Positions 1 to 64,000 of a DNA stretch of 64,000 nucleotides are shown piece after piece (position 1 is the stretch's first letter; each line of letters starts with the position of its first letter). Origin of the DNA: Tateyamaria omphalii (GTDB lineage: Bacteria; Pseudomonadota; Alphaproteobacteria; Rhodobacterales; Rhodobacteraceae). Made by a program: the position numbers and the translations under genes. The stretch covers positions 1,612,001-1,676,000 of the forward strand of contig NZ_CP019312.1 of NCBI RefSeq assembly GCF_001969365.1, in the 5' to 3' direction. The notes beneath the pieces are model-generated. The model was not told the origin of the DNA. It did not search any database and saw only the letters and a program-made list of their open reading frames with translations.

Positions 1-139
1 CTTTCTTCAGATACATTTCACTGCTCTTTCGTCACGTTGTCAGGACAGTGACGTGATGCATTTAATGTGCCGTTAAACGGGGCCTTGAGACTATCTCGCA
101 TTTTCATATATATGCGTCCAATTCCCTCGGAGACACGCC

Positions 140-1279
140 ATGCTCGACCAATCCGGTCCGCTCAATTCATTGGGCTTTGACAAAGCCCCTGCTGACACCC
201 GTGTTGTCGTTGCCATGTCTGGCGGCGTCGACAGTTCAGTCGTGGCCGCCGAGTTGAAAAGCCAGGGATATGACGTGGTCGGCGTCACCTTGCAGCTCTA
301 CGATCACGGCGCGGCGCTTGCGAAAAAAGGCGCCTGTTGCGCCGGTCGCGACATCCATGATGCGCGTCGCGTGGCCGAGGAAATGGGATTTCCCCACTAC
401 GTCCTGGACTATGAGAACGTGTTCCGCGACGCAGTGATCGACGAGTTCGCCGACAGCTACCTGGGCGGTGCCACACCGGTGCCGTGTATTCGGTGCAATG
501 AGCGCGTGAAGTTCAAGGATCTGCTTGAAACGGCCAAGGATCTCGAGGCGGACTGCATGGCCACGGGCCACTATATTCAGCGTAAAGTGGGTGATCACGG
601 TGCGGAATTGCATGCAGCCGCCGACGCGGGTCGCGATCAAAGCTATTTCCTGTTCTCGACGACCGCCGAACAACTGGACTATCTGCGCTTTCCGCTGGGC
701 CACTTGCCCTCCAAGGACGACACGCGCGCCCTTGCCGCCAAATACGGGTTGAGCGTGGCCGACAAGCCCGACAGCCAGGACATCTGTTTCGTGCCGAATG
801 GCGATTATGCCTCGGTCATCCGCAAATTGCGGCCAGAAGCAGCGGCACCCGGGAATATCGTCGACCACACGGGCCGCGTGCTGGGGCAACATGACGGCGT
901 AGTTAATTACACCATCGGACAACGCCGGGGCCTTGGGATCGGCGGATTGGCTGACCCGTTATACGTCGTGAAACTGGACGCAGAAAACCGCCAGGTGATC
1001 GTCGGACCAAAGGACATGCTGGCCACCCGGAGCATTCCGGTGCGCGAGGTGAACTGGCTTGGCGACGACCGATTCGATAGCCGCGACGCATGGCACGTAG
1101 CGGTCAAAGTCCGCTCGACCCGCCCCCCGACCGACGCCGTCATCCGCCCGATCAGCGCGACCGAGGCCACTGTCGAGCTGGCCGCGGCCGAGGCAGGTGT
1201 GTCTCCGGGCCAGGCCTGCGTCTTTTACGATCGCGACAGCAGTCGCATCTTTGGCGGTGGGTGGATCCACAAGGGCTAG
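140..1279 (+). CDS. mnmA: tRNA-specific 2-thiouridylase MnmA
   Basis: This enzyme adds sulfur to C2 of the wobble uridine (U34) in tRNAs for Lys, Glu and Gln, using ATP and a persulfide relay. The 379-residue protein has the PP-loop ATP-pyrophosphatase motif SGGVDSS at residues 27-33. The catalytic cysteine pair is C116 (in CIRCN) and C216 (in SQDICFVP). The length fits the family. The chosen ATG has a GGAG ribosome-binding site about 8 bases upstream. About 15 extra residues precede the PP-loop compared with the E. coli form, which is common in alphaproteobacteria. It is transcribed alone; the next gene starts 71 bp downstream. Confidence 0.96.
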
Positions 1280-1350
1280 ACCCGGCTTGCCAGTACGCTG
1301 CCGATCCGCTTAACTGAACACGCGTTCATATTCGGCAGGCGGAGGACTTT

Positions 1351-2106
1351 ATGAAGCTCGACACAACCATGGCGGTAGTAACTGGCGGTGCTTCTGGCCT
1401 TGGCGAGGCGACCGCGCGCCATTTTGCAGCGCGTGGGGCCCAGGTGACGCTCTTGGACCGCGATGCGAATCGGGGGCCAGAGGTCGCCGGGGACATCGGC
1501 GGGCATTTTGTCGAAACGGATGTGACCGACGAAACCTCGGTCACAGAGGCTATGGATCAGGCACGCGCCAAGATGGGCGGCATCACCGCGGCGGTGAACT
1601 GTGCGGGCATCGCGCTGGGGATCAAGACGGTGGGCCGGGACGGTCCGCACCCCCTGCCCGCCTTTCAAAAGACCATCGACATCAATCTGGTGGGCAGCTT
1701 CAACGTTGCCCGACTGGCTGCCGCCGCCATGGCCGATAATGCGCCTGAACCTGACGGTGGGCGCGGTGTGATCATCAACACGGCATCCATCGCCGCCTTT
1801 GACGGGCAAAAAGGACAGGCGGCCTATGCCGCATCCAAGGGTGGTATTGTTGGCATGACACTGCCCATGGCGCGCGATCTGGCATCCGTCGGCGTACGGG
1901 TCGTGACCATCGCGCCGGGCATCTTCAAGACGCCGATGCTGGCCGGACTGCCCGAAGATGTGCAGGCCGCCTTGGCCGCCGATGTGCCGAACCCGGCCCG
2001 TCTGGGTGACCCGGACGAATATGCGCGCCTCGCCGCGTTTATTGTCGAAATGGGGTATCTCAACGGTGAGGTGATCCGCCTCGACGGCGCACTGCGGATG
2101 CGGTGA
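1351..2106 (+). CDS. SDR-family dehydrogenase, 3-hydroxyacyl-CoA dehydrogenase type II-like
   Basis: This is a classical short-chain dehydrogenase/reductase of 251 residues. The NAD-binding motif TGGASGLG lies at residues 11-18, the NAG-like motif NCAG at 83-86, and the catalytic Ser146-Tyr159-Lys163 follow (YAASK). The segment around residues 88-110 and the PMARDLA stretch resemble the 3-hydroxyacyl-CoA / 2-methyl-3-hydroxybutyryl-CoA dehydrogenase group (HSD17B10-like), so a role in fatty-acid or isoleucine catabolism is likely but inferred. GGAGG ends 5 bases before the ATG. Its stop overlaps the start of the acetyltransferase gene (TGATG), so the two are probably co-translated. Confidence 0.88.
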
Positions 2107-2651
2107 TGGCAACAGAACGCGAAAAGATGGAGGCGGGCGAATGGTACACCTGCCTCGATGATGAGCTTGAGGCACTGCGATTGGCGGCGCTGAATGCTGT
2201 GCACGCGCACAACCACCTCCCCCCAAGCGAACGTCGCACGCTCAGCGCACCGCTGCATAACCTGTTCGCCGATCCTGGCGCCAACTGCCTGATCGAAACA
2301 CCGTTCCATTGCTCCTATGGCCGCAACATCCATCTGGGCGCGGAGGTGTTCATCAACAGCGGCTGCGTCATCCTCGACAGTGCGCCGGTGCATATCGGGG
2401 ACGGGACCCTGATCGGAACCGGCGCGCAGATCATATGTGCGGATCACCACCGCGACCCCGTGAAACGCCGCGCGGGGATCGAGATTGCGCATCCTGTCAC
2501 CATCGGCGCAAACGTGTGGATCGGTGCGGGGGCCATCGTGATGCCTGGTGTGACCATCGGAGCGGAAGCGATCATAGGCGCGGGTGCGGTCGTGACCCGA
2601 GACGTGGCAATGGCGGCGACGGTCGTGGGCGTTCCGGCGAAGCCGGTCTAA
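2106..2651 (+). CDS. sugar O-acetyltransferase (maltose/galactoside acetyltransferase family)
   Basis: This acetyl-CoA-dependent O-acetyltransferase has a left-handed beta-helix. The 181-residue protein begins with the Maa-type N-terminal helical segment (EWYTCLDDELEALR). Hexapeptide repeats follow from about residue 78 to 165. The probable catalytic histidine is in ADHHRDP at residues 112-118, and the C-terminal VVGVPAKPV is typical. The ATG at 2106 is preferred to the GTG one codon earlier because it overlaps the upstream stop. The substrate (a sugar or Nod-like oligosaccharide) cannot be told from sequence. Its stop codon overlaps the stop codon of the convergent gene at 2648. Confidence 0.9.
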   Translation: MATEREKMEAGEWYTCLDDELEALRLAALNAVHAHNHLPPSERRTLSAPLHNLFADPGANCLIETPFHCSYGRNIHLGAEVFINSGCVILDSAPVHIGDGTLIGTGAQIICADHHRDPVKRRAGIEIAHPVTIGANVWIGAGAIVMPGVTIGAEAIIGAGAVVTRDVAMAATVVGVPAKPV

Positions 2652-3568
2652 AGGCTGCGGGGCACGCGCTTTTCCCCGATCGCGCAATCCAGCGCAGCGC
2701 GATCCCAGGACGCTGAATCAGCGGCCGCATCATAGGTCGCCTGCAAGAACGCGATCAGAGTGGCCGCCGGGTCATCCGCTGTGGCCACAACGCGGTAGGG
2801 CAACAGAAACTCGCCCAAATCCTTGTCGAAATACGCGCCCTCCGGTCCCGCCGGCGCATCGGCAAACCCATCCGGCACGGGATAGGCGTAGTTGTAAAAC
2901 ATGGCCTCCTCCGCGCCGTTGCCCCCGGCCCAGAACCCAGCGGAGGAGACTTCATGACTGTATGCTTCTTGCGTGACAGCGTCGGGCAAGGCCGGGAACC
3001 CACCAGGATGAAGTGGCGCGGGCCGACCCGAGAAGCGGGTCACAGCCAGATCGAACGACCCCCAGAACAGGTGCACCGGACTGACCTTGCCCAGAAATCC
3101 GGTACGAAACTTCTGAAACACTGGCGCCATCGCGGCAATCGCCCGCCACCAATCATGCGCCGCGACAGGGTCATAGCTGCCCATTGCGGTCTGTTGATGG
3201 AACGGAATCGGATCCGGCACCTCGTTGGGGAAATGGTGGTAATCTGTCGGAGCGCCCACCTGACCCAACGCCGCCTTGAATTCCGTATCGAAGGCCGCAA
3301 CGGACATCGGACGTAGGTCAAACGCAGCACTGTCGCCGTTGACCGACAAGACCTGCAGCTGGTGCGAAACGAAGTTGAACCGCACCTCATACCCGCCCGG
3401 AACAAGCCCGGTGGTCAGCCCCTGCGCATCCGCATAGAGCGTCGCGTGCCAGGAATGATTGACCCATGGCGTATGCGCGAGGCGAAACTTGCCCACGATC
3501 TGCGCCCACATGTGCAGGCTGTCGCCGGTGTCTTTCCATTTCGGGTAGTCGAGTGCTGGCCAGGACAT
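2648..3568 (-). CDS. DUF5996-type protein of unknown function
   Basis: This 306-residue soluble protein starts MSWPALDYPKWKDT and resembles the DUF5996 family. The recognisable features are the opening W-x5-W-x4-L-H-x-W pattern, the TPWVNHSWH segment near residue 30, a FHQQTAM segment in the middle and SPVHLFWGSFDLAVTRFSGR near residue 160. I know of no characterised function. The ATG at 3568 is chosen because the family begins close to this W-rich opening; the open frame continues upstream into the coding region of uup without family resemblance. The gene ends tail to tail with the acetyltransferase gene, sharing stop-codon bases. Confidence 0.75.
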   Translation of the reverse strand: MSWPALDYPKWKDTGDSLHMWAQIVGKFRLAHTPWVNHSWHATLYADAQGLTTGLVPGGYEVRFNFVSHQLQVLSVNGDSAAFDLRPMSVAAFDTEFKAALGQVGAPTDYHHFPNEVPDPIPFHQQTAMGSYDPVAAHDWWRAIAAMAPVFQKFRTGFLGKVSPVHLFWGSFDLAVTRFSGRPAPLHPGGFPALPDAVTQEAYSHEVSSAGFWAGGNGAEEAMFYNYAYPVPDGFADAPAGPEGAYFDKDLGEFLLPYRVVATADDPAATLIAFLQATYDAAADSASWDRAALDCAIGEKRVPRSL

Positions 3569-3593
3569 GGCTGTATTATAGCACAGGGCGGCG

Positions 3594-5405
3594 TCAGGCT
3601 TCTGCCTTTTCTTCGAGGCGCAGCCATTCCTCTTCGGCGGCATCCAGCCTGTTTTGCCGTTCCGCCAGCGCCTCGGTCGCCTTGCGGAACTTGACCGGTT
3701 CGCGCGTATACAGGTCAGGGTCGGACAGCAACTCCTGCAGCTTGGACATCTCCACCTCGAGCCGCTCAATCTCGGCCGGCAAAGCGTCGAGCCGGTGCCT
3801 TTCGGTGAAGGAAAGACCCGATTTGGGCGCCTGTTTGGACTTCGCCCCGGAAGGCGTTGTTTTCTTTTGTGTTTCTACAGATTCTGTCGACGTTATACAG
3901 CCCCGTTGTGACTGGTAGTCAGACCATCCACCGGCGTAGACAGTGGCCTTGCCATCCCCTTCCATCGCGATCGTGGTCACCGCCACCCGGTCGAGGAAAT
4001 CGCGGTCGTGGCTGACCAGAAGGACCGTCCCGTCATATTGACCGAGAAGATCCTGCAACAGATCGAGGGTCTCGACATCCAGATCGTTTGTCGGTTCGTC
4101 CAGCACCAGCAGGTTCGACGAACGGGCCATGATCTTGGCCAGAAGCAGCCGCGCCTTTTCACCCCCAGACAGCGACCGGACAGGGGCACGGGCCTGCGCC
4201 TCGTCAAAGAGAAATTCCTTAAGGTATCCAACGACATGCTTGGGCGTCCCGCGCACCATGACCTGATCCGCCTTGCCGCTGACGCGCATGTCCGGGTCGC
4301 CGGTCAGGCTGTCCCAAAGGCTGGCATCGGGGTCCAGTTTCGACCGGGTCTGGTCGAACACTGCGCGTTCCAGGTTGGTGCCGTGGCTGACGGTTCCGCT
4401 ATCCGGCGCGACCTCTCCGATCAGCATTTTGAGCAGGGTCGTCTTGCCCACACCGTTCGGTCCGACAAAGGCGATGCGATCACCGCGCTGCACCTTGAGA
4501 GAGAACGGAGCAAGGATCGTGTTGCCATCGTATGACTTGGAAATATCATTTGCTTCCAGCACCTTGCGACCCGACTTTGGCCCTGCATCCAAGGCCATGG
4601 CGGCCGTGCCCTGCCGTGTGATCTGAGCGGCGCGCTCTGACCGCAAATCCTGCAAGGCGCGCACGCGGCCCATGTTGCGCTTGCGCCGCGCGCTGATGCC
4701 TTCGACGGCCCATCGTGCTTCGGCCTTGATCTTGCGGTTGAGCTTGTGCCGCGCGGTGTCTTCTTCCTCCCAAACGGTGTCGCGCCACGCCTCGAATGCT
4801 GCAAATCCCTTTTCCTGCCTCCGTACATTTCCCCTGTCAATCCAGAGGGTTGCGCGGGTCAGCTCACGCAGAAATGCGCGGTCGTGCGAGATCAGGACGA
4901 AACCGGCCCGGGTGGCCTTCAACTCGGCCTCGAGCCAGGCAATCGCCTCGATATCAAGATGGTTGGTCGGCTCGTCAAGCAGCATCAGATCGGGCGCTTC
5001 GGCCATGAGACGGGCCAACGCAGCACGCCGCCTTTCACCGCCCGAGGCCGTCTCGACCGGGCGGGCCGGGTCAAATTTCAGCCCCTCACCGGCGCGTTCA
5101 ACCTTGTAGAGATCGGAGGGTTCAAGCCCGTGGATCGCAAAGTCCCCGAGCGTCGAAAACCCTGTCATGTCAGGGTCTTGCTCCATGTACCCGACATTGA
5201 CGCCAGGGCCAGGCACGACCTCGCCCCGGTCCGGCTCCACCAGCCCGCCCATGACTTTCATCAGGGTCGACTTGCCCGAGCCGTTGCGACCGACAAGCGC
5301 GACCCGGTCGCCGGGCTGGACCACAAGTGACAGGTCATCGAAGACAGGATCGCCGCCGAAGGTCAGCGAAATGTCGGAGAGTTGAAGAAGAGGTACACGC
5401 GCCAT
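3594..5405 (-). CDS. uup: ABC-F family ATPase Uup
   Basis: This soluble tandem-ATPase protein (603 residues, no membrane domain) belongs to the ABC-F group, whose members act on the ribosome or on branched DNA intermediates. Walker A motifs are GRNGSGKS (residues 39-46) and GPNGVGKT (about 314-321). Signature motifs are SGGERRRAALA and SGGEKARLLLA, and Walker B segments LMLLDEPTNHLD and LLVLDEPTNDLD follow. The C-terminal 75 residues form a charged coiled coil (RHRLDALPAEIERLE onwards), which marks Uup rather than EttA. The ATG at 5405 is preferred; the open frame upstream would run through an 11-bp tandem repeat and low-complexity sequence. Confidence 0.93.
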   Translation of the reverse strand: MARVPLLQLSDISLTFGGDPVFDDLSLVVQPGDRVALVGRNGSGKSTLMKVMGGLVEPDRGEVVPGPGVNVGYMEQDPDMTGFSTLGDFAIHGLEPSDLYKVERAGEGLKFDPARPVETASGGERRRAALARLMAEAPDLMLLDEPTNHLDIEAIAWLEAELKATRAGFVLISHDRAFLRELTRATLWIDRGNVRRQEKGFAAFEAWRDTVWEEEDTARHKLNRKIKAEARWAVEGISARRKRNMGRVRALQDLRSERAAQITRQGTAAMALDAGPKSGRKVLEANDISKSYDGNTILAPFSLKVQRGDRIAFVGPNGVGKTTLLKMLIGEVAPDSGTVSHGTNLERAVFDQTRSKLDPDASLWDSLTGDPDMRVSGKADQVMVRGTPKHVVGYLKEFLFDEAQARAPVRSLSGGEKARLLLAKIMARSSNLLVLDEPTNDLDVETLDLLQDLLGQYDGTVLLVSHDRDFLDRVAVTTIAMEGDGKATVYAGGWSDYQSQRGCITSTESVETQKKTTPSGAKSKQAPKSGLSFTERHRLDALPAEIERLEVEMSKLQELLSDPDLYTREPVKFRKATEALAERQNRLDAAEEEWLRLEEKAEA

Positions 5406-5456
5406 ATCGGGGCAGCTAGTGGGTCGCATCGGGGCCGTCAACCGGGGTGTCACCCG

Positions 5457-5513
5457 CCGTGCACCATGCGTGCACCCCCCGTGCACCATCCGTGCACCAT
5501 CCGTGCACCCCCA
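5457..5513. repeat. five GTGCAC hexamers at exact 11-bp spacing
   Basis: The palindromic hexamer GTGCAC starts at 5459, 5470, 5481, 5492 and 5503. Read on the minus strand the unit is GTGCACGGATG with small variations. The array lies 50-110 bp upstream of the uup start, in the spacer between olsB and uup. The 11-bp period places each palindrome on nearly the same DNA face. It may be a promoter-proximal operator array or a simple microsatellite. Confidence 0.85.
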
Positions 5514-5579
5514 ACGCGCGGTCATTGGCACACAGGCGCAACAGTATCCCATTTCTTCTGGCTGAAAATACTTTGGGGG

Positions 5580-5629
5580 GTCTGGGGGGCAACGCCCCCC
5601 AGACGGTCGGATCAGGGCACCCTGATCCG
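5580..5629 (-). terminator. two consecutive GC hairpins after olsB
   Basis: Two perfect hairpins stand side by side just past the 3' end of olsB. The first has 11-bp arms (GTCTGGGGGGC / GCCCCCCAGAC, loop AAC, 5580-5604). The second has 10-bp arms (CGGATCAGGG / CCCTGATCCG, loop CA, 5608-5629). There is no long U-tract, so termination is inferred from position and stability. The 5' flank (GGCTGAAAATACTTTGG) resembles an intergenic element also seen at 35.8 kb. Confidence 0.65.
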
Positions 5630-5634
5630 AAACC

Positions 5635-6357
5635 TCACTCGGCCACGGCCCGCAACAGGCGCTTGCGCGCTGGCGGTATCGCCCCGATTTCGACGCCGGT
5701 AAAGACGTGCAGCGTGTTCATCCGGTCGTCCACCACCGCATGATCACTCACCCAACCGCCCATCATCAGATAGGTGCGAAGCAGCGGCGGCATCCGCAGC
5801 ATCGCCTTCTTTGCGTTAGGCTTGCGACGCAGACGGGCGGCGTATTTGAAAACCTTTGGCGCCTTGACCCGCGGCAACCAGCGCGTTGGCGCGAGGTGCC
5901 GCGCCTTGAGCATGGCAAAGGCGTCCAGGTAGTCCGCCGTTTCGGTGCCCGCAAAGGACGAGCAGCCAAAGAGCAACTCGACCCCGATCTCATCCACATA
6001 GGCCGTCATCGCCCCCCATGCGACACGCAGGATGTCCGGGTCGGCAGCATCCGGATCGATGCAGAAGCGGCCCATCTCGACCATCTTGCCATCATAGGCC
6101 GCAAGCGCGCTGAGTTCGTAATACTGCGCCGAATAGCTGCGCGAGATCGTGGCACCGGTCAGGGGCATCATCCGAAAGCAGCAGACCAGCGCGTCGTCAG
6201 CGGTACGGTGGATCAGGATGTGGGTGCAGCGGTCGTCGAAATCATCAACATCCGTCGCGAGACCAAAGCAGCGTGCGCGCAAGTTTTGCGCCGCTGCCAC
6301 GTCCGTCTTGCTGCTTGCCTGGCGCGCGCAATAGCGCCCCTTCTTGAGCCCGATCAT
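5635..6357 (-). CDS. olsB: L-ornithine N(alpha)-acyltransferase OlsB-like (GNAT fold)
   Basis: This 240-residue acyltransferase resembles OlsB, which transfers a 3-hydroxyacyl chain from acyl carrier protein to ornithine in the first step of ornithine-lipid synthesis. Typical features are the opening YCARQASSKTDVAAAQNLRARCF, the central MVEMGRFCIDPD segment and FGCSSFAGT, followed by a basic C-terminal region. OlsA, which adds the second acyl chain, is not adjacent. The gene lies 76 bp downstream of bamE on the same strand, and strong hairpins follow it. The family assignment is firm, but the exact acyl acceptor is inferred. Confidence 0.85.
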   Translation of the reverse strand: MIGLKKGRYCARQASSKTDVAAAQNLRARCFGLATDVDDFDDRCTHILIHRTADDALVCCFRMMPLTGATISRSYSAQYYELSALAAYDGKMVEMGRFCIDPDAADPDILRVAWGAMTAYVDEIGVELLFGCSSFAGTETADYLDAFAMLKARHLAPTRWLPRVKAPKVFKYAARLRRKPNAKKAMLRMPPLLRTYLMMGGWVSDHAVVDDRMNTLHVFTGVEIGAIPPARKRLLRAVAE

Positions 6358-6433
6358 GCCGTCAGCCTCCTGCCCGTGTGCTGTTGCGCCCCGTTAACAC
6401 GGCGCAGGTGACAGCAACGTGAACCAAGGCCGG

Positions 6434-6886
6434 TCAGAAAAAGCCCTCTGGCCCGATCCGTCCGATATTGCCGAGAAGCTGGCGCAGGAAAGTGGTGTCG
6501 GTCACGCCGCTGTCGGTCACGCGCCGGGACAGCGCCACGACACGTCCGTCTTCGAGGCCGAAGCGTTCGATGTTCTGCAGCACGCCTTCCTGATCGAAGG
6601 TGACGGCCAGGACCTGCCGGTCGATCACCTGCGGCCTGCGCGGCCCAAAGGTGCGGACGCGGCTGCGCACATAGAAGTAGTCGCCTCCTTCCAGCACGCC
6701 GCCGGCGGTCGGCGGACCGATCAGATCCTCGACCGTCGCGCGCGTGTCGATTCCCACGGCAAGTTCGGCAAGGTCCTCTTCGGGTGGAACATAGCCGTGA
6801 TTGCGAAACGTCGGAGAGCATCCCGCGACGCCCAGCGTGACAATCAGGGCCAGGCCTGCTGCGGAAAGTGGTGTAAAGGTCCCCAT
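6434..6886 (-). CDS. bamE: outer-membrane assembly lipoprotein, BamE/SmpA family
   Basis: This is a 150-residue lipoprotein of the SmpA/OmlA/BamE family, an accessory part of the beta-barrel assembly machine at the inner face of the outer membrane. A signal peptide ends in a lipobox with the acylated cysteine at C23 (VAGC). The BamE core follows: IDTRATVEDLIGPPTAGG, then YFYVRSRVRTFGPRRP and QVLAVTFDQEGVLQNIERF. It is divergent from yceD, with 102 bp between the two starts. This arrangement next to the yceD-plsX block is familiar in Rhodobacterales. Confidence 0.9.
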   Translation of the reverse strand: MGTFTPLSAAGLALIVTLGVAGCSPTFRNHGYVPPEEDLAELAVGIDTRATVEDLIGPPTAGGVLEGGDYFYVRSRVRTFGPRRPQVIDRQVLAVTFDQEGVLQNIERFGLEDGRVVALSRRVTDSGVTDTTFLRQLLGNIGRIGPEGFF

Positions 6887-6988
6887 TTGACCCCCCTTGT
6901 TGCGCGTCGCCCCTTGCTCAGGGGGCGTGGTGCTTTTATCTCGACTTACTCAAGTGTTGGCCTTGGTTCAAGAAACGAAAGTTTGCCC

Positions 6989-7543
6989 ATGTCTCAAACC
7001 CCTCCTTCGACATCGGCCCTGCGGGTGAGCGGTTTGTCGCAAAACACGGCCACACCGTTCGCCCTTCAGCCGGATGCGCGCACCATGGAGGGTCTGGCGC
7101 GGGAGCTGGATCTGTCGGGGCTGCGCAAGCTGCGCTTTGAGGGGCAGATTGCCGCGCATGGGGCCAGGGACTGGCTGCTCACGGGCCAGTTGGGCGCCAC
7201 GGTGACCCAGCCCTGCGCCGTGACGTTGGCCCCTGTGACGACGCGCATAGATACCCCGGTGCGCCGTCTTTACCTGCGCGACTATGAGGAGATTGATGCG
7301 CCCGAGGCGGAAATGCCCGAAGACGACGAGGTCGAGCGCCTTGGTGCCTCGATTGATCCGGGCGCCGTCATGGTCGAAGCGCTGAGCCTTGCCGTGCCCG
7401 ATTTCCCACGCGCAAGCGGGGCGGAATTGGGTCACATGGTGCTGACCGAACCCGGCGTCGCGCCCCTGACGGATGAGGCCGCCAGGCCCTTTGCGGGGTT
7501 GGCTGATCTGAAGTCGAAGCTGGACAGCGACAAAGACGGCTGA
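6989..7543 (+). CDS. yceD: YceD-family protein (DUF177), rRNA accumulation factor
   Basis: This 184-residue protein has the DUF177/YceD fold linked to 23S rRNA accumulation. It lies immediately upstream of rpmF, its usual place in bacteria. Visible family traits are the GQIAAHGARDWLLTGQLGATVTQPCAVT region (residues about 45-75), with a single cysteine instead of the CxxC pair of other members, and an acidic middle segment (EEIDAPEAEMPEDDE). The C-terminal PFAGLADLKSKL is the conserved end of the family. The ATG at 6989 is chosen because homology begins there; the frame is open well upstream, antisense to bamE. Confidence 0.88.
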   Translation: MSQTPPSTSALRVSGLSQNTATPFALQPDARTMEGLARELDLSGLRKLRFEGQIAAHGARDWLLTGQLGATVTQPCAVTLAPVTTRIDTPVRRLYLRDYEEIDAPEAEMPEDDEVERLGASIDPGAVMVEALSLAVPDFPRASGAELGHMVLTEPGVAPLTDEAARPFAGLADLKSKLDSDKDG

Positions 7544-7738
7544 TTTGCCCTTGCGTCTTGGCCGAGGATGCGTATTTTGCCGCCCTCACGAGATTTTGGG
7601 TTGGACATGTCGCGGCGCTTTGCCTAAACGCTGCTCAACCCGTACTTGGTTGACCTGAAATGCCCGCTGATGGGCGAGATGAAACAACTCGCATCCGCGC
7701 ACCCTGCGCGGCGCTGCCCGAACCGAAAGCCCGATTCA

Positions 7739-7945
7739 ATGGCTGTACAACAGAATAAAGTGTCGAAATCGCGCCGCAACAATCGCCGCGCGCATGACAG
7801 CTTGGTCGCGTTTAACCCCAACGAATGCCCCAACTGTGGCGAACTGAAGCGTCCGCACCACATTTGCGCGGCATGCGGTCACTATGACGACAATGAAATC
7901 GTCGCGATGACCGAAGAAGTTGATCTGGAAGACGACGCGGCCTGA
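7739..7945 (+). CDS. rpmF: 50S ribosomal protein L32
   Basis: This 68-residue protein is bL32 of the large ribosomal subunit. It opens [19 protein letters not shown] and carries the zinc-ribbon cysteines C30, C33, C43 and C46. The ATG at 7739 gives the family's conserved N-terminus; the longer open frame upstream is not part of the family. It sits 195 bp after yceD and 35 bp before plsX, the conserved rpmF-plsX-fabH order. The acidic tail ([10 protein letters not shown]) is common in alphaproteobacteria. Confidence 0.97.
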
Positions 7946-7980
7946 GCGGCGTCCCCAGCGACAAGGCACGACAGCGCGCA

Positions 7981-9072
7981 ATGACGGCCCCATCCACCGA
8001 TACGGCCGACGCCAACGCAAAGCTCGCCTTTCCGATTATCGTATCCATTGACACAATGGGCGGGGACATGGGCCCCGCCGCCGTCGTGTCCGGCTGTTCC
8101 ACCTCTGCCAAGAAGAATCCGAAGCTGGGCTTTATCCTGCACGGGCCCCAGGACGAGTTGGAGCGGCTGGTCGCCAAGCGCAAGAACCTGGCCGGGCGTT
8201 GCATGATCCGCAACGCCGCGGGCGTCGTCACCATGGATGACAAGCCCAGCCATGTGGTTCGGAACGGCAAGGGTACATCCATGTGGTCGGCCATTGAATC
8301 CGTGCGTGCACGTGATGCCGATGTGGCCGTGAGCTGCGGCAACACGGGCGCCTTGATGGCGCTGTCGATGATCCGCCTGCGCAAGCTGCCGGGTGTGAAC
8401 CGTCCGGCCATCGCCGTGCTCTGGCCCAGCCGGAACCCCCAGGGTTTCAACGTGATGCTGGATGTCGGTGCCGATGTGCGCGCCGATGCCGACGATTTGC
8501 TGCGCTATGCGCTGATGGGCGCGTCCTATGCCCGAAACGGCATGGACCTGCCCCGCCCCCGAATCGGTCTGCTGAATGTCGGCACCGAAGAGCACAAGGG
8601 CCGGTCCGAGCTGAAGGAAGCCTATGAGCTGATCGGCGCGCAGGCAGATGCCGCCGAGTTCGACTTTGTCGGTTTCGTCGAAGGCGGAGATATTCAGGGC
8701 GATGTCGTTGACGTTGTGGTCACCGACGGGTTCACCGGGAACGTCGCCATCAAGACGGGCGAAGGCACGGCGAGCCTGATCGGGGATCTGCTGCGCGAGG
8801 CGTTCAAGTTCACGCCTCTGTCCCGTCTCGCCTCTCTTCTGGCCTATACCTCCATGCGTCGGCTGAAAAAACGCATCGACCCGCGCCGCGTCAACGGCGG
8901 TGTTTTTCTCGGGCTGAACGGCACGGTTGTCAAATCACACGGCGGAGCCGATGCTACGGGGATCTCGGCAGCCATAAAACTGGCCGCCCAATTGTCCGAA
9001 CAGGGCTTTAACGACAAGCTGGCCGCCCGCGTTGCGCGGGCCACTGCGCTGGCAGAGGAGAGCAAGCGATGA
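7981..9072 (+). CDS. plsX: phosphate acyltransferase PlsX
   Basis: PlsX converts acyl-ACP and phosphate into acyl-phosphate, the acyl donor for PlsY in phospholipid synthesis. The 363-residue protein has the conserved opening VSIDTMGGDMGP, then AVSCGNTGALMALSM, GFNVMLDVGADVRADADDL and VVTDGFTGNVAIKTGEG. It is a soluble, peripheral membrane enzyme. Its stop overlaps the fabH start (ATGA), so the two are translationally coupled, as in many bacteria. Confidence 0.97.
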   Translation: MTAPSTDTADANAKLAFPIIVSIDTMGGDMGPAAVVSGCSTSAKKNPKLGFILHGPQDELERLVAKRKNLAGRCMIRNAAGVVTMDDKPSHVVRNGKGTSMWSAIESVRARDADVAVSCGNTGALMALSMIRLRKLPGVNRPAIAVLWPSRNPQGFNVMLDVGADVRADADDLLRYALMGASYARNGMDLPRPRIGLLNVGTEEHKGRSELKEAYELIGAQADAAEFDFVGFVEGGDIQGDVVDVVVTDGFTGNVAIKTGEGTASLIGDLLREAFKFTPLSRLASLLAYTSMRRLKKRIDPRRVNGGVFLGLNGTVVKSHGGADATGISAAIKLAAQLSEQGFNDKLAARVARATALAEESKR

Positions 9073-10040
9073 CGCTTCGTGCTGTGGTGCGCGGTGTGGG
9101 TCACTACCTGCCGTCACGGGTGGTCGAGAATGCCGAGTTTGAGGCCACGCTCGACACCTCGGACGAGTGGATAAGGTCGCGCTCGGGCATTGAGCGTCGG
9201 CATTTTGCAACGGATGATGACACCACGTCCTCCATGGCAACCGCTGCGGCGCAGGCGGCTTTGGACGAGGCCGGGTTGAGCGCAGAGGATATCGACGCCA
9301 TCGTCTTGGCCACGTCGACCGCCGATCTGACCTTTCCGTCGGCGGCGACGATGGTGCAGGCCAAGCTGGGCATGACGCACGGCTTTGCCTACGATGTGCA
9401 GGCGGTATGCGCGGGCTTTGTCTATGCTCTGGCCAATGCCAACGCGCTGATCGCATCGGGACAGGCCAAGCGCGTGATCGTCATCGGAGCCGAGACGTTT
9501 TCCAAGATCATGGACTGGACCGACCGCAGCACCTGCGTGCTGTTTGGCGACGGGGCCGGTGCGCTTGTGCTGGAAGCGCAAGACAATGCAGGCACGGCAC
9601 GCGACCCGGGTATTCTGGCGACCGATCTGAATTCGGACGGGCGACACCGCGACCTTTTGTATGTCGATGGCGGAGTGAGCACCGGCACCAGCGGTTACTT
9701 GCGCATGCAGGGCAACCAGGTGTTCCGTCACGCTGTTGAAAAGCTGGCTGCAACGGCCGAGACGGCGATGGAGCGCGCGGGCGTGACCGCGGATGATGTC
9801 GATTGGGTTGTGCCGCATCAGGCCAATATCCGCATCATTCAGGGCACCGCCAAGAAGATGGGCATCAGCATGGACAAGGTGGTCGTCACGGTTCAGGACC
9901 ATGGCAACACCTCGGCCGCGTCGATCCCGCTGGCCATGTCGGTGGGCCGCAAGAGCGGGCAGATCAAAGATGGCGACCTGCTTGTGACCGAAGCCATTGG
10001 TGGCGGTCTGGCGTGGGGTTCGGTCGTCTTGCGCTGGTAG
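9069..10040 (+). CDS. fabH: 3-oxoacyl-ACP synthase III (KAS III)
   Basis: FabH condenses acetyl-CoA with malonyl-ACP to start fatty-acid synthesis. The 323-residue thiolase-fold enzyme has its catalytic triad at C114 (VCAGF), H250 (VPHQAN) and N280 (HGNTSAA). The N-terminal VRGVGHYLPSRVV and the C-terminal GGGLAWGSVVLRW are typical. The start overlaps the plsX stop by four bases. The conserved block normally continues to ihfA, but here an opposite-strand regulator lies between. Confidence 0.97.
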   Translation: MTLRAVVRGVGHYLPSRVVENAEFEATLDTSDEWIRSRSGIERRHFATDDDTTSSMATAAAQAALDEAGLSAEDIDAIVLATSTADLTFPSAATMVQAKLGMTHGFAYDVQAVCAGFVYALANANALIASGQAKRVIVIGAETFSKIMDWTDRSTCVLFGDGAGALVLEAQDNAGTARDPGILATDLNSDGRHRDLLYVDGGVSTGTSGYLRMQGNQVFRHAVEKLAATAETAMERAGVTADDVDWVVPHQANIRIIQGTAKKMGISMDKVVVTVQDHGNTSAASIPLAMSVGRKSGQIKDGDLLVTEAIGGGLAWGSVVLRW

Positions 10041-10063
10041 CTGCCGCCCGCAGCATGTCCCGA

Positions 10064-10519
10064 TCAGGCAGTCGTCACCCGCAGCGCCTGCGGACGCACG
10101 CCGAGCGTGCTGACAAAGGCCGCAATCAACCCCTGCTCCCCCTTGAAGCCGGTGACAAAGGCGATCTCGCTCAGGTCAAAGCGGGTGTCGATCAGCAGGC
10201 GCACAGCCATGTCCACACGCAACCATGTGAGATATCGCATCGGCGACATGCCCGCACGGGCGGCAAAGGCGCGCCGGAACGTCTCCTTGCCCAGCGGGCT
10301 GAGCGCGCACAGCGCGTCCTCGGTGATGCGCTCGTCAATACGCGCGCGCATCCACGCGACGACCTGCTGATATGATTTTGCGGTCAGCAAATGGCCAGTC
10401 CGATCCTGCGCCTGCCTGCCGCCAGCCGGTATTTCTTGGCTGACGGTGGGTGAGATGACGGGAAAGTTCGGTGTGTCTTTCGATACGGCAGCGAAGTGCG
10501 GCACGGTGCGTCCTCCCAT
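10064..10519 (-). CDS. small AraC-type helix-turn-helix transcriptional regulator
   Basis: This 151-residue protein consists of about 50 low-complexity residues followed by a single AraC/XylS DNA-binding domain. Landmarks are RIDERITEDALCALSPLGKETFRRAF (first helix-turn-helix) and LIDTRFDLSEIAFVTGFKGEQGLIAAF (second). No ligand-binding domain is present. The ATG at 10519 is preferred; the frame stays open further upstream without regulator-like sequence, and no clear ribosome-binding site decides it. The gene stands antisense between fabH and ihfA, 23 bp from the fabH stop. Its target is unknown. Confidence 0.75.
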   Translation of the reverse strand: MGGRTVPHFAAVSKDTPNFPVISPTVSQEIPAGGRQAQDRTGHLLTAKSYQQVVAWMRARIDERITEDALCALSPLGKETFRRAFAARAGMSPMRYLTWLRVDMAVRLLIDTRFDLSEIAFVTGFKGEQGLIAAFVSTLGVRPQALRVTTA

Positions 10520-10719
10520 GACATAATCACGGGTAGAACCTACAGCATTTGTGTGACGAGGTCTTTTGCGATCTGTTTCCGGTCCCGCGTCGGCTTGGGA
10601 TTCCCGCGGATTTTCGCCGATCGCGCCGGACGGCTGCGTTTGCTCTTGTGATTTCGAAACACAGTGGTCCGAAACCCGGCAGAAAGCCAACTTCCGCTCC
10701 TATGTCCAAGCTCTTGATA

Positions 10720-10748
10720 TTGACTCGGAATTTCACCGCGCCCTATGG
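10720..10748 (+). promoter_or_regulatory. candidate sigma-70 type promoter of ihfA
   Basis: TTGACT at 10720-10725 is followed after 17 bases by CTATGG at 10743-10748. This is 21 bases before the ihfA start codon. The -35 match is good, the -10 match modest. Because the AraC gene separates ihfA from fabH, ihfA needs its own promoter here. Confidence 0.45.
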
Positions 10749-10768
10749 TTTGCCAAAGGGGAGTTCGT

Positions 10769-11071
10769 ATGACTGACAAGACTTTGACGCGCATGGACCT
10801 GAGCGAAGCCGTATTTCGTGAGGTCGGATTGTCGCGGAACGAAAGCGCGCAATTGGTAGAAAGCGTGCTGGATCACATGTCCGATGCCCTCGTGCGGGGC
10901 GAGCAGGTCAAGATTTCATCCTTTGGCACCTTTTCGGTGCGTGACAAGTCGGCGCGTGTGGGCCGCAACCCCAAAACGGGTGAAGAAGTGCCGATCAATC
11001 CCCGCCGCGTGCTGACCTTCCGGCCTTCGCATCTGATGAAGGACCGTGTCGCTGCAGGCAACAAGTCCTGA
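10769..11071 (+). CDS. ihfA: integration host factor subunit alpha
   Basis: IHF alpha forms a heterodimer with IhfB that bends DNA sharply at specific sites and helps recombination, replication and transcription. The protein has exactly 100 residues, opening [20 protein letters not shown]. The IHF/HU core [11 protein letters not shown] lies near residue 50, and the beta-arm region [22 protein letters not shown] follows with its intercalating proline. The ATG at 10769 has an AAGGGGAG ribosome-binding site; the open frame begins slightly upstream. It is followed after 4 bp by a MerR-type gene, the usual neighbour. Confidence 0.97.
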
Positions 11072-11075
11072 GCGC

Positions 11076-12389
11076 ATGACCAAATCCGCAGACGCCTTTC
11101 GCACCATCTCTGAAGTGGCCGAGTGGCTGGGGGTTCAGACCCATGTGCTGCGGTTTTGGGAAAGCAAGTTCACGCAGGTGAAGCCGGTCAAGCGGGCCGG
11201 TGGGCGGCGCTATTACCGCCCTGCCGACATGCTGCTGTTGGGCGGGATCCGCAAGCTGCTGCACGAGGATGGGCTGACCATCAAGGGCGTACAGAAGATA
11301 TTGCGCGAGGAAGGCATGGCGCATGTGGCCGACATGTCGCCGCCGCTCGATGCCGAAACCGACGCCCAGCTGGATGCCGACCTGACGGCGCGTATGGACG
11401 AGGACGTGCCGCAGCCGCCGATTGAGGCGGAGGTTATTTCCTTTGGTGCCCCGCCCAAGGCAGAGCCGGACACGCCTCCGCCGGAGGCCGCGTCATCGGA
11501 GCCCGAGGCAGCATCAGCATCACCTGAGCCGGACGCGCCACAGCCAATGTCGGCGCCCGGAGGGGACATGGCGCCTTTGCCATCCTTCCTGTGCACCCCG
11601 ACGCCGCCGGCTGGTGCCCCCGATACCGATGGCGATGATCGACAAGGCTTGCCCTACCCGCCCTTTGTCGAGGACGTGCCCGTCGCACCGCCAGAGACCG
11701 CTGTGGAATATGCGGATGATCCGCCGCCCCTGCTGGCCGAGGAGCAGGCTGCGGAGCCCGTGGAGTTTGCACCGACAGACACGCCGCCGGAACCGGTAGA
11801 CACCCATATTGCGGATCAGGCGGAAGCGGCCGACACAGTCGAAGACGGATCGGTCGAACCGGCAGATGCGGTACCGGACGCGGAACTGCCGCTTGAGCCG
11901 ACACTGGATTTCGACGCAGACAGCGAAGTTGTTGCCGACGTGGCCCCCGAGCCCGCCCAACACCCAGATCCCGAGCCGTCATTCGAGCCGGTGCAGGAAA
12001 CACCGGTGGAGGCTGCGCCGCCGATGGGCGCGGGCGAAGCGACGGATCCCGAACCGGGCGCACAGGACGATGCCGACGACGCGCCAGACCCTGCGCGCAC
12101 GGGGTTGCCGTCATTCCTGGCGGACTATGCCGCACCCGCTGAGGAAGTGCCCGAGACGACAGAGGCGGAGACACCAGAGGCGGAGGAACCGGTGCGACCG
12201 GCGGCGGTTGTGGTGGTTGTGCCGGACGATCCGGACCCCGACACGATCCCGGTTGCGCCGTCGGCCCTGAGCAAGGCCGCGCGTGCGACGCATCTGAATG
12301 ACGCGCAGCGCAACATGATCCGGCCCCTTGTTGCGCAGCTCGCGTCCTTGCGCGACCAGATGGCCGACAACCGGCGCGCGCCGCGCTAG
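11076..12389 (+). CDS. MerR-family regulator with long acidic Pro/Glu/Ala-rich extension
   Basis: The first 75 residues form a MerR-type winged helix-turn-helix ([22 protein letters not shown], then [20 protein letters not shown]). About 300 residues of low-complexity sequence rich in Pro, Glu, Asp and Ala follow, nearly free of basic residues. The last 35 or so residues ([20 protein letters not shown]) look folded again. This ihfA-adjacent MerR is conserved in alphaproteobacteria, but I know of no defined effector. The tail is probably intrinsically disordered. It starts 4 bp after ihfA and probably shares its transcript. Confidence 0.85.
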
Positions 12390-12459
12390 CAAGAACCCGA
12401 CGACCCGTGCCAATTCCCCCTTGCCCCCGGCCAGAAATCGGGTATGACACCCCTCACGT

Positions 12460-12536
12460 CGGGCTATGGCGCAGCCTGGTAGCGCGTCCGTCTGGGGGAC
12501 GGAAGGTCGCAGGTTCGAGTCCTGCTAGCCCGACCA
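12460..12536 (+). tRNA. tRNA-Pro (anticodon GGG)
   Basis: This 77-base cloverleaf starts CGGGCTA and ends TAGCCCGACCA, so the CCA end is encoded. The anticodon stem TCCGT/ACGGA encloses the loop CTGGGGG, giving anticodon GGG for CCC/CCU codons. The T-loop GTTCGAGTC is intact. It lies between the MerR-type gene and the dCTP deaminase gene. Confidence 0.97.
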
Positions 12537-12603
12537 TTACACACCGCCCCGGCGCTACGGGGTCGCTGATACGAAGCCTCGCACAGATGACAAAGGGGGC
12601 AGC

Positions 12604-13680
12604 ATGATCGGCGTTCTTCCAGATACCGAATTGCAAGCGATGATGGGCCGCGGTGAGATCACCGCGGAGCCCGCCGTCATTTCCGAACAGATCCAGCCTG
12701 CCAGCCTTGACCTGCGTTTGGGCGCCGTTGCCTACCGTGTGCGTGCATCATTTCTGGCCGGACACGAGCGGCGCGTGACCGACCGCCTATCCGAGTTTCA
12801 GATGCACGAGGTGGATCTGTCCGGTGGTGCGGTTCTGGAAAAGGGCTGCGTTTATGTGGTGCCCCTGATGGAGGGGCTGAACCTGCCCGCAGATGTGCAG
12901 GCCGTGGCCAATGCCAAGAGCTCGACCGGGCGGCTTGATCTGCTGACCCGGACGATCACGGATGGCGGGACCGAGTTTGACCGCATCCCGCCGGGCTATT
13001 CCGGCCCGCTCTATGCCGAGATCTGCCCGCGGTCCTTTTCCGTGTTGGTGCGGCCAGGTATGCGGTTGAACCAGATCAGGTTCCGCGCGGGGCAAGCGGT
13101 TCTGGATGATGCGACGCTTGCCGCGCTGCATGCCGAGATGCCCCTGGTCAACGGCGACGCGGTGATTGACGAGGGCCTGGGCTTTTCCGTCGATCTGCGC
13201 CTGCCGGACACCACGCTTGTCGGCTACCGGGCCAAGCCGCATACAGGCGTCATCGACCTGGACAATATCGGCCACTACGACCCGGCGGAGTTCTGGGAGG
13301 AGGTGCGCGCGCGGGATGGGCATATCATCCTCGATCCCGGCGCGTTCTACATCCTTGTCAGCCGTGAGGCGGTGCATATTCCACCGGATTATGCCGCCGA
13401 AATGGCACCTTACCTGGCCATGGTGGGTGAGTTCCGGGTGCATTACGCGGGCTTTTTCGATCCGGGCTTTGGCCATGATGCGGCCGGGGGCACAGGCTCG
13501 CGCGGGGTGCTTGAGGTGCGGTGTCACGAGGCGCCTTTTGTGCTGGAGCACGGGCAGATCGTGGGTCGGCTGATCTATGAACGCATGGCCGCACGGCCCG
13601 CGCAGCTATATGGCGCGGGCATCGCGTCGAATTACCAGGGTCAGGGTCTGAAGCTGTCCAAGCATTTTGCGGCCCCGTAG
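12604..13680 (+). CDS. dcd: 2'-deoxycytidine 5'-triphosphate deaminase, long form
   Basis: This enzyme deaminates dCTP to dUTP, the route to thymidylate. At 358 residues it is about twice the length of E. coli Dcd. It matches the alphaproteobacterial long form, which carries two dUTPase/Dcd-like halves. The first half shows QPASLDLRLG (residues about 25-35) and ANAKSSTGRLDLLTRTI (about 100-116). The second shows VDLRLPDTTLVGYRAK, DPGAFYILVSRE and GSRGVLEVRCHEAPF. It ends 2 bp from the convergent membrane-protein gene. Confidence 0.9.
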   Translation: MIGVLPDTELQAMMGRGEITAEPAVISEQIQPASLDLRLGAVAYRVRASFLAGHERRVTDRLSEFQMHEVDLSGGAVLEKGCVYVVPLMEGLNLPADVQAVANAKSSTGRLDLLTRTITDGGTEFDRIPPGYSGPLYAEICPRSFSVLVRPGMRLNQIRFRAGQAVLDDATLAALHAEMPLVNGDAVIDEGLGFSVDLRLPDTTLVGYRAKPHTGVIDLDNIGHYDPAEFWEEVRARDGHIILDPGAFYILVSREAVHIPPDYAAEMAPYLAMVGEFRVHYAGFFDPGFGHDAAGGTGSRGVLEVRCHEAPFVLEHGQIVGRLIYERMAARPAQLYGAGIASNYQGQGLKLSKHFAAP

Positions 13681-13682
13681 CG

Positions 13683-14918
13683 CTAGGCCTGGTCGGGCTG
13701 CGATGTCTCGTCCGCTGCTTTGCCGTCGTTATCTGCGGGTGTGTCGGGTTTGAAGATGCGCTTGCCCGCGGCCTGGATCGAGGCAAAGGCATCTTCGGCC
13801 ATGAAGCCCGACAGGAACGCGATGAAGGCCACGGTGTAGGGGCTGAGCTCGACATCGTTGGTAGGACCGCTGCCCTGGGTCAGGGCCAGCATCCCGGCGC
13901 CTGAGAACAGAAAGATGGCGATGGCCGCCGCGATCCCTTCGCCCACATTCACGAACAATCGGGACAGGGTCAACTCGTCCGCGTTCTTGGTCGAGTAATA
14001 CCGGCGTGAAAAGGCGACAACGGTGCCCAGACCACCCGCGGCAATGGTGACGATGAGCGTCAGAAAGATCGTCGGGAAGCTGACGAAGCGCATCAGGATG
14101 TCGGGAAAGATGGGGAAATTCAGCGACAAGGCCGACAACCGTGCGCGCGCCGGATCGCCCGGCCCAAGCGTGTTTTGCAGTGCAAGGATCTGTTCGTCAT
14201 GCGCCGTCCAGCGCAGCCGCAGTTCGTCAATCTCGGCCTGCAGCGCCTCTTTCTCTGCCCTGATGGCTAGCGACGCGGTGTTGGCGCCGTCCACCTCCTT
14301 GGACAAGCGGTCCAGCGTGCCGACCGTTTCATCGTGGAATGCCGCGTAACGGTCGGTCGTGTCCAGATCGACATCGCTGGCCCCAAGCCCGTCGCCCAAC
14401 GTGCGCAGCAGCGCCCGCAATTGCAAATCAGCCGTGGTGGCGCGCAGATTAACCTCTTCTTCGGCGACCGCCTTGTGAAGGTTTTCCAGCGTCGTGTCGT
14501 AGATCAGGCGTTGAGGGCCGCCAAGATCGTATTGATATTCAGACAGCTTGCCGAGTGTGGCGTCGACCTCTGCCCGCAGCGCGCGTTTGGCGATGGCAAT
14601 GGTGCCAAAGGATTTGCTGTGCCGGGTTTCGATGTCCGACATCGCGGCGGCCTGAATCTGGATGTCCTCGGTTATCCGTGTCTTGGCACGCTCCAGATCC
14701 TGTTCGCGCTTGATGATGAAGAGCAGGTTGTCGATGTCAGACACAAGCGCCTGGTTCTCCGATACGGTCGACGTGATCGGCTCGGCCTTCCAGGCGGTGC
14801 GGTAGATATAGCTACCGAAACCGATTGTGACGAACAGGACGAAAACGACGTAAAGCCCGATCACCGTCACGCCAAGCGATACGGACGAGACAAACAGACT
14901 GGGTGTGCGATCTGCCAT
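13683..14918 (-). CDS. coiled-coil membrane protein of unknown function
   Basis: I do not recognise a family for this 411-residue protein. A first membrane helix spans about residues 10-36 (VSLGVTVIGLYVVFVLFVTIGF). A long helical, charged region follows to about residue 265 (ERAKTRITEDIQIQA..., RAEKEALQAEIDELRLRW), probably coiled coil. Two or three hydrophobic helices lie between about 275 and 380 (FPTIFLTLIVTIAAGGLGTVVAF, GIAAAIAIFLFSGAGMLAL, VAFIAFLSGFMAEDAF). An acidic tail ends the protein. It lies convergent with dcd and alone on its transcript. It might be a scaffold or signalling protein, but nothing decides this. Confidence 0.8.
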   Translation of the reverse strand: MADRTPSLFVSSVSLGVTVIGLYVVFVLFVTIGFGSYIYRTAWKAEPITSTVSENQALVSDIDNLLFIIKREQDLERAKTRITEDIQIQAAAMSDIETRHSKSFGTIAIAKRALRAEVDATLGKLSEYQYDLGGPQRLIYDTTLENLHKAVAEEEVNLRATTADLQLRALLRTLGDGLGASDVDLDTTDRYAAFHDETVGTLDRLSKEVDGANTASLAIRAEKEALQAEIDELRLRWTAHDEQILALQNTLGPGDPARARLSALSLNFPIFPDILMRFVSFPTIFLTLIVTIAAGGLGTVVAFSRRYYSTKNADELTLSRLFVNVGEGIAAAIAIFLFSGAGMLALTQGSGPTNDVELSPYTVAFIAFLSGFMAEDAFASIQAAGKRIFKPDTPADNDGKAADETSQPDQA

Positions 14919-15016
14919 GGTTGAAATCCCCCACTTTAACCAATGGGGGTGACGCTACGGCAGCGTGCAGACGCAAGCAACGGTGGTATTCCCGACCTGT
15001 TGGGTCGAATGCCGGG

Positions 15017-15259
15017 CTAGTCCCGCCCTTCCTTGGCGGCCTGTCGCGCCTGACGTGCGGCACGGCGTGCGCGGCGCTGTTCGCGGATCTGCGCCTGGGT
15101 CGGGCCATCGTCAGCCTCCACCTCGGGATGCGGCGGCGGTGCGGCCTTAGGCTGTGCCCGGCCGCGGCTTGCGCGGTTCACACCGGCGTCGATGCCCTTG
15201 CTGATCGCTTTGCGCATCACGATCCGCATGATCATGTTGATGATCTGGTTCACATTCAT
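15017..15259 (-). CDS. small basic protein of unknown function
   Basis: This 80-residue protein starts with an amphipathic helix (MNVNQIINMIMRIVMRKAI). A Pro/Glu-rich linker and a strongly basic alanine-arginine tail (REQRRARRAARQARQAAKE) follow. It lies 73 bp downstream of scpB on the same strand, where many relatives of this organism carry tatA, but it has no TatA hinge or glycine motif and is not TatA. Codon use fits the genome. The function is unknown. Confidence 0.65.
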   Translation of the reverse strand: MNVNQIINMIMRIVMRKAISKGIDAGVNRASRGRAQPKAAPPPHPEVEADDGPTQAQIREQRRARRAARQARQAAKEGRD

Positions 15260-15332
15260 CGGACTGCTCCTGCCATCTGGCTTGGCCGTAACATAGCAAT
15301 GAATGCGACGTTTTTCAGGCCCTTTTGCCGGA

Positions 15333-15995
15333 TCAATCCTCGAAAAGCTCGGATTGCCCTTCTTCGCTTTCGTCTTCGGCCTCGGTTTCGGGCCCCGGAA
15401 GCGTGCCGGGCGGTGGACGATTTTCCAGAAGCCCTGCGGCGCGCAGCTCCTTCAGGCCCGGAAGGTCGCGCGCGTTTTCCAGTCCAAAGTGATCAAGGAA
15501 ACTTTGCGTCACCACAAAGGTGACAGGCCGGCCCGGCGTCATCTTGCGGCGGCCAAAGCGGATCCATTCCAGTTCCAGAAGCTGATCCACGGTGCCCCGG
15601 CTGACGCTGACGCCTCGGATTTCTTCAATCTCGGCCCGGGTGACGGGTTGGTGGTACGCGATGATGGCCAGCGTTTCGATGGCCGCGCGGCTCAGCTTGC
15701 GCGTCTCGACCGTTTCCTTCTGCATCAGGAACCCAAGGTCGGCGGCGGTGCGGATCGCCCAGGCGTCGCCGACTTTCATCACCTGCACGCCGCGCCCCTC
15801 GTAGCGTTTGCGCAGGTAGACAAGCGCCTCTGCGGCGTCGCAGCCGTGTGGCATACGCGCCTCAAGCTCGCGCGTGGTAATGGGTTCGGTGGTGGCAAAG
15901 AGAATGGCTTCGACCATGCGTTCCTGTTCCGCCATCGGTGGCGCTTCGAACAGGCTTTCTTCTTGTTCTTCAGGTGCTTCGGTCACGGGGCTCAT
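15333..15995 (-). CDS. scpB: segregation and condensation protein B
   Basis: ScpB is the winged-helix kleisin-binding subunit of the SMC-ScpAB condensin-like complex that compacts and segregates the chromosome. The 220-residue protein shows the family core MVEAILFATTEPITTRELEARMP (residues about 27-50), then AIETLAIIAYHQPVTRAEIEEIRGV and LLELEWIRFGRR. The acidic extensions at both ends are typical of the group. The ATG at 15995 overlaps the scpA end by 26 bp, so the two are co-translated. Confidence 0.94.
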   Translation of the reverse strand: MSPVTEAPEEQEESLFEAPPMAEQERMVEAILFATTEPITTRELEARMPHGCDAAEALVYLRKRYEGRGVQVMKVGDAWAIRTAADLGFLMQKETVETRKLSRAAIETLAIIAYHQPVTRAEIEEIRGVSVSRGTVDQLLELEWIRFGRRKMTPGRPVTFVVTQSFLDHFGLENARDLPGLKELRAAGLLENRPPPGTLPGPETEAEDESEEGQSELFED

Positions 15996-16773
15996 CTTTC
16001 TTGCGCAGCTGGATGGGCGCGAATGTGTCGGACTGGCGGATCTCCAGATGCCCTTCCTTGACCAGTTCGAGACTGGCGGCAAAGGTGGCTGCGGTGGCAG
16101 ACCGGCGCTTGACCGGGTCCAGTTCCCAGCCTTCGGGCAGGTAGGACAGGATGTCGGTCCAGTCGCCCGCAAAGCCGATCAGGCCGCGCATCCGGTCCAG
16201 CGCCTGTTCCATGGTAAAGACCGCGTCGCGGTCCATGACGAAGGGGCGGAATTCATCGCGCGTGCGGATGCGGGCATAGCCCTGCATCAGGTCGAGCAGC
16301 GTGGCGGAATATGTGACCTTGCGCACCCGCGTCACCATTTCGGACTGGCCCCGGGCAAAGAAGTCGCGCCCCAGCTGGTCGCGCGCCATAAGGCGTGCAG
16401 CCGCATCGCGCATGGCTTGCAGCCGTTCCAGTTGAAAGGCGAGATGTGCCGCCAGCTCTTCGCCCGATGGTCCCTCTTCGGTCGGGTCGGGCGGCAGGAG
16501 CAGGCGGGACTTGAGGAAGGCGAGCCAGGCGGCCATGACCAGGTAGTCGGCGGCAAGTTCCAGGCGCAGCTGTTTCGCCTTTTCGACAAAGGCAAGGTAT
16601 TGGTGGGCCAGTTGCAGGACGGAGATCTTGCGCAGGTCGACCTTTTGCGTCCGGCTGAGGGTCAGAAGCAGGTCCAGCGGCCCCTCGAACCCGTCGACGT
16701 CAATGATCAGTGCCTCCGCCGCAAGGCGGTCGGCGACCGAAATCCGATCTTCCTCGAATATGTCTTCAGCCAT
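15970..16773 (-). CDS. scpA: segregation and condensation protein A (kleisin)
   Basis: ScpA is the kleisin bridging the SMC heads. The 267-residue protein from the ATG at 16773 has the hallmark N-terminal segment VDGFEGPLDLLLTLSRTQKVDL, then LELAADYLVMAAWLAFLKSRLLLP, which contacts the SMC neck, and a C-terminal winged helix. An alternative start at 16839 would overlap nagZ by 56 bp and adds unrelated sequence. The chosen start leaves a 10-bp gap to nagZ. Confidence 0.93.
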   Translation of the reverse strand: MAEDIFEEDRISVADRLAAEALIIDVDGFEGPLDLLLTLSRTQKVDLRKISVLQLAHQYLAFVEKAKQLRLELAADYLVMAAWLAFLKSRLLLPPDPTEEGPSGEELAAHLAFQLERLQAMRDAAARLMARDQLGRDFFARGQSEMVTRVRKVTYSATLLDLMQGYARIRTRDEFRPFVMDRDAVFTMEQALDRMRGLIGFAGDWTDILSYLPEGWELDPVKRRSATAATFAASLELVKEGHLEIRQSDTFAPIQLRKKDEPRDRST

Positions 16774-16783
16774 GCCCCACGCT

Positions 16784-17785
16784 TCAACCAGCCCCGCCCA
16801 AAAGCGCCTCAAGTTCGGCGGTGAGCTCGGCAATGTCAATGTCGTCGGGGGTTTTGCGGGCGGCGAGCGCGGCCTCGGCCCGGGTTTGGGCAGCGTCGGT
16901 CATTTGGCCCGCGGCGTTGGCGGATGCGATACGCGCCGCCAAGGGCGCATTGCAGTGCAGGACCACATCGCAGCCTGCGTCGAGCGCGCGGCGTGAGATT
17001 TCATCAACAGTCCCTTCGAGTGCCTTCATCCCGATGTCGTCGGTCATGATCAGCCCATCAAAACCGATATCGCTGCGGATCAGGTCCATCGTGTCCTTGG
17101 ACAGGGTGGCCGGCGCTTCGTCCACCGCCTCGAACACGACATGCGCTGTCATGCCCATCGGCAGGTCGTTGAGATCACGGAACGGGGCGAAGTCCGTCTC
17201 ACGGAGGGTGTCGAGGCTGACATTGACCCGCGGCAGGTCGAAATGGCTGTCGATGGCGCTGCGACCGTGCCCCGGCATATGTTTGATGACCGGCACGACA
17301 CCACCATCGAGATGCCCTTGCGCGGCTGCCCGCCCAAGGGCCGCGATGTCACCGGGTGACGTGCCGTAGCAGCGGTTGCGCAGGAAATCATGCGTGTCGT
17401 TGACCATCAGATCGACCATGGGCGCACAGTTGCTGTCGATGCTGATTGCTTTAAGTTCGTGCGCTATGTGCCTGTATCGCAAATACATTGCACGTTCCGC
17501 ATCGTCACCTGCGGCCCGCACGAAGTCCAAGGGCGGCAACCATTCGGTCCAGATGGGGCCGCGCATGCGCTGCACACGCCCGCCTTCCTGGTCGATGGTG
17601 ATTATGGCGTCGCGCCCCACCGCCTCGCGCATTTCCGAGCAGAGGCCATAGACTTGATCAGGCGTGTCGATATTGCGCGCAAAGAGGATGAAGCCGAAAG
17701 GATCCGCGTCACGGAAGAACGCCTTTTCATCCGGCGTTAGACGCAGGCCGTCGGCATCCAGGATCGTGGCGCCGAAATTGCTCAT
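16784..17785 (-). CDS. nagZ: beta-N-acetylhexosaminidase NagZ (GH3)
   Basis: NagZ is a cytoplasmic glycosidase of peptidoglycan recycling that releases N-acetylglucosamine from GlcNAc-anhydroMur peptides. The 333-residue GH3 protein has the signature VVPVIKHMPGHGRS followed by DSHFDLP, which carries the catalytic His-Asp pair. The nucleophile aspartate lies in GLIMTDDIGMKAL. ITIDQEGGRVQRM near residue 60 is also diagnostic. Its start overlaps the SPOR-protein stop (ATGA). Confidence 0.95.
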   Translation of the reverse strand: MSNFGATILDADGLRLTPDEKAFFRDADPFGFILFARNIDTPDQVYGLCSEMREAVGRDAIITIDQEGGRVQRMRGPIWTEWLPPLDFVRAAGDDAERAMYLRYRHIAHELKAISIDSNCAPMVDLMVNDTHDFLRNRCYGTSPGDIAALGRAAAQGHLDGGVVPVIKHMPGHGRSAIDSHFDLPRVNVSLDTLRETDFAPFRDLNDLPMGMTAHVVFEAVDEAPATLSKDTMDLIRSDIGFDGLIMTDDIGMKALEGTVDEISRRALDAGCDVVLHCNAPLAARIASANAAGQMTDAAQTRAEAALAARKTPDDIDIAELTAELEALLGGAG

Positions 17786-18786
17786 CTGGTGACAACCGGG
17801 ATGCAGTCGGCCCCTTCGGCGACAAGGGCCGAGCAGAAGCGGCGCGCGTCGCTGAGGTCAGCAAAGCCGTGGGCGCGCAGACGGTAGAAGGTGCGCCCGC
17901 CGGATTGCGCCTGTTGAACGATGCGCTCTTTGTCCCGCAAGAGGTCGCCGAACCGGCCCTGCATCTGATCCCACTGCGCGCGGGCGATGTCGGGGCTGTC
18001 AAAGGCACCAAGTTGGACGAGCCGTGTGCCCGTCGGGATGGCCGATGCCTCCAATTCGGAGGTTTGGGAGGCTGCCGCAACCTCAATCGGTGCAGGCGTG
18101 ACCGTTTCGGGGGCCGAAGCCGGCCGCAATTGTGGCCGCACAGAGGTCTGCGGCCCGGGCCCCTTCACCACTGCGGGCACGGGGGTCGGTATCTCGGGCA
18201 GATCGGCTGCACTGACGCTGGCCAGCACCGCCTCGGCCACAGCATCGTCGATCGGGGTCGCGTCTATGGTGTCGACACCTGCGGTGAGCTGGTTGACCAG
18301 ATCGTCCACGTTGCCCTCGGCCAGCGCCGCTGCCACGTCGATTTGCGGGGCATCGAGGCTGGCGGCCACATCAAGCGGCTCAGGTTGTTGCACGGGTGCC
18401 ACGGCCTGCGCGGGGATCGGCTGATCTTCGTCTGTCAGATCGACGGGGCGCGGCGCAAGGGTGACCTGATCGACGGGGCCGGAGGCTTCGCCCGCGGCAG
18501 CCACTTCATTCACGGCCAACCCCGTGTTGCGGGCCAGTTGACCGCCCGGATTTTCTGGCCGCACACGCATCTCGCCTTCGGCGGCGCGCACAACCGGAAT
18601 GCCCGAGACGTCGCGCATCACCAACTTGTAGCCCCAGACGGACACCCCGGCGATCAGCGCAAGCGACACCGCAGCCCCCGCGAAATTTGTCAGGTTTTTC
18701 AGAACGTTCGAAGGTGGCGGGGATGCGGACTCGGTCGCATCATAGCCCCCGTGACCCATCTCGTGGGTATAGTGCATATCTGCCAT
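17782..18786 (-). CDS. SPOR-domain membrane protein
   Basis: This 334-residue bitopic protein has a short cytoplasmic N-terminus and one membrane helix (AGAAVSLALIAGVSVWGYKLV, about 34-54). A Pro/Ala/Glu-rich periplasmic linker of about 190 residues follows, then a C-terminal SPOR domain (RLVQLGAFDSPDIARAQWDQM ... YRLRAHGFADLSDARRFC). SPOR domains bind peptidoglycan stripped of stem peptides at division sites. Position between argS and nagZ is a standing alphaproteobacterial arrangement and supports a cell-wall or division role. Confidence 0.9.
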   Translation of the reverse strand: MADMHYTHEMGHGGYDATESASPPPSNVLKNLTNFAGAAVSLALIAGVSVWGYKLVMRDVSGIPVVRAAEGEMRVRPENPGGQLARNTGLAVNEVAAAGEASGPVDQVTLAPRPVDLTDEDQPIPAQAVAPVQQPEPLDVAASLDAPQIDVAAALAEGNVDDLVNQLTAGVDTIDATPIDDAVAEAVLASVSAADLPEIPTPVPAVVKGPGPQTSVRPQLRPASAPETVTPAPIEVAAASQTSELEASAIPTGTRLVQLGAFDSPDIARAQWDQMQGRFGDLLRDKERIVQQAQSGGRTFYRLRAHGFADLSDARRFCSALVAEGADCIPVVTR

Positions 18787-18909
18787 CTTTGCCTCATTGC
18801 CCGCGCGGATACATGCCCGCGCAAGTCATCTATCTTGTTTTGCCCGCCCGGTTCTGTTGACCGCGGCGCGCCTTGGGGTAAGTGCCTGTGTGCCCCTATT
18901 GGCGGAGCG

Positions 18910-20652
18910 TTAACGCAGCTCTTCGGCTGGTTTCACTCCGAGAATACCAAGGCCCGCTGCAATTACAACGGCGCAGGCACTGGCAAGGGCGATTTTTGGC
19001 ATGGACGCCTCTTCGCTGTCCTGAAGAAAGCGCAATTCGGGCTTGTCGTTGCCGCGGTTCCACAGCGCATGGAACACCTGCGCCAGTTCGTAAAGGTAAA
19101 AGGCGACCCTGTGCGGTTCGTTGCTGCGCGCCGCCGTCTCGACCAACCGGGGCCATTCGGCGATCTTGGCGGCCACGGCCAATTCTGCCGGATCGGTCAG
19201 GCCGCTCAGGTCGGCCACTGCGAGCCGCTCATGCGGTAGGTTGAAGCCCGCCTCTACCGCCTTGCGCATCACGGACGTGACCCGCGCATGGGCATATTGC
19301 ACATAAAAGACTGGATTTTCCTTGGACTGCTCAAGCGCCGCGTCCAGATCGAAGTCGAACATCGCGTCATTCTTGCGCGTCAGCATCATGAAGCGGGTCA
19401 CATCGGGCCCCACCTCGTCCACCACGTCGCGCAGGGTGACAAAGGTCCCTGCCCGCTTGGACATCTTGAATTCCTGCCCGTCCTTGAACAGCTTGACAAG
19501 TTGCGTGAGCTTGACGTCGAGCGGCACGGCGCCGTCCGACAACGCGCTGACAGCAGCCTTCATCCGTTTGACATAGCCACCATGATCCGCGCCGAAGACG
19601 TCAATCAGCGCGTCAAAGCCGCGCTGTACCTTATCGTAGTGATAGGCGATGTCGGGCGCGAAATAGGTCCACGCCCCGTCGGACTTCATCACGGGCCGGT
19701 CCACATCGTCACCATGGTCGGTTGATTTGAACAGCGTCTGTTCGCGCGACTCCCAATCCTCGGGCTTTTTGCCCTTGGGCGGCTCAAGCACGCCTTCGTA
19801 GATCAGCCCCTTGGACCGAAGATCATCAAGCGCCGCCTCGATCCGGCCCGTGCCGTAAAGCGACTTTTCGGAATAGAACACGTCCATCTCGACGCCAAGC
19901 GCGGCCAAGTCAGCACGGATCAGGTCCATCATTGCTTCGGTCGCGAATTCGCGCACTTCGGTCAGCCAGAACTGTTCGCCCTTGTCTACAAAGGCATCGC
20001 CCACCTTGGCCTTGAGCGCCTTGCCCACGCCGATCAGGTAGTCGCCCGGATAGGTGCCATCCTCGAACGCGACCTCTTGGCCGTGCGCTTCGAGATAGCG
20101 CAGGTAGACGGACCGGGCCAGCACGTCGACCTGCGCGCCACCGTCATTGATGTAGTATTCGCGCGTCACGTCGTGGCCCGCGTAATCCAGCAAGGAAGCC
20201 AGCGCATCGCCAAAAACCGCGCCGCGCGTGTGGCCCACATGCAGGGGGCCGGTTGGGTTGGCGGACACATATTCGACGTTGACCTTTTTTCCCGCGCCCA
20301 GCTTGGACCGGCCATAGTCAGTGCCTGCCTGCAATACCGCTGCGACCACGCCCTGCCAGACGGACGGGTCCAGCCGCAGGTTCAGAAAGCCCGGCCCTGC
20401 CACCTCGGCGCTGGTGATCCGGTCGTCTTCGGCCAGCCGCGCGGCCAGCATGTCCGCGATGTCGCGCGGTTTCATCTTGGCAGGCTTGGCCAGCACCATG
20501 GCCGCGTTTGTCGCCATATCGCCATGGGCCGCATCGCGCGGCGGTTCAACCGTCACATTTTCGGTTGCCAGACCTTCGGGCAGATCGCCCGCCTCGACCA
20601 TGGCGGCAAGATTGTTCAGCACGAGGGCGCGGATGTCGGCAAAGAGGTTCAT
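18910..20652 (-). CDS. argS: arginine--tRNA ligase
   Basis: This class I aminoacyl-tRNA synthetase has 580 residues. It carries the ArgS N-terminal Add-1 domain, then the HIGH-type motif [20 protein letters not shown] (HVGH). The KMSK motif [11 protein letters not shown] lies near residue 395. The C-terminal DALR anticodon-binding domain ([17 protein letters not shown] onward) is complete. It heads a leftward block with the SPOR gene 123 bp downstream. Confidence 0.96.
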
Positions 20653-20713
20653 TTGGGGCCTTATTCATTGGTTGCGCGGGGTGTATCACGCGCACCCCAA
20701 GCGTCAAGCGCTG

Positions 20714-21847
20714 CTACCCGGTCAGGCGGGCGTGTTCCTGCAGCGCGAAGCGGTCCGTCATGCCGGAAATGTAGTCCGACACGCTGCGCGCCAGTGCGAC
20801 TTCATCCTGCGCGTCCACGTTGCGGCGCCATTCGGCTGGCAGCAGGTCGGGCTGCGCCATGAACAGCGGAAACAGGTCATTGACGATGCGGGTCACGCGC
20901 TCGCGCTCGACCATGACGGACGGGGCGCGGTACATGTTGGCGAAGAGGAATGCGCGGATCTGTTGCAGATCCGCCCAGAGGGCATCCGAGAAGCGTATGA
21001 CTGGGCGGCCAAGGTGGCGGATGTCTTCGACCGACCCGGCGCCGCTTTCGGCCAGCAAGGCGCGCGACGTTTCGACCACATCCGTGACCATTGCGGCAAA
21101 GACGCGGCGCAGCCCTTCGTGGCGCCGCCGCTTGGGATCGAGGTCGGGGTAAAGCCTGTCGACCTCGGCAAAGGCAGGGCCGATCATCGGCAGGTCGCAG
21201 ATATCCGCCTCGTCAAACAGTGCGGCGCGCAGCCCGTCATGCAGGTCGTGGTTGTTATAGGCGATGTCGTCCGACAATGCGGCCACCTGCGCCTCTGCAC
21301 TGGCGTGGGTGCCCAGTTCCAGGTCGTGTTCGGCGTCGTAGTCGGCCAGCGCATAGGGCAGATCACCTGCCACCGGGCCGTTATGTTTCGCAATCCCTTC
21401 AAGGGCTTCCCAGGTGAGGTTCAACCCGTCGAAGTCCGCATAATGGCATTCCAGCCGGGTCACGATCTTGATCGCCTGTGCGTTGTGATCGAAGCCGCCA
21501 TAGGGCGCCATCAGCGCCTGCAACGCGTCCTCGCCCGTGTGGCCAAAGGGCGGGTGGCCCAAGTCGTGAGCCAACGCCACCGCTTCGGTCAGGCAGTCGT
21601 TCAGACCCAGAGCGCCCGCAATGGTGCGCGCCACCTGGGCCACTTCGATGGAGTGGGTCAGCCGTGTACGGTAGTAATCGCCCTCGTGCTCCACGAACAC
21701 TTGGGTCTTGTGCTTGAGCCGCCGAAAGGCCGAGGCGTGAATGATGCGGTCGCGATCCCGCTGGAAGGGCGAGCGAAACGACATCTCTTCTTCCGGCCAA
21801 CGCCGTCCCCGGGCGCGGGCAGGATCCGAGGCATACGCGGCTGTCAT
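20714..21847 (-). CDS. dgt: dGTP triphosphohydrolase-like HD protein
   Basis: This 377-residue HD-domain enzyme is annotated as deoxyguanosinetriphosphate triphosphohydrolase-like and hydrolyses dNTPs to nucleosides and triphosphate. Metal-binding residues are visible in RLTHSIEVAQVAR and ALAHDLGHPPFGHTGE, with DDIAYNNHDLHDGLRA further on. The ATG at 21847 gives the family N-terminus (DPARARGRRWPEEE). It is divergent from the Fe-S carrier gene (81 bp between starts) and lies 61 bp upstream of argS. Confidence 0.92.
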   Translation of the reverse strand: MTAAYASDPARARGRRWPEEEMSFRSPFQRDRDRIIHASAFRRLKHKTQVFVEHEGDYYRTRLTHSIEVAQVARTIAGALGLNDCLTEAVALAHDLGHPPFGHTGEDALQALMAPYGGFDHNAQAIKIVTRLECHYADFDGLNLTWEALEGIAKHNGPVAGDLPYALADYDAEHDLELGTHASAEAQVAALSDDIAYNNHDLHDGLRAALFDEADICDLPMIGPAFAEVDRLYPDLDPKRRRHEGLRRVFAAMVTDVVETSRALLAESGAGSVEDIRHLGRPVIRFSDALWADLQQIRAFLFANMYRAPSVMVERERVTRIVNDLFPLFMAQPDLLPAEWRRNVDAQDEVALARSVSDYISGMTDRFALQEHARLTG

Positions 21848-21859
21848 TCGCTGTGATCC

Positions 21860-21888
21860 TTGTCGGCTCCTACAGCCTCGCATATATT
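21860..21888 (+). promoter_or_regulatory. candidate promoter of the Fe-S carrier gene
   Basis: TTGTCG at 21860-21865 and TATATT at 21883-21888 are separated by 17 bases, and the start codon follows 40 bases later. No IscR or iron-box motif is evident to me. Confidence 0.5.
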
Positions 21889-21928
21889 GCACATGCAGCA
21901 CGATGAAAACCGTTCGGAGCAGACGCAC

Positions 21929-22252
21929 ATGCAATTGCCACCCAAAGTGACCGACCGCGCCTTTGAACGCCTGGCCGAGATTGGCGCCGCCGATCAGGGA
22001 CAAGCCCTGCGCGTGGCCGTCGAAGGGGGTGGATGTTCCGGGTTTCAGTATGAAATCGCGCTGGACGACCCGAAGGAAGACGACCTCGTATTGGAAGGCG
22101 CGGGCGAAAAGGTTGTCGTGGACAGCATCAGCCTGCCCTTCCTGTCCAACGCGGTCATCGACTTTTCCGAGGAATTGATCGGCGCGCGGTTCGTGATCGA
22201 GAACCCCAACGCCACCAGTTCGTGCGGCTGCGGTACGTCTTTTTCAATGTAG
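21929..22252 (+). CDS. erpA: A-type iron-sulfur carrier protein (ErpA/IscA family)
   Basis: This 107-residue HesB/IscA-family protein delivers Fe-S clusters to apo-enzymes. The three ligand cysteines are C36 (GGGCSGF), C99 and C101 (SSCGCGTSFSM). The ATG at 21929 has GGAG about 8 bases upstream; longer starts in the same frame lack family sequence. I chose ErpA over IscA because it lies alone, away from an isc/suf cluster, as ErpA does in relatives. That choice is less certain than the family. Confidence 0.9.
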   Translation: MQLPPKVTDRAFERLAEIGAADQGQALRVAVEGGGCSGFQYEIALDDPKEDDLVLEGAGEKVVVDSISLPFLSNAVIDFSEELIGARFVIENPNATSSCGCGTSFSM

Positions 22253-22254
22253 GA

Positions 22255-23322
22255 TCAGGCGCGCGCGAAGACGTCAAAGAACGCCTCGAATTCCATGGTG
22301 GACGCGATGGTTGCCTCCAACAGCAGGGCAGCATCATCTTCCAGCGCGCTGAACACGTAGTCGGACATGTGCCCCCAGTCTTTGCTGCGCGTTTGCGATG
22401 CGGCAAAGAGCGCGCCTGACACCCCGCGCAGGGCGCTTGGCCGGTATTGCTGTTGATCAAAGCGCACGCGCCCGACAGGAATGGCCGCCCCCGTGTCATC
22501 GTGGCCAAGAACCTGAGCCGCCCAATTTGCCACAAGGTATTCGTGGTAGTCATCCGGCCCGCTCACCGCGTCGTCCGCGACCACTGCAAACGCGCCCATC
22601 GCCGTGCGCGCCGCATCGACCCAGACCGCGTTGGGCTCCTGCCCTGCATGTTTCAAAGCAATGCAAACCTCGGCCAGCAGGTCGATGTTTTGATCCATAT
22701 GCGCAAGGATGCCGACATATTCGAGGCTGCGCAGCGCGCCTGCATCCAGGTTCGGATCACGCCGCCCGTATTCCGACAGGTAAAAGACGATATGCGTCAG
22801 CTCATACGCCGCCTTTTTGTTCGGCAAACCGAACGTCTCTGCCCGACCGATGAACGCCCGCAATCGGGTGTCCAGGTCGGGATCGGCGGCCTTGCAGCAC
22901 ACACCCCGCCGTTCAAGCAGCCGTCGTGCCTCGGCGCGTTGCAGATCACTCAGTTCGGCATCGGGCAGCCCCTGCGCGGCGACCCAGTGGCACAAGCCCT
23001 CCATCTGCGCATCCACGCCGGTGCCCCGCACCCCCAGATCTTCCAGATCCAGACCGATGGACAGCAGGAAGCGGTAGTATTGTGGAAAGAACCTTAACCG
23101 CTCTTTCAGCCCCGCGTAGAAATCGACATGCGGATCAAGTGCTGCGTCGCTGACCTGCATCCCCGTACATTCGAGGATGCTGAGCAGTTCGGCGTTTTCC
23201 TTCAGCCAGAAGACATCGTCGGGGATCCGGCGCTGCGTGGCAAAAAGGTCAATCAGCCTGTCCGTCCGGTCGGCCATGCGCTGGCGGCGCGGCGGGACAT
23301 TGAGCGCAATGATGTTTGACAT
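22255..23322 (-). CDS. helical protein of unknown function, partner of the repeat protein
   Basis: I do not recognise this 355-residue protein. It is predicted to be all helical and soluble, with no signal peptide or membrane segment. Notable segments are RFFPQYYRFLLSIGLDLEDLG (78-98), a vicinal Cys142-Cys143, YELTHIVFYLSEYG (173-186), which looks like a conserved core, and a histidine/aspartate-rich C-terminal half. GAAAGGAC precedes the ATG at 23322 by a normal distance. It starts 46 bp after the repeat-protein gene and must share its transcript. A processing, binding or chaperone role for the repeat protein is inference from this pairing only. Confidence 0.8.
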   Translation of the reverse strand: MSNIIALNVPPRRQRMADRTDRLIDLFATQRRIPDDVFWLKENAELLSILECTGMQVSDAALDPHVDFYAGLKERLRFFPQYYRFLLSIGLDLEDLGVRGTGVDAQMEGLCHWVAAQGLPDAELSDLQRAEARRLLERRGVCCKAADPDLDTRLRAFIGRAETFGLPNKKAAYELTHIVFYLSEYGRRDPNLDAGALRSLEYVGILAHMDQNIDLLAEVCIALKHAGQEPNAVWVDAARTAMGAFAVVADDAVSGPDDYHEYLVANWAAQVLGHDDTGAAIPVGRVRFDQQQYRPSALRGVSGALFAASQTRSKDWGHMSDYVFSALEDDAALLLEATIASTMEFEAFFDVFARA

Positions 23323-23368
23323 AAGTCGCGTCCTTTCATGTGCTGTGGTCATGTCCCGCCAACGCGGG

Positions 23369-23887
23369 TCAGGAGCCCGAGGAGAACAGGCCGGTGACGT
23401 CACCTTGGGTCACGGTGCCTGTTACGGGGCCGGAACCGGACGAAAACGCGCCGGTCGCATCGCCGGATGCCGCCTCCGAAGTCAGGGGGCCGCTGCTGGT
23501 CGAGAAGAGTTCAACCCCGTCACCGGCCGCAGTTTCGATCGCCGCAGGCGCACTGCTGGTCGAGAACAATTCCACACCATCGCCCAGGGTGGCATCCGTT
23601 GCGACAGGTGCGCTGCTGGTCGAGAACATCTCGACCCCGTCGCCCATCGTTGTGTCGGTCGCAAACGGCGCGCTGCTGGTGGAAAACAGGTGTGTTCCGT
23701 CCCCGACGGTTGCGTCTGTTGCCATTGGGGCACTGCTGGTCGAGAACATCTCGACACCTTCACCGAGGATGGTCTCGAATGCGCCGGGTGCGCTGCTGGT
23801 CGAAAACAGATCGACCCCGTCGCCAGCGTGCAAGCCACCGATTGCGGAGGTATCGAGAGCGACGTTGATTTTGCGTTGGGCTGTCAT
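23369..23887 (-). CDS. 20-residue tandem-repeat acidic protein, unknown family
   Basis: The 172-residue product has a 21-residue leader (MTAQRKINVALDTSAIGG...) followed by seven exact 20-residue repeats and an eighth partial one of 11 residues. The consensus is GDGVE-L/M-FSTSSAP followed by about seven variable residues ending before the next Gly. Gly1, Phe7, Ser8 and Ser11 are invariant. After residue 6 there is no Lys, Arg or Cys, so the repeats are acidic and rich in Ser/Thr. There is no signal peptide or membrane segment. AAGGA precedes the ATG. The last repeats diverge (FSSGSGP). It heads a two-gene operon. It could be a structural or secreted repeat protein or a multi-core peptide precursor. 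Confidence 0.82.
   Translation of the reverse strand: MTAQRKINVALDTSAIGGLHAGDGVDLFSTSSAPGAFETILGEGVEMFSTSSAPMATDATVGDGTHLFSTSSAPFATDTTMGDGVEMFSTSSAPVATDATLGDGVELFSTSSAPAAIETAAGDGVELFSTSSGPLTSEAASGDATGAFSSGSGPVTGTVTQGDVTGLFSSGS
23372..23824 (-). repeat. tandem 60-bp coding repeat, 7.5 copies
   Basis: The repeat units start on the minus strand at 23824, 23764, 23704, 23644, 23584, 23524, 23464 and (partial) 23404. The best-conserved DNA is the segment encoding FSTSSAP. Units 1-5 are closest to each other; units 6-8 drift. The in-frame 60-bp period allows copy-number change without a frameshift. Confidence 0.95.
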
Positions 23888-23918
23888 GGCTGAATTCCTT
23901 TCGCCTTTGGGTTGTGAC

Positions 23919-23942
23919 CCTTAAAGCGTTGCCCGCTTAAGG
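23919..23942. repeat. inverted repeat upstream of the repeat-protein gene
   Basis: CCTTAAAGCG and CGCTTAAGG flank a 5-base loop; one adenine bulges. It lies 32-55 bp upstream of the start codon and may be an operator or a leader hairpin. Confidence 0.5.
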
Positions 23943-23988
23943 CGATTGACGAAAGGATTTTTCTGCCCGAAGGCGAGCCGATGCAAAC

Positions 23989-23997
23989 TTATCCACA
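23989..23997 (+). promoter_or_regulatory. DnaA box (exact TTATCCACA)
   Basis: This is an exact match to the 9-base DnaA consensus, in an AT-rich spacer. A second box with the same orientation starts 76 bp downstream. Confidence 0.6.
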
Positions 23998-24064
23998 TAA
24001 GGAAAGCCACAGAAGCATTTGGCCAAGATCGGCTTCAAACCGGAAAGGGAAGCGTCAAAAAAAC

Positions 24065-24073
24065 TTATCCACA
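24065..24073 (+). promoter_or_regulatory. DnaA box (exact TTATCCACA)
   Basis: This is the second exact box of the spacer, preceded by an A-run and followed by a T-rich stretch. Both boxes share the preceding bases AAAC (AAACTTATCCACA). Confidence 0.6.
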
Positions 24074-24244
24074 GTGCTGTTTTTAATGCATTTTTCTGAC
24101 TTTTAGCACGCTTCTCCCAAATTTTAACCCGAATCGAACAGTTAAGAAATAGTTAATTTAAGCCCGTCACCGCTTCCGATTGACGGCCTTGCCGTCCGGC
24201 GCAGGATGCGCAACACATCGGATGCACACGCGCGAGGGGCCGAC

Positions 24245-25027
24245 ATGAAAATCGCAACGTTCAACATCAACGGGATCAAAGCCCGGATCGACGCACTGCC
24301 GCGCTGGTTGGATGCGGCCAACCCGGATGTCGTGCTGTTGCAAGAGATCAAATCGGTGGACGAAAACTTTCCCGCCGAACTGTTCGAGGACCGCGGCTAT
24401 AACGTCGCCACGCACGGGCAGAAGTCATTCAACGGGGTCGCGATCCTGTCCAAGCTGCCGCTTGAGGACGTCACCCGCGGCCTGCCCGGCGACGAGGCGG
24501 ATGAACAGGCGCGCTATATCGAGGCCACGGTGATGGGCGACACGCATGCGATCCGCCTGTGCGGGCTGTACCTGCCCAATGGCAACCCGACGCCAGGTCC
24601 GAAATACGACTACAAACTCGCGTGGATGGACCGGCTGCGTGCCCGCGCCATCGCGCTTCTGGCCGAAGAAACGCCGTTCCTGATGGCGGGCGACTACAAC
24701 ATCATCCCGCAGGCCGAAGATGCCAAACGCCCGGATGACTGGCGCGACGATGCGTTGTTTCGACTTGAAAGCCGCACGGCATTCCGTCGGCTTCTGAACC
24801 TGGGCCTGACCGAAGCCTTTCGCGCACGCACGTTCGGGCCGGGACACTATTCATTCTGGGACTATCAAGCGGGCGCGTGGAACAAGGATGACGGCATCCG
24901 CATCGACCACGTCCTGCTCAGCCCGGTCTGTGCCGACCTGATGACCGACTGTCAGATCGACAAGGCGGTGCGGGGTGAGGAAAAACCGTCGGACCACGTG
25001 CCGGTCTGGGTCGATCTGGCCGCCTGA
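24245..25027 (+). CDS. xthA: exodeoxyribonuclease III
   Basis: XthA is an AP endonuclease and 3'-5' exonuclease of base-excision repair. The 260-residue protein shows MKIATFNINGIKARI at the start, LLQEIKSVDENFP (catalytic Glu), MAGDYNIIPQAEDAK and a C-terminal IRIDHVLLS ... SDHVPVWVDL with the catalytic Asp-His pair. The ATG at 24245 is the family start; the open frame extends slightly upstream. Confidence 0.95.
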   Translation: MKIATFNINGIKARIDALPRWLDAANPDVVLLQEIKSVDENFPAELFEDRGYNVATHGQKSFNGVAILSKLPLEDVTRGLPGDEADEQARYIEATVMGDTHAIRLCGLYLPNGNPTPGPKYDYKLAWMDRLRARAIALLAEETPFLMAGDYNIIPQAEDAKRPDDWRDDALFRLESRTAFRRLLNLGLTEAFRARTFGPGHYSFWDYQAGAWNKDDGIRIDHVLLSPVCADLMTDCQIDKAVRGEEKPSDHVPVWVDLAA

Positions 25028-25129
25028 CGCCATGGGGCCGTGTCACGGACTGTCACAGGTGCGTGGGGACTGTGGCGCGTGAAAACGGGCGCCCCATCTC
25101 TTGGCCACAGATGTTTGCAGGAGATCCAG

Positions 25130-25585
25130 ATGCCGACCCGTCGCACCCTACTCACCATGGCAGCCACCCTGCCCGCCGCAACCCTCATCGCGCGGGCCGC
25201 ACTGGCCCGCACCCCCGCTGTTTATGCAAACGAGGGCATCGCCGTCGACGCCAGCGACGTGGTCGCCTACTTTACACAAGGTGAGCCCGTCAAAGGTGCG
25301 CCAGAGCACGCGCATGTCTGGAACGGGGCGGAATGGCACTTTGCAACGGCCGCCAACCGGGATGCCTTTGCAGCGGATCCGGAAGCCTATGCTCCGCAAT
25401 ACGGTGGGTACTGCGCCTGGGCGGTGAGCCAGGGTTACACCGCCTCAACAATCCCCGAAGCGTGGAAGGTTGTGGGCGGCAAGCTGTATCTGAATTTCAA
25501 CCGCCGCATCCAACGTCGTTGGGAACGGGACATACCCGGCAACATCGCGGCCGGCGATGCCAACTGGCCGGGCGTTCTGGCGTGA
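25130..25585 (+). CDS. Tat-exported YHS-domain protein
   Basis: This 151-residue protein begins with a twin-arginine type signal (PTRRTLLTMAATLPAATLIARAALA) and continues with a YHS domain (VDASDVVAYFTQGEPVKGAPEHA ... AFAADPEAYAPQYGGYCAWA). YHS domains are found on metal-handling proteins, and this secreted form is widespread in Rhodobacterales with unknown role. The ATG at 25130 has CAGGAGA upstream. It lies 102 bp downstream of xthA and probably is a separate unit. Confidence 0.85.
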   Translation: MPTRRTLLTMAATLPAATLIARAALARTPAVYANEGIAVDASDVVAYFTQGEPVKGAPEHAHVWNGAEWHFATAANRDAFAADPEAYAPQYGGYCAWAVSQGYTASTIPEAWKVVGGKLYLNFNRRIQRRWERDIPGNIAAGDANWPGVLA

Positions 25586-25605
25586 TAAGATCCGGTGCGG
25601 GCGGC

Positions 25606-26190
25606 TCACGCCTGCAACTCGGCGTCCCAATAAAGGAAATCCATCCAGCTTTCATGCAGGTGGTTCGGGGGAAACTTGCGGCCCATGTTCCGCAACTCCT
25701 CCGCCCCCGGCTGGCGCGGTGGTTTGCGCAGGGCCATTCCGGTGCGGTGCAGCGGTTTCGACCCTTTACGCAGGTTGCAGGGGCTGCAAGCCGCAACCAC
25801 GTTCTGCCAACTGGTCACACCGCCCGACGCACGCGGCACAACGTGGTCAAAGGTCAGATCCCCCTTGGCCCCGCAATACTGACACTGAAATTCGTCCCTC
25901 AGAAACAAATTAAAGCGCGTGAAGGCCACGCGCTTTTGGGGTTTCACATAGTCCTTGAGAACCACGACCGACGGTATTCGGATCACGGTACTCGGGGACC
26001 GGACGACCTCGTCATATTCGGCCACGATATCGACCCGGTCGAGCCAGGCGGCCTTGATCGCCTCCTGCCATGGCCAAAGCGACAGCGGATAGTAGCTGAG
26101 CGGCCTGTAATCGGCATTCAACACCAGCGCCGGGTGCTGTTTCAGCGCAGAGGGGCTGCGCGTAAATTCTGTCCTGAAATCGCCGTCCAT
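25606..26190 (-). CDS. HNH endonuclease-family protein
   Basis: This 194-residue protein carries an HNH nuclease domain. Zinc cysteines C103 and C106 (CQYCGAKGDLTFDHVVPRA) and C135 and C138 (CSPCN) frame the catalytic DH at 115-116 and N130. The N-terminal half (ALVLNADYRPLSYYPLSLW) belongs to a conserved stand-alone HNH subgroup found widely in alphaproteobacteria and cyanobacteria. It is not next to restriction or phage genes. Its promoter region carries an NrdR-like box and, further upstream, a DnaA box. Confidence 0.88.
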   Translation of the reverse strand: MDGDFRTEFTRSPSALKQHPALVLNADYRPLSYYPLSLWPWQEAIKAAWLDRVDIVAEYDEVVRSPSTVIRIPSVVVLKDYVKPQKRVAFTRFNLFLRDEFQCQYCGAKGDLTFDHVVPRASGGVTSWQNVVAACSPCNLRKGSKPLHRTGMALRKPPRQPGAEELRNMGRKFPPNHLHESWMDFLYWDAELQA

Positions 26191-26262
26191 AAGTGACTCC
26201 GTCCTCGCCCTGTCTGCCCGTTATCGGCACCAGAGCGGGGAACCCGCCCCAGCTTTATACGG

Positions 26263-26278
26263 TGACTATATATTGTGG
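26263..26278. promoter_or_regulatory. NrdR-like box overlapping the HNH gene promoter
   Basis: The 16-mer around CTATATATTGTG matches all fixed positions of the NrdR core CWATATATWG. On the minus strand it also overlaps TATAGT, which lies 16 bases after TTGCCA and could be the -10 and -35 of the HNH gene. An AT-rich -10 region alone could produce a partial match. Confidence 0.35.
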
Positions 26279-26356
26279 AAAGCGTCTGGCAAGTGCCCAG
26301 CTGACCACGAGATGTCGCAGGTCGGATAGGACAGGTTCATGACACGCATATGACGG

Positions 26357-26365
26357 TTATCCACA
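26357..26365 (+). promoter_or_regulatory. DnaA box (exact TTATCCACA)
   Basis: An exact DnaA consensus lies just past the 3' end of the secreted-protein gene and about 170 bp upstream of the HNH gene start. Confidence 0.45.
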
Positions 26366-26375
26366 GGTTGCGGGC

Positions 26376-26969
26376 TTAGTCGCAATGCCCCGCATTGGCC
26401 GGAGCGTCCGTCAGCGCCACCAACGGCTCGGCCCGCGCACTGACCAGCGTCAGATCGGCCACACGTCTGCTGGTTACGGCCCGTTGCGACAGCCGGTAGA
26501 CCAGTTCGGCTAGACAGGCTTCGGACAAGTCCGACGCGCGGCGCAAGTTGACGAAATGGACATCCATCATCTGTCCACCCCGCACATTCCACTGAAACGA
26601 CTTGAACCGCTGCGCCGGATGGGCCGCATGGAGATGTGCGGCAAAGAGCTTGTGCAAAGGGCTGGTTTCCAGCCATTCAGTGTCCGACCAACCGCGCAGG
26701 CCCACCACCCAGACATCTGCATCCGTGAGGTTGGCCACGTCACGTGTTCGGTCGAGCAAACGGGCATCCGCATCCATATCCAGGATCAGCTTGCCGAATG
26801 CCCCCGGCATCCGGACCGAGCGCAAGACTATCGACCGGTCCAATTCGGTATCGACCGCCGCCGTCGTCGTTTGCAATTCATCCAAGTTGAAGGCGGTGGC
26901 GGGTGTCGTCAAAGTGATACTCAGCACCGCCGCCGCGAGGGCAAAGCCCCCAACGAGCGCCATCTTCAT
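26376..26969 (-). CDS. secreted protein of unknown function
   Basis: This 197-residue protein has a clear Sec-type signal peptide (MKMALVGGFALAAAVLSITLTTPATAF). I do not recognise the mature part. It contains LDRSIVLRSVRMPGAFGKL, WVVGLRGWSDTEWLETSPL and two cysteines, one in a C-terminal HCD. GGGGA precedes the start. It probably forms its own transcript and is followed by the HNH gene on the same strand. Confidence 0.78.
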   Translation of the reverse strand: MKMALVGGFALAAAVLSITLTTPATAFNLDELQTTTAAVDTELDRSIVLRSVRMPGAFGKLILDMDADARLLDRTRDVANLTDADVWVVGLRGWSDTEWLETSPLHKLFAAHLHAAHPAQRFKSFQWNVRGGQMMDVHFVNLRRASDLSEACLAELVYRLSQRAVTSRRVADLTLVSARAEPLVALTDAPANAGHCD

Positions 26970-27110
26970 GTCGCGTCCCCCTGTTGCGCACTGTTTTTAT
27001 CGGCTCAGTGCGCCACAGAAATCGCGACAGGGCAAAGCAAATGTAGTGAGGGACTACCAGATCAAGGGCAAGCGCGAAAAAAAGTGGCCGATTTGGCAAT
27101 ATTGTTCCGC

Positions 27111-27776
27111 TCAGAGCCCCAATTTGTCCCGCATAAAGGCCAGCGCGACACTTAGGCCATCAGGTGCGATTCCATGCGCCGTGCCTTTCATGACATGGGC
27201 ATAGACGTCCTTCCACCCTGCCCCCTGCAACGCCTCGGCAGCTTGCGGCAGCGATTGCGGCGGCACGACGTCATCCTGATCGCCGTGGATCAGCAGGATG
27301 GGCGGACGGCTCACGACCTCATCGGCCAGTACTTCGGGGTTCAGCAGACGCCCGGAAAAGGCAATGATGCCCGCAACCGGGTCTTCGCGCCGCGGCGCCA
27401 CATGCAGCGACATCATCGTGCCCTGGGAAAAGCCGAACAGCACGACCTGTTCGGGCAGTACATCCTCGTCCACCATCAATGCGTCGAGAAAGGCGTTCAG
27501 GTCCTCGGCCGCGGCGCGCAAACCGCGCTCGGCCTCTTCCTCGGATGACCCGTCGATCCATGGGATCGGAAACCACTGATATGCGCCCGGCATCATGTCG
27601 ATGGCCTCGGGCGCATCGGGGGCCACAAATAGCGTATCGGGCAGATGCTCGGCCAGCGGATCGGCCAGCCCCAAAAGGTCCGCGCCATTGGCACCATAGC
27701 CATGCAGGAACACGACGATGGACCGCAACTCACCCGATTGCGGCTCAACCCGCCCTGCCTGCAACACCCGTGTCAT
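27111..27776 (-). CDS. carboxylesterase/phospholipase family hydrolase
   Basis: This 221-residue alpha/beta hydrolase resembles the acyl-protein thioesterase / carboxylesterase YpfH group. The nucleophile S117 lies in GFSQG, with D169 (IHGDQDDVVP) and H201 (GTAHGI) completing the triad. The oxyanion region FLHGYGANGADLL lies near residue 25. The natural substrate is unknown. It is the last gene of a three-gene leftward unit and its start overlaps the upstream stop (ATGA). Confidence 0.9.
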   Translation of the reverse strand: MTRVLQAGRVEPQSGELRSIVVFLHGYGANGADLLGLADPLAEHLPDTLFVAPDAPEAIDMMPGAYQWFPIPWIDGSSEEEAERGLRAAAEDLNAFLDALMVDEDVLPEQVVLFGFSQGTMMSLHVAPRREDPVAGIIAFSGRLLNPEVLADEVVSRPPILLIHGDQDDVVPPQSLPQAAEALQGAGWKDVYAHVMKGTAHGIAPDGLSVALAFMRDKLGL

Positions 27777-28402
27777 GTGATCCCCTCTCGGCCCTTTGCG
27801 ACCCGGTAGTAGGTGAAGAACAGCCGCGCAGCAACCGCCCGCCAGGGCGACCAGTCCTCGGCCATCCCGCGCAGCGCCTTTTCCTTGGGCCGTTCCGGCA
27901 AGTCAAAGATCATGCGCGCCGCCTCCTGCAGGGCCAGATCACCGGGCGCAAAGACATCCGCGCGCCCAAGGGCAAACATGGCATAGATCTCGGCCGTCCA
28001 GACACCGATGCCCTTCACGGCAGTGAGCGTCGCGATCACTTCGGCATCCGGGGCCGCGCGCAGCGCGTCATAGTCAATCCCGGCATCGGCCAAAGCGAGG
28101 GCATAGGCAATCTTCTGGCGGCTTAGCCCCGCAGACCGCAAACCATCCTCACCCGCCGCAATCACCCCGGTCGGATGTGTCATGCCCCCGGCGTCCAGCC
28201 TGCCCCAGATCGCATTGGCGGACGCGGTGCTGACCTGTTGACCGACAATGGCATTCAACAGGGCGGCAAACCCGTCCGGCCTGCGCCGCAAGGGCAGCGG
28301 CCCCGCAGTCTCAAGCGCCCTCGCGAGGGCCGGATCGCAGGTGGCGAGCCATGCTGCACCTTCGGCCACGTCGGCATCCGTCTCTACAATGCGTCCCGTC
28401 AC
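27773..28402 (-). CDS. DNA-3-methyladenine glycosylase II (AlkA-like)
   Basis: This 209-residue HhH-GPD glycosylase removes alkylated bases. The helix-hairpin-helix is at about 124-146 (LTAVKGIGVWTAEIYAMF) and the catalytic aspartate is D155 (FAPGDLAL). It lacks the N-terminal domain of E. coli AlkA, as is normal in this group. The start is a GTG that overlaps the cobK stop (GTGA), so translation is coupled on both sides. Confidence 0.9.
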   Translation of the reverse strand: MTGRIVETDADVAEGAAWLATCDPALARALETAGPLPLRRRPDGFAALLNAIVGQQVSTASANAIWGRLDAGGMTHPTGVIAAGEDGLRSAGLSRQKIAYALALADAGIDYDALRAAPDAEVIATLTAVKGIGVWTAEIYAMFALGRADVFAPGDLALQEAARMIFDLPERPKEKALRGMAEDWSPWRAVAARLFFTYYRVAKGREGIT

Positions 28403-29082
28403 AAGCGGCCCACCCAGTCCAACAAGGCGTCCGTATCGCCAACCTGCACGCCAAAGCCGCTGTCCGGGGGGTCAATCAAAACCACCGGCATGTTCAGCGC
28501 GCGCGCCGCGGCAAGTTTTGGAAAGCTGCTTGTGCCACCGATGTTGCGGGCCAGCACCACGTCGATCCGCAAGTCGCGAAACAGGGCCATCTCATCGTCC
28601 ACATCGAACGGCCCGCTGCCAAACACATAGGTACAGCCATCCGGGGCCGCATGGTCGTGGCGCTGCAACTGGCGCAAGAAGACCGGGCCGTCATGGTGGG
28701 TCAGAACCTCGGCACTGTCGCGCCCGGAAGCGGCAAAAACACGCGCCCCCGCGGGCAAGGCGGCCACGGCGTCGGGCAGTGTCGTCACATGCTGCCATCT
28801 GTCGTCCGAGGTTGCCGTCCAGCCGGGACGCCGCAGCCGAACACGCGGCAGATGCGGGGCCAGTCGCATGGCGATGCTGCGCACGGTATCGTCAAAGGGG
28901 TGGGTCGTATCCACGATCCCCTCGGCGCCCAACAATCCGCCCCGCAGGCGCGTCGCACATGATACGTCCGAAGACCCCGGCGCCCGCGACCAATAGACGG
29001 ACACGTCATGGCCCGCCCCCGTCAGCGCGACCAGCGCGGGGTCGGTCATCGCCGAACCGCCAAGGATCAAGAGCCGTGCCAT
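28399..29082 (-). CDS. cobK: precorrin-6A reductase CobK
   Basis: CobK (CbiJ) reduces precorrin-6A in the aerobic B12 pathway using NADPH. The 227-residue protein shows the opening LLILGGSAMTDPALVAL, IVDTTHPFDDTVRSIAMRLA, FAASGRDSAEVL and the C-terminal LARNIGGTSSFPKLAAARAL. Other cob genes are not in this window, so it is a detached pathway gene. A supply of B12 is relevant to nrdJ at 41-45 kb. Confidence 0.9.
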   Translation of the reverse strand: MARLLILGGSAMTDPALVALTGAGHDVSVYWSRAPGSSDVSCATRLRGGLLGAEGIVDTTHPFDDTVRSIAMRLAPHLPRVRLRRPGWTATSDDRWQHVTTLPDAVAALPAGARVFAASGRDSAEVLTHHDGPVFLRQLQRHDHAAPDGCTYVFGSGPFDVDDEMALFRDLRIDVVLARNIGGTSSFPKLAAARALNMPVVLIDPPDSGFGVQVGDTDALLDWVGRL

Positions 29083-29173
29083 GGCGCCACCCTACGCCCC
29101 TTTGGCTTGCGCGCAAGCACCTGCGCTCAAACGCACGCTTGTCGCAGGCCGCGCACGGGGATAGTCAAAACGC

Positions 29174-30397
29174 ATGACCCAAATCGACGATACCCGCGCC
29201 AAGCGCAACGTGGCCGTCCTTGTGGCGGCGCAGGCCTTCCTTGGCAGCCAGATCACCATGATGTTCGTGGTCGCTGGACTGGCCGGACAGCAGCTGACAC
29301 CTTTTGCCTGCCTCGCCACACTGCCCATTTCGCTGATCGTGTTCGGGTCGATGACCACGGCCCCTTGGCTGTCGAATGTGATGCAGCGCTTCGGACGCAA
29401 ATCGGGGTTCATCATCGGTGCCTTTGGCGGGCTGCTCGGGGCCGCCATCGGGGTCTGGGCGCTGAGTATCGGCAGTTTCTGGCTGTTTCTGGTGGGCAGT
29501 TACATGACGGGAATCTACATGTCGGCACAAGGCTTCTATCGCTTTGCCGCGGCTGACACCGCATCGGACGCCTTTCGGCCGAAGGCCATTTCCTACGTCA
29601 TGGCAGGCGGGCTTTTGTCGGCCATCATCGGCCCGCAGGTCGTGGGCTATGTCACCGCAGACACGGCAGACGCGACCGTGGCACGGTACATCCCGATCTA
29701 CTGGGTTGCGATGGGCTTCAACCTGATGGGCATGGCGCTGTTCTTCCTGCTCGACATCCCCAAGCCGCCCGCACCTTCGGCCACGGACGGCCCTGGCCGC
29801 AGCCGCAAGGAACTGCTGCGCGACCCGCGCATCGCCGTGGCCGTGATCTGTGCTGCGGTGTCCTATGCGCTGATGAACCTGGTGATGACGTCGACCCCGC
29901 TCGCCGTCGTCGGCTGCGGCTTTACCGAGCCGGACGCCGCGAATGTCGTCACCGTACACGTGCTGGCCATGTTTGCACCGTCCTTCTTCACCGGCCACCT
30001 GATTTCGCGCTTCGGGGCAGAGACGATCATGGGGCTGGGCCTTGCCATCCTCGGCGTTGCAGGGCTGGTGGCGTTGCAGGGCGTGGACCTCGCCAACTTT
30101 TACTGGGCGCTGTTCTTCCTGGGAATCGGCTGGAACTTCGGGTTCATCGGCGCAACCACCATGCTGTCGAGCGCCCACAGCGCGCAGGAGCGCGGCCGCA
30201 TGCAGGGCATGAACGATCTGATCGTCTTTGGCGGGGTGACCGTTGCCTCGCTGGCCTCGGGCGGTTTGATGAATTGCGCAGGCGGTGACGCCGTCGAAGG
30301 CTGGGCAGCCGTCAACATCGCCATGGTGCCGTTCCTTGTGCTGGCAGGCGGGTCGCTGATCTGGCTGGTGATGCGTCAACGGGCCGTTACGGCTTAG
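29174..30397 (+). CDS. major facilitator superfamily transporter
   Basis: This 407-residue integral membrane protein has about 12 predicted membrane helices. It shows the MFS loop signature variant RFGRKSGFIIGAFGGLLG between helices 2 and 3, and a long central loop (PKPPAPSATDGPGRSRKELL). The substrate is unknown. It is divergent from cobK by 91 bp and ends against a hairpin shared with the convergent gene. Confidence 0.9.
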   Translation: MTQIDDTRAKRNVAVLVAAQAFLGSQITMMFVVAGLAGQQLTPFACLATLPISLIVFGSMTTAPWLSNVMQRFGRKSGFIIGAFGGLLGAAIGVWALSIGSFWLFLVGSYMTGIYMSAQGFYRFAAADTASDAFRPKAISYVMAGGLLSAIIGPQVVGYVTADTADATVARYIPIYWVAMGFNLMGMALFFLLDIPKPPAPSATDGPGRSRKELLRDPRIAVAVICAAVSYALMNLVMTSTPLAVVGCGFTEPDAANVVTVHVLAMFAPSFFTGHLISRFGAETIMGLGLAILGVAGLVALQGVDLANFYWALFFLGIGWNFGFIGATTMLSSAHSAQERGRMQGMNDLIVFGGVTVASLASGGLMNCAGGDAVEGWAAVNIAMVPFLVLAGGSLIWLVMRQRAVTA

Positions 30398-30414
30398 GCG
30401 GATCAGGATCCGCC
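30397..30414. terminator. bidirectional terminator hairpin between convergent genes
   Basis: GGCGGATC and GATCCGCC flank a 2-base loop. The hairpin fills the whole 17-bp gap between the stop codons of the MFS gene and the NDUFAF6-like gene. Its arms resemble the hairpin after lexA. Confidence 0.7.
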
Positions 30415-31182
30415 TTACAGCATCGCGCGTCCGGTCAATGCCGCGACACTCAACCGCCACGGGACCAAGGGCACGGGCACTGTACCGTTGGCCACCATTG
30501 CGGGTGCGTGCATAATCTGTTTCAGACACTGCGCCGACCCAAGCGCGGGCCACAACGCAACCCGCGCACGTGCTGGCACACGCGGGGTCGTAAGGCGCAT
30601 CCTGATGCGCCCCGCAAGTGCTGCGACACCTTCATGTGTCCCATCCAGCAAGGGAATACGCCCGGCCTCTTCGAGCTTTGGCACGGCACGTAAGAAAGCG
30701 ACCAAAGCACCAACTGCCGCAACCGAACGCACCGCCCGTTCCTGATCGGCCGGCGCGCCCAACGCCTCTGCCGCGGTCCACATCAGGTGGCCCGCGGTCT
30801 GGTCCAGATACCGATCAAAATGCGCCTCATCCTCAAACGGCTCTCGGTAGACGTCCCAACGGCGCGCCGCGACCGCCTCGTCCAAGCGGCGCGCCGCGTC
30901 GGGCGACAGGATCGTGGCCACGGGCGTCGTCACCTCATGCTTGCGCACATCCCGCCCCTCGGCGATCTCCTCAAGCGCGTCCCGCCACCACTGCAAACGC
31001 ATCTCCGCAATCATCGCCTCTTGTGTGACCCAGGGCGCACGCGACACTTCGACATTCAGGGCATAGAGCGGAAACAGGATTGCGCGCGCGTCCACCGGCG
31101 CGGCCATCACGGTGCGGAACCGGTCCGGGTCGCCTTGCTCGACCAGCCGGGCGCAGGGAACGACCTGGTTGGGAAAGGTCAT
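30415..31182 (-). CDS. squalene/phytoene synthase superfamily protein, NDUFAF6-like
   Basis: This 255-residue protein has the helical fold of squalene/phytoene synthases but lacks the two Asp-rich catalytic motifs. The places where they would be read MRLQWWRDALEEIAEG and YLDQTAGHLMWTAAEALG. These segments, and GALVAFLRAVPKLEE with IPLLD after it, line up with the mitochondrial complex I assembly factor NDUFAF6 as I remember it. A non-catalytic assembly role is therefore more likely than isoprenoid synthesis. It lies downstream of cimA on the same strand, with a 40-bp gap. Confidence 0.8.
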   Translation of the reverse strand: MTFPNQVVPCARLVEQGDPDRFRTVMAAPVDARAILFPLYALNVEVSRAPWVTQEAMIAEMRLQWWRDALEEIAEGRDVRKHEVTTPVATILSPDAARRLDEAVAARRWDVYREPFEDEAHFDRYLDQTAGHLMWTAAEALGAPADQERAVRSVAAVGALVAFLRAVPKLEEAGRIPLLDGTHEGVAALAGRIRMRLTTPRVPARARVALWPALGSAQCLKQIMHAPAMVANGTVPVPLVPWRLSVAALTGRAML

Positions 31183-31222
31183 GCCCGCCCCGTCACAGGA
31201 CAGGCGGCAGAGGCACGGCGGC

Positions 31223-32842
<1,620 letters not shown>

Positions 32843-32924
32843 GTGTCCCTCGCTGGGACGGTGTGGCAGGCACGGGATTTCAATGGGTTACAGCGGCGCG
32901 TTAACCCTTTGGAAAGGTTCACTC

Positions 32925-34301
32925 TCATTTCAGCGCCTCCAGCTTGGCCGCATCAAAGCCAGCGCCAGGAACCAGCTCGACGCCTGCTTTGCTCATGCGG
33001 ACCTCGACACCGGCGTCGACCAGCGCGGATTTCATCGCGTCCACAGGGCCGAAATCCTTGGACACCATCGCATCTGCCCGCAGCGCGGCAAGCTGCGCGG
33101 CCCAGCCGTCCAGATCGGACGTATCGGAGACATCAACGGCAGTGAGGTTAATGCCCATTAAGGTTAACGCCGCCGACAATCCGGCCGCGTCGTGATCGGA
33201 TGCAAGGCGGTGCATGTGGGTGATAGCGAGCGGTGTGTTCAGATCATCCGACAGCGCGTCGAGAATGTCCGTTGGGACATCCGTGCCGTCGGCATCGCCG
33301 ACAATCCCCGCCCACTTGCGCAAGGTCGCCTCCGCCTCCGCCCGCTTCTTCTCGGTCCAGTCCATCGGCTTGCGGTAGTGGGTGGACAGCATCACAAAAC
33401 GGATCACTTCGCCCGGCACGCCCTGATCGAGCACATCGCGGACGGTGAAGAAATTGCCGAGGGATTTCGACATCTTCTTGCCCTCGACCTGCAGCATCTC
33501 GTTGTGCATCCAGACATTGGCAAAGCCGTGGCCCGCGCATTTCGACTGCGCGATCTCGTTTTCGTGGTGGGGGAATTGCAGGTCATTGCCGCCGCCGTGG
33601 ATGTCGAACCTGTCGCCCAAAAGCTCGTAGGCCATGGCCGAGCATTCGATGTGCCAGCCGGGCCGCCCCCTGCCCCACGGACTGTCCCAGCCGGGCAGAT
33701 CGTCGTCGGAGGGCTTCCAGAGGACAAAGTCCATCGGATCCTCCTTGTAGGGTGCGACCTCGACCCGGGCGCCTGCGATCATGTCGTCGACCGAGCGGCC
33801 CGACAATTGCCCGTAGTCGGCATAGGCCCGCACACGAAAAAGCACATGGCCCTCGTTGGCATAGGCGAAGCCCTTGTCGATCAGGTCGGTGATCATCGCC
33901 ACCATCTGTGCGATGTACTGGGTCGCGCGCGGCTCGTGATCGGGGCGCAAGGCCCCCAGCGCATCCATGTCGGCGTGATACCACGCGATGGTTTCATCGG
34001 ACCGCTCGGCGACCAATTCTTCCAGCGTGCCTTTGGCCCCCGCCTCTTTCCGCGCGAGCGCGGTGGCGTTGATCTTGTCATCCACGTCCGTGAAATTGCG
34101 CACATACGTCACCGCATCGGCCCCATACACATGGCGCAGAAGCCGGTTGAGCACGTCAAAGACGAGCACAGGACGCGCATTGCCCAGATGGGCGCGGTCA
34201 TAGACGGTGGGGCCACAGACATACATACGCACGTTTTCCGGATCGAGGGGTTCAAATGCCTCTTTCCGGCGGGTCGCGGTGTTGTAAAGCTTGATGGTCA
34301 T
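32925..34301 (-). CDS. cysS: cysteine--tRNA ligase
   Basis: This class I aminoacyl-tRNA synthetase has 458 residues. The zinc cysteine C29 is in YVCGPTVYD, the HIGH-type motif is HLGN (38-41), and KMSKS lies near residue 276. The central HIECSAM and [11 protein letters not shown] supply the other zinc ligands. The C-terminal anticodon-binding region is complete. It is followed by cimA. Confidence 0.96.
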
Positions 34302-35469
34302 GTCGAAGCCTCAGAGATGCAGGGCGTGAGCGCAGGTTGGCGCGGGCCTAGCAATTCTGAGATGTCATGGAAACAAAGAACCGGCCCGCTGAGGAAATCA
34401 GCAGATGATGCAGCAGGTGATGCAAATCGTGCGGTTCATACCCGGTGGGTAGCGCGCAGGATGATGGTCGGTCAACCCTTTTCAGGGGCGGGCGTGATGG
34501 GGACCGCCATGTGGTGCGGGAGGAGGCATCCTTGGTCGAGCGCGCTGCACTGCAGGCAGGGTGCAGGAACGTCTGCCGGGCGCCCAACTCGGTCATTGTG
34601 ACTTTTGGCGGCGCGCGCGCCGCGTGAAGAGTGCTGCACAAACGGAAGACGGCATGCCTGCGCTGAGCAGGAGAAGCGGACATTGGTGCGGCGCGCGGCA
34701 TGGATTTTGGCGACAGCTATCGCCCGATGCGCGCACGGGACGAGGCGACGGACAAAACCAACCACGTCGCGAGGCGCGCGGGGTTTTCTTGATGCCACCT
34801 GCCTGCTGTCTCCGGGGGTGTCGGCCCTGCCCGGACAATAGCGCGGTCCAGCCGAGATACGGCGGCGTTGCCCCGGGATGTATTCCCCGAACACCGGAGA
34901 CCCCGATCAGACAATTTGCGCGCCGCATCCTTGCGCAGGATCAGTGTCGCGTCATCCTGCGCGGCAAGCACACCCTTGGCGTCCTTAAGTTCGCGCGGGT
35001 CGGCGTCGCGTTTCCAACCCGTAATCCACGATCATTTTACGTGAGAACCGGCTGATGCCTGCGCCCGGATTGTTCCCTTGTATCCCCATGCGGAACTTTG
35101 CCGCCATGTCCGGTTTTGCCGGATCCTCCGCCGACGCGATGTCAGCGGGGGCGTCAACCGGAACGCCATGGAGCGGTTGCCAAAACAAAACCGCGTCGCA
35201 ACGCAACTGCGCACGCTGCAACGTGCCGTTGAGGTGAATTGCAATAGTGCGCCCTGACCGCTGATCACTCGTGATATGGATGCTATGCTAACGACCTGTC
35301 ATTTGGTTGGATGGTGCGAAGCGTGGTGGCTGCCGCACAGCAGCCGTTTGGCCAGGCCAATACCCCCTTCTGTGCGCCGCCGGGCGGCGGTATAGGTCTG
35401 CTCAGAGGGAGGAACGGTGATGACGATTGGATCGCAGACTTTGATACGCTCATCTCATACCGGCACGCC
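34302..35469. other. 1.17-kb stretch with no supported gene
   Basis: This stretch between cysS and the YjbR gene carries no reading frame with recognisable protein sequence and no tRNA. On the minus strand, between about 35220 and 34890, two frames read like protein (PLHGVPVDAPADIASAEDP, then after a frame change ELKDAKGVLAAQDDATLIL), which could be a decayed gene. The segment just before the YjbR gene holds a GC inverted repeat (GCCGCCGGGCGGC type, near 35379). Confidence 0.5.
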
Positions 35470-35826
35470 ATGACTGTCGATGACGCAAACCGCATCTGTG
35501 CCGCCCTGCCCGGCGCGTGGTATCACTCCAATGCCGATGGCGGGCTGGAGGCGTGGAAGGTGGGAGACAAGATGTTCGCCTGCTATGGCCATGCGCTTGA
35601 CGGTGTGTCGGTCAAGACGGCGGACCCCGACAGCGCGCAGTTCCTGATCGAGATCGGGGCGGCCATCAAGGCGAAGTATTTCCACCGCTCCTGGGTCCGT
35701 ATCCCATTTGATCATCCGGGTGCGGACGCGCTGGCCGACCGCATCCACACCTCTTATGGCCTGATCCGCAAGAGCCTGCCCAAAAAGGCGCAAGCGGACC
35801 TTGCCGCGTGGCAGGACGACACATAA
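35470..35826 (+). CDS. MmcQ/YjbR family protein
   Basis: This 118-residue protein belongs to the MmcQ/YjbR family, which has a double-wing DNA-binding-like fold. Landmarks are ICAALPGAWYHSNADGG, KMFACYGHALDGVSVKT and the C-terminal LIRKSLPKKAQADL. The ATG at 35470 gives the family start. The function is unknown. Confidence 0.85.
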   Translation: MTVDDANRICAALPGAWYHSNADGGLEAWKVGDKMFACYGHALDGVSVKTADPDSAQFLIEIGAAIKAKYFHRSWVRIPFDHPGADALADRIHTSYGLIRKSLPKKAQADLAAWQDDT

Positions 35827-35831
35827 CCCTT

Positions 35832-35876
35832 CTTCATCTTGCCACATAGACTCCGGTGTCTGGGGCAGCGCCCCAG
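35832..35876 (+). terminator. intergenic element with GC hairpin after the YjbR gene
   Basis: An upstream box CTTCATCTTGCCACATAGAC leads into the hairpin CTGGGGC / GCCCCAG (loop AGC, 35860-35876). The layout matches the element after olsB. It probably ends the YjbR transcript; the aminotransferase gene starts 67 bp later. Confidence 0.55.
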
Positions 35877-35942
35877 TCCGCGTGTTGACATCGCTGGCGC
35901 CCTCTGCGCCCTTGGCCCCGAGACCCGCAAAAGGAGCAACCG

Positions 35943-37121
35943 ATGTCCCTGTCCCAACGCATGCAGACCCTCACCGGCGGTGGATCGGATGGCTGGGATG
36001 TGTTCATCAAGGCGCGCAAGATGATTGCGGCGGGCACGGCCGTCACCGAACTCACCATTGGCGAGCATGACATCCGAACCGCGGCACCCATTCTGCAGGA
36101 CATGCACCGGAGTGCGATGGGCGGGCATACGGGCTATGCGATGGTGCCGGGCACGGATGCGTTGCGCGACATGGTCGCGGCGCGCACGACCGAGCGTACA
36201 GGGGTGCCCACCACCCGCGACAATGTGCTGATCACCCCCGGCGGGCAGGCGGCGCTGTTTGCTGCCCATGCCGCCGCCTGTGATCCGGGCGACACCGCGC
36301 TTTACCTCGACCCCTATTATGCCACCTATCCCGGCACGATCCGGGGCGTGTCCGCGGTGCCGCAGGCGATTGCGACGCGGGCGGAGGATGCGTTTCAGCC
36401 CCGTGCCGCCGACATCGCGGCCCATGCGGAGGGCGCGCGCAGTCTCCTGATCAACTCGCCCAACAACCCCACCGGCACGGTCTATTCCCGCGCCACGCTG
36501 GAGGGCATTGCGCAGGTCTGCGTGGACCACGATCTGTGGCTGATCTCGGACGAGGTGTATGACACGCAGGTGTGGGAGGGGGCGCATCTGTCGCCCCGCG
36601 CCCTGCCCGGCATGGCCGAGCGCACCCTCGTGATCGGTTCGATGTCGAAGAGCCATGCCATGACCGGGTCGCGCTGCGGCTGGATCATCGGGCCCGAGGA
36701 GGTCATCGCCCATCTGATCACCTTTGCCACCCACACCACCTATGGTGTGCCGGGGTTCATTCAGGACGCGTCCGTCTTTGCGTTGGGTCAGGGACCTGCG
36801 TTCGAGGCGGAGGTCGCCGCCCCCTTTCTGCGCCGCCGCGCCATCGCGCAGCGAGTGCTGGGCGCGCAGAACACCATCGGGCTGATCCCGGCGCAGGGGG
36901 CGATGTACCTGATGCTGGACATAAGGGCGACGGGGATGAGCGGAGACGATTTTGCCAATGCGCTGCTGGACCGGCACCACATTGCCGTTATGCCCGGCGA
37001 GAGCTTTGGGAGCGCTGCCGCCGGGCATGTCCGCGTCGCGATGACCATCGACGACGCGGGATTTGAAACGGCGCTGCGCACGCTTGCGGGCTTTGCCGAA
37101 GCGCGCGCGCGCGCCGCCTAG
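35943..37121 (+). CDS. class I/II pyridoxal-phosphate aminotransferase
   Basis: This 392-residue fold-type I PLP enzyme has NNPTG at 174-178, the cofactor aspartate D203 (SDEVYD) and the Schiff-base lysine K236 (GSMSKSHAM). The subgroup resembles aspartate/aromatic-type transaminases of the AspC/PatA branch, but the substrate cannot be fixed. AAAGGAGCA lies before the ATG. It is convergent with the outer-membrane protein gene, overlapping its stop by 4 bp. Confidence 0.9.
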   Translation: MSLSQRMQTLTGGGSDGWDVFIKARKMIAAGTAVTELTIGEHDIRTAAPILQDMHRSAMGGHTGYAMVPGTDALRDMVAARTTERTGVPTTRDNVLITPGGQAALFAAHAAACDPGDTALYLDPYYATYPGTIRGVSAVPQAIATRAEDAFQPRAADIAAHAEGARSLLINSPNNPTGTVYSRATLEGIAQVCVDHDLWLISDEVYDTQVWEGAHLSPRALPGMAERTLVIGSMSKSHAMTGSRCGWIIGPEEVIAHLITFATHTTYGVPGFIQDASVFALGQGPAFEAEVAAPFLRRRAIAQRVLGAQNTIGLIPAQGAMYLMLDIRATGMSGDDFANALLDRHHIAVMPGESFGSAAAGHVRVAMTIDDAGFETALRTLAGFAEARARAA

Positions 37122-37705
37122 AACCGGATCGAGCCGCGCACGGTCAGCGTCGTGGCGTCCGCCTCGACCCCCGAACCGCCGATGTCGTCAAAGCTGTGGT
37201 CCAGCAGTTCCGCGCCCACCGTGTAGCGGTCGTTGATCTGATAGGCGACACCGATGCCGTAGAACTCACCGGTTTCACTGCCCAGCGACGTGTCGAGGTC
37301 GGCGACACCCGCCGTGAAGTACCCAAGCGTCCGGCCGAAATCGTACCCGGCCTGCAGTTTCAGGCGGGCCACGCTGTCCACGTCCGCCGCGCCATTGAGG
37401 TCGATATCGGCAAAGTCATAGTCCAGCTCACCCCCCAGCACGAAAGTGCCGAAGTCATAGCGGTAGCCCAGGTGCGCACCGTAGAGGATGTCGTCACCAT
37501 CCGCATCGCCGGTGGCGTCCACATCGCCGTAGCCGAGCTGCACACCGGCATAACCACCGGTCCAGTCACCGCCAAATGTCTGCACGGGTGCGGGCGGCAG
37601 CGGGGCCGGTGCCGCAGGCTCGGGCGCCGGGGGCTCGAGGCTGCCTGCCAAAGCGGGGCCAGCCAGCGTTGCGGCGAGGCCAATCGCAAGAATGCGCGTC
37701 TTCAT
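37118..37705 (-). CDS. outer-membrane beta-barrel protein
   Basis: This 195-residue protein has a signal peptide (MKTRILAIGLAATLAGPALA), a Pro/Ala-rich linker (about 24-42) and an eight-strand-type beta barrel. Repeats of alternating residues include DWTGGYAGVQLGYGDVDATG and GAHLGYRYDFGTFVLGGELDYDF, and the chain ends with a C-terminal phenylalanine (VRGSIRF). It resembles the OmpA-like / porin-family barrels common in Rhodobacterales. The ATG at 37705 has GGAGC upstream. Confidence 0.88.
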   Translation of the reverse strand: MKTRILAIGLAATLAGPALAGSLEPPAPEPAAPAPLPPAPVQTFGGDWTGGYAGVQLGYGDVDATGDADGDDILYGAHLGYRYDFGTFVLGGELDYDFADIDLNGAADVDSVARLKLQAGYDFGRTLGYFTAGVADLDTSLGSETGEFYGIGVAYQINDRYTVGAELLDHSFDDIGGSGVEADATTLTVRGSIRF

Positions 37706-38097
37706 AAGTCTGCTCCTTTTGTGTTGGCAAGGCACGCGTAGCGCACCTCCCAAAGAACAAGTGGCAACATCACCATTTTGTTCCAGCCCCGGCCCATCAC
37801 AGTCGCGTGCCTGCGCAGCAGACCGCTCAAAGCGGCGGATCCAGGCAGCGGCAAGCCGCGTGCGCCTGTCGCAAACAGACAAGACAGGCGGCAATTTGCA
37901 CATCATCCTGTGAGCCGACAACAGACTGAAACATTCGCGGATCGGGAGGAAACGCACAGCGTGCAGGGTGCCTTCAGCAAGATCAGACTGGTGACACGCA
38001 CCATCGGGGCCGAGCGCGGACGCGCGGCGCGCGGGCGGCCCGGGGCGGTTAAGCACACGCCCTTTTCCACGCCACACTGATCTGCGGACCCCATGAC
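37706..38097. other. divergent spacer between the barrel gene and the mttB homologue
   Basis: This 392-bp spacer between two divergent genes must carry both promoters. I see no supported reading frame or RNA gene. Some stretches (38010-38050) are very GC-rich and repetitive (GCGCGCGGG type). Confidence 0.6.
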
Positions 38098-39639
38098 ATG
38101 AATGACCAAACCCCTTCCCGCGCGGGCGGGCGCGCTGCACGGCGTGCCGCCCGTGCCGCCGCCCTGCCCGATCATCTGCGACCCGTACGCCCCGGCCTGA
38201 CGGGTGGGCGGTACAACCCGCTGACCGAAGCCGAGGTAGCGCGCATCCACGGCGCAGCACTTGACGCCCTCGAAACCATTGGCCTCGCCGATGCGCCACC
38301 CTCGGGCGTGGCCCACCTGACTGGCGCGGGCGCCATCCAGGGCGATGATGGGCGCATCCGTTTCCCGCGCGCGCTGGTGGAGGACACGCTGGCGCGCGCC
38401 AACCGCGCCATCACCCTGCACAGCCGCGATGGCAAGAACGACCTCACCCTGAGCGGCAGCCGCGTGCACTACGGCACGGCAGGCGCAGCGGTCCACCTGG
38501 TCGATGTCAGCGGGCGGGAATATCGCGAAAGCACCGTGCAGGACCTGCATGACGCCGCCCGGATCTGCGACGTGCTCGACAACATCCATTTCTGCCAGCG
38601 CCCAATGGTCTGCCGCGACATCCCCGACATGGTCGAAAGCGAATACAACGCGGTCTACGCCTGCACCTCTGGCACGACCAAGCATATCGGGATGAGCTTT
38701 TCCGAACCGCACTGCGTGGCGCCAGCGGTGGAGATGCTGCACATGATCGCGGGCGGCGAAGACGCCTGGCGCGCGCGCCCGTTCATGTCGAATTCCAACT
38801 GCTTTGTCGTGCCGCCGATGAAATTCGCATCCGAATCCTGTCAGGTGATGGAGGCGTGTATCAAGGCTGGCATGCCCGTGCTGCTGCTGTCGGCGGGCAT
38901 GTCAGGCGCCACGGCACCATCAACCATCGCTGGCGCCATCGTGCAGGCGGTGGCCGAATGTCTGGCGGGGCTCGTTTATGTGAACGCGGTCAAACCGGGC
39001 GCGCCTGCCATCTTTGGCACCTGGCCCTTCGGCCTTGATCTGCGTACGGGGGCGATGTCCATCGGGTCGGGCGAACAGGCATTGCTGACGGCGGGTTGTG
39101 CGCAGATGCACCGGTTCTATGACCTGCCGGGCGGTGCGGCTGCGGGGGCATCCGACAGCAAATTGCCGGACATGCAGGCAGGCTGGGAACAGATGTGTTC
39201 CAACGTGATGGCGGGTTTGTCGGGCTGCAACATGGTCTATGAAGCCGCCGGTATGCACGCCTCACTGCTTGGGTTTTGCCACGAGAGCCTGATCCTGGGC
39301 GACGACATCATCGGACAGGCCCTGCGCTGCACCCGCGGGATCGAGGTGACGGACGAAACGCTGGCCCTCGACCAGATCGCGCAGGTCTGCATGGGGGGGC
39401 CCGGCCATTATCTGGGCACCGAACAGACCCTGTCACGGATGCAATCGGATTGCGTCTATCCCGCCTTGGGCGACCGCACCTCGCCCAAGGAATGGGCAGA
39501 ACAGGACAAGCCCGACCTGATCGCCAAGGCGACCGCGCGCAAGGAGCAAATCCTCGCGACACGCCCCGCCGCAGCTTTCGACCCAGCACTTGATGCCGCG
39601 ATCCGCGCCACATTCGCAATCCACCTGCCAGAGGCGTAA
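38098..39639 (+). CDS. MttB-superfamily methyltransferase, non-pyrrolysine
   Basis: This 513-residue protein belongs to the trimethylamine methyltransferase (MttB) superfamily. Members of this group take a methyl group from quaternary amines and pass it to a corrinoid protein. Family segments are RYNPLTEAEVARIHGAALDAL, GTTKHIGMSFSEPH, CFVVPPMKFASES and GAPAIFGTWPFGLDLRTGAM. There is no in-frame amber codon, so it is the non-pyrrolysine branch. No corrinoid protein or reactivase is adjacent. The substrate could be glycine betaine, carnitine or a related compound. Confidence 0.85.
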   Translation: MNDQTPSRAGGRAARRAARAAALPDHLRPVRPGLTGGRYNPLTEAEVARIHGAALDALETIGLADAPPSGVAHLTGAGAIQGDDGRIRFPRALVEDTLARANRAITLHSRDGKNDLTLSGSRVHYGTAGAAVHLVDVSGREYRESTVQDLHDAARICDVLDNIHFCQRPMVCRDIPDMVESEYNAVYACTSGTTKHIGMSFSEPHCVAPAVEMLHMIAGGEDAWRARPFMSNSNCFVVPPMKFASESCQVMEACIKAGMPVLLLSAGMSGATAPSTIAGAIVQAVAECLAGLVYVNAVKPGAPAIFGTWPFGLDLRTGAMSIGSGEQALLTAGCAQMHRFYDLPGGAAAGASDSKLPDMQAGWEQMCSNVMAGLSGCNMVYEAAGMHASLLGFCHESLILGDDIIGQALRCTRGIEVTDETLALDQIAQVCMGGPGHYLGTEQTLSRMQSDCVYPALGDRTSPKEWAEQDKPDLIAKATARKEQILATRPAAAFDPALDAAIRATFAIHLPEA

Positions 39640-39790
39640 ACCAAGACAATGGGGGCGGACCAGCTGCGTTCGCCCCTTCACTGTTTCGAAAAAACCCGCC
39701 TCACTGTCCGTCAGGCGGCTTTGAGGGCGTCAGGGCAGGACCGATTGGCCGAGCCGCACAACGTCCCTGCATCAGAGAAAAAGGAACTCG

Positions 39791-39813
39791 CAAAAAGTAG
39801 GGGCCCGGCCCCT
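39791..39813 (-). terminator. Rho-independent terminator after the EF-hand gene
   Basis: On the minus strand the hairpin AGGGGCC / GGCCCCT is followed by an ACTTTTTG run (A-run 39792-39796 on the plus strand). It lies about 80 bp past the EF-hand gene stop. Confidence 0.75.
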
Positions 39814-39891
39814 GGGGGGAGACCGGACCCCACACTCCCACCTTTTTACCGCGCGGACGTTACAACACGCAGCAAAAGCCGGGTGTTCGGA

Positions 39892-40140
39892 TCAGCTTTC
39901 GGTGGGCGGCATCAATCCCGCCTCCTGGGCTGCAACCACTTCGTCCTCGTCCAGGACGCCGTCGGCATTCAAATCCATCGCAGAGAAACCGTCCGATGTG
40001 ACCTCTGGAAAGCTCGCTTGTACCTCGTCGATGGTCAGCACGCCGTCTGCATCGGTGTCGAGATCGGCAGGGACCTCGGCCAGGGCAAACGCGGGAAGGC
40101 ACAGTGCTGCGACACAGGTCAGGGAAGCAATCTTCTTCAT
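39892..40140 (-). CDS. secreted EF-hand calcium-binding protein
   Basis: This 82-residue protein has a Sec signal peptide (about 1-21, ending FALA) and two canonical EF-hand loops: D28-D30-D32-G33-E39 and D56-N58-D60-G61-E67. It is therefore probably a periplasmic calcium-binding protein. The ATG at 40140 has AGGAG about 7 bases before it. It is divergent from an ECF-type sigma-factor gene. Confidence 0.88.
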   Translation of the reverse strand: MKKIASLTCVAALCLPAFALAEVPADLDTDADGVLTIDEVQASFPEVTSDGFSAMDLNADGVLDEDEVVAAQEAGLMPPTES

Positions 40141-40375
40141 TTTGAACTCCTGCTGAGTTTGGGTATTGAGGGGGCGCTTCCGGGCGCCCTCACACAGATT
40201 GAGCGTATTGCGCCGCTTTGCATCCCCAACCGGCGGTGCGGGTGCGGATCGCGCGACCGCCTGCCGATCCGGGCTGCGAAGATGGGCGGCAGGCTGCCCA
40301 AAAAGGGTGGTGCCCGGCGGTCGGCGAAAACCCCCGGGGTGGTCAAGCGGTCCGGCAGCGCCCAGCTTTGCCAGC

Positions 40376-40849
40376 ATGACAGAGCGCCCGACCTCTCGCC
40401 GCCTTGTGCCGCTGATCCCGGTGCTGACGCGGCGCGCCCGCAGGCTGTCGGGCAGCCGCGCGGAAGCCGAGGATCTGGTGCAGGACACGCTGCTCAGCCT
40501 GTGCCAGCGCTTGCGCGATGGCACCGAGATCGACGATCTGCCGGCCTATGCGATGCGCACGCTGTCGAACCGCGCCCGCCGAAGCTGGCGCATACAGGCC
40601 ACGGATGAGCTGGAGGAAGACCACGCGCTGACCGAGCCGGACGCGCTTTTGCGCCTGGATTGCGCCGACACGCTGGCCGCGATCGAGCGGTTGCCGACCC
40701 CGCAGCGCCAGTTGATGGATCTGGTGGTGGCGGGCGAGACGTCGCCCCGCGCCCTGTCCGGCGCGACGGGCCTGCCGCTGGGGACAGTCATGTCGCGGCT
40801 GGCGCGCGCGCGGGCAAAGCTGCGGCTGGATCTGGCAAAGGACGCGTGA
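40376..40849 (+). CDS. ECF-type RNA polymerase sigma factor
   Basis: This 157-residue protein has a sigma region 2 (RRLSGSRAEAEDLVQDTLLSLCQRL, about 20-45) and a region 4 helix-turn-helix (LPTPQRQLMDLVVAGETSPRALSGATGLPLGTVMSRLARARAKL, about 104-147). It is a short extracytoplasmic-function sigma. No anti-sigma gene follows it. The ATG at 40376 is chosen because region 2 starts soon after; the frame is open further upstream. It faces away from the EF-hand gene with 235 bp between starts. Confidence 0.88.
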   Translation: MTERPTSRRLVPLIPVLTRRARRLSGSRAEAEDLVQDTLLSLCQRLRDGTEIDDLPAYAMRTLSNRARRSWRIQATDELEEDHALTEPDALLRLDCADTLAAIERLPTPQRQLMDLVVAGETSPRALSGATGLPLGTVMSRLARARAKLRLDLAKDA

Positions 40850-41211
40850 GCACCCACCGGGCCGTGCCAATGGAAAAAAGGGGGACCGAATGGCCCCCCT
40901 GTGAGTTTCGCCGTACAGGCTCAATATGTTAACCGCCCGGTACTTTTCTGCCTGCGGCCTGCACGTCGTCGGGGGCGAGCGCACCCGCCCCGTGTAAAGG
41001 TGGGGGGACAAAGTACCGCCCCACCCTATCCTACTGAGAAATCAAGGATTTCCCGGTGCGCGTGACAGAGCGAAAATCCCATTTTCGCAGAGGCACACCC
41101 GTTGGATCATTTAGCGAGGTCGGCGCACCGCCCTTGCCGTTTGTATCGTCGGGGGCCGGACCGGCCTGCCGGCCCGGCCCCCTCGCACCCCTTCCCCGGG
41201 GTGCGTTTTGG
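40850..41211. other. spacer between the sigma-factor gene and nrdJ
   Basis: This 362-bp convergent spacer holds several GC hairpins, including the strong pair at 41151-41204. I see no gene. GGTGGGG ... CCCCACC (about 41000-41027) forms another weaker stem. Confidence 0.6.
41151..41204 (-). terminator. tandem hairpins after nrdJ
   Basis: The proximal hairpin (41185-41204) has arms GCACCCC / GGGGTGC with a 6-base loop, 8 bases past the nrdJ stop. The distal one (41151-41182) is a 14-bp stem made of GGGGGCCGG / CCGGCCCCC plus CCGGC / GCCGG with one A-C mismatch between them. Termination is inferred from position and stability. Confidence 0.65.
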
Positions 41212-44200
41212 TCAGCTACACCCGGACGTCGCGCCGCAGGTGTTGCACTTCATGCAGGTGCCGTTGCGCACCAGCGTGTAATTACCGCATTCGCCGCAGG
41301 CCTCGCCCTCGTAGCCCTGCATCTTGGCCTTGGTCCGTGCGTCGATGGTCAGCGCCGCTGCGGACACGGTCGTGGTCGACACGGCGGCGGCGCCACCCGC
41401 GGCCACTTCGGGCACCAGGGTTTGCAGCGCTGCCTCGGCGTCGATTGCGGTGTCGGCCATGCCGCCCTGCAAGACGACGAGGTCTTGGGGCAGACGCTTG
41501 CGCAGGTAGCCGGTCGAGCTGATCTGTTTCAGCACTTCCAGCGACTTCGACGCCGCCGTCTCGGACAGTTCGGAGACGTTGGACACGCCCTCTTCCTCGC
41601 CCCGGCCGATGTCGTCGAAGGTGGCCCCTTCGGGTTTCACATGCGCCAGATCGGTGCGGTCGAGGTACGACACGGCCAGTTCGCGGAACACGTAGTCGAG
41701 GATCGACGTGGCGTTCTTGATGCTGTCGTTGCCCTGCACCATGCCCGCGGGTTCGAACTTGGTGAAGGTGAAGGCATCCACGAACTCCTCAAGCGGCACA
41801 CCGTATTGCAGGCCCACGGACACGGCGATGGCGAAGTTGTTCATCATCGCGCGGAACCCGGCGCCTTCCTTGTGCATGTCGATGAAGATCTCACCGAGGT
41901 TGCCGTCCTGGTACTCGCCCGTGCGCAGGTAGACCTTGTGCCCGCCAACAACCGCCTTTTGGGTGTAGCCCTTGCGCCGTTGCGGCATCTTTTCGCGGTG
42001 GCTGCGGACGATTTCCTTGACGATGATCTTTTCGACGATCTTTTCGGCCAGCACGGCAGCCTTTTCGGCAGGCGCACCGCTTTCCAGAACGTCTTGCGCC
42101 TCTTCGTCATCCTCGACCAGGGCCGCGGCCAGCGGTTGCGAGAGTTTCGAGCCGTCGCGGTAGAGCGCGTTGGCCTTTACCCCCAGCGACCACGACAACT
42201 CGTAGGCGCGTTGGCAATCCTCGATCGTTGCATCGTTGGGCATGTTGATCGTTTTCGAGATCGCGCCCGAGATGAAGGACTGCGCCGCGGCCATCATGGT
42301 GATGTGGCTGTCAACGCTCAGGAAACGCTTGCCCTTCTTGCCGCACGGGTTGGCGCAGTCGAAGATGTGGTAATGCTCTTCCTTGAGGTGCGGTGCCCCT
42401 TCCAGCGTCATCGTACCGCAGACGTGATCATTGGCGGCGTCGATGTCGGCCTTGGAGAAGCCCAGGTGGCGCAGCAGGTCGAAGGTCGGGTCGTTCAGCT
42501 TGGCGGCCGGGATACCCAGAACGCCGGTGCAGAATTCTTCGCCCAATGTCCACTGGTTGAAGACGAAGCGGATGTCGAAGGCCGATTCCAGCGCCCCATC
42601 CACCTTGGCCAACTCATTGGCGCCAAAGCCGTGCCCGGCCAGCGTCGTGTGGTTGATCGCAGGTGCGTTTCCGATGGAGCCGTGGCCCACCGCGTAGCTG
42701 ACGATCTCTTCGATCTGGGCCGAGCCGTAGCCGAGGTTTTCGAGCGCCGCGGGCACCGAGCGATTGATGATCTTGAAATAGCCACCCCCGGCCAATTTCT
42801 TGAACTTCACCAGTGCGAAGTCCGGCTCGATCCCCGTTGTGTCGCAATCCATGACCAGACCGATGGTGCCGGTGGGCGCGATCACGGTGGATTGCGCGTT
42901 GCGGTAGCCATTGGCCTCGCCCAGTTTCAGCGCCTCATCCCAGGTGGACATGGCCACGTCGATCAGGCGGGGATCGGGGCAGTTGGCATGGTCCAGCGCG
43001 ACGGGTTTAACTGCCAGCTTTTCATAGCCTTCGGTCGCGCCATAGGCCGCGTTGCGGTGGTTGCGCATGACGCGCAGCATGTGGTCGGCGTTTTTCTTGT
43101 AGCCGGGGAACGGCCCCAACTCGCCCGCCATTTCGGCGGATGTGGCATAGGACACGCCGGTCATGATCGCGGTCAGTGCGCCGCACAGCGCGCGGCCCTC
43201 GTCGCTGTCATAGCCGTGGCCCATGTTCATCAGCAGACCGCCGATATTGGCGTAGCCAAGGCCCAGCGTGCGGAAGTCGTAGGAGCGTTGCGCGATTTCC
43301 CTGGACGGGAATTGCGCCATCATCACCGAGATTTCCAGCGTCACGGTCCACAGACGGGCCGCGTGCATGTAATCCTCGACCTGGAACTGGCCATCCTTGA
43401 GGAAGGTCAGCAGGTTCATCGACGCCAGGTTGCAGGCCGTGTCGTCCAGGAACATGTATTCCGAACACGGGTTGGAGCCGCGGATTGCGCCATCTTCGGG
43501 GCATGTGTGCCAGTCGTTGACGGTGTCGTGGTACTGGATGCCCGGATCGGCACAGGCCCATGCGGCGTGGCCGACCTGTTCCCACAAATCCCGTGCTTTG
43601 ACCGTTTTGGTGACCGAGCCATCGACGCGACTGATCAGTTCCCAATCGGCGTCTTTTTCAACGGCGGTCAGGAAGGCGTTAGTGACGCGGATCGAGTTGT
43701 TCGAGTTCTGGCCCGAGACGGAGCTGTATGCCTCAGAATCCCAGTCGGTGTCGTATGTTGGAAACTCGATGCTGGTGTGGCCCTGACGGGCGTAATCCAG
43801 CACGCGCTTGATGTAGGTTTCGGGGATCGCGACGCGCTTGGCCGCTTTCACCGCGTCCTTCAACGCATTGTTTTTCTTGGGATCGTAGGCGTCCGCTTCG
43901 GCGCCGTCCCATGTACCGATGGCCTCGAAGATGCCGTTCAGTCTTTCCTCGTGCATCTTGGAGCCTGCGACGATGGACGCCACTTTCTGCTCTTCGATCA
44001 CCTTCCAGTTGATGAAGTCCTGGATGTCGGGGTGGTCGGCATCGACGATCACCATCTTGGCCGCGCGACGCGTGGTGCCGCCCGATTTGATAGCGCCCGC
44101 TGCCCGGTCACCGATTTTCAGGAAGCCCATGAGGCCGGACGATTTGCCGCCGCCAGACAGCTTCTCACCCTCGCCCCGGAGGCTGGAGAAGTTGGTTCCG

Positions 44201-44868
44201 GTGCCGGAGCCGTATTTGAACAGGCGCGCCTCGCGGACCCAAAGGTCCATGATGCCGCCGTCGTTCACAAGGTCATCCTTGACCGACTGGATGAAGCAAG
44301 CGTGGGGCTGCGGATGTTCGTAGGAGGATTTGGACTTGGTCAGCTTGCCGGTCTTGTAGTCGACATAGTGGTGCCCCTGGGCCGGGCCGTCGATGCCGTA
44401 GGCCCAGTGCAGGCCGGTGTTGAACCATTGCGGGCTGTTAGGTGCCGCGCGCTGGGTCGCCAGCATGTGGCGCATTTCGTCATAATAGGCGCGTGCGTCT
44501 TCCTCGGTGGAGAAATAACCACCCTTCCAACCCCAGTACGCCCATGCGCCTGCGAGCCGGTCAAAGACCTGCTTGGAGGACGTTTCGCCACCCATTTCGG
44601 CGCCCTTGGCCGCCTCAGAGCGCCAGAGGAACTCGGGAACGTCCGCTTCTTCGACCTTTTGCAGCTTGGAGGGCACGCCGGCCTTGCGGAAGTATTTCTG
44701 CGCGATCACGTCGCTTGCGACCTGGCTCCATCTGCCGGGCACTTCCACTTCGTCCAAACGGAACACCACGGTGCCGTCAGGATTGCGGATTTCTGACGCG
44801 GTGGTCACGAAATCAAGCTCCGCATAGGCGTCCTGACCGGCTTTGGTGAACTGTCTTTCAATCTTCAT
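41212..44868 (-). CDS. nrdJ: vitamin B12-dependent (class II) ribonucleotide reductase
   Basis: NrdJ reduces ribonucleotides to deoxyribonucleotides with adenosylcobalamin as radical source, with or without oxygen. The 1218-residue protein shows [53 protein letters not shown], the active-site region with cysteines, and [31 protein letters not shown]-terminal zinc ribbon ([22 protein letters not shown]) closes it. The length fits the alphaproteobacterial form. Its upstream region carries an NrdR-like box and a DnaA-box palindrome. No class I or III reductase genes are in the window. Confidence 0.96.
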
Positions 44869-45048
44869 TACGCTGCCTCATTCCCAGCTGGTGTTCCATG
44901 ACAGGTGCCTGACGTTGCAGATCCCCGTATTCAATGTGCCGACACGGTGGCAGACCGCTCTCGCACGGACCCGAGTATCGGGTTCGCTTTCAGCATCTGG
45001 CGCGGTTAAGTCTGTCCCTCGTGCCCGGCGCGTCGCCCCTAGTGTTAG

Positions 45049-45064
45049 CCACTAAATGTTGTGG
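45049..45064. promoter_or_regulatory. NrdR-like box upstream of nrdJ
   Basis: The 16-mer CCACTAAATGTTGTGG agrees with the NrdR consensus ACACWATATATWGTGT at most fixed positions (10 of 12 in the core). It lies about 180 bp upstream of the nrdJ start. A half-site TAGTGT occurs 19 bp to its left. NrdR boxes usually come in pairs, so this is a candidate only. Confidence 0.45.
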
Positions 45065-45277
45065 TGAAGCGCCCGGCCCGCACAAGGTGACGTATCTGGA
45101 GGGGGTGCGTCAACGACATTTTAAAACTTTTTTGACATCTTTTTTCTTGACCGTTGCGCGCCGCGACATAGCGCTGTTGGTCGTCCGATTCACTTCGTTA
45201 ACGCCGCGGGTTTGGACGCAAAAACGATCCCAAGGCGGGGTGTGAAAAATCACCTGTATTCGGGCAGTTTAGACCTG

Positions 45278-45310
45278 CCTGTGGATGCTTCACCTGAAGT
45301 TATCCACAGG
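45278..45310. repeat. inverted repeat holding an exact DnaA box, upstream of nrdJ
   Basis: Outer arms CCTGTGGAT / ATCCACAGG (9 bp) enclose inner arms CTTCA / TGAAG around a CC loop. The right side contains the exact DnaA box TTATCCACA (45300-45308) and the left side its near mirror TGTGGATG. It lies 410-440 bp upstream of nrdJ and about 80 bp before the lipoprotein gene start. Confidence 0.65.
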
Positions 45311-45392
45311 TTAACACACGCCTCGGTAGAAACGTTTTGCCGCGCTGCGGAAAATGTGGTGATGTTTGGATATCCCTGAGATGAGGCACAAA

Positions 45393-45848
45393 ATGCGACC
45401 GTTCATAGCCTGTCTTGCCGTCGCATTGAGCGCCTGTGCACCACAATATGTAGAGACCGTGGTGACGGACGAACAAGACCTGCCCGTGCGGCGAGCGACC
45501 TTTGCCGCGAATCCTGCGCCTCTGGATGACGCGTTCCGATCCTCGTGCAACGCGCCCGGCGATCAGTTGCGCACTGTGTCCCGGTCAGTGGTGCAATGCC
45601 GGATCCTGCCGCCCCCGGATGTGGCCGCGTTTTTACTGCTTAGATACGATGGCGCGCTCGAGGCGCCGACGCTGGTCGTGCAAAAGGAAACGGGCCGGGA
45701 CGATGGTGCTTATGTCGTCGAACTGTCCTATTTTGCGGAGGTGGTGCAGAAGTCGGGCAATCCGCGGCGCATCTATATCAAGCAGCAGGCGCTGGATCAG
45801 TTGATGGACCAGCTGCTGGTGGCAACGGGCGGTATTGCGGACAGTTAG
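45393..45848 (+). CDS. small lipoprotein of unknown function
   Basis: This 151-residue protein has a signal peptide with lipobox LSAC and acylated C15. The mature part has two further cysteines ([10 protein letters not shown] and VVQCRILPP), which could form a disulfide. I do not recognise a family. The ATG at 45393 has GAGG 8 bases upstream, better than the ATG four codons earlier. Codon use fits the genome. Confidence 0.75.
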
Positions 45849-45853
45849 GAAAC

Positions 45854-45930
45854 TGGTCGGAGCGAGAGGATTCGAACCTCCGACCCCCTGTACCCAAAAC
45901 AGGTGCGCTACCAGGCTGCGCCACGCTCCG
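45854..45930 (-). tRNA. tRNA-Pro (anticodon UGG)
   Basis: On the minus strand this 77-base cloverleaf runs from CGGAGCG to CGCTCCGACCA with the CCA end encoded. The anticodon stem CCTGT/ACAGG encloses TTTGGGT, giving anticodon UGG for CCA/CCG codons. The T-loop GTTCGAATC is intact. It lies 6 bp from the lipoprotein gene stop. Confidence 0.97.
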
Positions 45931-45985
45931 ACCGTGGCGCTGTCTTAGACGCCGCGTTTCGAATTGAAAAGCCCAAAGCGCACGA

Positions 45986-46456
45986 TCAGCAGGGCCACGC
46001 TGCGTTATTCTGATCAAAGCTGGGGTGGCGCAGCTGTGCGCCCTCGCCGATGCCCAGCATCCGGGCGAGCCCACCGTTGATTTCCAGCACATGGGTCAGA
46101 CCCTCGCCGCCATAGATCGGTGTTTCGTCCAGCGGGACAGCTTCGTGGTGGATATGAGCGACCGTGCCCGTCGGATCGACAAACAGCATATCGAGCGGAA
46201 TCAGCGTGTTGCGCATCCAGAACGACAGCGCCCGTGGGCGCGGGTAGACGAACAGCATCCCCTCGCTTGACGGCATGGAGGGACGGTTCATCAGGCCGGT
46301 GGCGCGGCTGCGTTGCGTGTCCGCGATTTCGATCGTGAACCGTGCCTGGCCAAAATCTCCGCGCAGCCAGACCGTCGTGTCGTCGCATTGTGCCGCAGCG
46401 AGTTGTGCACTGACCAGCAAGGCCAGCATGGCGATGCAAGCCCGCAGAGCGCGCAT
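45986..46456 (-). CDS. DUF192-family secreted protein
   Basis: This 156-residue protein has a Sec signal peptide (MRALRACIAMLALLVSAQLAAA) and a DUF192 domain: FTIEIADTQRSRATGLMNRPSM, GMLFVYPRPRALSFWMRNTLIPLDMLFVD and VLEINGGLARMLGI. The family is widespread and periplasmic in Gram-negatives, but its role is unknown. Its start lies 1 bp after the csp stop, so the two are co-transcribed. Confidence 0.88.
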   Translation of the reverse strand: MRALRACIAMLALLVSAQLAAAQCDDTTVWLRGDFGQARFTIEIADTQRSRATGLMNRPSMPSSEGMLFVYPRPRALSFWMRNTLIPLDMLFVDPTGTVAHIHHEAVPLDETPIYGGEGLTHVLEINGGLARMLGIGEGAQLRHPSFDQNNAAWPC

Positions 46457-46457
46457 C

Positions 46458-46994
46458 TTATGCTTCTTCCTTGGGCAGCGCCGCTTCCCAGGCCAGAACC
46501 TCGGCCGCCATATGTCCGCGTTTCCCGGCGATAACCCGCAGCGCAAGCGCTTCGCCGGGCTGCAGGTCCGACAGACCTGAGCGGCGCAACACCTCGACAT
46601 GCAGAAACACGTCCTCGCTGCTGCCGAACACGTTAGCAAAGCCGAACCCCTTGCCCTTGTCGAACCACTTGACGCGGCCCGGTTGCAGCGGAGCGTCGGC
46701 GACGGCGGTCGCATCCATATGCGCCAAATCACTCAGTGATGACGAATCCGTATGGGTTGGTGGCGTGATCGACAGGACTTCTACTGCTTGCACGCCCCGC
46801 TCTGTGTGCTGGATGCGTACGTCTACGTCGGCGCCATCCGCAACCGAGGATTGTCCGAAATTGCGCAGCACGTTGACATGCAGCAGGATGTCAGGGCCGC
46901 CGGAGCTTGCCACGATAAAGCCGAAGCCTTTGACAGGATCGAACCACTTCACCGTTCCGGTGACCATATCCGTATCTGATGAGTGTTCTGACAC
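46458..46994 (-). CDS. cold-shock protein with two cold-shock domains
   Basis: This 178-residue protein carries two CSD nucleic-acid-binding domains, at about residues 11-76 and 109-172. Each has RNP-1 (GFGFI and GFGFA) and RNP-2 (DILLHV and DVFLHV). An acidic linker joins them. Two-domain CSD proteins are typical of Rhizobiales and Rhodobacterales. They bind single-stranded RNA or DNA. The start is a GTG at 46994; an in-frame ATG nine codons later is possible. It is followed by the DUF192 gene. Confidence 0.9.
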   Translation of the reverse strand: MSEHSSDTDMVTGTVKWFDPVKGFGFIVASSGGPDILLHVNVLRNFGQSSVADGADVDVRIQHTERGVQAVEVLSITPPTHTDSSSLSDLAHMDATAVADAPLQPGRVKWFDKGKGFGFANVFGSSEDVFLHVEVLRRSGLSDLQPGEALALRVIAGKRGHMAAEVLAWEAALPKEEA

Positions 46995-47105
46995 GACGTG
47001 TCTTTCTTTAAACGTTTATTGCCGCCCCCCAGATTTGCGCCATTTCGACAGCGAAATTCAAGTGCGAAATAGTGAATATTTTTCAGCACCTTACATTTCA
47101 AGTCA

Positions 47106-47118
47106 CGTGAAATTCACG
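47106..47118. repeat. palindrome between pdxH and csp
   Basis: CGTGAAATTCACG is a perfect 13-base palindrome apart from its centre and overlaps the pdxH stop codon, 112 bp upstream of the csp start. It may be an operator for csp or part of a pdxH 3' end. Confidence 0.4.
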
Positions 47119-47719
47119 GGTTGAGACGTGTGATCGTCCAATCGGAGGCCGCATTTTCACGCCGCCAACGGAACCGATCGTGCAGCCGGAAGGCACCGTC
47201 AGCCCAGAACTCGATCTCGATCGGAGTGATCCGGTAGCCGCCCCAGAATGGTGGGCGCGACGGGCTTGTCCCCTCGCGTGCCGTTACCTTGGCGACCCTG
47301 GCCATAAGACTGGCGCGACTGTCGAGCGGTGCGCTTTGATCCGAGGCCCAGGCCCCGAGCCGCGACTTCAGCGACCGCGACGCGTAGTAAGCATCCGCTT
47401 GCGGCCCCTCTTCCTTTTCCACCAGCCCCCGCACCCGCACCTGTCGCCGCAGCGACTTCCAATGCAGCAGAAACGCGGCCTTGCCCGCATGGTCCAGCTC
47501 CGCGGCCTTGGCGCTGGTATAATTGGTGTAGAAGACAAAAGCGTTGTCCTCGACCTCTTTCAACAGAACCATGCGTGCGTTGGGCAGGCCATCAGAATCC
47601 ACCGTACTGAGTGCGATGGCGTTGTGGTCATTCAGCTCGGCGGCCTCTGCCTCGTCCATCCAGGCGCGTACGATGTCAAATGGGTTATCCCCCGCAAATT
47701 TGCCATCCCGATCCGCCAT
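47114..47719 (-). CDS. pdxH: pyridoxamine 5'-phosphate oxidase
   Basis: PdxH oxidises pyridoxamine or pyridoxine phosphate to pyridoxal phosphate with FMN. The 201-residue protein shows DPFD-type opening [61 protein letters not shown] and the C-terminal [17 protein letters not shown] ... WTITRLNP. The ATG at 47719 is the family start; an open frame continues far upstream antisense to fabI and is not real. It is divergent from fabI. Confidence 0.94.
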
Positions 47720-47857
47720 ACCCGTCTCCTTTGCGTCGCTGATCAAACAGCTAGCGTCCGCCTGATCGAGGTGCAACCACGCCTGCGTCTCTTGATGCGT
47801 CTCGGGCAATGGCCTAAAGCTGGCCGCCAGACGACACGGCCGAAAGTGGGGAACGGG

Positions 47858-48676
47858 ATGGGCAGTGATATGGCGAGCGGTCTGATGGCAGGCAAGCGGG
47901 GGTTGATCATGGGCCTTGCCAACGACAAATCCATCGCCTGGGGCATTGCGCGCACCCTGCGCGAGGCCGGGGCCGAACTGGCCTTTTCCTATCAGGGCGA
48001 GGCGCTGAAAAAGCGCGTTGATCCTTTGGCCGCGCAGCTGGGCAGTGATATCGTCCTGCCTTGCGATGTGGGCGATGAGGCGTCGATTGACGGCCTGTTC
48101 CACAGCTTGAAGGAGCGTTGGGGTCAGATTGATTTCATCGTGCACGCCATCGGCTTTTCCGACAAGAACGAGCTGCGGGGTCGCTATGTCGATACGTCGC
48201 GCGGCAACTTCACGATGACCATGGACATCTCTGTCTATTCCTTCACCGCGGTGATGCAGCGGGCAGAAAAGATGATGAAAGCGGGCGGCAGTGCGCTGAC
48301 CCTCACCTATTACGGCGCCGAACAGGTCATGCCGCATTACAACGTCATGGGGGTGGCCAAGGCGGCGCTTGAGGCGTCGGTCAAGTATCTGGCTGAGGAT
48401 CTGGGCAAGGACGGCATCCGCGTCAACGCCATCAGTGCCGGGCCGATCAAGACGCTGGCCGCGTCGGGCATCGGCGATTTCCGCTACATCATGAAGTGGA
48501 ACGAATACAACTCGCCCCTGCGCCGCAACGTGACCATAGAAGATGTGGGCAAGTCGGCTTTGTATCTGCTGAGCGATCTGGGCTCTGGCACGACGGGCGA
48601 GAACCTGCATGTCGATGCGGGGTATCATGTGGTCGGGATGAAGGCGGTGGACGCACCCGACATCTCGAAAGGATAG
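47858..48676 (+). CDS. fabI: enoyl-ACP reductase (NADH) FabI
   Basis: FabI carries out the last reduction of each fatty-acid elongation cycle and is the target of triclosan. The 272-residue SDR-type protein has the FabI nucleotide motif [13 protein letters not shown] (about 19-31), Y151 and the catalytic Y161-x6-K168 (YNVMGVAK). [20 protein letters not shown] is typical. A shorter start at 47870 ([11 protein letters not shown]) is also possible. It heads a rightward unit with the LysE-type gene. Confidence 0.95.
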
Positions 48677-48680
48677 GCCC

Positions 48681-49289
48681 ATGTCGCTGACCATTGCCGA
48701 GCTTGTCGCGTTCAACACCGTGTTGCTGGCCGCGTTGGTGTCGCCGGGGGCCGCGATGCTGTTCATCACGCGGGCGACCGTGACCGGCGGGCGCGGCGCG
48801 GGCATTGCGACCGGCATCGGCCTGGGCACAGCGGCGGCCATGTGGACGCTGGCAGCCCTCTTGGGTCTTGAAGCGGTCTTTACCCTGTTTCCGTGGACCT
48901 ATACCGCCCTGAAGATTGGCGGCGCGCTCTACCTGATCTGGATCGCGGTCCAGACATGGCGCCATGCCCGTGATCCTTTGGGCGAAGCGCCCCTGGCGCG
49001 TGGGCGCGCGGTGCTGTCGGGGATGCTTTTGAACTTCGGCAATCCGAAATCCATGCTTTTTGCCGCCGCCGTCATTGTCGTCGTCTTTCCCAAGGGGCTT
49101 GCCCCTGCCGACATCGCTGTGATCGTGCTGAACCACTGGGCGCTTGAATTGGTTTTCTATACCTGTCTGGCCCTTGCGCTGAGCACACCGCATGTACGGC
49201 GCGGCTATGTCAGCCTCAAACCCATCTTTGACCGCATCGCGGCCACTTTGCTGGGCGCGCTCGGCCTGCGCCTGATCCTGGAGAAATAG
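48681..49289 (+). CDS. LysE/RhtB-family amino-acid exporter
   Basis: This 202-residue integral membrane protein has about six hydrophobic helices and the LysE/RhtB pattern: [30 protein letters not shown] near the N-terminus, then [19 protein letters not shown] and [19 protein letters not shown]. The exported substrate is unknown. It starts 4 bp after fabI, so it is co-transcribed. Confidence 0.88.
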
Positions 49290-49292
49290 ACT

Positions 49293-49796
49293 ATGGCAGA
49301 CCGCCTCCCCCACGAAAAAGGCTTTCACATCAGCTGGGACCAGATTCACCGAGACAGCCGCGCGCTGGCCTGGCGGCTGGATGGTCATGGGCCTGATGAC
49401 GGAGCGTGGCGCGCCGTCGTTGCAATCACACGTGGCGGTATGGCACCCGCCATGATCGTTAGCCGCGAACTGGACATTCGCACCGTCGACACGATCAGCG
49501 TCAAATCCTACCACCACCAGAGCCAGGGTGAAGTGGAAGTGCTGAAAGCACCGGATGCGGATTTGATGGGCGACGGCACCGGCATTCTGGTCATCGACGA
49601 TCTCGTGGATTCGGGTCGCACGCTGGAAGTGGTGCGCGACCTCTACCCCAAGGCGCATTTTGCCACTGTATACGCCAAGCCCAAGGGCGAACCGATGGTC
49701 GACACGTTCATCACGGGCGTCAGCCAGGACACGTGGATCTTTTTCCCCTGGGATATGGCCCTGCAATATGTCGAGCCTTATCGCGGCAAGGATTGA
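49293..49796 (+). CDS. gpt: xanthine-guanine phosphoribosyltransferase
   Basis: Gpt salvages guanine and xanthine to nucleotides using PRPP. The 167-residue type I PRTase has the PRPP motif [17 protein letters not shown] (about 101-117), the [13 protein letters not shown] segment near residue 48, and the C-terminal [10 protein letters not shown]. It starts 3 bp after the LysE-type gene and closes that unit; a hairpin element follows. Confidence 0.93.
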
Positions 49797-49815
49797 TCGA
49801 CGCCCAAACGGTCCT

Positions 49816-49856
49816 GCCCTTCCCTGTTTCAAAAAATCCCCGCCGGAGGCTCCGGC
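49816..49856 (+). terminator. intergenic element with GC hairpin after gpt
   Basis: CCCTTCCCTG, TTTCAAAAAATCCC and a hairpin GCCGGA / TCCGGC (49842-49856) follow each other. The same order of boxes occurs between trpD and trpC at 57.85 kb. Confidence 0.55.
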
Positions 49857-49877
49857 CTCTGCAACCGGAGCAGCCGC

Positions 49878-51053
49878 ATGACACTCTCGCGCACCGCATC
49901 CACCTTCGCGCCTCCGGTGATGGAGGCACGGCGCTGGCTGGAAGATGTCACCTTTCCACCCAACCGACCGTTGATCAATGTGAGCCAGGCCGCCCCGGTG
50001 GATCCGCCGCCCGACGCGCTGCGGCAAGCGATGGCGGACGCGGCCCTGACCCGCGATGATGCGCATCTGTATGGTCCCGTTCTGGGGATGCCCGCCCTGC
50101 GCGCAGGCTTGTCCCGACAGATCAACCAGCACTACAGCGCGTCGACACACGCGGAAAACGTAGCGATCACGTCGGGCTGCAATCAGGCCTTTGCCGCCGC
50201 GATCGCGACGCTGTGCGACGAAGGGGACGAGGTGATCCTGCCGACGCCATGGTACTTCAATCACAAGATGTGGCTGGACATGGCGGGTGTCGCTTCCGTG
50301 CCGCTGCCCGTGGGCGGGGGGATGTTGCCGGATGTGGACGCTGCACGCGCGCTGATCACGAACAAGACGCGGGCGATTGCGCTTGTGACGCCCAACAATC
50401 CGGCGGGCGTAGAGTACCCGGACGCGCTGGTTCTAGGCTTCCATGAATTGGCCAAGGCGCATGGCATCGCCCTCATCGTCGATGAGACCTACCGCGATTT
50501 CGACAGCCGCAGCGGCCCGCCCCATGCGCTGTTCCAACAGGACGGATGGGAGGAGACATTCATCCATCTCTACTCCTTTTCCAAGGCCTACCGCCTGACC
50601 GGACACCGGGTCGGTGCGTTGGTGGCCTCACCTGAGCGGCTGGCGGAGGCTGAGAAATTCCTTGACACCGTCGCCATATGCCCCGGCCAGATCGGTCAAT
50701 ACGCTGCCCTGTGGGGGCTGGAAAATCTGACCCAATGGGTCGCCGGCGAGCGGGATGAAATCCTGGCGCGCAGACAGGCCATCACCGATGGTTTTCCGGT
50801 GCTGGCGGACAAGGGATGGCAGTTGATGGGTCTGGGGGCCTATTTCGCCTACATGCAGCACCCGTTCGACATGTCGTCAGCCGATCTGGCGCCGAAGCTG
50901 GTGCAGGAGGCCGGTATTCTGTGCCTGCCCGGCACCATGTTCTGGCCCGACGACGCGCCCGAAGGACAACGGCAACTGCGCATCGCCTTTGCCAATCTGG
51001 ACGCGGATGGCATTGCCGCGCTCTACACAAGGCTGTCAGCCCTGGCGCTCTGA
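49878..51053 (+). CDS. pyridoxal-phosphate aminotransferase (class I/II)
   Basis: This 391-residue fold-type I enzyme has NNPAG at 173-177, D202 (VDETYRDF) and Schiff-base lysine K236 (SFSKAYRLTGHRVG). The branch is the one often annotated as aminotransferase / aspartate aminotransferase in Roseobacter genomes. It differs clearly from the enzyme at 36 kb, although both have about the same length. The substrate is unknown. It is upstream of the foldase gene. Confidence 0.9.
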   Translation: MTLSRTASTFAPPVMEARRWLEDVTFPPNRPLINVSQAAPVDPPPDALRQAMADAALTRDDAHLYGPVLGMPALRAGLSRQINQHYSASTHAENVAITSGCNQAFAAAIATLCDEGDEVILPTPWYFNHKMWLDMAGVASVPLPVGGGMLPDVDAARALITNKTRAIALVTPNNPAGVEYPDALVLGFHELAKAHGIALIVDETYRDFDSRSGPPHALFQQDGWEETFIHLYSFSKAYRLTGHRVGALVASPERLAEAEKFLDTVAICPGQIGQYAALWGLENLTQWVAGERDEILARRQAITDGFPVLADKGWQLMGLGAYFAYMQHPFDMSSADLAPKLVQEAGILCLPGTMFWPDDAPEGQRQLRIAFANLDADGIAALYTRLSALAL

Positions 51054-51130
51054 CACCAACCGGCCTTGCCCGTGTCTGGCGGGGCCGTTAGACATCCCCG
51101 GAATGCAACAGAACCCGCAAGAAGGCGCAC

Positions 51131-52978
51131 ATGGCTCAGGGCAAGACTTCCATCTCGAAAATCGCTGTCTGGATCCTTTTGGGCCTGCTGTTTGTGGGGC
51201 TAAGCCTGGGCTTTGGCCTCGATGGCCTGGGCGGCACGATCCGCACCGTAGGAAAGGTCGGCGACAAGCATATCGACGTCCAGACCTATGCCAACACGCT
51301 CCAACGCGAGATGCAGGCGGTGGGCCAGCAGACCGGCACACCGCTGACATTTGCGCGCGCCCAAGCCATCGGGCTGGATCAGGCCGTGCTGGCGCAACTG
51401 GTGCGCGCCCGGGCGCTTGACTACGAGGCAGGCGAGATGGGCTTGAGCGTCGGTGACGAGGTGATCCGGGACGAGATCCTGAACATCCCGGCCTTCCGCG
51501 GCCTTGACGGGTCGTTCGACCGCGACGCCTACCGCTTTGCCCTCGACCAGCAGGGCACGAGCGAGGCGGATTTTGAGACGACGCTGCGCGAGGAAGTCTC
51601 CCGCTCGATCCTGCAGGGCGCCATCGTGTCCGGTATGCAGATGCCCGACACGTATGCCCGGACACTTGTATCCTTTCTGGGCGAGACGCGTGATTTCACA
51701 TGGGTGCGTCTGGGCCAGGCCGATCTGGAAACGGACCTGCCCGACCCTTCGGACGAGGTGCTGCGCGCCTATTATGAGGAAAACCTCGGCGACTACGAAC
51801 TGCCCGAGACCAAGCGCATCACCTATGCCGTGCTGCTGCCCGACATGATCCTCGACTCGATGGAGGTCGAGGAGACGACACTGCGCGCCGAGTATGAGGC
51901 GCGGGCGGATCAGTACAATCAGCCTGAACGTCGTCTGGTCGAACGGCTGGTTTATCTGAATGCCGAGGCGGCCGAGCGCGCGGCGGCACAGCTTGAGGTC
52001 GACGGCACGACGTTCGAGGCTCTTGTCGCCGAACGTGGGCTGGAATTGGGTGACATCGACATGGGCGATGTCAGTCGTCTGGAGCTGGATGCGGCAGGCG
52101 AAGCTGTGTTCAACGCCGAAGTCGGCGATGTCGTGGGCCCGCTGCCGTCGTCTCTTGGCCCTGCCCTTTTCCGCGTGAACGCGGTCCTGCCCGCGCAGAT
52201 TGTCACCTTCGAAGAGGCCGCGCCGGAGTTGCAACAGGAACTGTCGATTGCTGCCGCACGTCGGCAGGTCGAGGTTCTCGCCGAAGAATTCGACAACATG
52301 CTGGCCGGTGGCGCGACGCTCGAGGAACTGGACGCCGAAACCGACATGCAATTGGGCACCATCGACTGGTATCCGGCCCTTGGCGAGGGCATTGCCGCCT
52401 ATGACGGCTTTCGGGACGCAGCGGTGGACCTGACCCAGGATGACTTTCCCGAAATCGTGCAACTTGACGAAGGCGGCATCTTTGCCATGCGCATGGAGGA
52501 ATTGCTGCCGCCGCGCCCTGCCCCGTTTGAAGAGGCAAAGTTGAACGTGCAGGGCAACTGGGAGGCTGAACAGAGCGAAGCCCGCTTGACCGCCAAGGCC
52601 GAAGCTCTGCTGCCTGCGCTTGAGGCAGGCGAAAGCTTCGCCAGCCAATCACTTGATTCGATTGTGGAAACCGAGCTGGACCGCAGCGCCTTTGTTCAGG
52701 GCACGCCGCCCGAATTCATGACGTCCGTGTTTGAGATGGAACCGGGCGATGTGCGTATCATTCCTGGATACGGGGCCGTACTGGTGGTGCGCCTCGATGC
52801 GATCAACCCAGCGGCAGATAGCCCCGAGGTTCAGGCCGAGACAGAAGCCCTGAGCGCCGAGCTGGGCCAGATCATGGCGGGCGAGATTTTCAACATCTTT
52901 GGCGAGGATGTGGTCCTGCGCGCGGGCACCCAGATCAATCAGCAGGCGTTGGACGCCGTCCATGTGAACTTTCCCTGA
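51131..52978 (+). CDS. periplasmic peptidyl-prolyl isomerase / foldase, PpiD/SurA-like
   Basis: This 615-residue protein is anchored by one N-terminal helix (AVWILLGLLFVGLSLGFGL, about 12-30). It has a SurA/PpiD-like chaperone region (HIDVQTYANTLQREMQ ... SVGDEVIRDEILNIPAFRGLDGSFD) and a parvulin-type PPIase region in the middle and C-terminal part (LVERLVYLNAEAAERAAAQLE onward; FEEAAPELQQEL). It would help outer-membrane protein folding in the periplasm. Its stop overlaps the trpE start (TGATG), a familiar order in Rhodobacterales. Confidence 0.88.
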   Translation: MAQGKTSISKIAVWILLGLLFVGLSLGFGLDGLGGTIRTVGKVGDKHIDVQTYANTLQREMQAVGQQTGTPLTFARAQAIGLDQAVLAQLVRARALDYEAGEMGLSVGDEVIRDEILNIPAFRGLDGSFDRDAYRFALDQQGTSEADFETTLREEVSRSILQGAIVSGMQMPDTYARTLVSFLGETRDFTWVRLGQADLETDLPDPSDEVLRAYYEENLGDYELPETKRITYAVLLPDMILDSMEVEETTLRAEYEARADQYNQPERRLVERLVYLNAEAAERAAAQLEVDGTTFEALVAERGLELGDIDMGDVSRLELDAAGEAVFNAEVGDVVGPLPSSLGPALFRVNAVLPAQIVTFEEAAPELQQELSIAAARRQVEVLAEEFDNMLAGGATLEELDAETDMQLGTIDWYPALGEGIAAYDGFRDAAVDLTQDDFPEIVQLDEGGIFAMRMEELLPPRPAPFEEAKLNVQGNWEAEQSEARLTAKAEALLPALEAGESFASQSLDSIVETELDRSAFVQGTPPEFMTSVFEMEPGDVRIIPGYGAVLVVRLDAINPAADSPEVQAETEALSAELGQIMAGEIFNIFGEDVVLRAGTQINQQALDAVHVNFP

Positions 52979-54486
52979 TGGCCCTCGTCCCGGACTACGA
53001 CAGCTTTGCGGCGGCCTATGCGGCGGGCGAAAACCAGGTGGTTTATACCCGTTTGGCAGCGGATCTCGACACGCCCGTGTCGCTGATGCTGAAGCTGACG
53101 GGCGCGCAGAAGGACGCTTTTGTTCTGGAATCCGTCACCGGCGGTGAGGTACGCGGGCGCTATTCGATCATCGGGATGAAACCGGACCTGATCTGGCGTT
53201 GCGATGGCGACGCGTCCTCGATCAACCGCATGGCCCGCTACGATGCGGACGCGTTCGAGCCAGTCGCGGGCAACCCGCTGGACGCGTTGCGCGCCCTCAT
53301 TGAGGAAAGCCGCATCGCCCTGCCCGACGATCTGCCCCAGGCTGCTGCCGGTCTGTTCGGCTATCTGGGTTATGACATGATACGGCTGGTGGAGCGTCTG
53401 CCGGATGTGAACCCCGACCCGCTGGGCCTGCCCGATGCGTTGATGCTGCGCCCGTCGGTCGTGGCCGTGCTGGACGGGGTGAAGGGCGAGGTGACGGTCG
53501 TCTCCCCTGCCTGGGTCAGCGATGGTCAATCGGCGCGCGCCGCCTATGCTCAGGCCGCCGAGCGCGTGATGGATGCCGTGCGCGATCTGGAGCGTGCAAT
53601 GCCGGTAGAGACGCGCGATCTGGGTGATGCGTCGGAACCGTCGGAGCCTGTGTCGAACTTCACCAAGGACGGCTATAAGGCCGCCGTCGAGACGGCGCGC
53701 GAATACATCAAGGCGGGCGATATCTTTCAGGTCGTGCCCGCCCAACGCTGGACACAGGAATTTCGCGAGCCGCCCTTTGCGCTCTATCGCAGTCTGCGCC
53801 GCACGAACCCGTCACCTTTCATGTTCTATTTCAACTTCGGCGGTTTCCAAGTCGTCGGTGCCAGCCCCGAGATCCTGGTCCGCGTCTTTGGCAACGAGGT
53901 CACCATCCGCCCCATCGCAGGCACCCGTCCCCGCGGGGACACGCCCGAAGCCGACCGCGCGCTGGAGGCCGATCTATTGGGCGACGAGAAGGAACTGGCC
54001 GAGCACCTGATGCTGCTGGATCTGGGCCGCAACGACGTGGGCCGCGTGGCCAAGATCGGCACCGTGCGCCCAACCGAGGAGTTCATCGTCGAGCGGTATT
54101 CCCATGTCATGCACATTGTCTCGAATGTCGTGGGCGAGTTGGCCGAGGGCAAAGATGCGCTTGATGCGTTTTTTGCCGGGATGCCTGCGGGCACGGTTTC
54201 GGGTGCGCCCAAGGTCCGCGCGATGGAAATCATCGACGAGCTGGAGCCGGAAAAGCGCGGTGTCTATGGCGGCGGGGTCGGCTATTTCAGCGCAGGCGGC
54301 GACATGGATATGTGCATCGCGCTGCGCACCGCAGTGGTGCAGGACCAAAAGCTCTATATCCAGGCCGGTGGCGGCGTCGTTTACGACAGTGATCCCGAGG
54401 CCGAGTTCATGGAGACCGTGCACAAGTCGGGTGCCATACGTCGCGCGGCGGCTGATGCGGCACGGTTTGCCGGGGGCAACCGGTAG
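52978..54486 (+). CDS. trpE: anthranilate synthase component I
   Basis: TrpE makes anthranilate from chorismate with ammonia from TrpG. The 502-residue protein has the N-terminal feedback-inhibition domain (tryptophan site LESVTGGEVRGRYSIIG) and the chorismate-binding domain: KAGDIFQVVPAQRWT, RPIAGTRPRGDTPEADRALEADLL, PAGTVSGAPKVRAMEIID and YIQAGGGVVYDSDPEAEF. No leader peptide or attenuator is visible, because it overlaps the foldase gene. Confidence 0.96.
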   Translation: MALVPDYDSFAAAYAAGENQVVYTRLAADLDTPVSLMLKLTGAQKDAFVLESVTGGEVRGRYSIIGMKPDLIWRCDGDASSINRMARYDADAFEPVAGNPLDALRALIEESRIALPDDLPQAAAGLFGYLGYDMIRLVERLPDVNPDPLGLPDALMLRPSVVAVLDGVKGEVTVVSPAWVSDGQSARAAYAQAAERVMDAVRDLERAMPVETRDLGDASEPSEPVSNFTKDGYKAAVETAREYIKAGDIFQVVPAQRWTQEFREPPFALYRSLRRTNPSPFMFYFNFGGFQVVGASPEILVRVFGNEVTIRPIAGTRPRGDTPEADRALEADLLGDEKELAEHLMLLDLGRNDVGRVAKIGTVRPTEEFIVERYSHVMHIVSNVVGELAEGKDALDAFFAGMPAGTVSGAPKVRAMEIIDELEPEKRGVYGGGVGYFSAGGDMDMCIALRTAVVQDQKLYIQAGGGVVYDSDPEAEFMETVHKSGAIRRAAADAARFAGGNR

Positions 54487-54592
54487 CAACTTACCTTCGC
54501 GCGGGGCGGTATGTGGCCACCCGACCCTTTGGTGCGGATTTTTTAGACAGAGAAAGAGCGTACCTGCGTGCGCTTGATCGAACAGGCGCGTG

Positions 54593-56083
54593 TCACTCCG
54601 GCTGTTCTGCCAACACCTTCAATGCGGCGGAGACGGGCGACAGCGCCACACGTTCGGCCCGGTCCTGCAGACCCCATAGCAGAAGCGCAGATATCGTGTC
54701 AGGCTGGACGCGCCCCACCATGATCACAGCCCCTTCCTGCCCGGCACGGAAAGCGGCTTGATCCAGAAAGCGCCGGATCACAGTCGGCGTTTGCCCTGCG
54801 CTATCGAAATCGCGAAAGATCAGACCTGCGGGCACACCTTCGCGGGCGGCCAGCTTCTGGGCGGTGTTCAGCCCTTTGGATTGAAGCACGAGGCCATGGC
54901 CCGAGGCGCGTACGGCGGCGGCCACTTGGTCCGACACATCGCGGCTTTCCTGCAGGCCGGTGGCCGTTCCTTCCATGACAGCGACGGCTTCGGGCACCGC
55001 GTCGATGGCCGCGGACAATGTGACTTCGGCATCGGAGGCGGTGGCCCCCGCCGGCATGTCGAGCAGCACTGCGACCTCGAACCCCTGCCCCCGGTACTCT
55101 GCCGCGCGTGCGGATGCGTCCGGAAGTGATGCGTTGACGGCGAAGGTCAGCGGATAGGGGAAGCTTTGCAACGCGGCAAGGCCCACGGCGCCGCCGGTCA
55201 GGTCGGCTCCGTTGTCGATCAGTACAATCGACATGAGCGGCTTGGCTTCGGGGTTTTCAAACGGAGCGGCGAACGCCTCGATCGGTGGGCCGGACGGAGC
55301 GGCGACGGTTTCTTCGTCGGCTGTGCTTGCCGCGGGCTCTTCGGTGTCGGAGCCTCGGTCAATCAGCGACGTCGCGGGCCGCCCGATGCTGGGGCGCCCG
55401 GTATCAATTGCGGGATCAAGAGCAGACGGCAACCCGGCTGTGCGGTCCTGCGATTGTTCCGGCGCGGGCAGCGGCTCAAGCTCAACGGGCGCGTCCGCTA
55501 CCTCGGGCGCCTGAGGCCCGGGTGTGGTGTCGGGGGCCGTTGGCGCCGGAGCTTCGGCACCCGGTGTTTGCGTTGCTTCGGGCAACACCGCGGCTTCATC
55601 TGAAAACGCAGTTGGCGCGTCCGGTACGTCAGGCGCCGGGGGTTGGGCCGGATCGGTTGAGATAGAAAGCTCCGTTTCACCTGTCGGGGCCGTGGGCGCG
55701 GTGCCCTGAACGCCCGGTTGAAGCGGCGCATCTGTGTCAATGGCGACGGTTGCACTCTCGCCCGCGCCAGCTGGGGATGCCAGATCCCCGGCCTGACCGG
55801 TCTGCGGTACGGTTGGCGTATCCGCACCGGCGGCTTCGGCGGCGGTCACATCATCAGGTTCGGGGCTGCCCACCTGCGGCACATCCCCGTCGCGGACCAG
55901 ATCGGCGTCCCCTACAGTTTGCGGTGTCTCGCCCGTGCCCGTCTGCGGCGCATCCGCCCCGCGCGGGGCCAGCACAACGGCGTCGGGACCGGTTGGGCTG
56001 TCGCTGGCGATCGACAAGGCTGCGGCACCCGCAACACTGACAACGCCGCCCCATAGAATGCCGCTCAGAAAACCCCGTGCCAT
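54593..56083 (-). CDS. divergent polysaccharide deacetylase family protein
   Basis: This 496-residue protein has a membrane anchor or signal (LSGILWGGVVSVAGAAALSIA, about 5-26), then about 225 residues rich in Pro, Ala, Thr and Asp. A C-terminal domain of the divergent polysaccharide deacetylase family (DUF610/YibQ-like) follows: MSIVLIDNGADLTGGAVGLAAL, FEVAVLLDMPAGATASDAEVTL and AAFRAGQEGAVIMVGRVQPDT. It is probably periplasmic and acts on cell-wall or surface polysaccharide, but no catalytic proof is visible. It lies antisense between trpE and trpG. Confidence 0.82.
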   Translation of the reverse strand: MARGFLSGILWGGVVSVAGAAALSIASDSPTGPDAVVLAPRGADAPQTGTGETPQTVGDADLVRDGDVPQVGSPEPDDVTAAEAAGADTPTVPQTGQAGDLASPAGAGESATVAIDTDAPLQPGVQGTAPTAPTGETELSISTDPAQPPAPDVPDAPTAFSDEAAVLPEATQTPGAEAPAPTAPDTTPGPQAPEVADAPVELEPLPAPEQSQDRTAGLPSALDPAIDTGRPSIGRPATSLIDRGSDTEEPAASTADEETVAAPSGPPIEAFAAPFENPEAKPLMSIVLIDNGADLTGGAVGLAALQSFPYPLTFAVNASLPDASARAAEYRGQGFEVAVLLDMPAGATASDAEVTLSAAIDAVPEAVAVMEGTATGLQESRDVSDQVAAAVRASGHGLVLQSKGLNTAQKLAAREGVPAGLIFRDFDSAGQTPTVIRRFLDQAAFRAGQEGAVIMVGRVQPDTISALLLWGLQDRAERVALSPVSAALKVLAEQPE

Positions 56084-56249
56084 ATCTGACCTCTTTGCCT
56101 GTTCTGCGGCGGCCCCGCTTTGCGATGTGCCGCTGCCTGCTCTTCCCTTTGTTCGGACCCGGTCCGCCCCTTGACGCTGACGGGCAAGCCTGAACATGTA
56201 TGCGCAACTATACCGGCCATCGCGCGCCCTTGGAACATCGAATACGCCT

Positions 56250-56831
56250 ATGCTGCTGCTGATCGACAATTACGACAGTTTTACCTACAATCTGGTGCAC
56301 TATCTGGGCGCGCTTGGCGCCGATGTGCATGTCTATCGCAACGATGCGCTGGACGTGCAGGAGGCGATGGCGCTGAAGCCCGAGGGCATTCTGCTGTCGC
56401 CCGGGCCTGCAACCCCGGACCAGGCAGGGATCTGCCTTGCACTTACGGAAGCCGCCGCCGAAACCCGTACCCCGCTGATGGGTGTGTGCCTGGGCCACCA
56501 GACAATCGGGCAGGCCTTTGGCGGCAAAGTCGTGCGTGCAGGCGACATCGTGCATGGCAAGATGGGAACCATGCATCACGACGGCGCGTCGGTGTTCAAG
56601 GGGCTGCCCACGCCGTTCGAGGCCACCCGCTACCATTCCCTGATCGTTGACCGCGACAGCCTGCCGGATGAGCTGAATATCACCGGCGCGCTTGAGGATG
56701 GCACGATCATGGGCCTCGCCCACAAGGAGCTGCCGATCCACGGCGTGCAGTTCCACCCCGAATCCATCCGCTCTGAACACGGGCACGCGATGCTCAGGAA
56801 CTTCCTTGACCTGATGCCGGTGGCGGCATGA
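56250..56831 (+). CDS. trpG: anthranilate synthase component II (glutamine amidotransferase)
   Basis: TrpG hydrolyses glutamine and passes ammonia to TrpE. The 193-residue class I amidotransferase has the catalytic C80 (GVCLGHQ) and the H169-E171 pair (QFHPES). The ATG at 56250 gives the conserved [14 protein letters not shown] start; a longer open frame exists upstream. The stop overlaps the trpD start (ATGA). Confidence 0.95.
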
Positions 56832-57847
56832 GCGACGCGCTGAAACCCCTGATCGACGCCGCTGCCAACGGACCGCTGAGCCGCGTGCAGGCAGAGACGG
56901 CCTTTCAGATCCTTTTTGATGGCGAGGCGACGCCCAGCCAGATCGGTGGCCTGCTGATGGCGTTGCGCACGCGCGGCGAGACAGTGGACGAATACGCCGC
57001 TGCCGCCGCCGTCATGCGCGCCAAGTGCAACAGGGTGAATGCGCCCGAGGGGGCGATGGACATCGTGGGCACCGGCGGCGACGGCAAGGGCACGCTCAAC
57101 ATCTCTACCGCGACCGCTTTTGTCGTAGCAGGGGCTGGCGTGCCGGTCGCCAAGCACGGCAACCGCAACCTCAGTTCCAAGTCCGGCGCCGCGGATGCGC
57201 TGACCCAGATGGGCATCAACGTCATGGTCGGCGCGAAGGTCGTGGAGCAGGCGCTGGACAGGGCTGGCATCGGCTTCATGATGGCGCCCATGCATCACCC
57301 GGCGATTGCCCATGTCATGCCCACGCGGGCCGAGTTGGGCACACGAACGATCTTCAATATCCTCGGGCCGCTCACCAACCCGGCTGGTGTCAAACGGCAA
57401 CTGACGGGCGCCTTCTCCCGCGACCTGATCCGCCCGATGGCCGAAACACTGGGACAGCTTGGATCAGACATGGCCTGGCTTGTGCACGGCTCGGACGGCA
57501 CGGATGAGTTGACGATCACTGGCGTCTCCTGGGTTTCCGCCTTGGAACACGGTGCTGTCACCGATTTCGAGGTGCACCCGCAAGAGGCCGGCCTGCCGAC
57601 CCACCCGTTCGAGGCCATCGTGGGCGGCACGCCCGAAGACAACGCCAAGGCCTTCACCGCCCTGCTCGACGGTGCCGCAGGCGCCTACCGCGATGCCGTG
57701 CTGCTCAACGCGGCAGCGGCATTGAAGGTCGCAGGACGGGCCGATACGCTTGAGGACGGCGTCGCCTTGGCCGCGGAAAGCATCGACAGCGGCGCCGCAA
57801 AGGCTAAGATCAAGGCCGTGGCAGATATCACTCAGAGCGCGGCCTAG
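56828..57847 (+). CDS. trpD: anthranilate phosphoribosyltransferase
   Basis: TrpD transfers phosphoribose from PRPP to anthranilate. The 339-residue protein has the signature [24 protein letters not shown] (about 78-101), [45 protein letters not shown] and [10 protein letters not shown]. It overlaps trpG by 4 bp. A hairpin element separates it from trpC. Confidence 0.96.
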
Positions 57848-57851
57848 TCCC

Positions 57852-57897
57852 TTCTCTGGTTCCAAAAAATCCCGGGGGTCCGGGGGCTGGCCCCCGG
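57852..57897 (+). terminator. intergenic element with GC hairpin between trpD and trpC
   Basis: CCTTCTCTGG, TTCCAAAAAATCCC and the perfect hairpin CCGGGGGC / GCCCCCGG (loop TG, 57880-57897) follow in order. It could attenuate transcription between trpD and trpC rather than stop it fully, because the operon continues. Confidence 0.55.
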
Positions 57898-57923
57898 TTC
57901 CGCCGCCAAACACAGCGCGACAG

Positions 57924-58739
57924 ATGACAGATACGATCCTGGACAAGATCAAGGCCTACAAGCTCGAAGAGATTGCTGCCGACAAGGCCGCCAAACCGCT
58001 TGAAGCGGTCGAGGCCGAAGCACGTGAAGCGTCACCCGTCCGCCCCTTTGCGCAGGCGCTGCAACTGGCCAATCGCGAGGCGTACGGCCTGATTGCCGAG
58101 ATCAAGAAGGCAAGTCCGTCCAAGGGTCTGATCCGCGAGGATTTCGACCCGGCCACTTTGGCGAAAGCCTATGAGGATGGTGGTGCGACCTGCCTGTCGG
58201 TGCTGACCGACACGCCGAGCTTTCAGGGGGCCAAAGAGTACCTGACACAAGCGCGCGACGCCTGTGCCCTGCCCGCCCTACGCAAGGACTTCATGTACGA
58301 CACCTACCAGGTGGCCGAGGCGCGCGCGCTGGGGGCCGACTGCATCCTGATCATCATGGCGTCCGTCAGCGATGCGCAGGCGCAGGAACTTGAGGCGGCG
58401 GCCCTGGACTGGGGCATGGATGTGCTTCTTGAGGTGCATGACGCCGATGAATTGGCCCGTGCCACGAACCTCAAAAGCCCGCTGATGGGGATCAACAACC
58501 GCAACCTCAAGACGTTTGAGGTAACGCTCGACACGACGCGCACCTTGTCGAAACAGGTGCCAGCGGATCGGACAATCGTGGCCGAGAGCGGGCTGAACAC
58601 CCCCGAAGACCTCGCCAATCTCGCCATGTACGGCGCGCGCACCTTCCTGATCGGGGAAAGTCTTATGCGGCAGGACGACGTGGCCGCGGCCACGCGGGCC
58701 TTGCTTGCCAATCCGCTCACGGCCGGGGGGGGCATGTAG
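57924..58739 (+). CDS. trpC: indole-3-glycerol-phosphate synthase
   Basis: TrpC closes the indole ring in tryptophan synthesis. The 271-residue TIM-barrel protein shows [22 protein letters not shown] (about 61-82), [42 protein letters not shown], and [12 protein letters not shown] with VAESGL. It is a stand-alone TrpC, not fused to TrpF. The ATG at 57924 is the family start. moaC starts directly after its stop. Confidence 0.96.
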
Positions 58740-59213
58740 ATGGGGCTTACGCATTTCGACGATCAGGGTGCCGCACATATGGTGGATGTGTCCGACAAGG
58801 ACGTCACCGACCGCATTGCCGTGGCAGAAGCATACGTGAAGATGAAGTGCGAAACCTTTGATATCATTACTGAAGGGCGCGCAAAGAAAGGCGATGTGAT
58901 CGGTGTGGCACGGCTTGCGGGCATCATGGGCGCGAAGCGGACATCTGACCTGATCCCGCTCTGCCACCCACTGCCCATCACCAAAGTGTCTGTCGATCTG
59001 GAACCGGACGCTGACCTGCCCGGCCTGCGCATCACCGCCACCGTCAAGACCACCGGTCAGACCGGGGTGGAGATGGAGGCGCTGACCGCGGCCTCGACCG
59101 CTGCTTTGACCGTCTATGACATGGCCAAGGCCGTGGACAAGGGCATGGAAATCGGCGGTCTGCGCGTCGTTCTCAAAGATGGCGGTAAATCAGGGCGTTA
59201 CGAGGCAACATGA
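58740..59213 (+). CDS. moaC: cyclic pyranopterin monophosphate synthase MoaC
   Basis: MoaC completes cyclic pyranopterin monophosphate in molybdenum-cofactor synthesis. The 157-residue protein has the catalytic region [35 protein letters not shown] (about 47-80) and [21 protein letters not shown] with the KAVDKGM segment. It begins at the base after the trpC stop and overlaps moeA by 4 bp. moaA and moaB are not here. Confidence 0.96.
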
Positions 59214-60379
59214 TCACCGTTGCCGAGGCGCTGAACCATCTCTTTGCCCTTGCAGACGCAATGCCCGTTGAACATGTGCCGCTCCTTGAGGCGGATGGCC
59301 GCGTGCTTGCGGAGCCTGTGGCGGCACAGCGCACGCAACCGCCCTTTGCCGCATCCTCTATGGACGGCTACGCGCTCAAGGCGGTCGAGGCGGACCTGCA
59401 CGCCCAGTTCAAGGTCGTAGGCGAGGCCGCAGCCGGTCATGGTTGGTCAGGCACAGTCGGCGCGGGCCAAGCCGTGCGGATTTTCACCGGTGCCCCGGTG
59501 CCGGAAGGTGCCGACAAGGTCGTCATTCAGGAGGACGTCACGCGCAGCGGCGACCTGATCACCATCACCGATGAACCGGGCCCCAAGGACAATATCCGGC
59601 CCGCTGGCATCGACTTTGAGATCGGCGACAGGTTTGACGCGCCCCGCGTTCTCGCACCTGCGGACATTGCCCTGCTCGCGTCGATGAACATCGCCACTGT
59701 CCCTGTGCGCCGCGCCCCCATCGTGGCCCTGATCGCCACGGGGGATGAGCTGGTCATGCCAGGCGAAGACCCCGGCCCAGACCAGATCATCGCCTCGAAC
59801 ACATTCGGACTTGCCGCGATGCTGCGCCGCCTCGGCGCGCAGCCGCGCCTTTTGCCGATTGCACGCGACAGCGCCGTGTCCCTGACCACCGTCTTTGGCC
59901 TGACCGAAGGGGCCGATCTGATTGTGACCATTGGCGGGGCGTCGGTCGGAGACCACGACCTTGTCGGTCACGTGGCGGGCGAATTGGGAATGGACCGCAG
60001 CTTTTACAAGGTCGCGATGCGTCCCGGAAAACCGCTGATGGCCGGGCGGTTGAACGGCATTCCCATGGTCGGCCTGCCCGGCAATCCGGTGTCGGCCATG
60101 GTGTGCGGCACCGTGTTCCTGACGCCCATGATCCGCGCGATGCAAGGGTTGGGTCAGGCCCCTGCGCCACGTGTACAGATGCCACTCTCTGCACCGCTCG
60201 CGGCAAATGGTCCGCGCGAGCATTACATGCGCGGTCTGGCAACGAGCGGCGCCGTTGCGGATGCGGGCCTGCAGGACAGTTCGCTTCTGAGCGTACTGGC
60301 CAACGCCAATGCGCTGATCATCCGCCCCCCAGCGACCCTGCACGGGCCACAGGCGATGTTGTCGACGTGGTCTTGCTGA
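59210..60379 (+). CDS. moeA: molybdopterin molybdenumtransferase MoeA
   Basis: MoeA inserts molybdate into molybdopterin-AMP. The 389-residue protein shows [16 protein letters not shown] (about 43-58), [17 protein letters not shown], the domain III motifs [19 protein letters not shown] and [13 protein letters not shown], and [26 protein letters not shown]. Domains are complete. Its start overlaps moaC. lexA lies 71 bp downstream with its own promoter. Confidence 0.95.
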
Positions 60380-60388
60380 CCTAGGGAG

Positions 60389-60417
60389 TTGACACAAAAG
60401 GGGAACGTCCATAGAAC
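60389..60417 (+). promoter_or_regulatory. lexA promoter
   Basis: TTGACA (60389-60394) and TAGAAC (60412-60417) are separated by 17 bases. The -10 element overlaps the LexA operator. The lexA start follows 33 bases later. Confidence 0.75.
60403..60417 (+). promoter_or_regulatory. LexA operator (SOS box, GAAC-N7-GAAC)
   Basis: GAAC at 60403-60406 and GAAC at 60414-60417 with a 7-base spacer form an exact alphaproteobacterial SOS box. It covers the -10 region of lexA, which implies autorepression. Confidence 0.85.
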
Positions 60418-60450
60418 AAACCCAAACCAACAGGGTTTGGAGGACGAACA

Positions 60451-61149
60451 GTGCTGACCAAGAAGCAGCTTGATCTGCTGGAATTCATTCACAAACGGGT
60501 CCAACGGGACGGCGTGCCGCCCAGCTTTGACGAAATGAAGGAGGCGCTGGACCTGCGCTCGAAATCGGGCATACACCGCCTGATCACGGCGCTTGAAGAA
60601 CGCGGCTTTATCCGCCGCCTCGCGCACCGCGCGCGTGCCATCGAAGTGGTGCGCCTGCCCGAAAGCCTTGGCGGGGCGCCGGGTGGCTTTCAACCCAGGG
60701 TGATCGACGGCGACAAGCCTGACATGCCACCCCCCGCAAGCGCCCGCCCGGTTGAGGCGACGCACGCGGTCGAGCTGCCCGTCATGGGCCGGATCGCCGC
60801 TGGCGTGCCGATCTCGGCTATTTCCGAAGTATCCCACTCGGTCGCTGTGCCCGGCCAGATGCTGTCGGGCCAAGGCGAACATTACGCGCTTGAGGTCAAG
60901 GGGGACTCGATGATCGATGCAGGGATCAACGACGGCGACGTCGTCGTGATCCGCGAGACATCCTCTGCCGACAATGGCGACATCGTCGTGGCCCTCGTTG
61001 AGGATCACGAGGCCACGCTGAAGCGCTATATGCGCAAGGGCGACACCATTGCGCTTGAGGCCGCCAACCCGGCCTATGAAACGCGGGTGTTCCCCGTGGG
61101 CCAGGTCAAGGTGCAGGGCCGTCTGGTCGGGCTGATCCGCACCTATTGA
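60451..61149 (+). CDS. lexA: LexA repressor
   Basis: LexA represses SOS genes and is inactivated by RecA-stimulated self-cleavage. The 232-residue protein has an N-terminal winged helix ([28 protein letters not shown]) and a C-terminal S24-type protease domain. The cleavage bond is A117-G118, with catalytic S153 (GDSM) and K191 (ATLKR). The start is a GTG with GGAGG at normal distance. A hairpin follows it before the convergent comEC. Confidence 0.96.
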
Positions 61150-61166
61150 TCGCTTTTCCAAACGGA

Positions 61167-61191
61167 TAAGGCGGACCACAGGTCCGCCTTA
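61167..61191. terminator. bidirectional terminator between lexA and comEC
   Basis: TAAGGCGGACC / GGTCCGCCTTA form a perfect 11-bp hairpin with an ACA loop. The right arm contains the comEC stop codon. It serves both convergent genes. Confidence 0.75.
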
Positions 61192-63258
61192 CTCTCTTTG
61201 CGCCAATCTGTCCGGCATCACACCATCAAGCGTCAGATCAAGTTCGGGTGATGCGGTCCAACTGGACCACATGCGATCCCCTGCAACCTCTCGCGCCGTG
61301 CGTATGCTCAACTTGTCCGCCCGCCCAATGAGTGCAATGGCGCCTGTACGCCGCAGCAAGGGCGGCGTTAGCACGAGGCAGTCGAGATCAGAGCGCCCTT
61401 CCAAATCGGTCGTGCTGACCACGATCTCATGCTTTCGACAACCAGTGAAGGCGGCCGCCGCACGCTTGCCGCTCAGGTGGATGACACGCACCGGATGCTC
61501 TGCGTCCCAACGCGCCGCGGCGGTGACCTGATCAATCCCCTCACCGTCATTTTCGAGCCAGTTGCGCGCCACGAATCCGGCCCCCTTGGGTTTGCTGAGC
61601 GCCCGCCCGTCCTCGGTCATCACACCGACAAGGCCACCCGTGTCGGCGATCAACACATGCGGGCGTGACCCGGATTGCCAAAGCGCGAGCCCCAGTATGA
61701 CCGGCAGGACGCCCACAAAGCGCGCGCGCCCCTGCCACAGAATGACGAACAACATGCCAATGGCGATCAGAGGCAGCACTACGGGGCCGGGTCCCGCCAC
61801 ATAGCCTTGCGCGCCGTCGAGGCCCGAGACGGTGTCCGCCACCCACAGGATCCAGCGCAGCCCGGCCCCCATCAGCCACAATCCGATGACATCCAGTCCC
61901 ACCGGCGCCAGCACCAGGGCCAGCACAGCCGCCGGGATCACAAGCACACCCATCAACGGCACGCTCGCCAGGTTCGCCATCAGCCCGTAATGCGCCATGG
62001 TGTTGAAATGCGCCGCACCGATCGGTGCCGTCGCCAGCCCGGCCACGGCAGAGGAGATCACGACGCCAAGCACCGGTTGCAGCCACTTGGGCCCAAGCGT
62101 CCACTCCATGTCGCGGATCCAACCGAACACGGCGACCAGCGCGGTCGTTGCGGCAAAGGACATCTGGAACCCCGGTCCCATCAGCGCCTCGGGCCGCAGC
62201 GTCAGCACGATGATGGCCGCCATCGCGACCGCGCGCAGGCTGATGGCCCGCCTGTTGACGAGGATCGCGCAAAGCGCCACCGCCACCATGACAAAGGCGC
62301 GCTCGGTGGCGACGTTTCCACCCGAGAGCGCAAGATAGACAGCCGCCGCGATCAAGGCACCAAAGGCCGCCAGTTTGCGCGCGGGCCAATGCAGGGCGAC
62401 ATGGGGGATCAGCGCAAAGAGCAGCCGTAAAAGCCCAAAGACGAATCCCGACAGGAGCCCCATATGAAGGCCCGAGATCGCCAGCAGATGCGCGGTGTTG
62501 GAGGCCCGCAAGTCATTCAGCGCGTCCTGGCTGATGCCGCTGCGATCACCTGTGGTGACAGCCGCCGCAAATCCGCCCACGTCACCAGGCAGCACATCGC
62601 GCACATGGGCCGACACAGACATGCGGATGCGAAAAATGCTCTGGCGCAGATCGAATTCGGCCACGCTGATCGCGACGAGTGGCACACGGGTGTAGCCGAC
62701 GGCGCCCAGCTCGGCAAACCAGGCATGTCGTTGGAAGTCAAAGCCGCCCGGCTCTACCGGCCCGCCCGGTGGCCCAAGATGCGCAGTCGTCATCACCCGC
62801 AACCCAGGCTCGGGGGCGACCCCCAGAGCGCCATCACCATGCAATGAGATGCGTACCCGAGTGGGTGTCTTAGCCGGTGCGACGCGGTCCAGTTTCACAT
62901 GATCCAGCGTCAGGCGCACGGCGTCCGACGCGCTGCGGTCCATGCCGACGATACGGCCCTCGACCGGGCCATAATAGCGCCAGTCGAGGACAGGTCCGGC
63001 GACCGAGTGTGCCCGCCAGCCCGCCACTACGAACCCCAGCGCGATCATCACGGCGAAGACCAAGGCCGGGGACGTTACCTCTCCCATCCGCCGGGCCGCA
63101 AGCGCCAGGCATAGACCAAGGATGCCGACGCCCGCGATTACCGCGAAGGACGGCTCGAACTTCAGGCCGAAAAACAGGGCGATCCCGCATGCCATGCCTA
63201 CCGGGCACCACCCAAAGAGGTGCCCACGCTGGATCAGCATCGCGTGCCGCAGTCCCAT
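61189..63258 (-). CDS. comEC: ComEC/Rec2-family competence membrane protein
   Basis: This 689-residue integral membrane protein resembles ComEC, the inner-membrane channel for single-stranded DNA uptake in natural transformation. It has an N-terminal DUF4131-type domain with an OB-like region. The competence domain with many helices follows (LRASNTAHLLAISGLHMGLLSGFVFG near residue 250 and ERAFVMVAVALCAILV), then a C-terminal region. The C-terminal part (VGVMTEDGRALSKPKGAGFV, WDAEHPVRVIHLSGK, FTGCRKHEIVVST) is the shortened metallo-beta-lactamase-like region. It is divergent from gltX by 80 bp. Confidence 0.88.
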   Translation of the reverse strand: MGLRHAMLIQRGHLFGWCPVGMACGIALFFGLKFEPSFAVIAGVGILGLCLALAARRMGEVTSPALVFAVMIALGFVVAGWRAHSVAGPVLDWRYYGPVEGRIVGMDRSASDAVRLTLDHVKLDRVAPAKTPTRVRISLHGDGALGVAPEPGLRVMTTAHLGPPGGPVEPGGFDFQRHAWFAELGAVGYTRVPLVAISVAEFDLRQSIFRIRMSVSAHVRDVLPGDVGGFAAAVTTGDRSGISQDALNDLRASNTAHLLAISGLHMGLLSGFVFGLLRLLFALIPHVALHWPARKLAAFGALIAAAVYLALSGGNVATERAFVMVAVALCAILVNRRAISLRAVAMAAIIVLTLRPEALMGPGFQMSFAATTALVAVFGWIRDMEWTLGPKWLQPVLGVVISSAVAGLATAPIGAAHFNTMAHYGLMANLASVPLMGVLVIPAAVLALVLAPVGLDVIGLWLMGAGLRWILWVADTVSGLDGAQGYVAGPGPVVLPLIAIGMLFVILWQGRARFVGVLPVILGLALWQSGSRPHVLIADTGGLVGVMTEDGRALSKPKGAGFVARNWLENDGEGIDQVTAAARWDAEHPVRVIHLSGKRAAAAFTGCRKHEIVVSTTDLEGRSDLDCLVLTPPLLRRTGAIALIGRADKLSIRTAREVAGDRMWSSWTASPELDLTLDGVMPDRLAQRE

Positions 63259-63338
63259 GCTTGCCCCTCTCGGCCGCGGTGAGTATCAGGAGCCGAAACC
63301 GTAGACCGTTCGTGGTTAAGCAAAGGTAAATCCGTCCC

Positions 63339-64000
63339 ATGTCCCAGCCCGCCGATCCAAAGGTCGTCACCCGTTTCGCACCCTCGCCCACCGGGTTCCT
63401 ACATATCGGCGGCGCGCGCACGGCGCTGTTCAACTGGCTCTATGCGCGTGGGCGCGGCGGCACGTTCCTAATGCGGATCGAGGATACGGACCGCGCGCGG
63501 TCCACGCCGGAGGCAACGCAGGCGATCCTTGATGGTATGGCGTGGCTCGGCCTTGATCACGACGGCGAAGTCATCAGCCAGTTCGCCCGCGCCGACCGCC
63601 ACGCCGAAGTTGCGCATCAGCTTCTGGCCGAGGGCAAAGCGTACAAATGCTTTGCAACCCAGGACGACATCGCAGCGTTCCGCGAGGCTGCGCGGGCGGA
63701 AGGTAAATCCACGCTCTTCTGCTCGCCTTGGCGTGATGCGGACCCTTCGACCTACCCGGACGCGCCTTTCGTGGTGCGGATCAAGGCCCCACTAGACGGC
63801 AGCACGGTGATCAAGGACGAGGTGCAGGGCGATGTGACCATCCGCAATGACCAGCTTGACGATATGGTCCTGCTGCGGGCGGACGGCACGCCCGTCTACA
63901 TGCTGGCCGTGGTTGTCGATGACCACGATATGGGTGTCACGCATGTGATCCGGGGCGATGACCACCTGAACAATGCCGCGCGTCAGATGATGATCTATGA
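63339..64000 (+). CDS. gltX: glutamate--tRNA ligase (5' part only)
   Basis: The 220 readable residues belong to a class I glutamyl-tRNA synthetase. The HIGH-type motif is in [22 protein letters not shown] (HIGG), and [17 protein letters not shown] and [16 protein letters not shown] follow. The window ends before the KMSKS motif and the anticodon-binding domain. The ATG at 63339 is the family start ([12 protein letters not shown]). Confidence 0.94.

Follow-up and report, generated by a model that had tools for sequence, protein, structure and literature searches.

What is a protein that consists, after a short leader, of one 20-residue unit repeated in perfect register, and what does the gene that follows it do? 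The question is raised by two genes in the window, by which we mean the whole 64,000-nucleotide stretch of Tateyamaria omphalii DNA that was analyzed. The elements that bear on it are these:

23369..23887, minus strand: coding sequence of the repeat protein (putative precursor), 172 aa, ATG start
23825..23887, minus strand: leader, residues 1-21 (MTAQRK...); the family consensus start is MTAxxK
23372..23824, minus strand: repeat region, made of seven units of 20 residues and a closing half unit whose exact end is FSSGS; six FSTSS and two FSSGS cores
23896..23901, minus strand: AAAGGA, Shine-Dalgarno-like, read directly from the sequence, 8 bases 5' of the precursor ATG
22255..23322, minus strand: DUF6902 protein, 355 aa, starting 46 bases past the precursor stop on the same strand
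23331..23336, minus strand: AAAGGA, again Shine-Dalgarno-like and read directly, 8 bases 5' of the DUF6902 ATG
29174-30397: MFS protein, 5.3 kb from the pair, with no visible link to it

The repeat gene and its constant partner

The 151 residues that follow the leader divide into seven complete units of 20 residues and a half unit of 11, and the eight cores stand exactly 20 residues apart at all seven spacings. The initial annotation had read a strict 20-residue period after a 21-residue leader, and this stands: lag-20 identity is 0.54, a value reached by none of 5,000 shuffles (best 0.225, lags 5 to 59). It was also right that Gly1, Phe7, Ser8, and Ser11 never change, as all eight units carry them, and that Lys, Arg, and Cys are absent from residue 7 onward, R5 and K6 being the only such residues in the protein. 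Its "seven and a half exact repeats" holds for the period and for the count of seven units plus a half, but not for the units themselves, which are not identical: cores 1 to 6 are FSTSS and the last two are FSSGS. The gene is single-copy in the genome; the one other row of the search lies antisense to the gene itself (E 0.44). Neither Pfam nor NCBIfam gave the protein a credible match, and two of its relatives bear the NCBI name "DUF6749 domain-containing protein." By eye there is no signal peptide, and the repeat protein would meet DUF6902 in the cytoplasm.

How constant is the partnership? In a survey of 248 genomes of the window's family, which scored the precursor at E ≤ 1e-6 and at most 12 candidates per genome, DUF6902 is present in 69 genomes and the repeat protein in 65, all of them among those 69. 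The 179 genomes lacking DUF6902 gave no precursor at that threshold. Wherever both are found (65/65), the precursor lies upstream on the same strand, at most 489 bases from the nearest matching piece. As for the four DUF6902 genomes short of a precursor match, G533 and G479 have short two-unit open reading frames (ORFs) in the precursor's place, recognized by eye with the cores MMCCS and YIAGL; in G572 the DUF6902 locus sits at a contig end; and G477 is described below. A profile scan of genome contigs gave 180 stretches encoding DUF6902, of which 80 were kept, making 81 loci with the window. A repeat ORF lies upstream of DUF6902 in all 81, in two of them only in part (L060, with three cores and a 100-base run of N, and L050, with two cores), where it is partly missing from the data. 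At least three patterned cores occur in 77 loci, and L048 and L053, recognized by eye and outside the core pattern, show the same architecture with other cores.

Within the window's genus, 19 of 20 genomes encode DUF6902, the window's genome included, and the closest named relatives are Tateyamaria. The flanks are nearly constant (divergent xthA, 73 of 74 loci; convergent iscA-type gene, 71 of 78), so the cassette is passed on at a single site. Most peptide-antibiotic clusters, by contrast, are not fixed in this way, so a housekeeping or structural role is possible. The genes between 15 and 33 kb of the window are of the housekeeping kind (ScpA, ScpB, a family-3 glycosidase, SPOR, ArgS, an HD phosphohydrolase, a CobK-type reductase, and others), along with a carboxylesterase-type hydrolase whose link to the pair is not visible. 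Among these 17 neighbors there is neither a RiPP-type protease nor a peptide exporter, and none of the neighboring genes scanned gives a LanM/LanC-type, ATP-grasp, YcaO, or rSAM match.

Cores uniform within proteins and different between species

What part of the repeat is being preserved? The pattern used to locate cores demands Ser/Thr at position 3 and restricts positions 1, 2, and 5, so that decayed units could escape it. The spacings served to check for this: 498 of 524 measure 20 or 21, and only one looks as if a unit had been skipped (a VSSCS core in L036). The statistics cover 77 proteins with at least three patterned cores, 599 units in all; FSTRL in L068 was counted as a core but matches by chance, within an over-long ORF start. 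Core identity (within/between proteins) is 0.99/0.47 at position 2, 0.91/0.72 at position 3, 0.91/0.48 at position 4, and 0.95/0.67 at position 5. Position 1 is constant everywhere (0.94/0.94), as is the Gly six residues earlier (0.97/0.96), while at spacer positions +3 to +7 identity is only 0.32 to 0.39 even within proteins.

Selection at the codon level follows the same lines. In pairwise comparisons within proteins, which are not mutually independent, pN/pS is 0.13 for cores, 0.42 for the six preceding residues, and 0.80 for spacers, with pS at 0.55 to 0.60 throughout. For the window's repeat protein alone the figures are 0.26, 0.43, and 0.66. At core position 4, where the search pattern accepts any residue, pN is 0.08, against 0.44 to 0.51 in spacers. 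Given the similar pS across regions, the repeat copies look equally old, with mainly the cores being held. Purifying selection on the cores is strong.

Within any one protein the pentapeptide core is uniform, and between species it changes, with 19 majority core types. All cores are identical at positions 2 to 5 in 62 of the 77 proteins, whereas random dealing of 601 cores, a control that ignores the shared ancestry of units, gives a mean of 0.39 such proteins and a maximum of 4. FSSGS is the commonest majority core in the family (26/77), and the window's protein has it as the last core, as do all 13 of the Tateyamaria loci L001-L013. FSTSS therefore looks derived, and the first suggestion that the FSSGS end units mean "decay or a cap" is not supported. 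On a FastTree tree that has many weak forks and 24 core changes, and that was used only for this grouping and for the closeness of L016 and L021, the FSTSS proteins form one supported group of 7 inside the Tateyamaria rows. The L016/L021 pair illustrates a joint switch: six cores are all FSSGS in one protein and seven are all FTSGS in the other. By eye, the spacers allow the first, second, and last units of the two proteins to be paired with one another, and the last cores differ by one base (tct versus act).

Proteins carry 3 to 20 units, and the protein ends exactly with a core in 68 of 79 cases, running 3 to 7 residues past it in the other 11. This C-terminal position hints that a unit ends with its core. 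Ser/Thr is universal at no core position, as seen in FTCGL (L053) and IMSAS (L048) and, by eye, in MMCCS (G533) and YIAGL (G479). Some arrays have layouts of their own. Three Ruegeria loci (L019, L038, and L049) have FSSGS as first and last cores and STSC-type cores between, as if expansion had replaced the inner units. In L036, L037, L052, and L071, pairs of cores 8 residues apart (e.g., FSSCSVELFSSCS) alternate with the 20/21-residue spacing. Some arrays, in L015 and L045, resemble recent duplications.

DUF6902, its relatives, and what it may do to the cores

The codons of DUF6902 that matter most here are the following:

22792..22794, minus strand: His177, invariant
22681..22683, minus strand: Asp214, invariant
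22669..22671, minus strand: Glu218, invariant
22543..22548, minus strand: Tyr259-His260, invariant

The neighbor protein matches PF21843 (DUF6902) over its full length (E 1.7e-153, positions 1-351 of 351) and is homologous to the DUF6895 family, PF21836 (E 1.9e-22, 80.4 bits against a curated cut-off of 23.8). These are its only Pfam matches at E ≤ 1, with no ATP-grasp, LanM, or LanC-type match among them. Its structure model has a pLDDT of 89.7. None of the 81 DUF6902 rows departs from H177, D214, E218, Y259, and H260, nor does any of 20 diverged DUF6895/DUF6902 proteins (10 of each, G477 left out). In the G477 relative (L107:1331-2428) all five polar residues are lost, and no repeat ORF lies upstream of it among ORFs longer than 55 aa. 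The invariance together with this joint loss, which is a single case, looks catalytic, and the five residues may well form one catalytic site.

What do DUF6895 proteins do elsewhere? A title cited in PMC13352647 (Shi et al., ACS Catal. 2026) calls one member a lasso-peptide epimerase. We read nine DUF6895 loci outside the window's family: L096 to L098, four on plasmids (Kitasatospora, Pseudalkalibacillus, and two Streptomyces), and L111 and L112 from Pseudomonadota. A small precursor-like ORF is found upstream of DUF6895 in eight of the nine, other phyla included, with one intervening gene in L104; in L111 no small ORF was seen in the 570 bases upstream, where ORFs of at least 56 aa were listed. 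These loci yield nine small proteins, one locus contributing two. When the nine sequences are compared, 33 of 72 ordered pairs have E < 0.05, against 13 of 1,440 in a shuffled control; similarity connects eight of the proteins, and the one from Streptomyces fungicidicus stays apart. A small precursor-like protein thus seems, as a rule, to accompany the DUF6895/DUF6902 group. Two modules can be made out by eye in the small ORFs of L097, L098, and L112, but these precursors bear no visible resemblance to the window's repeat protein.

Several of these loci hold further genes. In the 903-aa protein of L111:571-3282, a DUF6895 domain (residues 311-590) is fused to one of phosphotransferase type (PF01636, 662-830), which may carry out a second tailoring step. 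An ORF without a Pfam match follows DUF6895 in two loci (L096:7581-8576 and L102:7670-8317); in two others its counterpart is instead the C-terminal half of the DUF6895 protein (L101:6983-8737 and L103:6722-8455), and these ORFs may represent a conserved companion. Two tandem DUF6895 genes on the Streptomyces fungicidicus plasmid (L104:3451-8688) may form an uncharacterized cluster with a P450, a beta-lactamase-fold hydrolase, and an ORF of 62 aa.

How might the pair work? On balance, we think it somewhat probable that the repeat protein serves as a multi-core precursor, that DUF6902 modifies its cores, most likely by C-alpha epimerization, and that the two genes are a self-contained cassette. 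The precursor would be cytoplasmic, with a short leader and tandem pentapeptide cores (FSTSS) in a 20-residue frame, the last core ending the protein. DUF6902, as an alpha/alpha-toroid-like enzyme of the DUF6895 kind, would bind the repeats and act on each core at the predicted site formed by H177, D214, E218, Y259, and H260, most likely leaving a D-residue. A protease encoded elsewhere would later cut the units free, and the product might serve as a signal, an antagonist, or a coat. Epimerization is suggested by one title and by distant homology: with no universal Ser/Thr in the core, chemistry on the side chain of a fixed residue is less likely, and this together with the family link to an epimerase makes the backbone reaction the best guess. 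It is possible, though doubtful, that the pair even stands for an undescribed ribosomal peptide class, in which a two-gene cassette at a fixed site, with a stand-alone toroid epimerase, places D-residues in each copy of a tandem-core precursor and so yields one species-specific peptide many times over. Copies that agree within a strain and change as one between species are what a signal or self-recognition peptide would lead one to expect. The pair was not found described in the literature searched by names, core strings, and topics.

Could the whole repeat protein be the finished product? It would then be a beta-solenoid or amyloid-like structural or surface protein, matured by DUF6902, and no peptides would be released. 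AlphaFold2 does propose a beta-solenoid-like model with two strands per 20-residue unit, but with low confidence (pLDDT 68.2, pTM 0.56), and the program is reported to draw beta-solenoids that are not realistic when the repeats are perfect (PMC11795689). Foldseek with this low-confidence model gives no match at E ≤ 0.001, though the FapC (E 0.86) and CsgA (E 6.2) fibrils appear in low-ranking rows; together with the Pfam and NCBIfam searches, this leaves the repeat protein without a match to a known structural family, the outcome that the initial annotation had named as removing the precursor idea. The range of 3 to 20 units would suit such a protein, as would the lack of a protease or peptide exporter among the genes scanned at 15 to 33 kb, while the absence, by eye, of a signal peptide and a spacer pN/pS of 0.80, looser than a solenoid would lead one to expect, would not. 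We regard this main rival as unlikely. The initial annotation had called precursor and structural protein equally possible; the dedicated enzyme-like partner at every DUF6902 locus fetched, the selection on the cores, and the homology to DUF6895 leave the precursor better supported and the structural option weakened.

The multi-core precursor could also be modified by another chemistry, with DUF6902 carrying out dehydration, cyclization, or group transfer on Ser/Thr. The cores are rich in these residues, the toroid arrangement also houses transferases and cyclases (VIA rows), and no DUF6902 activity was found in the literature searched. Against this, FTCGL, IMSAS, MMCCS, and YIAGL deprive the dehydration or ester chemistry foreseen at the outset of a Ser/Thr position kept in every relative, the DUF6902 gene has no ATP-grasp or LanC-type match, and the family link, by the title in PMC13352647, is to an epimerase; such chemistry seems quite improbable. 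A noncatalytic DUF6902, binding an unmodified repeat protein as chaperone, immunity protein, or regulator, would fit co-occurrence and adjacency as any obligate partner does, but it is hard to square with a catalytic-looking H, D, E, Y, H set that is invariant in 20 of 20 diverged proteins and jointly lost in G477, and we give it little credence. Functionless low-complexity repeats kept neutrally by slippage would account for the variable repeat number and for arrays of the L015 and L045 kind. They would not account for strong purifying selection on cores amid high synonymous change, nor for the strict co-occurrence with DUF6902, and this explanation is very strongly disfavored.

The implications are 4-fold. 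(i) The DUF6749-named repeat proteins and DUF6902, two uncharacterized families, acquire one testable function, in 69 of the 248 family genomes sampled. (ii) The role of DUF6895-type proteins as peptide-modifying partners would seem to extend beyond lasso peptides. (iii) The 19 majority core types and an apparently site-dead homologue (G477) are a natural series for the study of specificity. (iv) In evolutionary terms, too, it is unusual for all cores to have switched jointly between close relatives.

Comparison with known systems

Multi-core RiPP precursors include those of cyanobactins, multi-core graspetides, and the like. The window's pair has the same layout, with a leader, several copies of a short core, and an adjacent, here putative, modifying gene; the repeat protein combines its leader with repeated conserved cores and variable spacers, as such precursors do. 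It differs in the lack of an ATP-grasp, YcaO, LanM, or rSAM match or a peptide exporter among the neighbors scanned, in having up to 20 near-identical cores, and in its fixed chromosomal site. Fungal alpha-pheromone precursors also carry tandem identical short cores that are uniform within a species and different between species, much as in the repeat protein, but they are secreted through the ER, are cut by Kex2, and have no modifying enzyme of the DUF6902 kind.

The DUF6895 family shares with DUF6902 its five invariant polar residues and, in eight of nine loci, a small precursor-like ORF nearby. Here, however, the precursor has a different leader and a tandem-repeat build, DUF6902 has a Pfam family of its own, and the lasso B protease (Transglut_core3, PF13471) has no match in the window's genome. 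A further lasso-peptide epimerase, MslH, performs C-alpha epimerization of a ribosomal peptide (PMC10406935), as is proposed for DUF6902. MslH is metal dependent and acts on a C-terminal residue, whereas most cores of the window's repeat protein are internal. The folds of MslH and DUF6902 differ as well. Overall, the precursor interpretation is partly supported and has been sharpened to that of an enzyme-precursor pair, one that looks like an undescribed way to modified peptides in which DUF6902 probably modifies each motif. The pair would belong with the already known multi-core modified peptides, as a variant of them.
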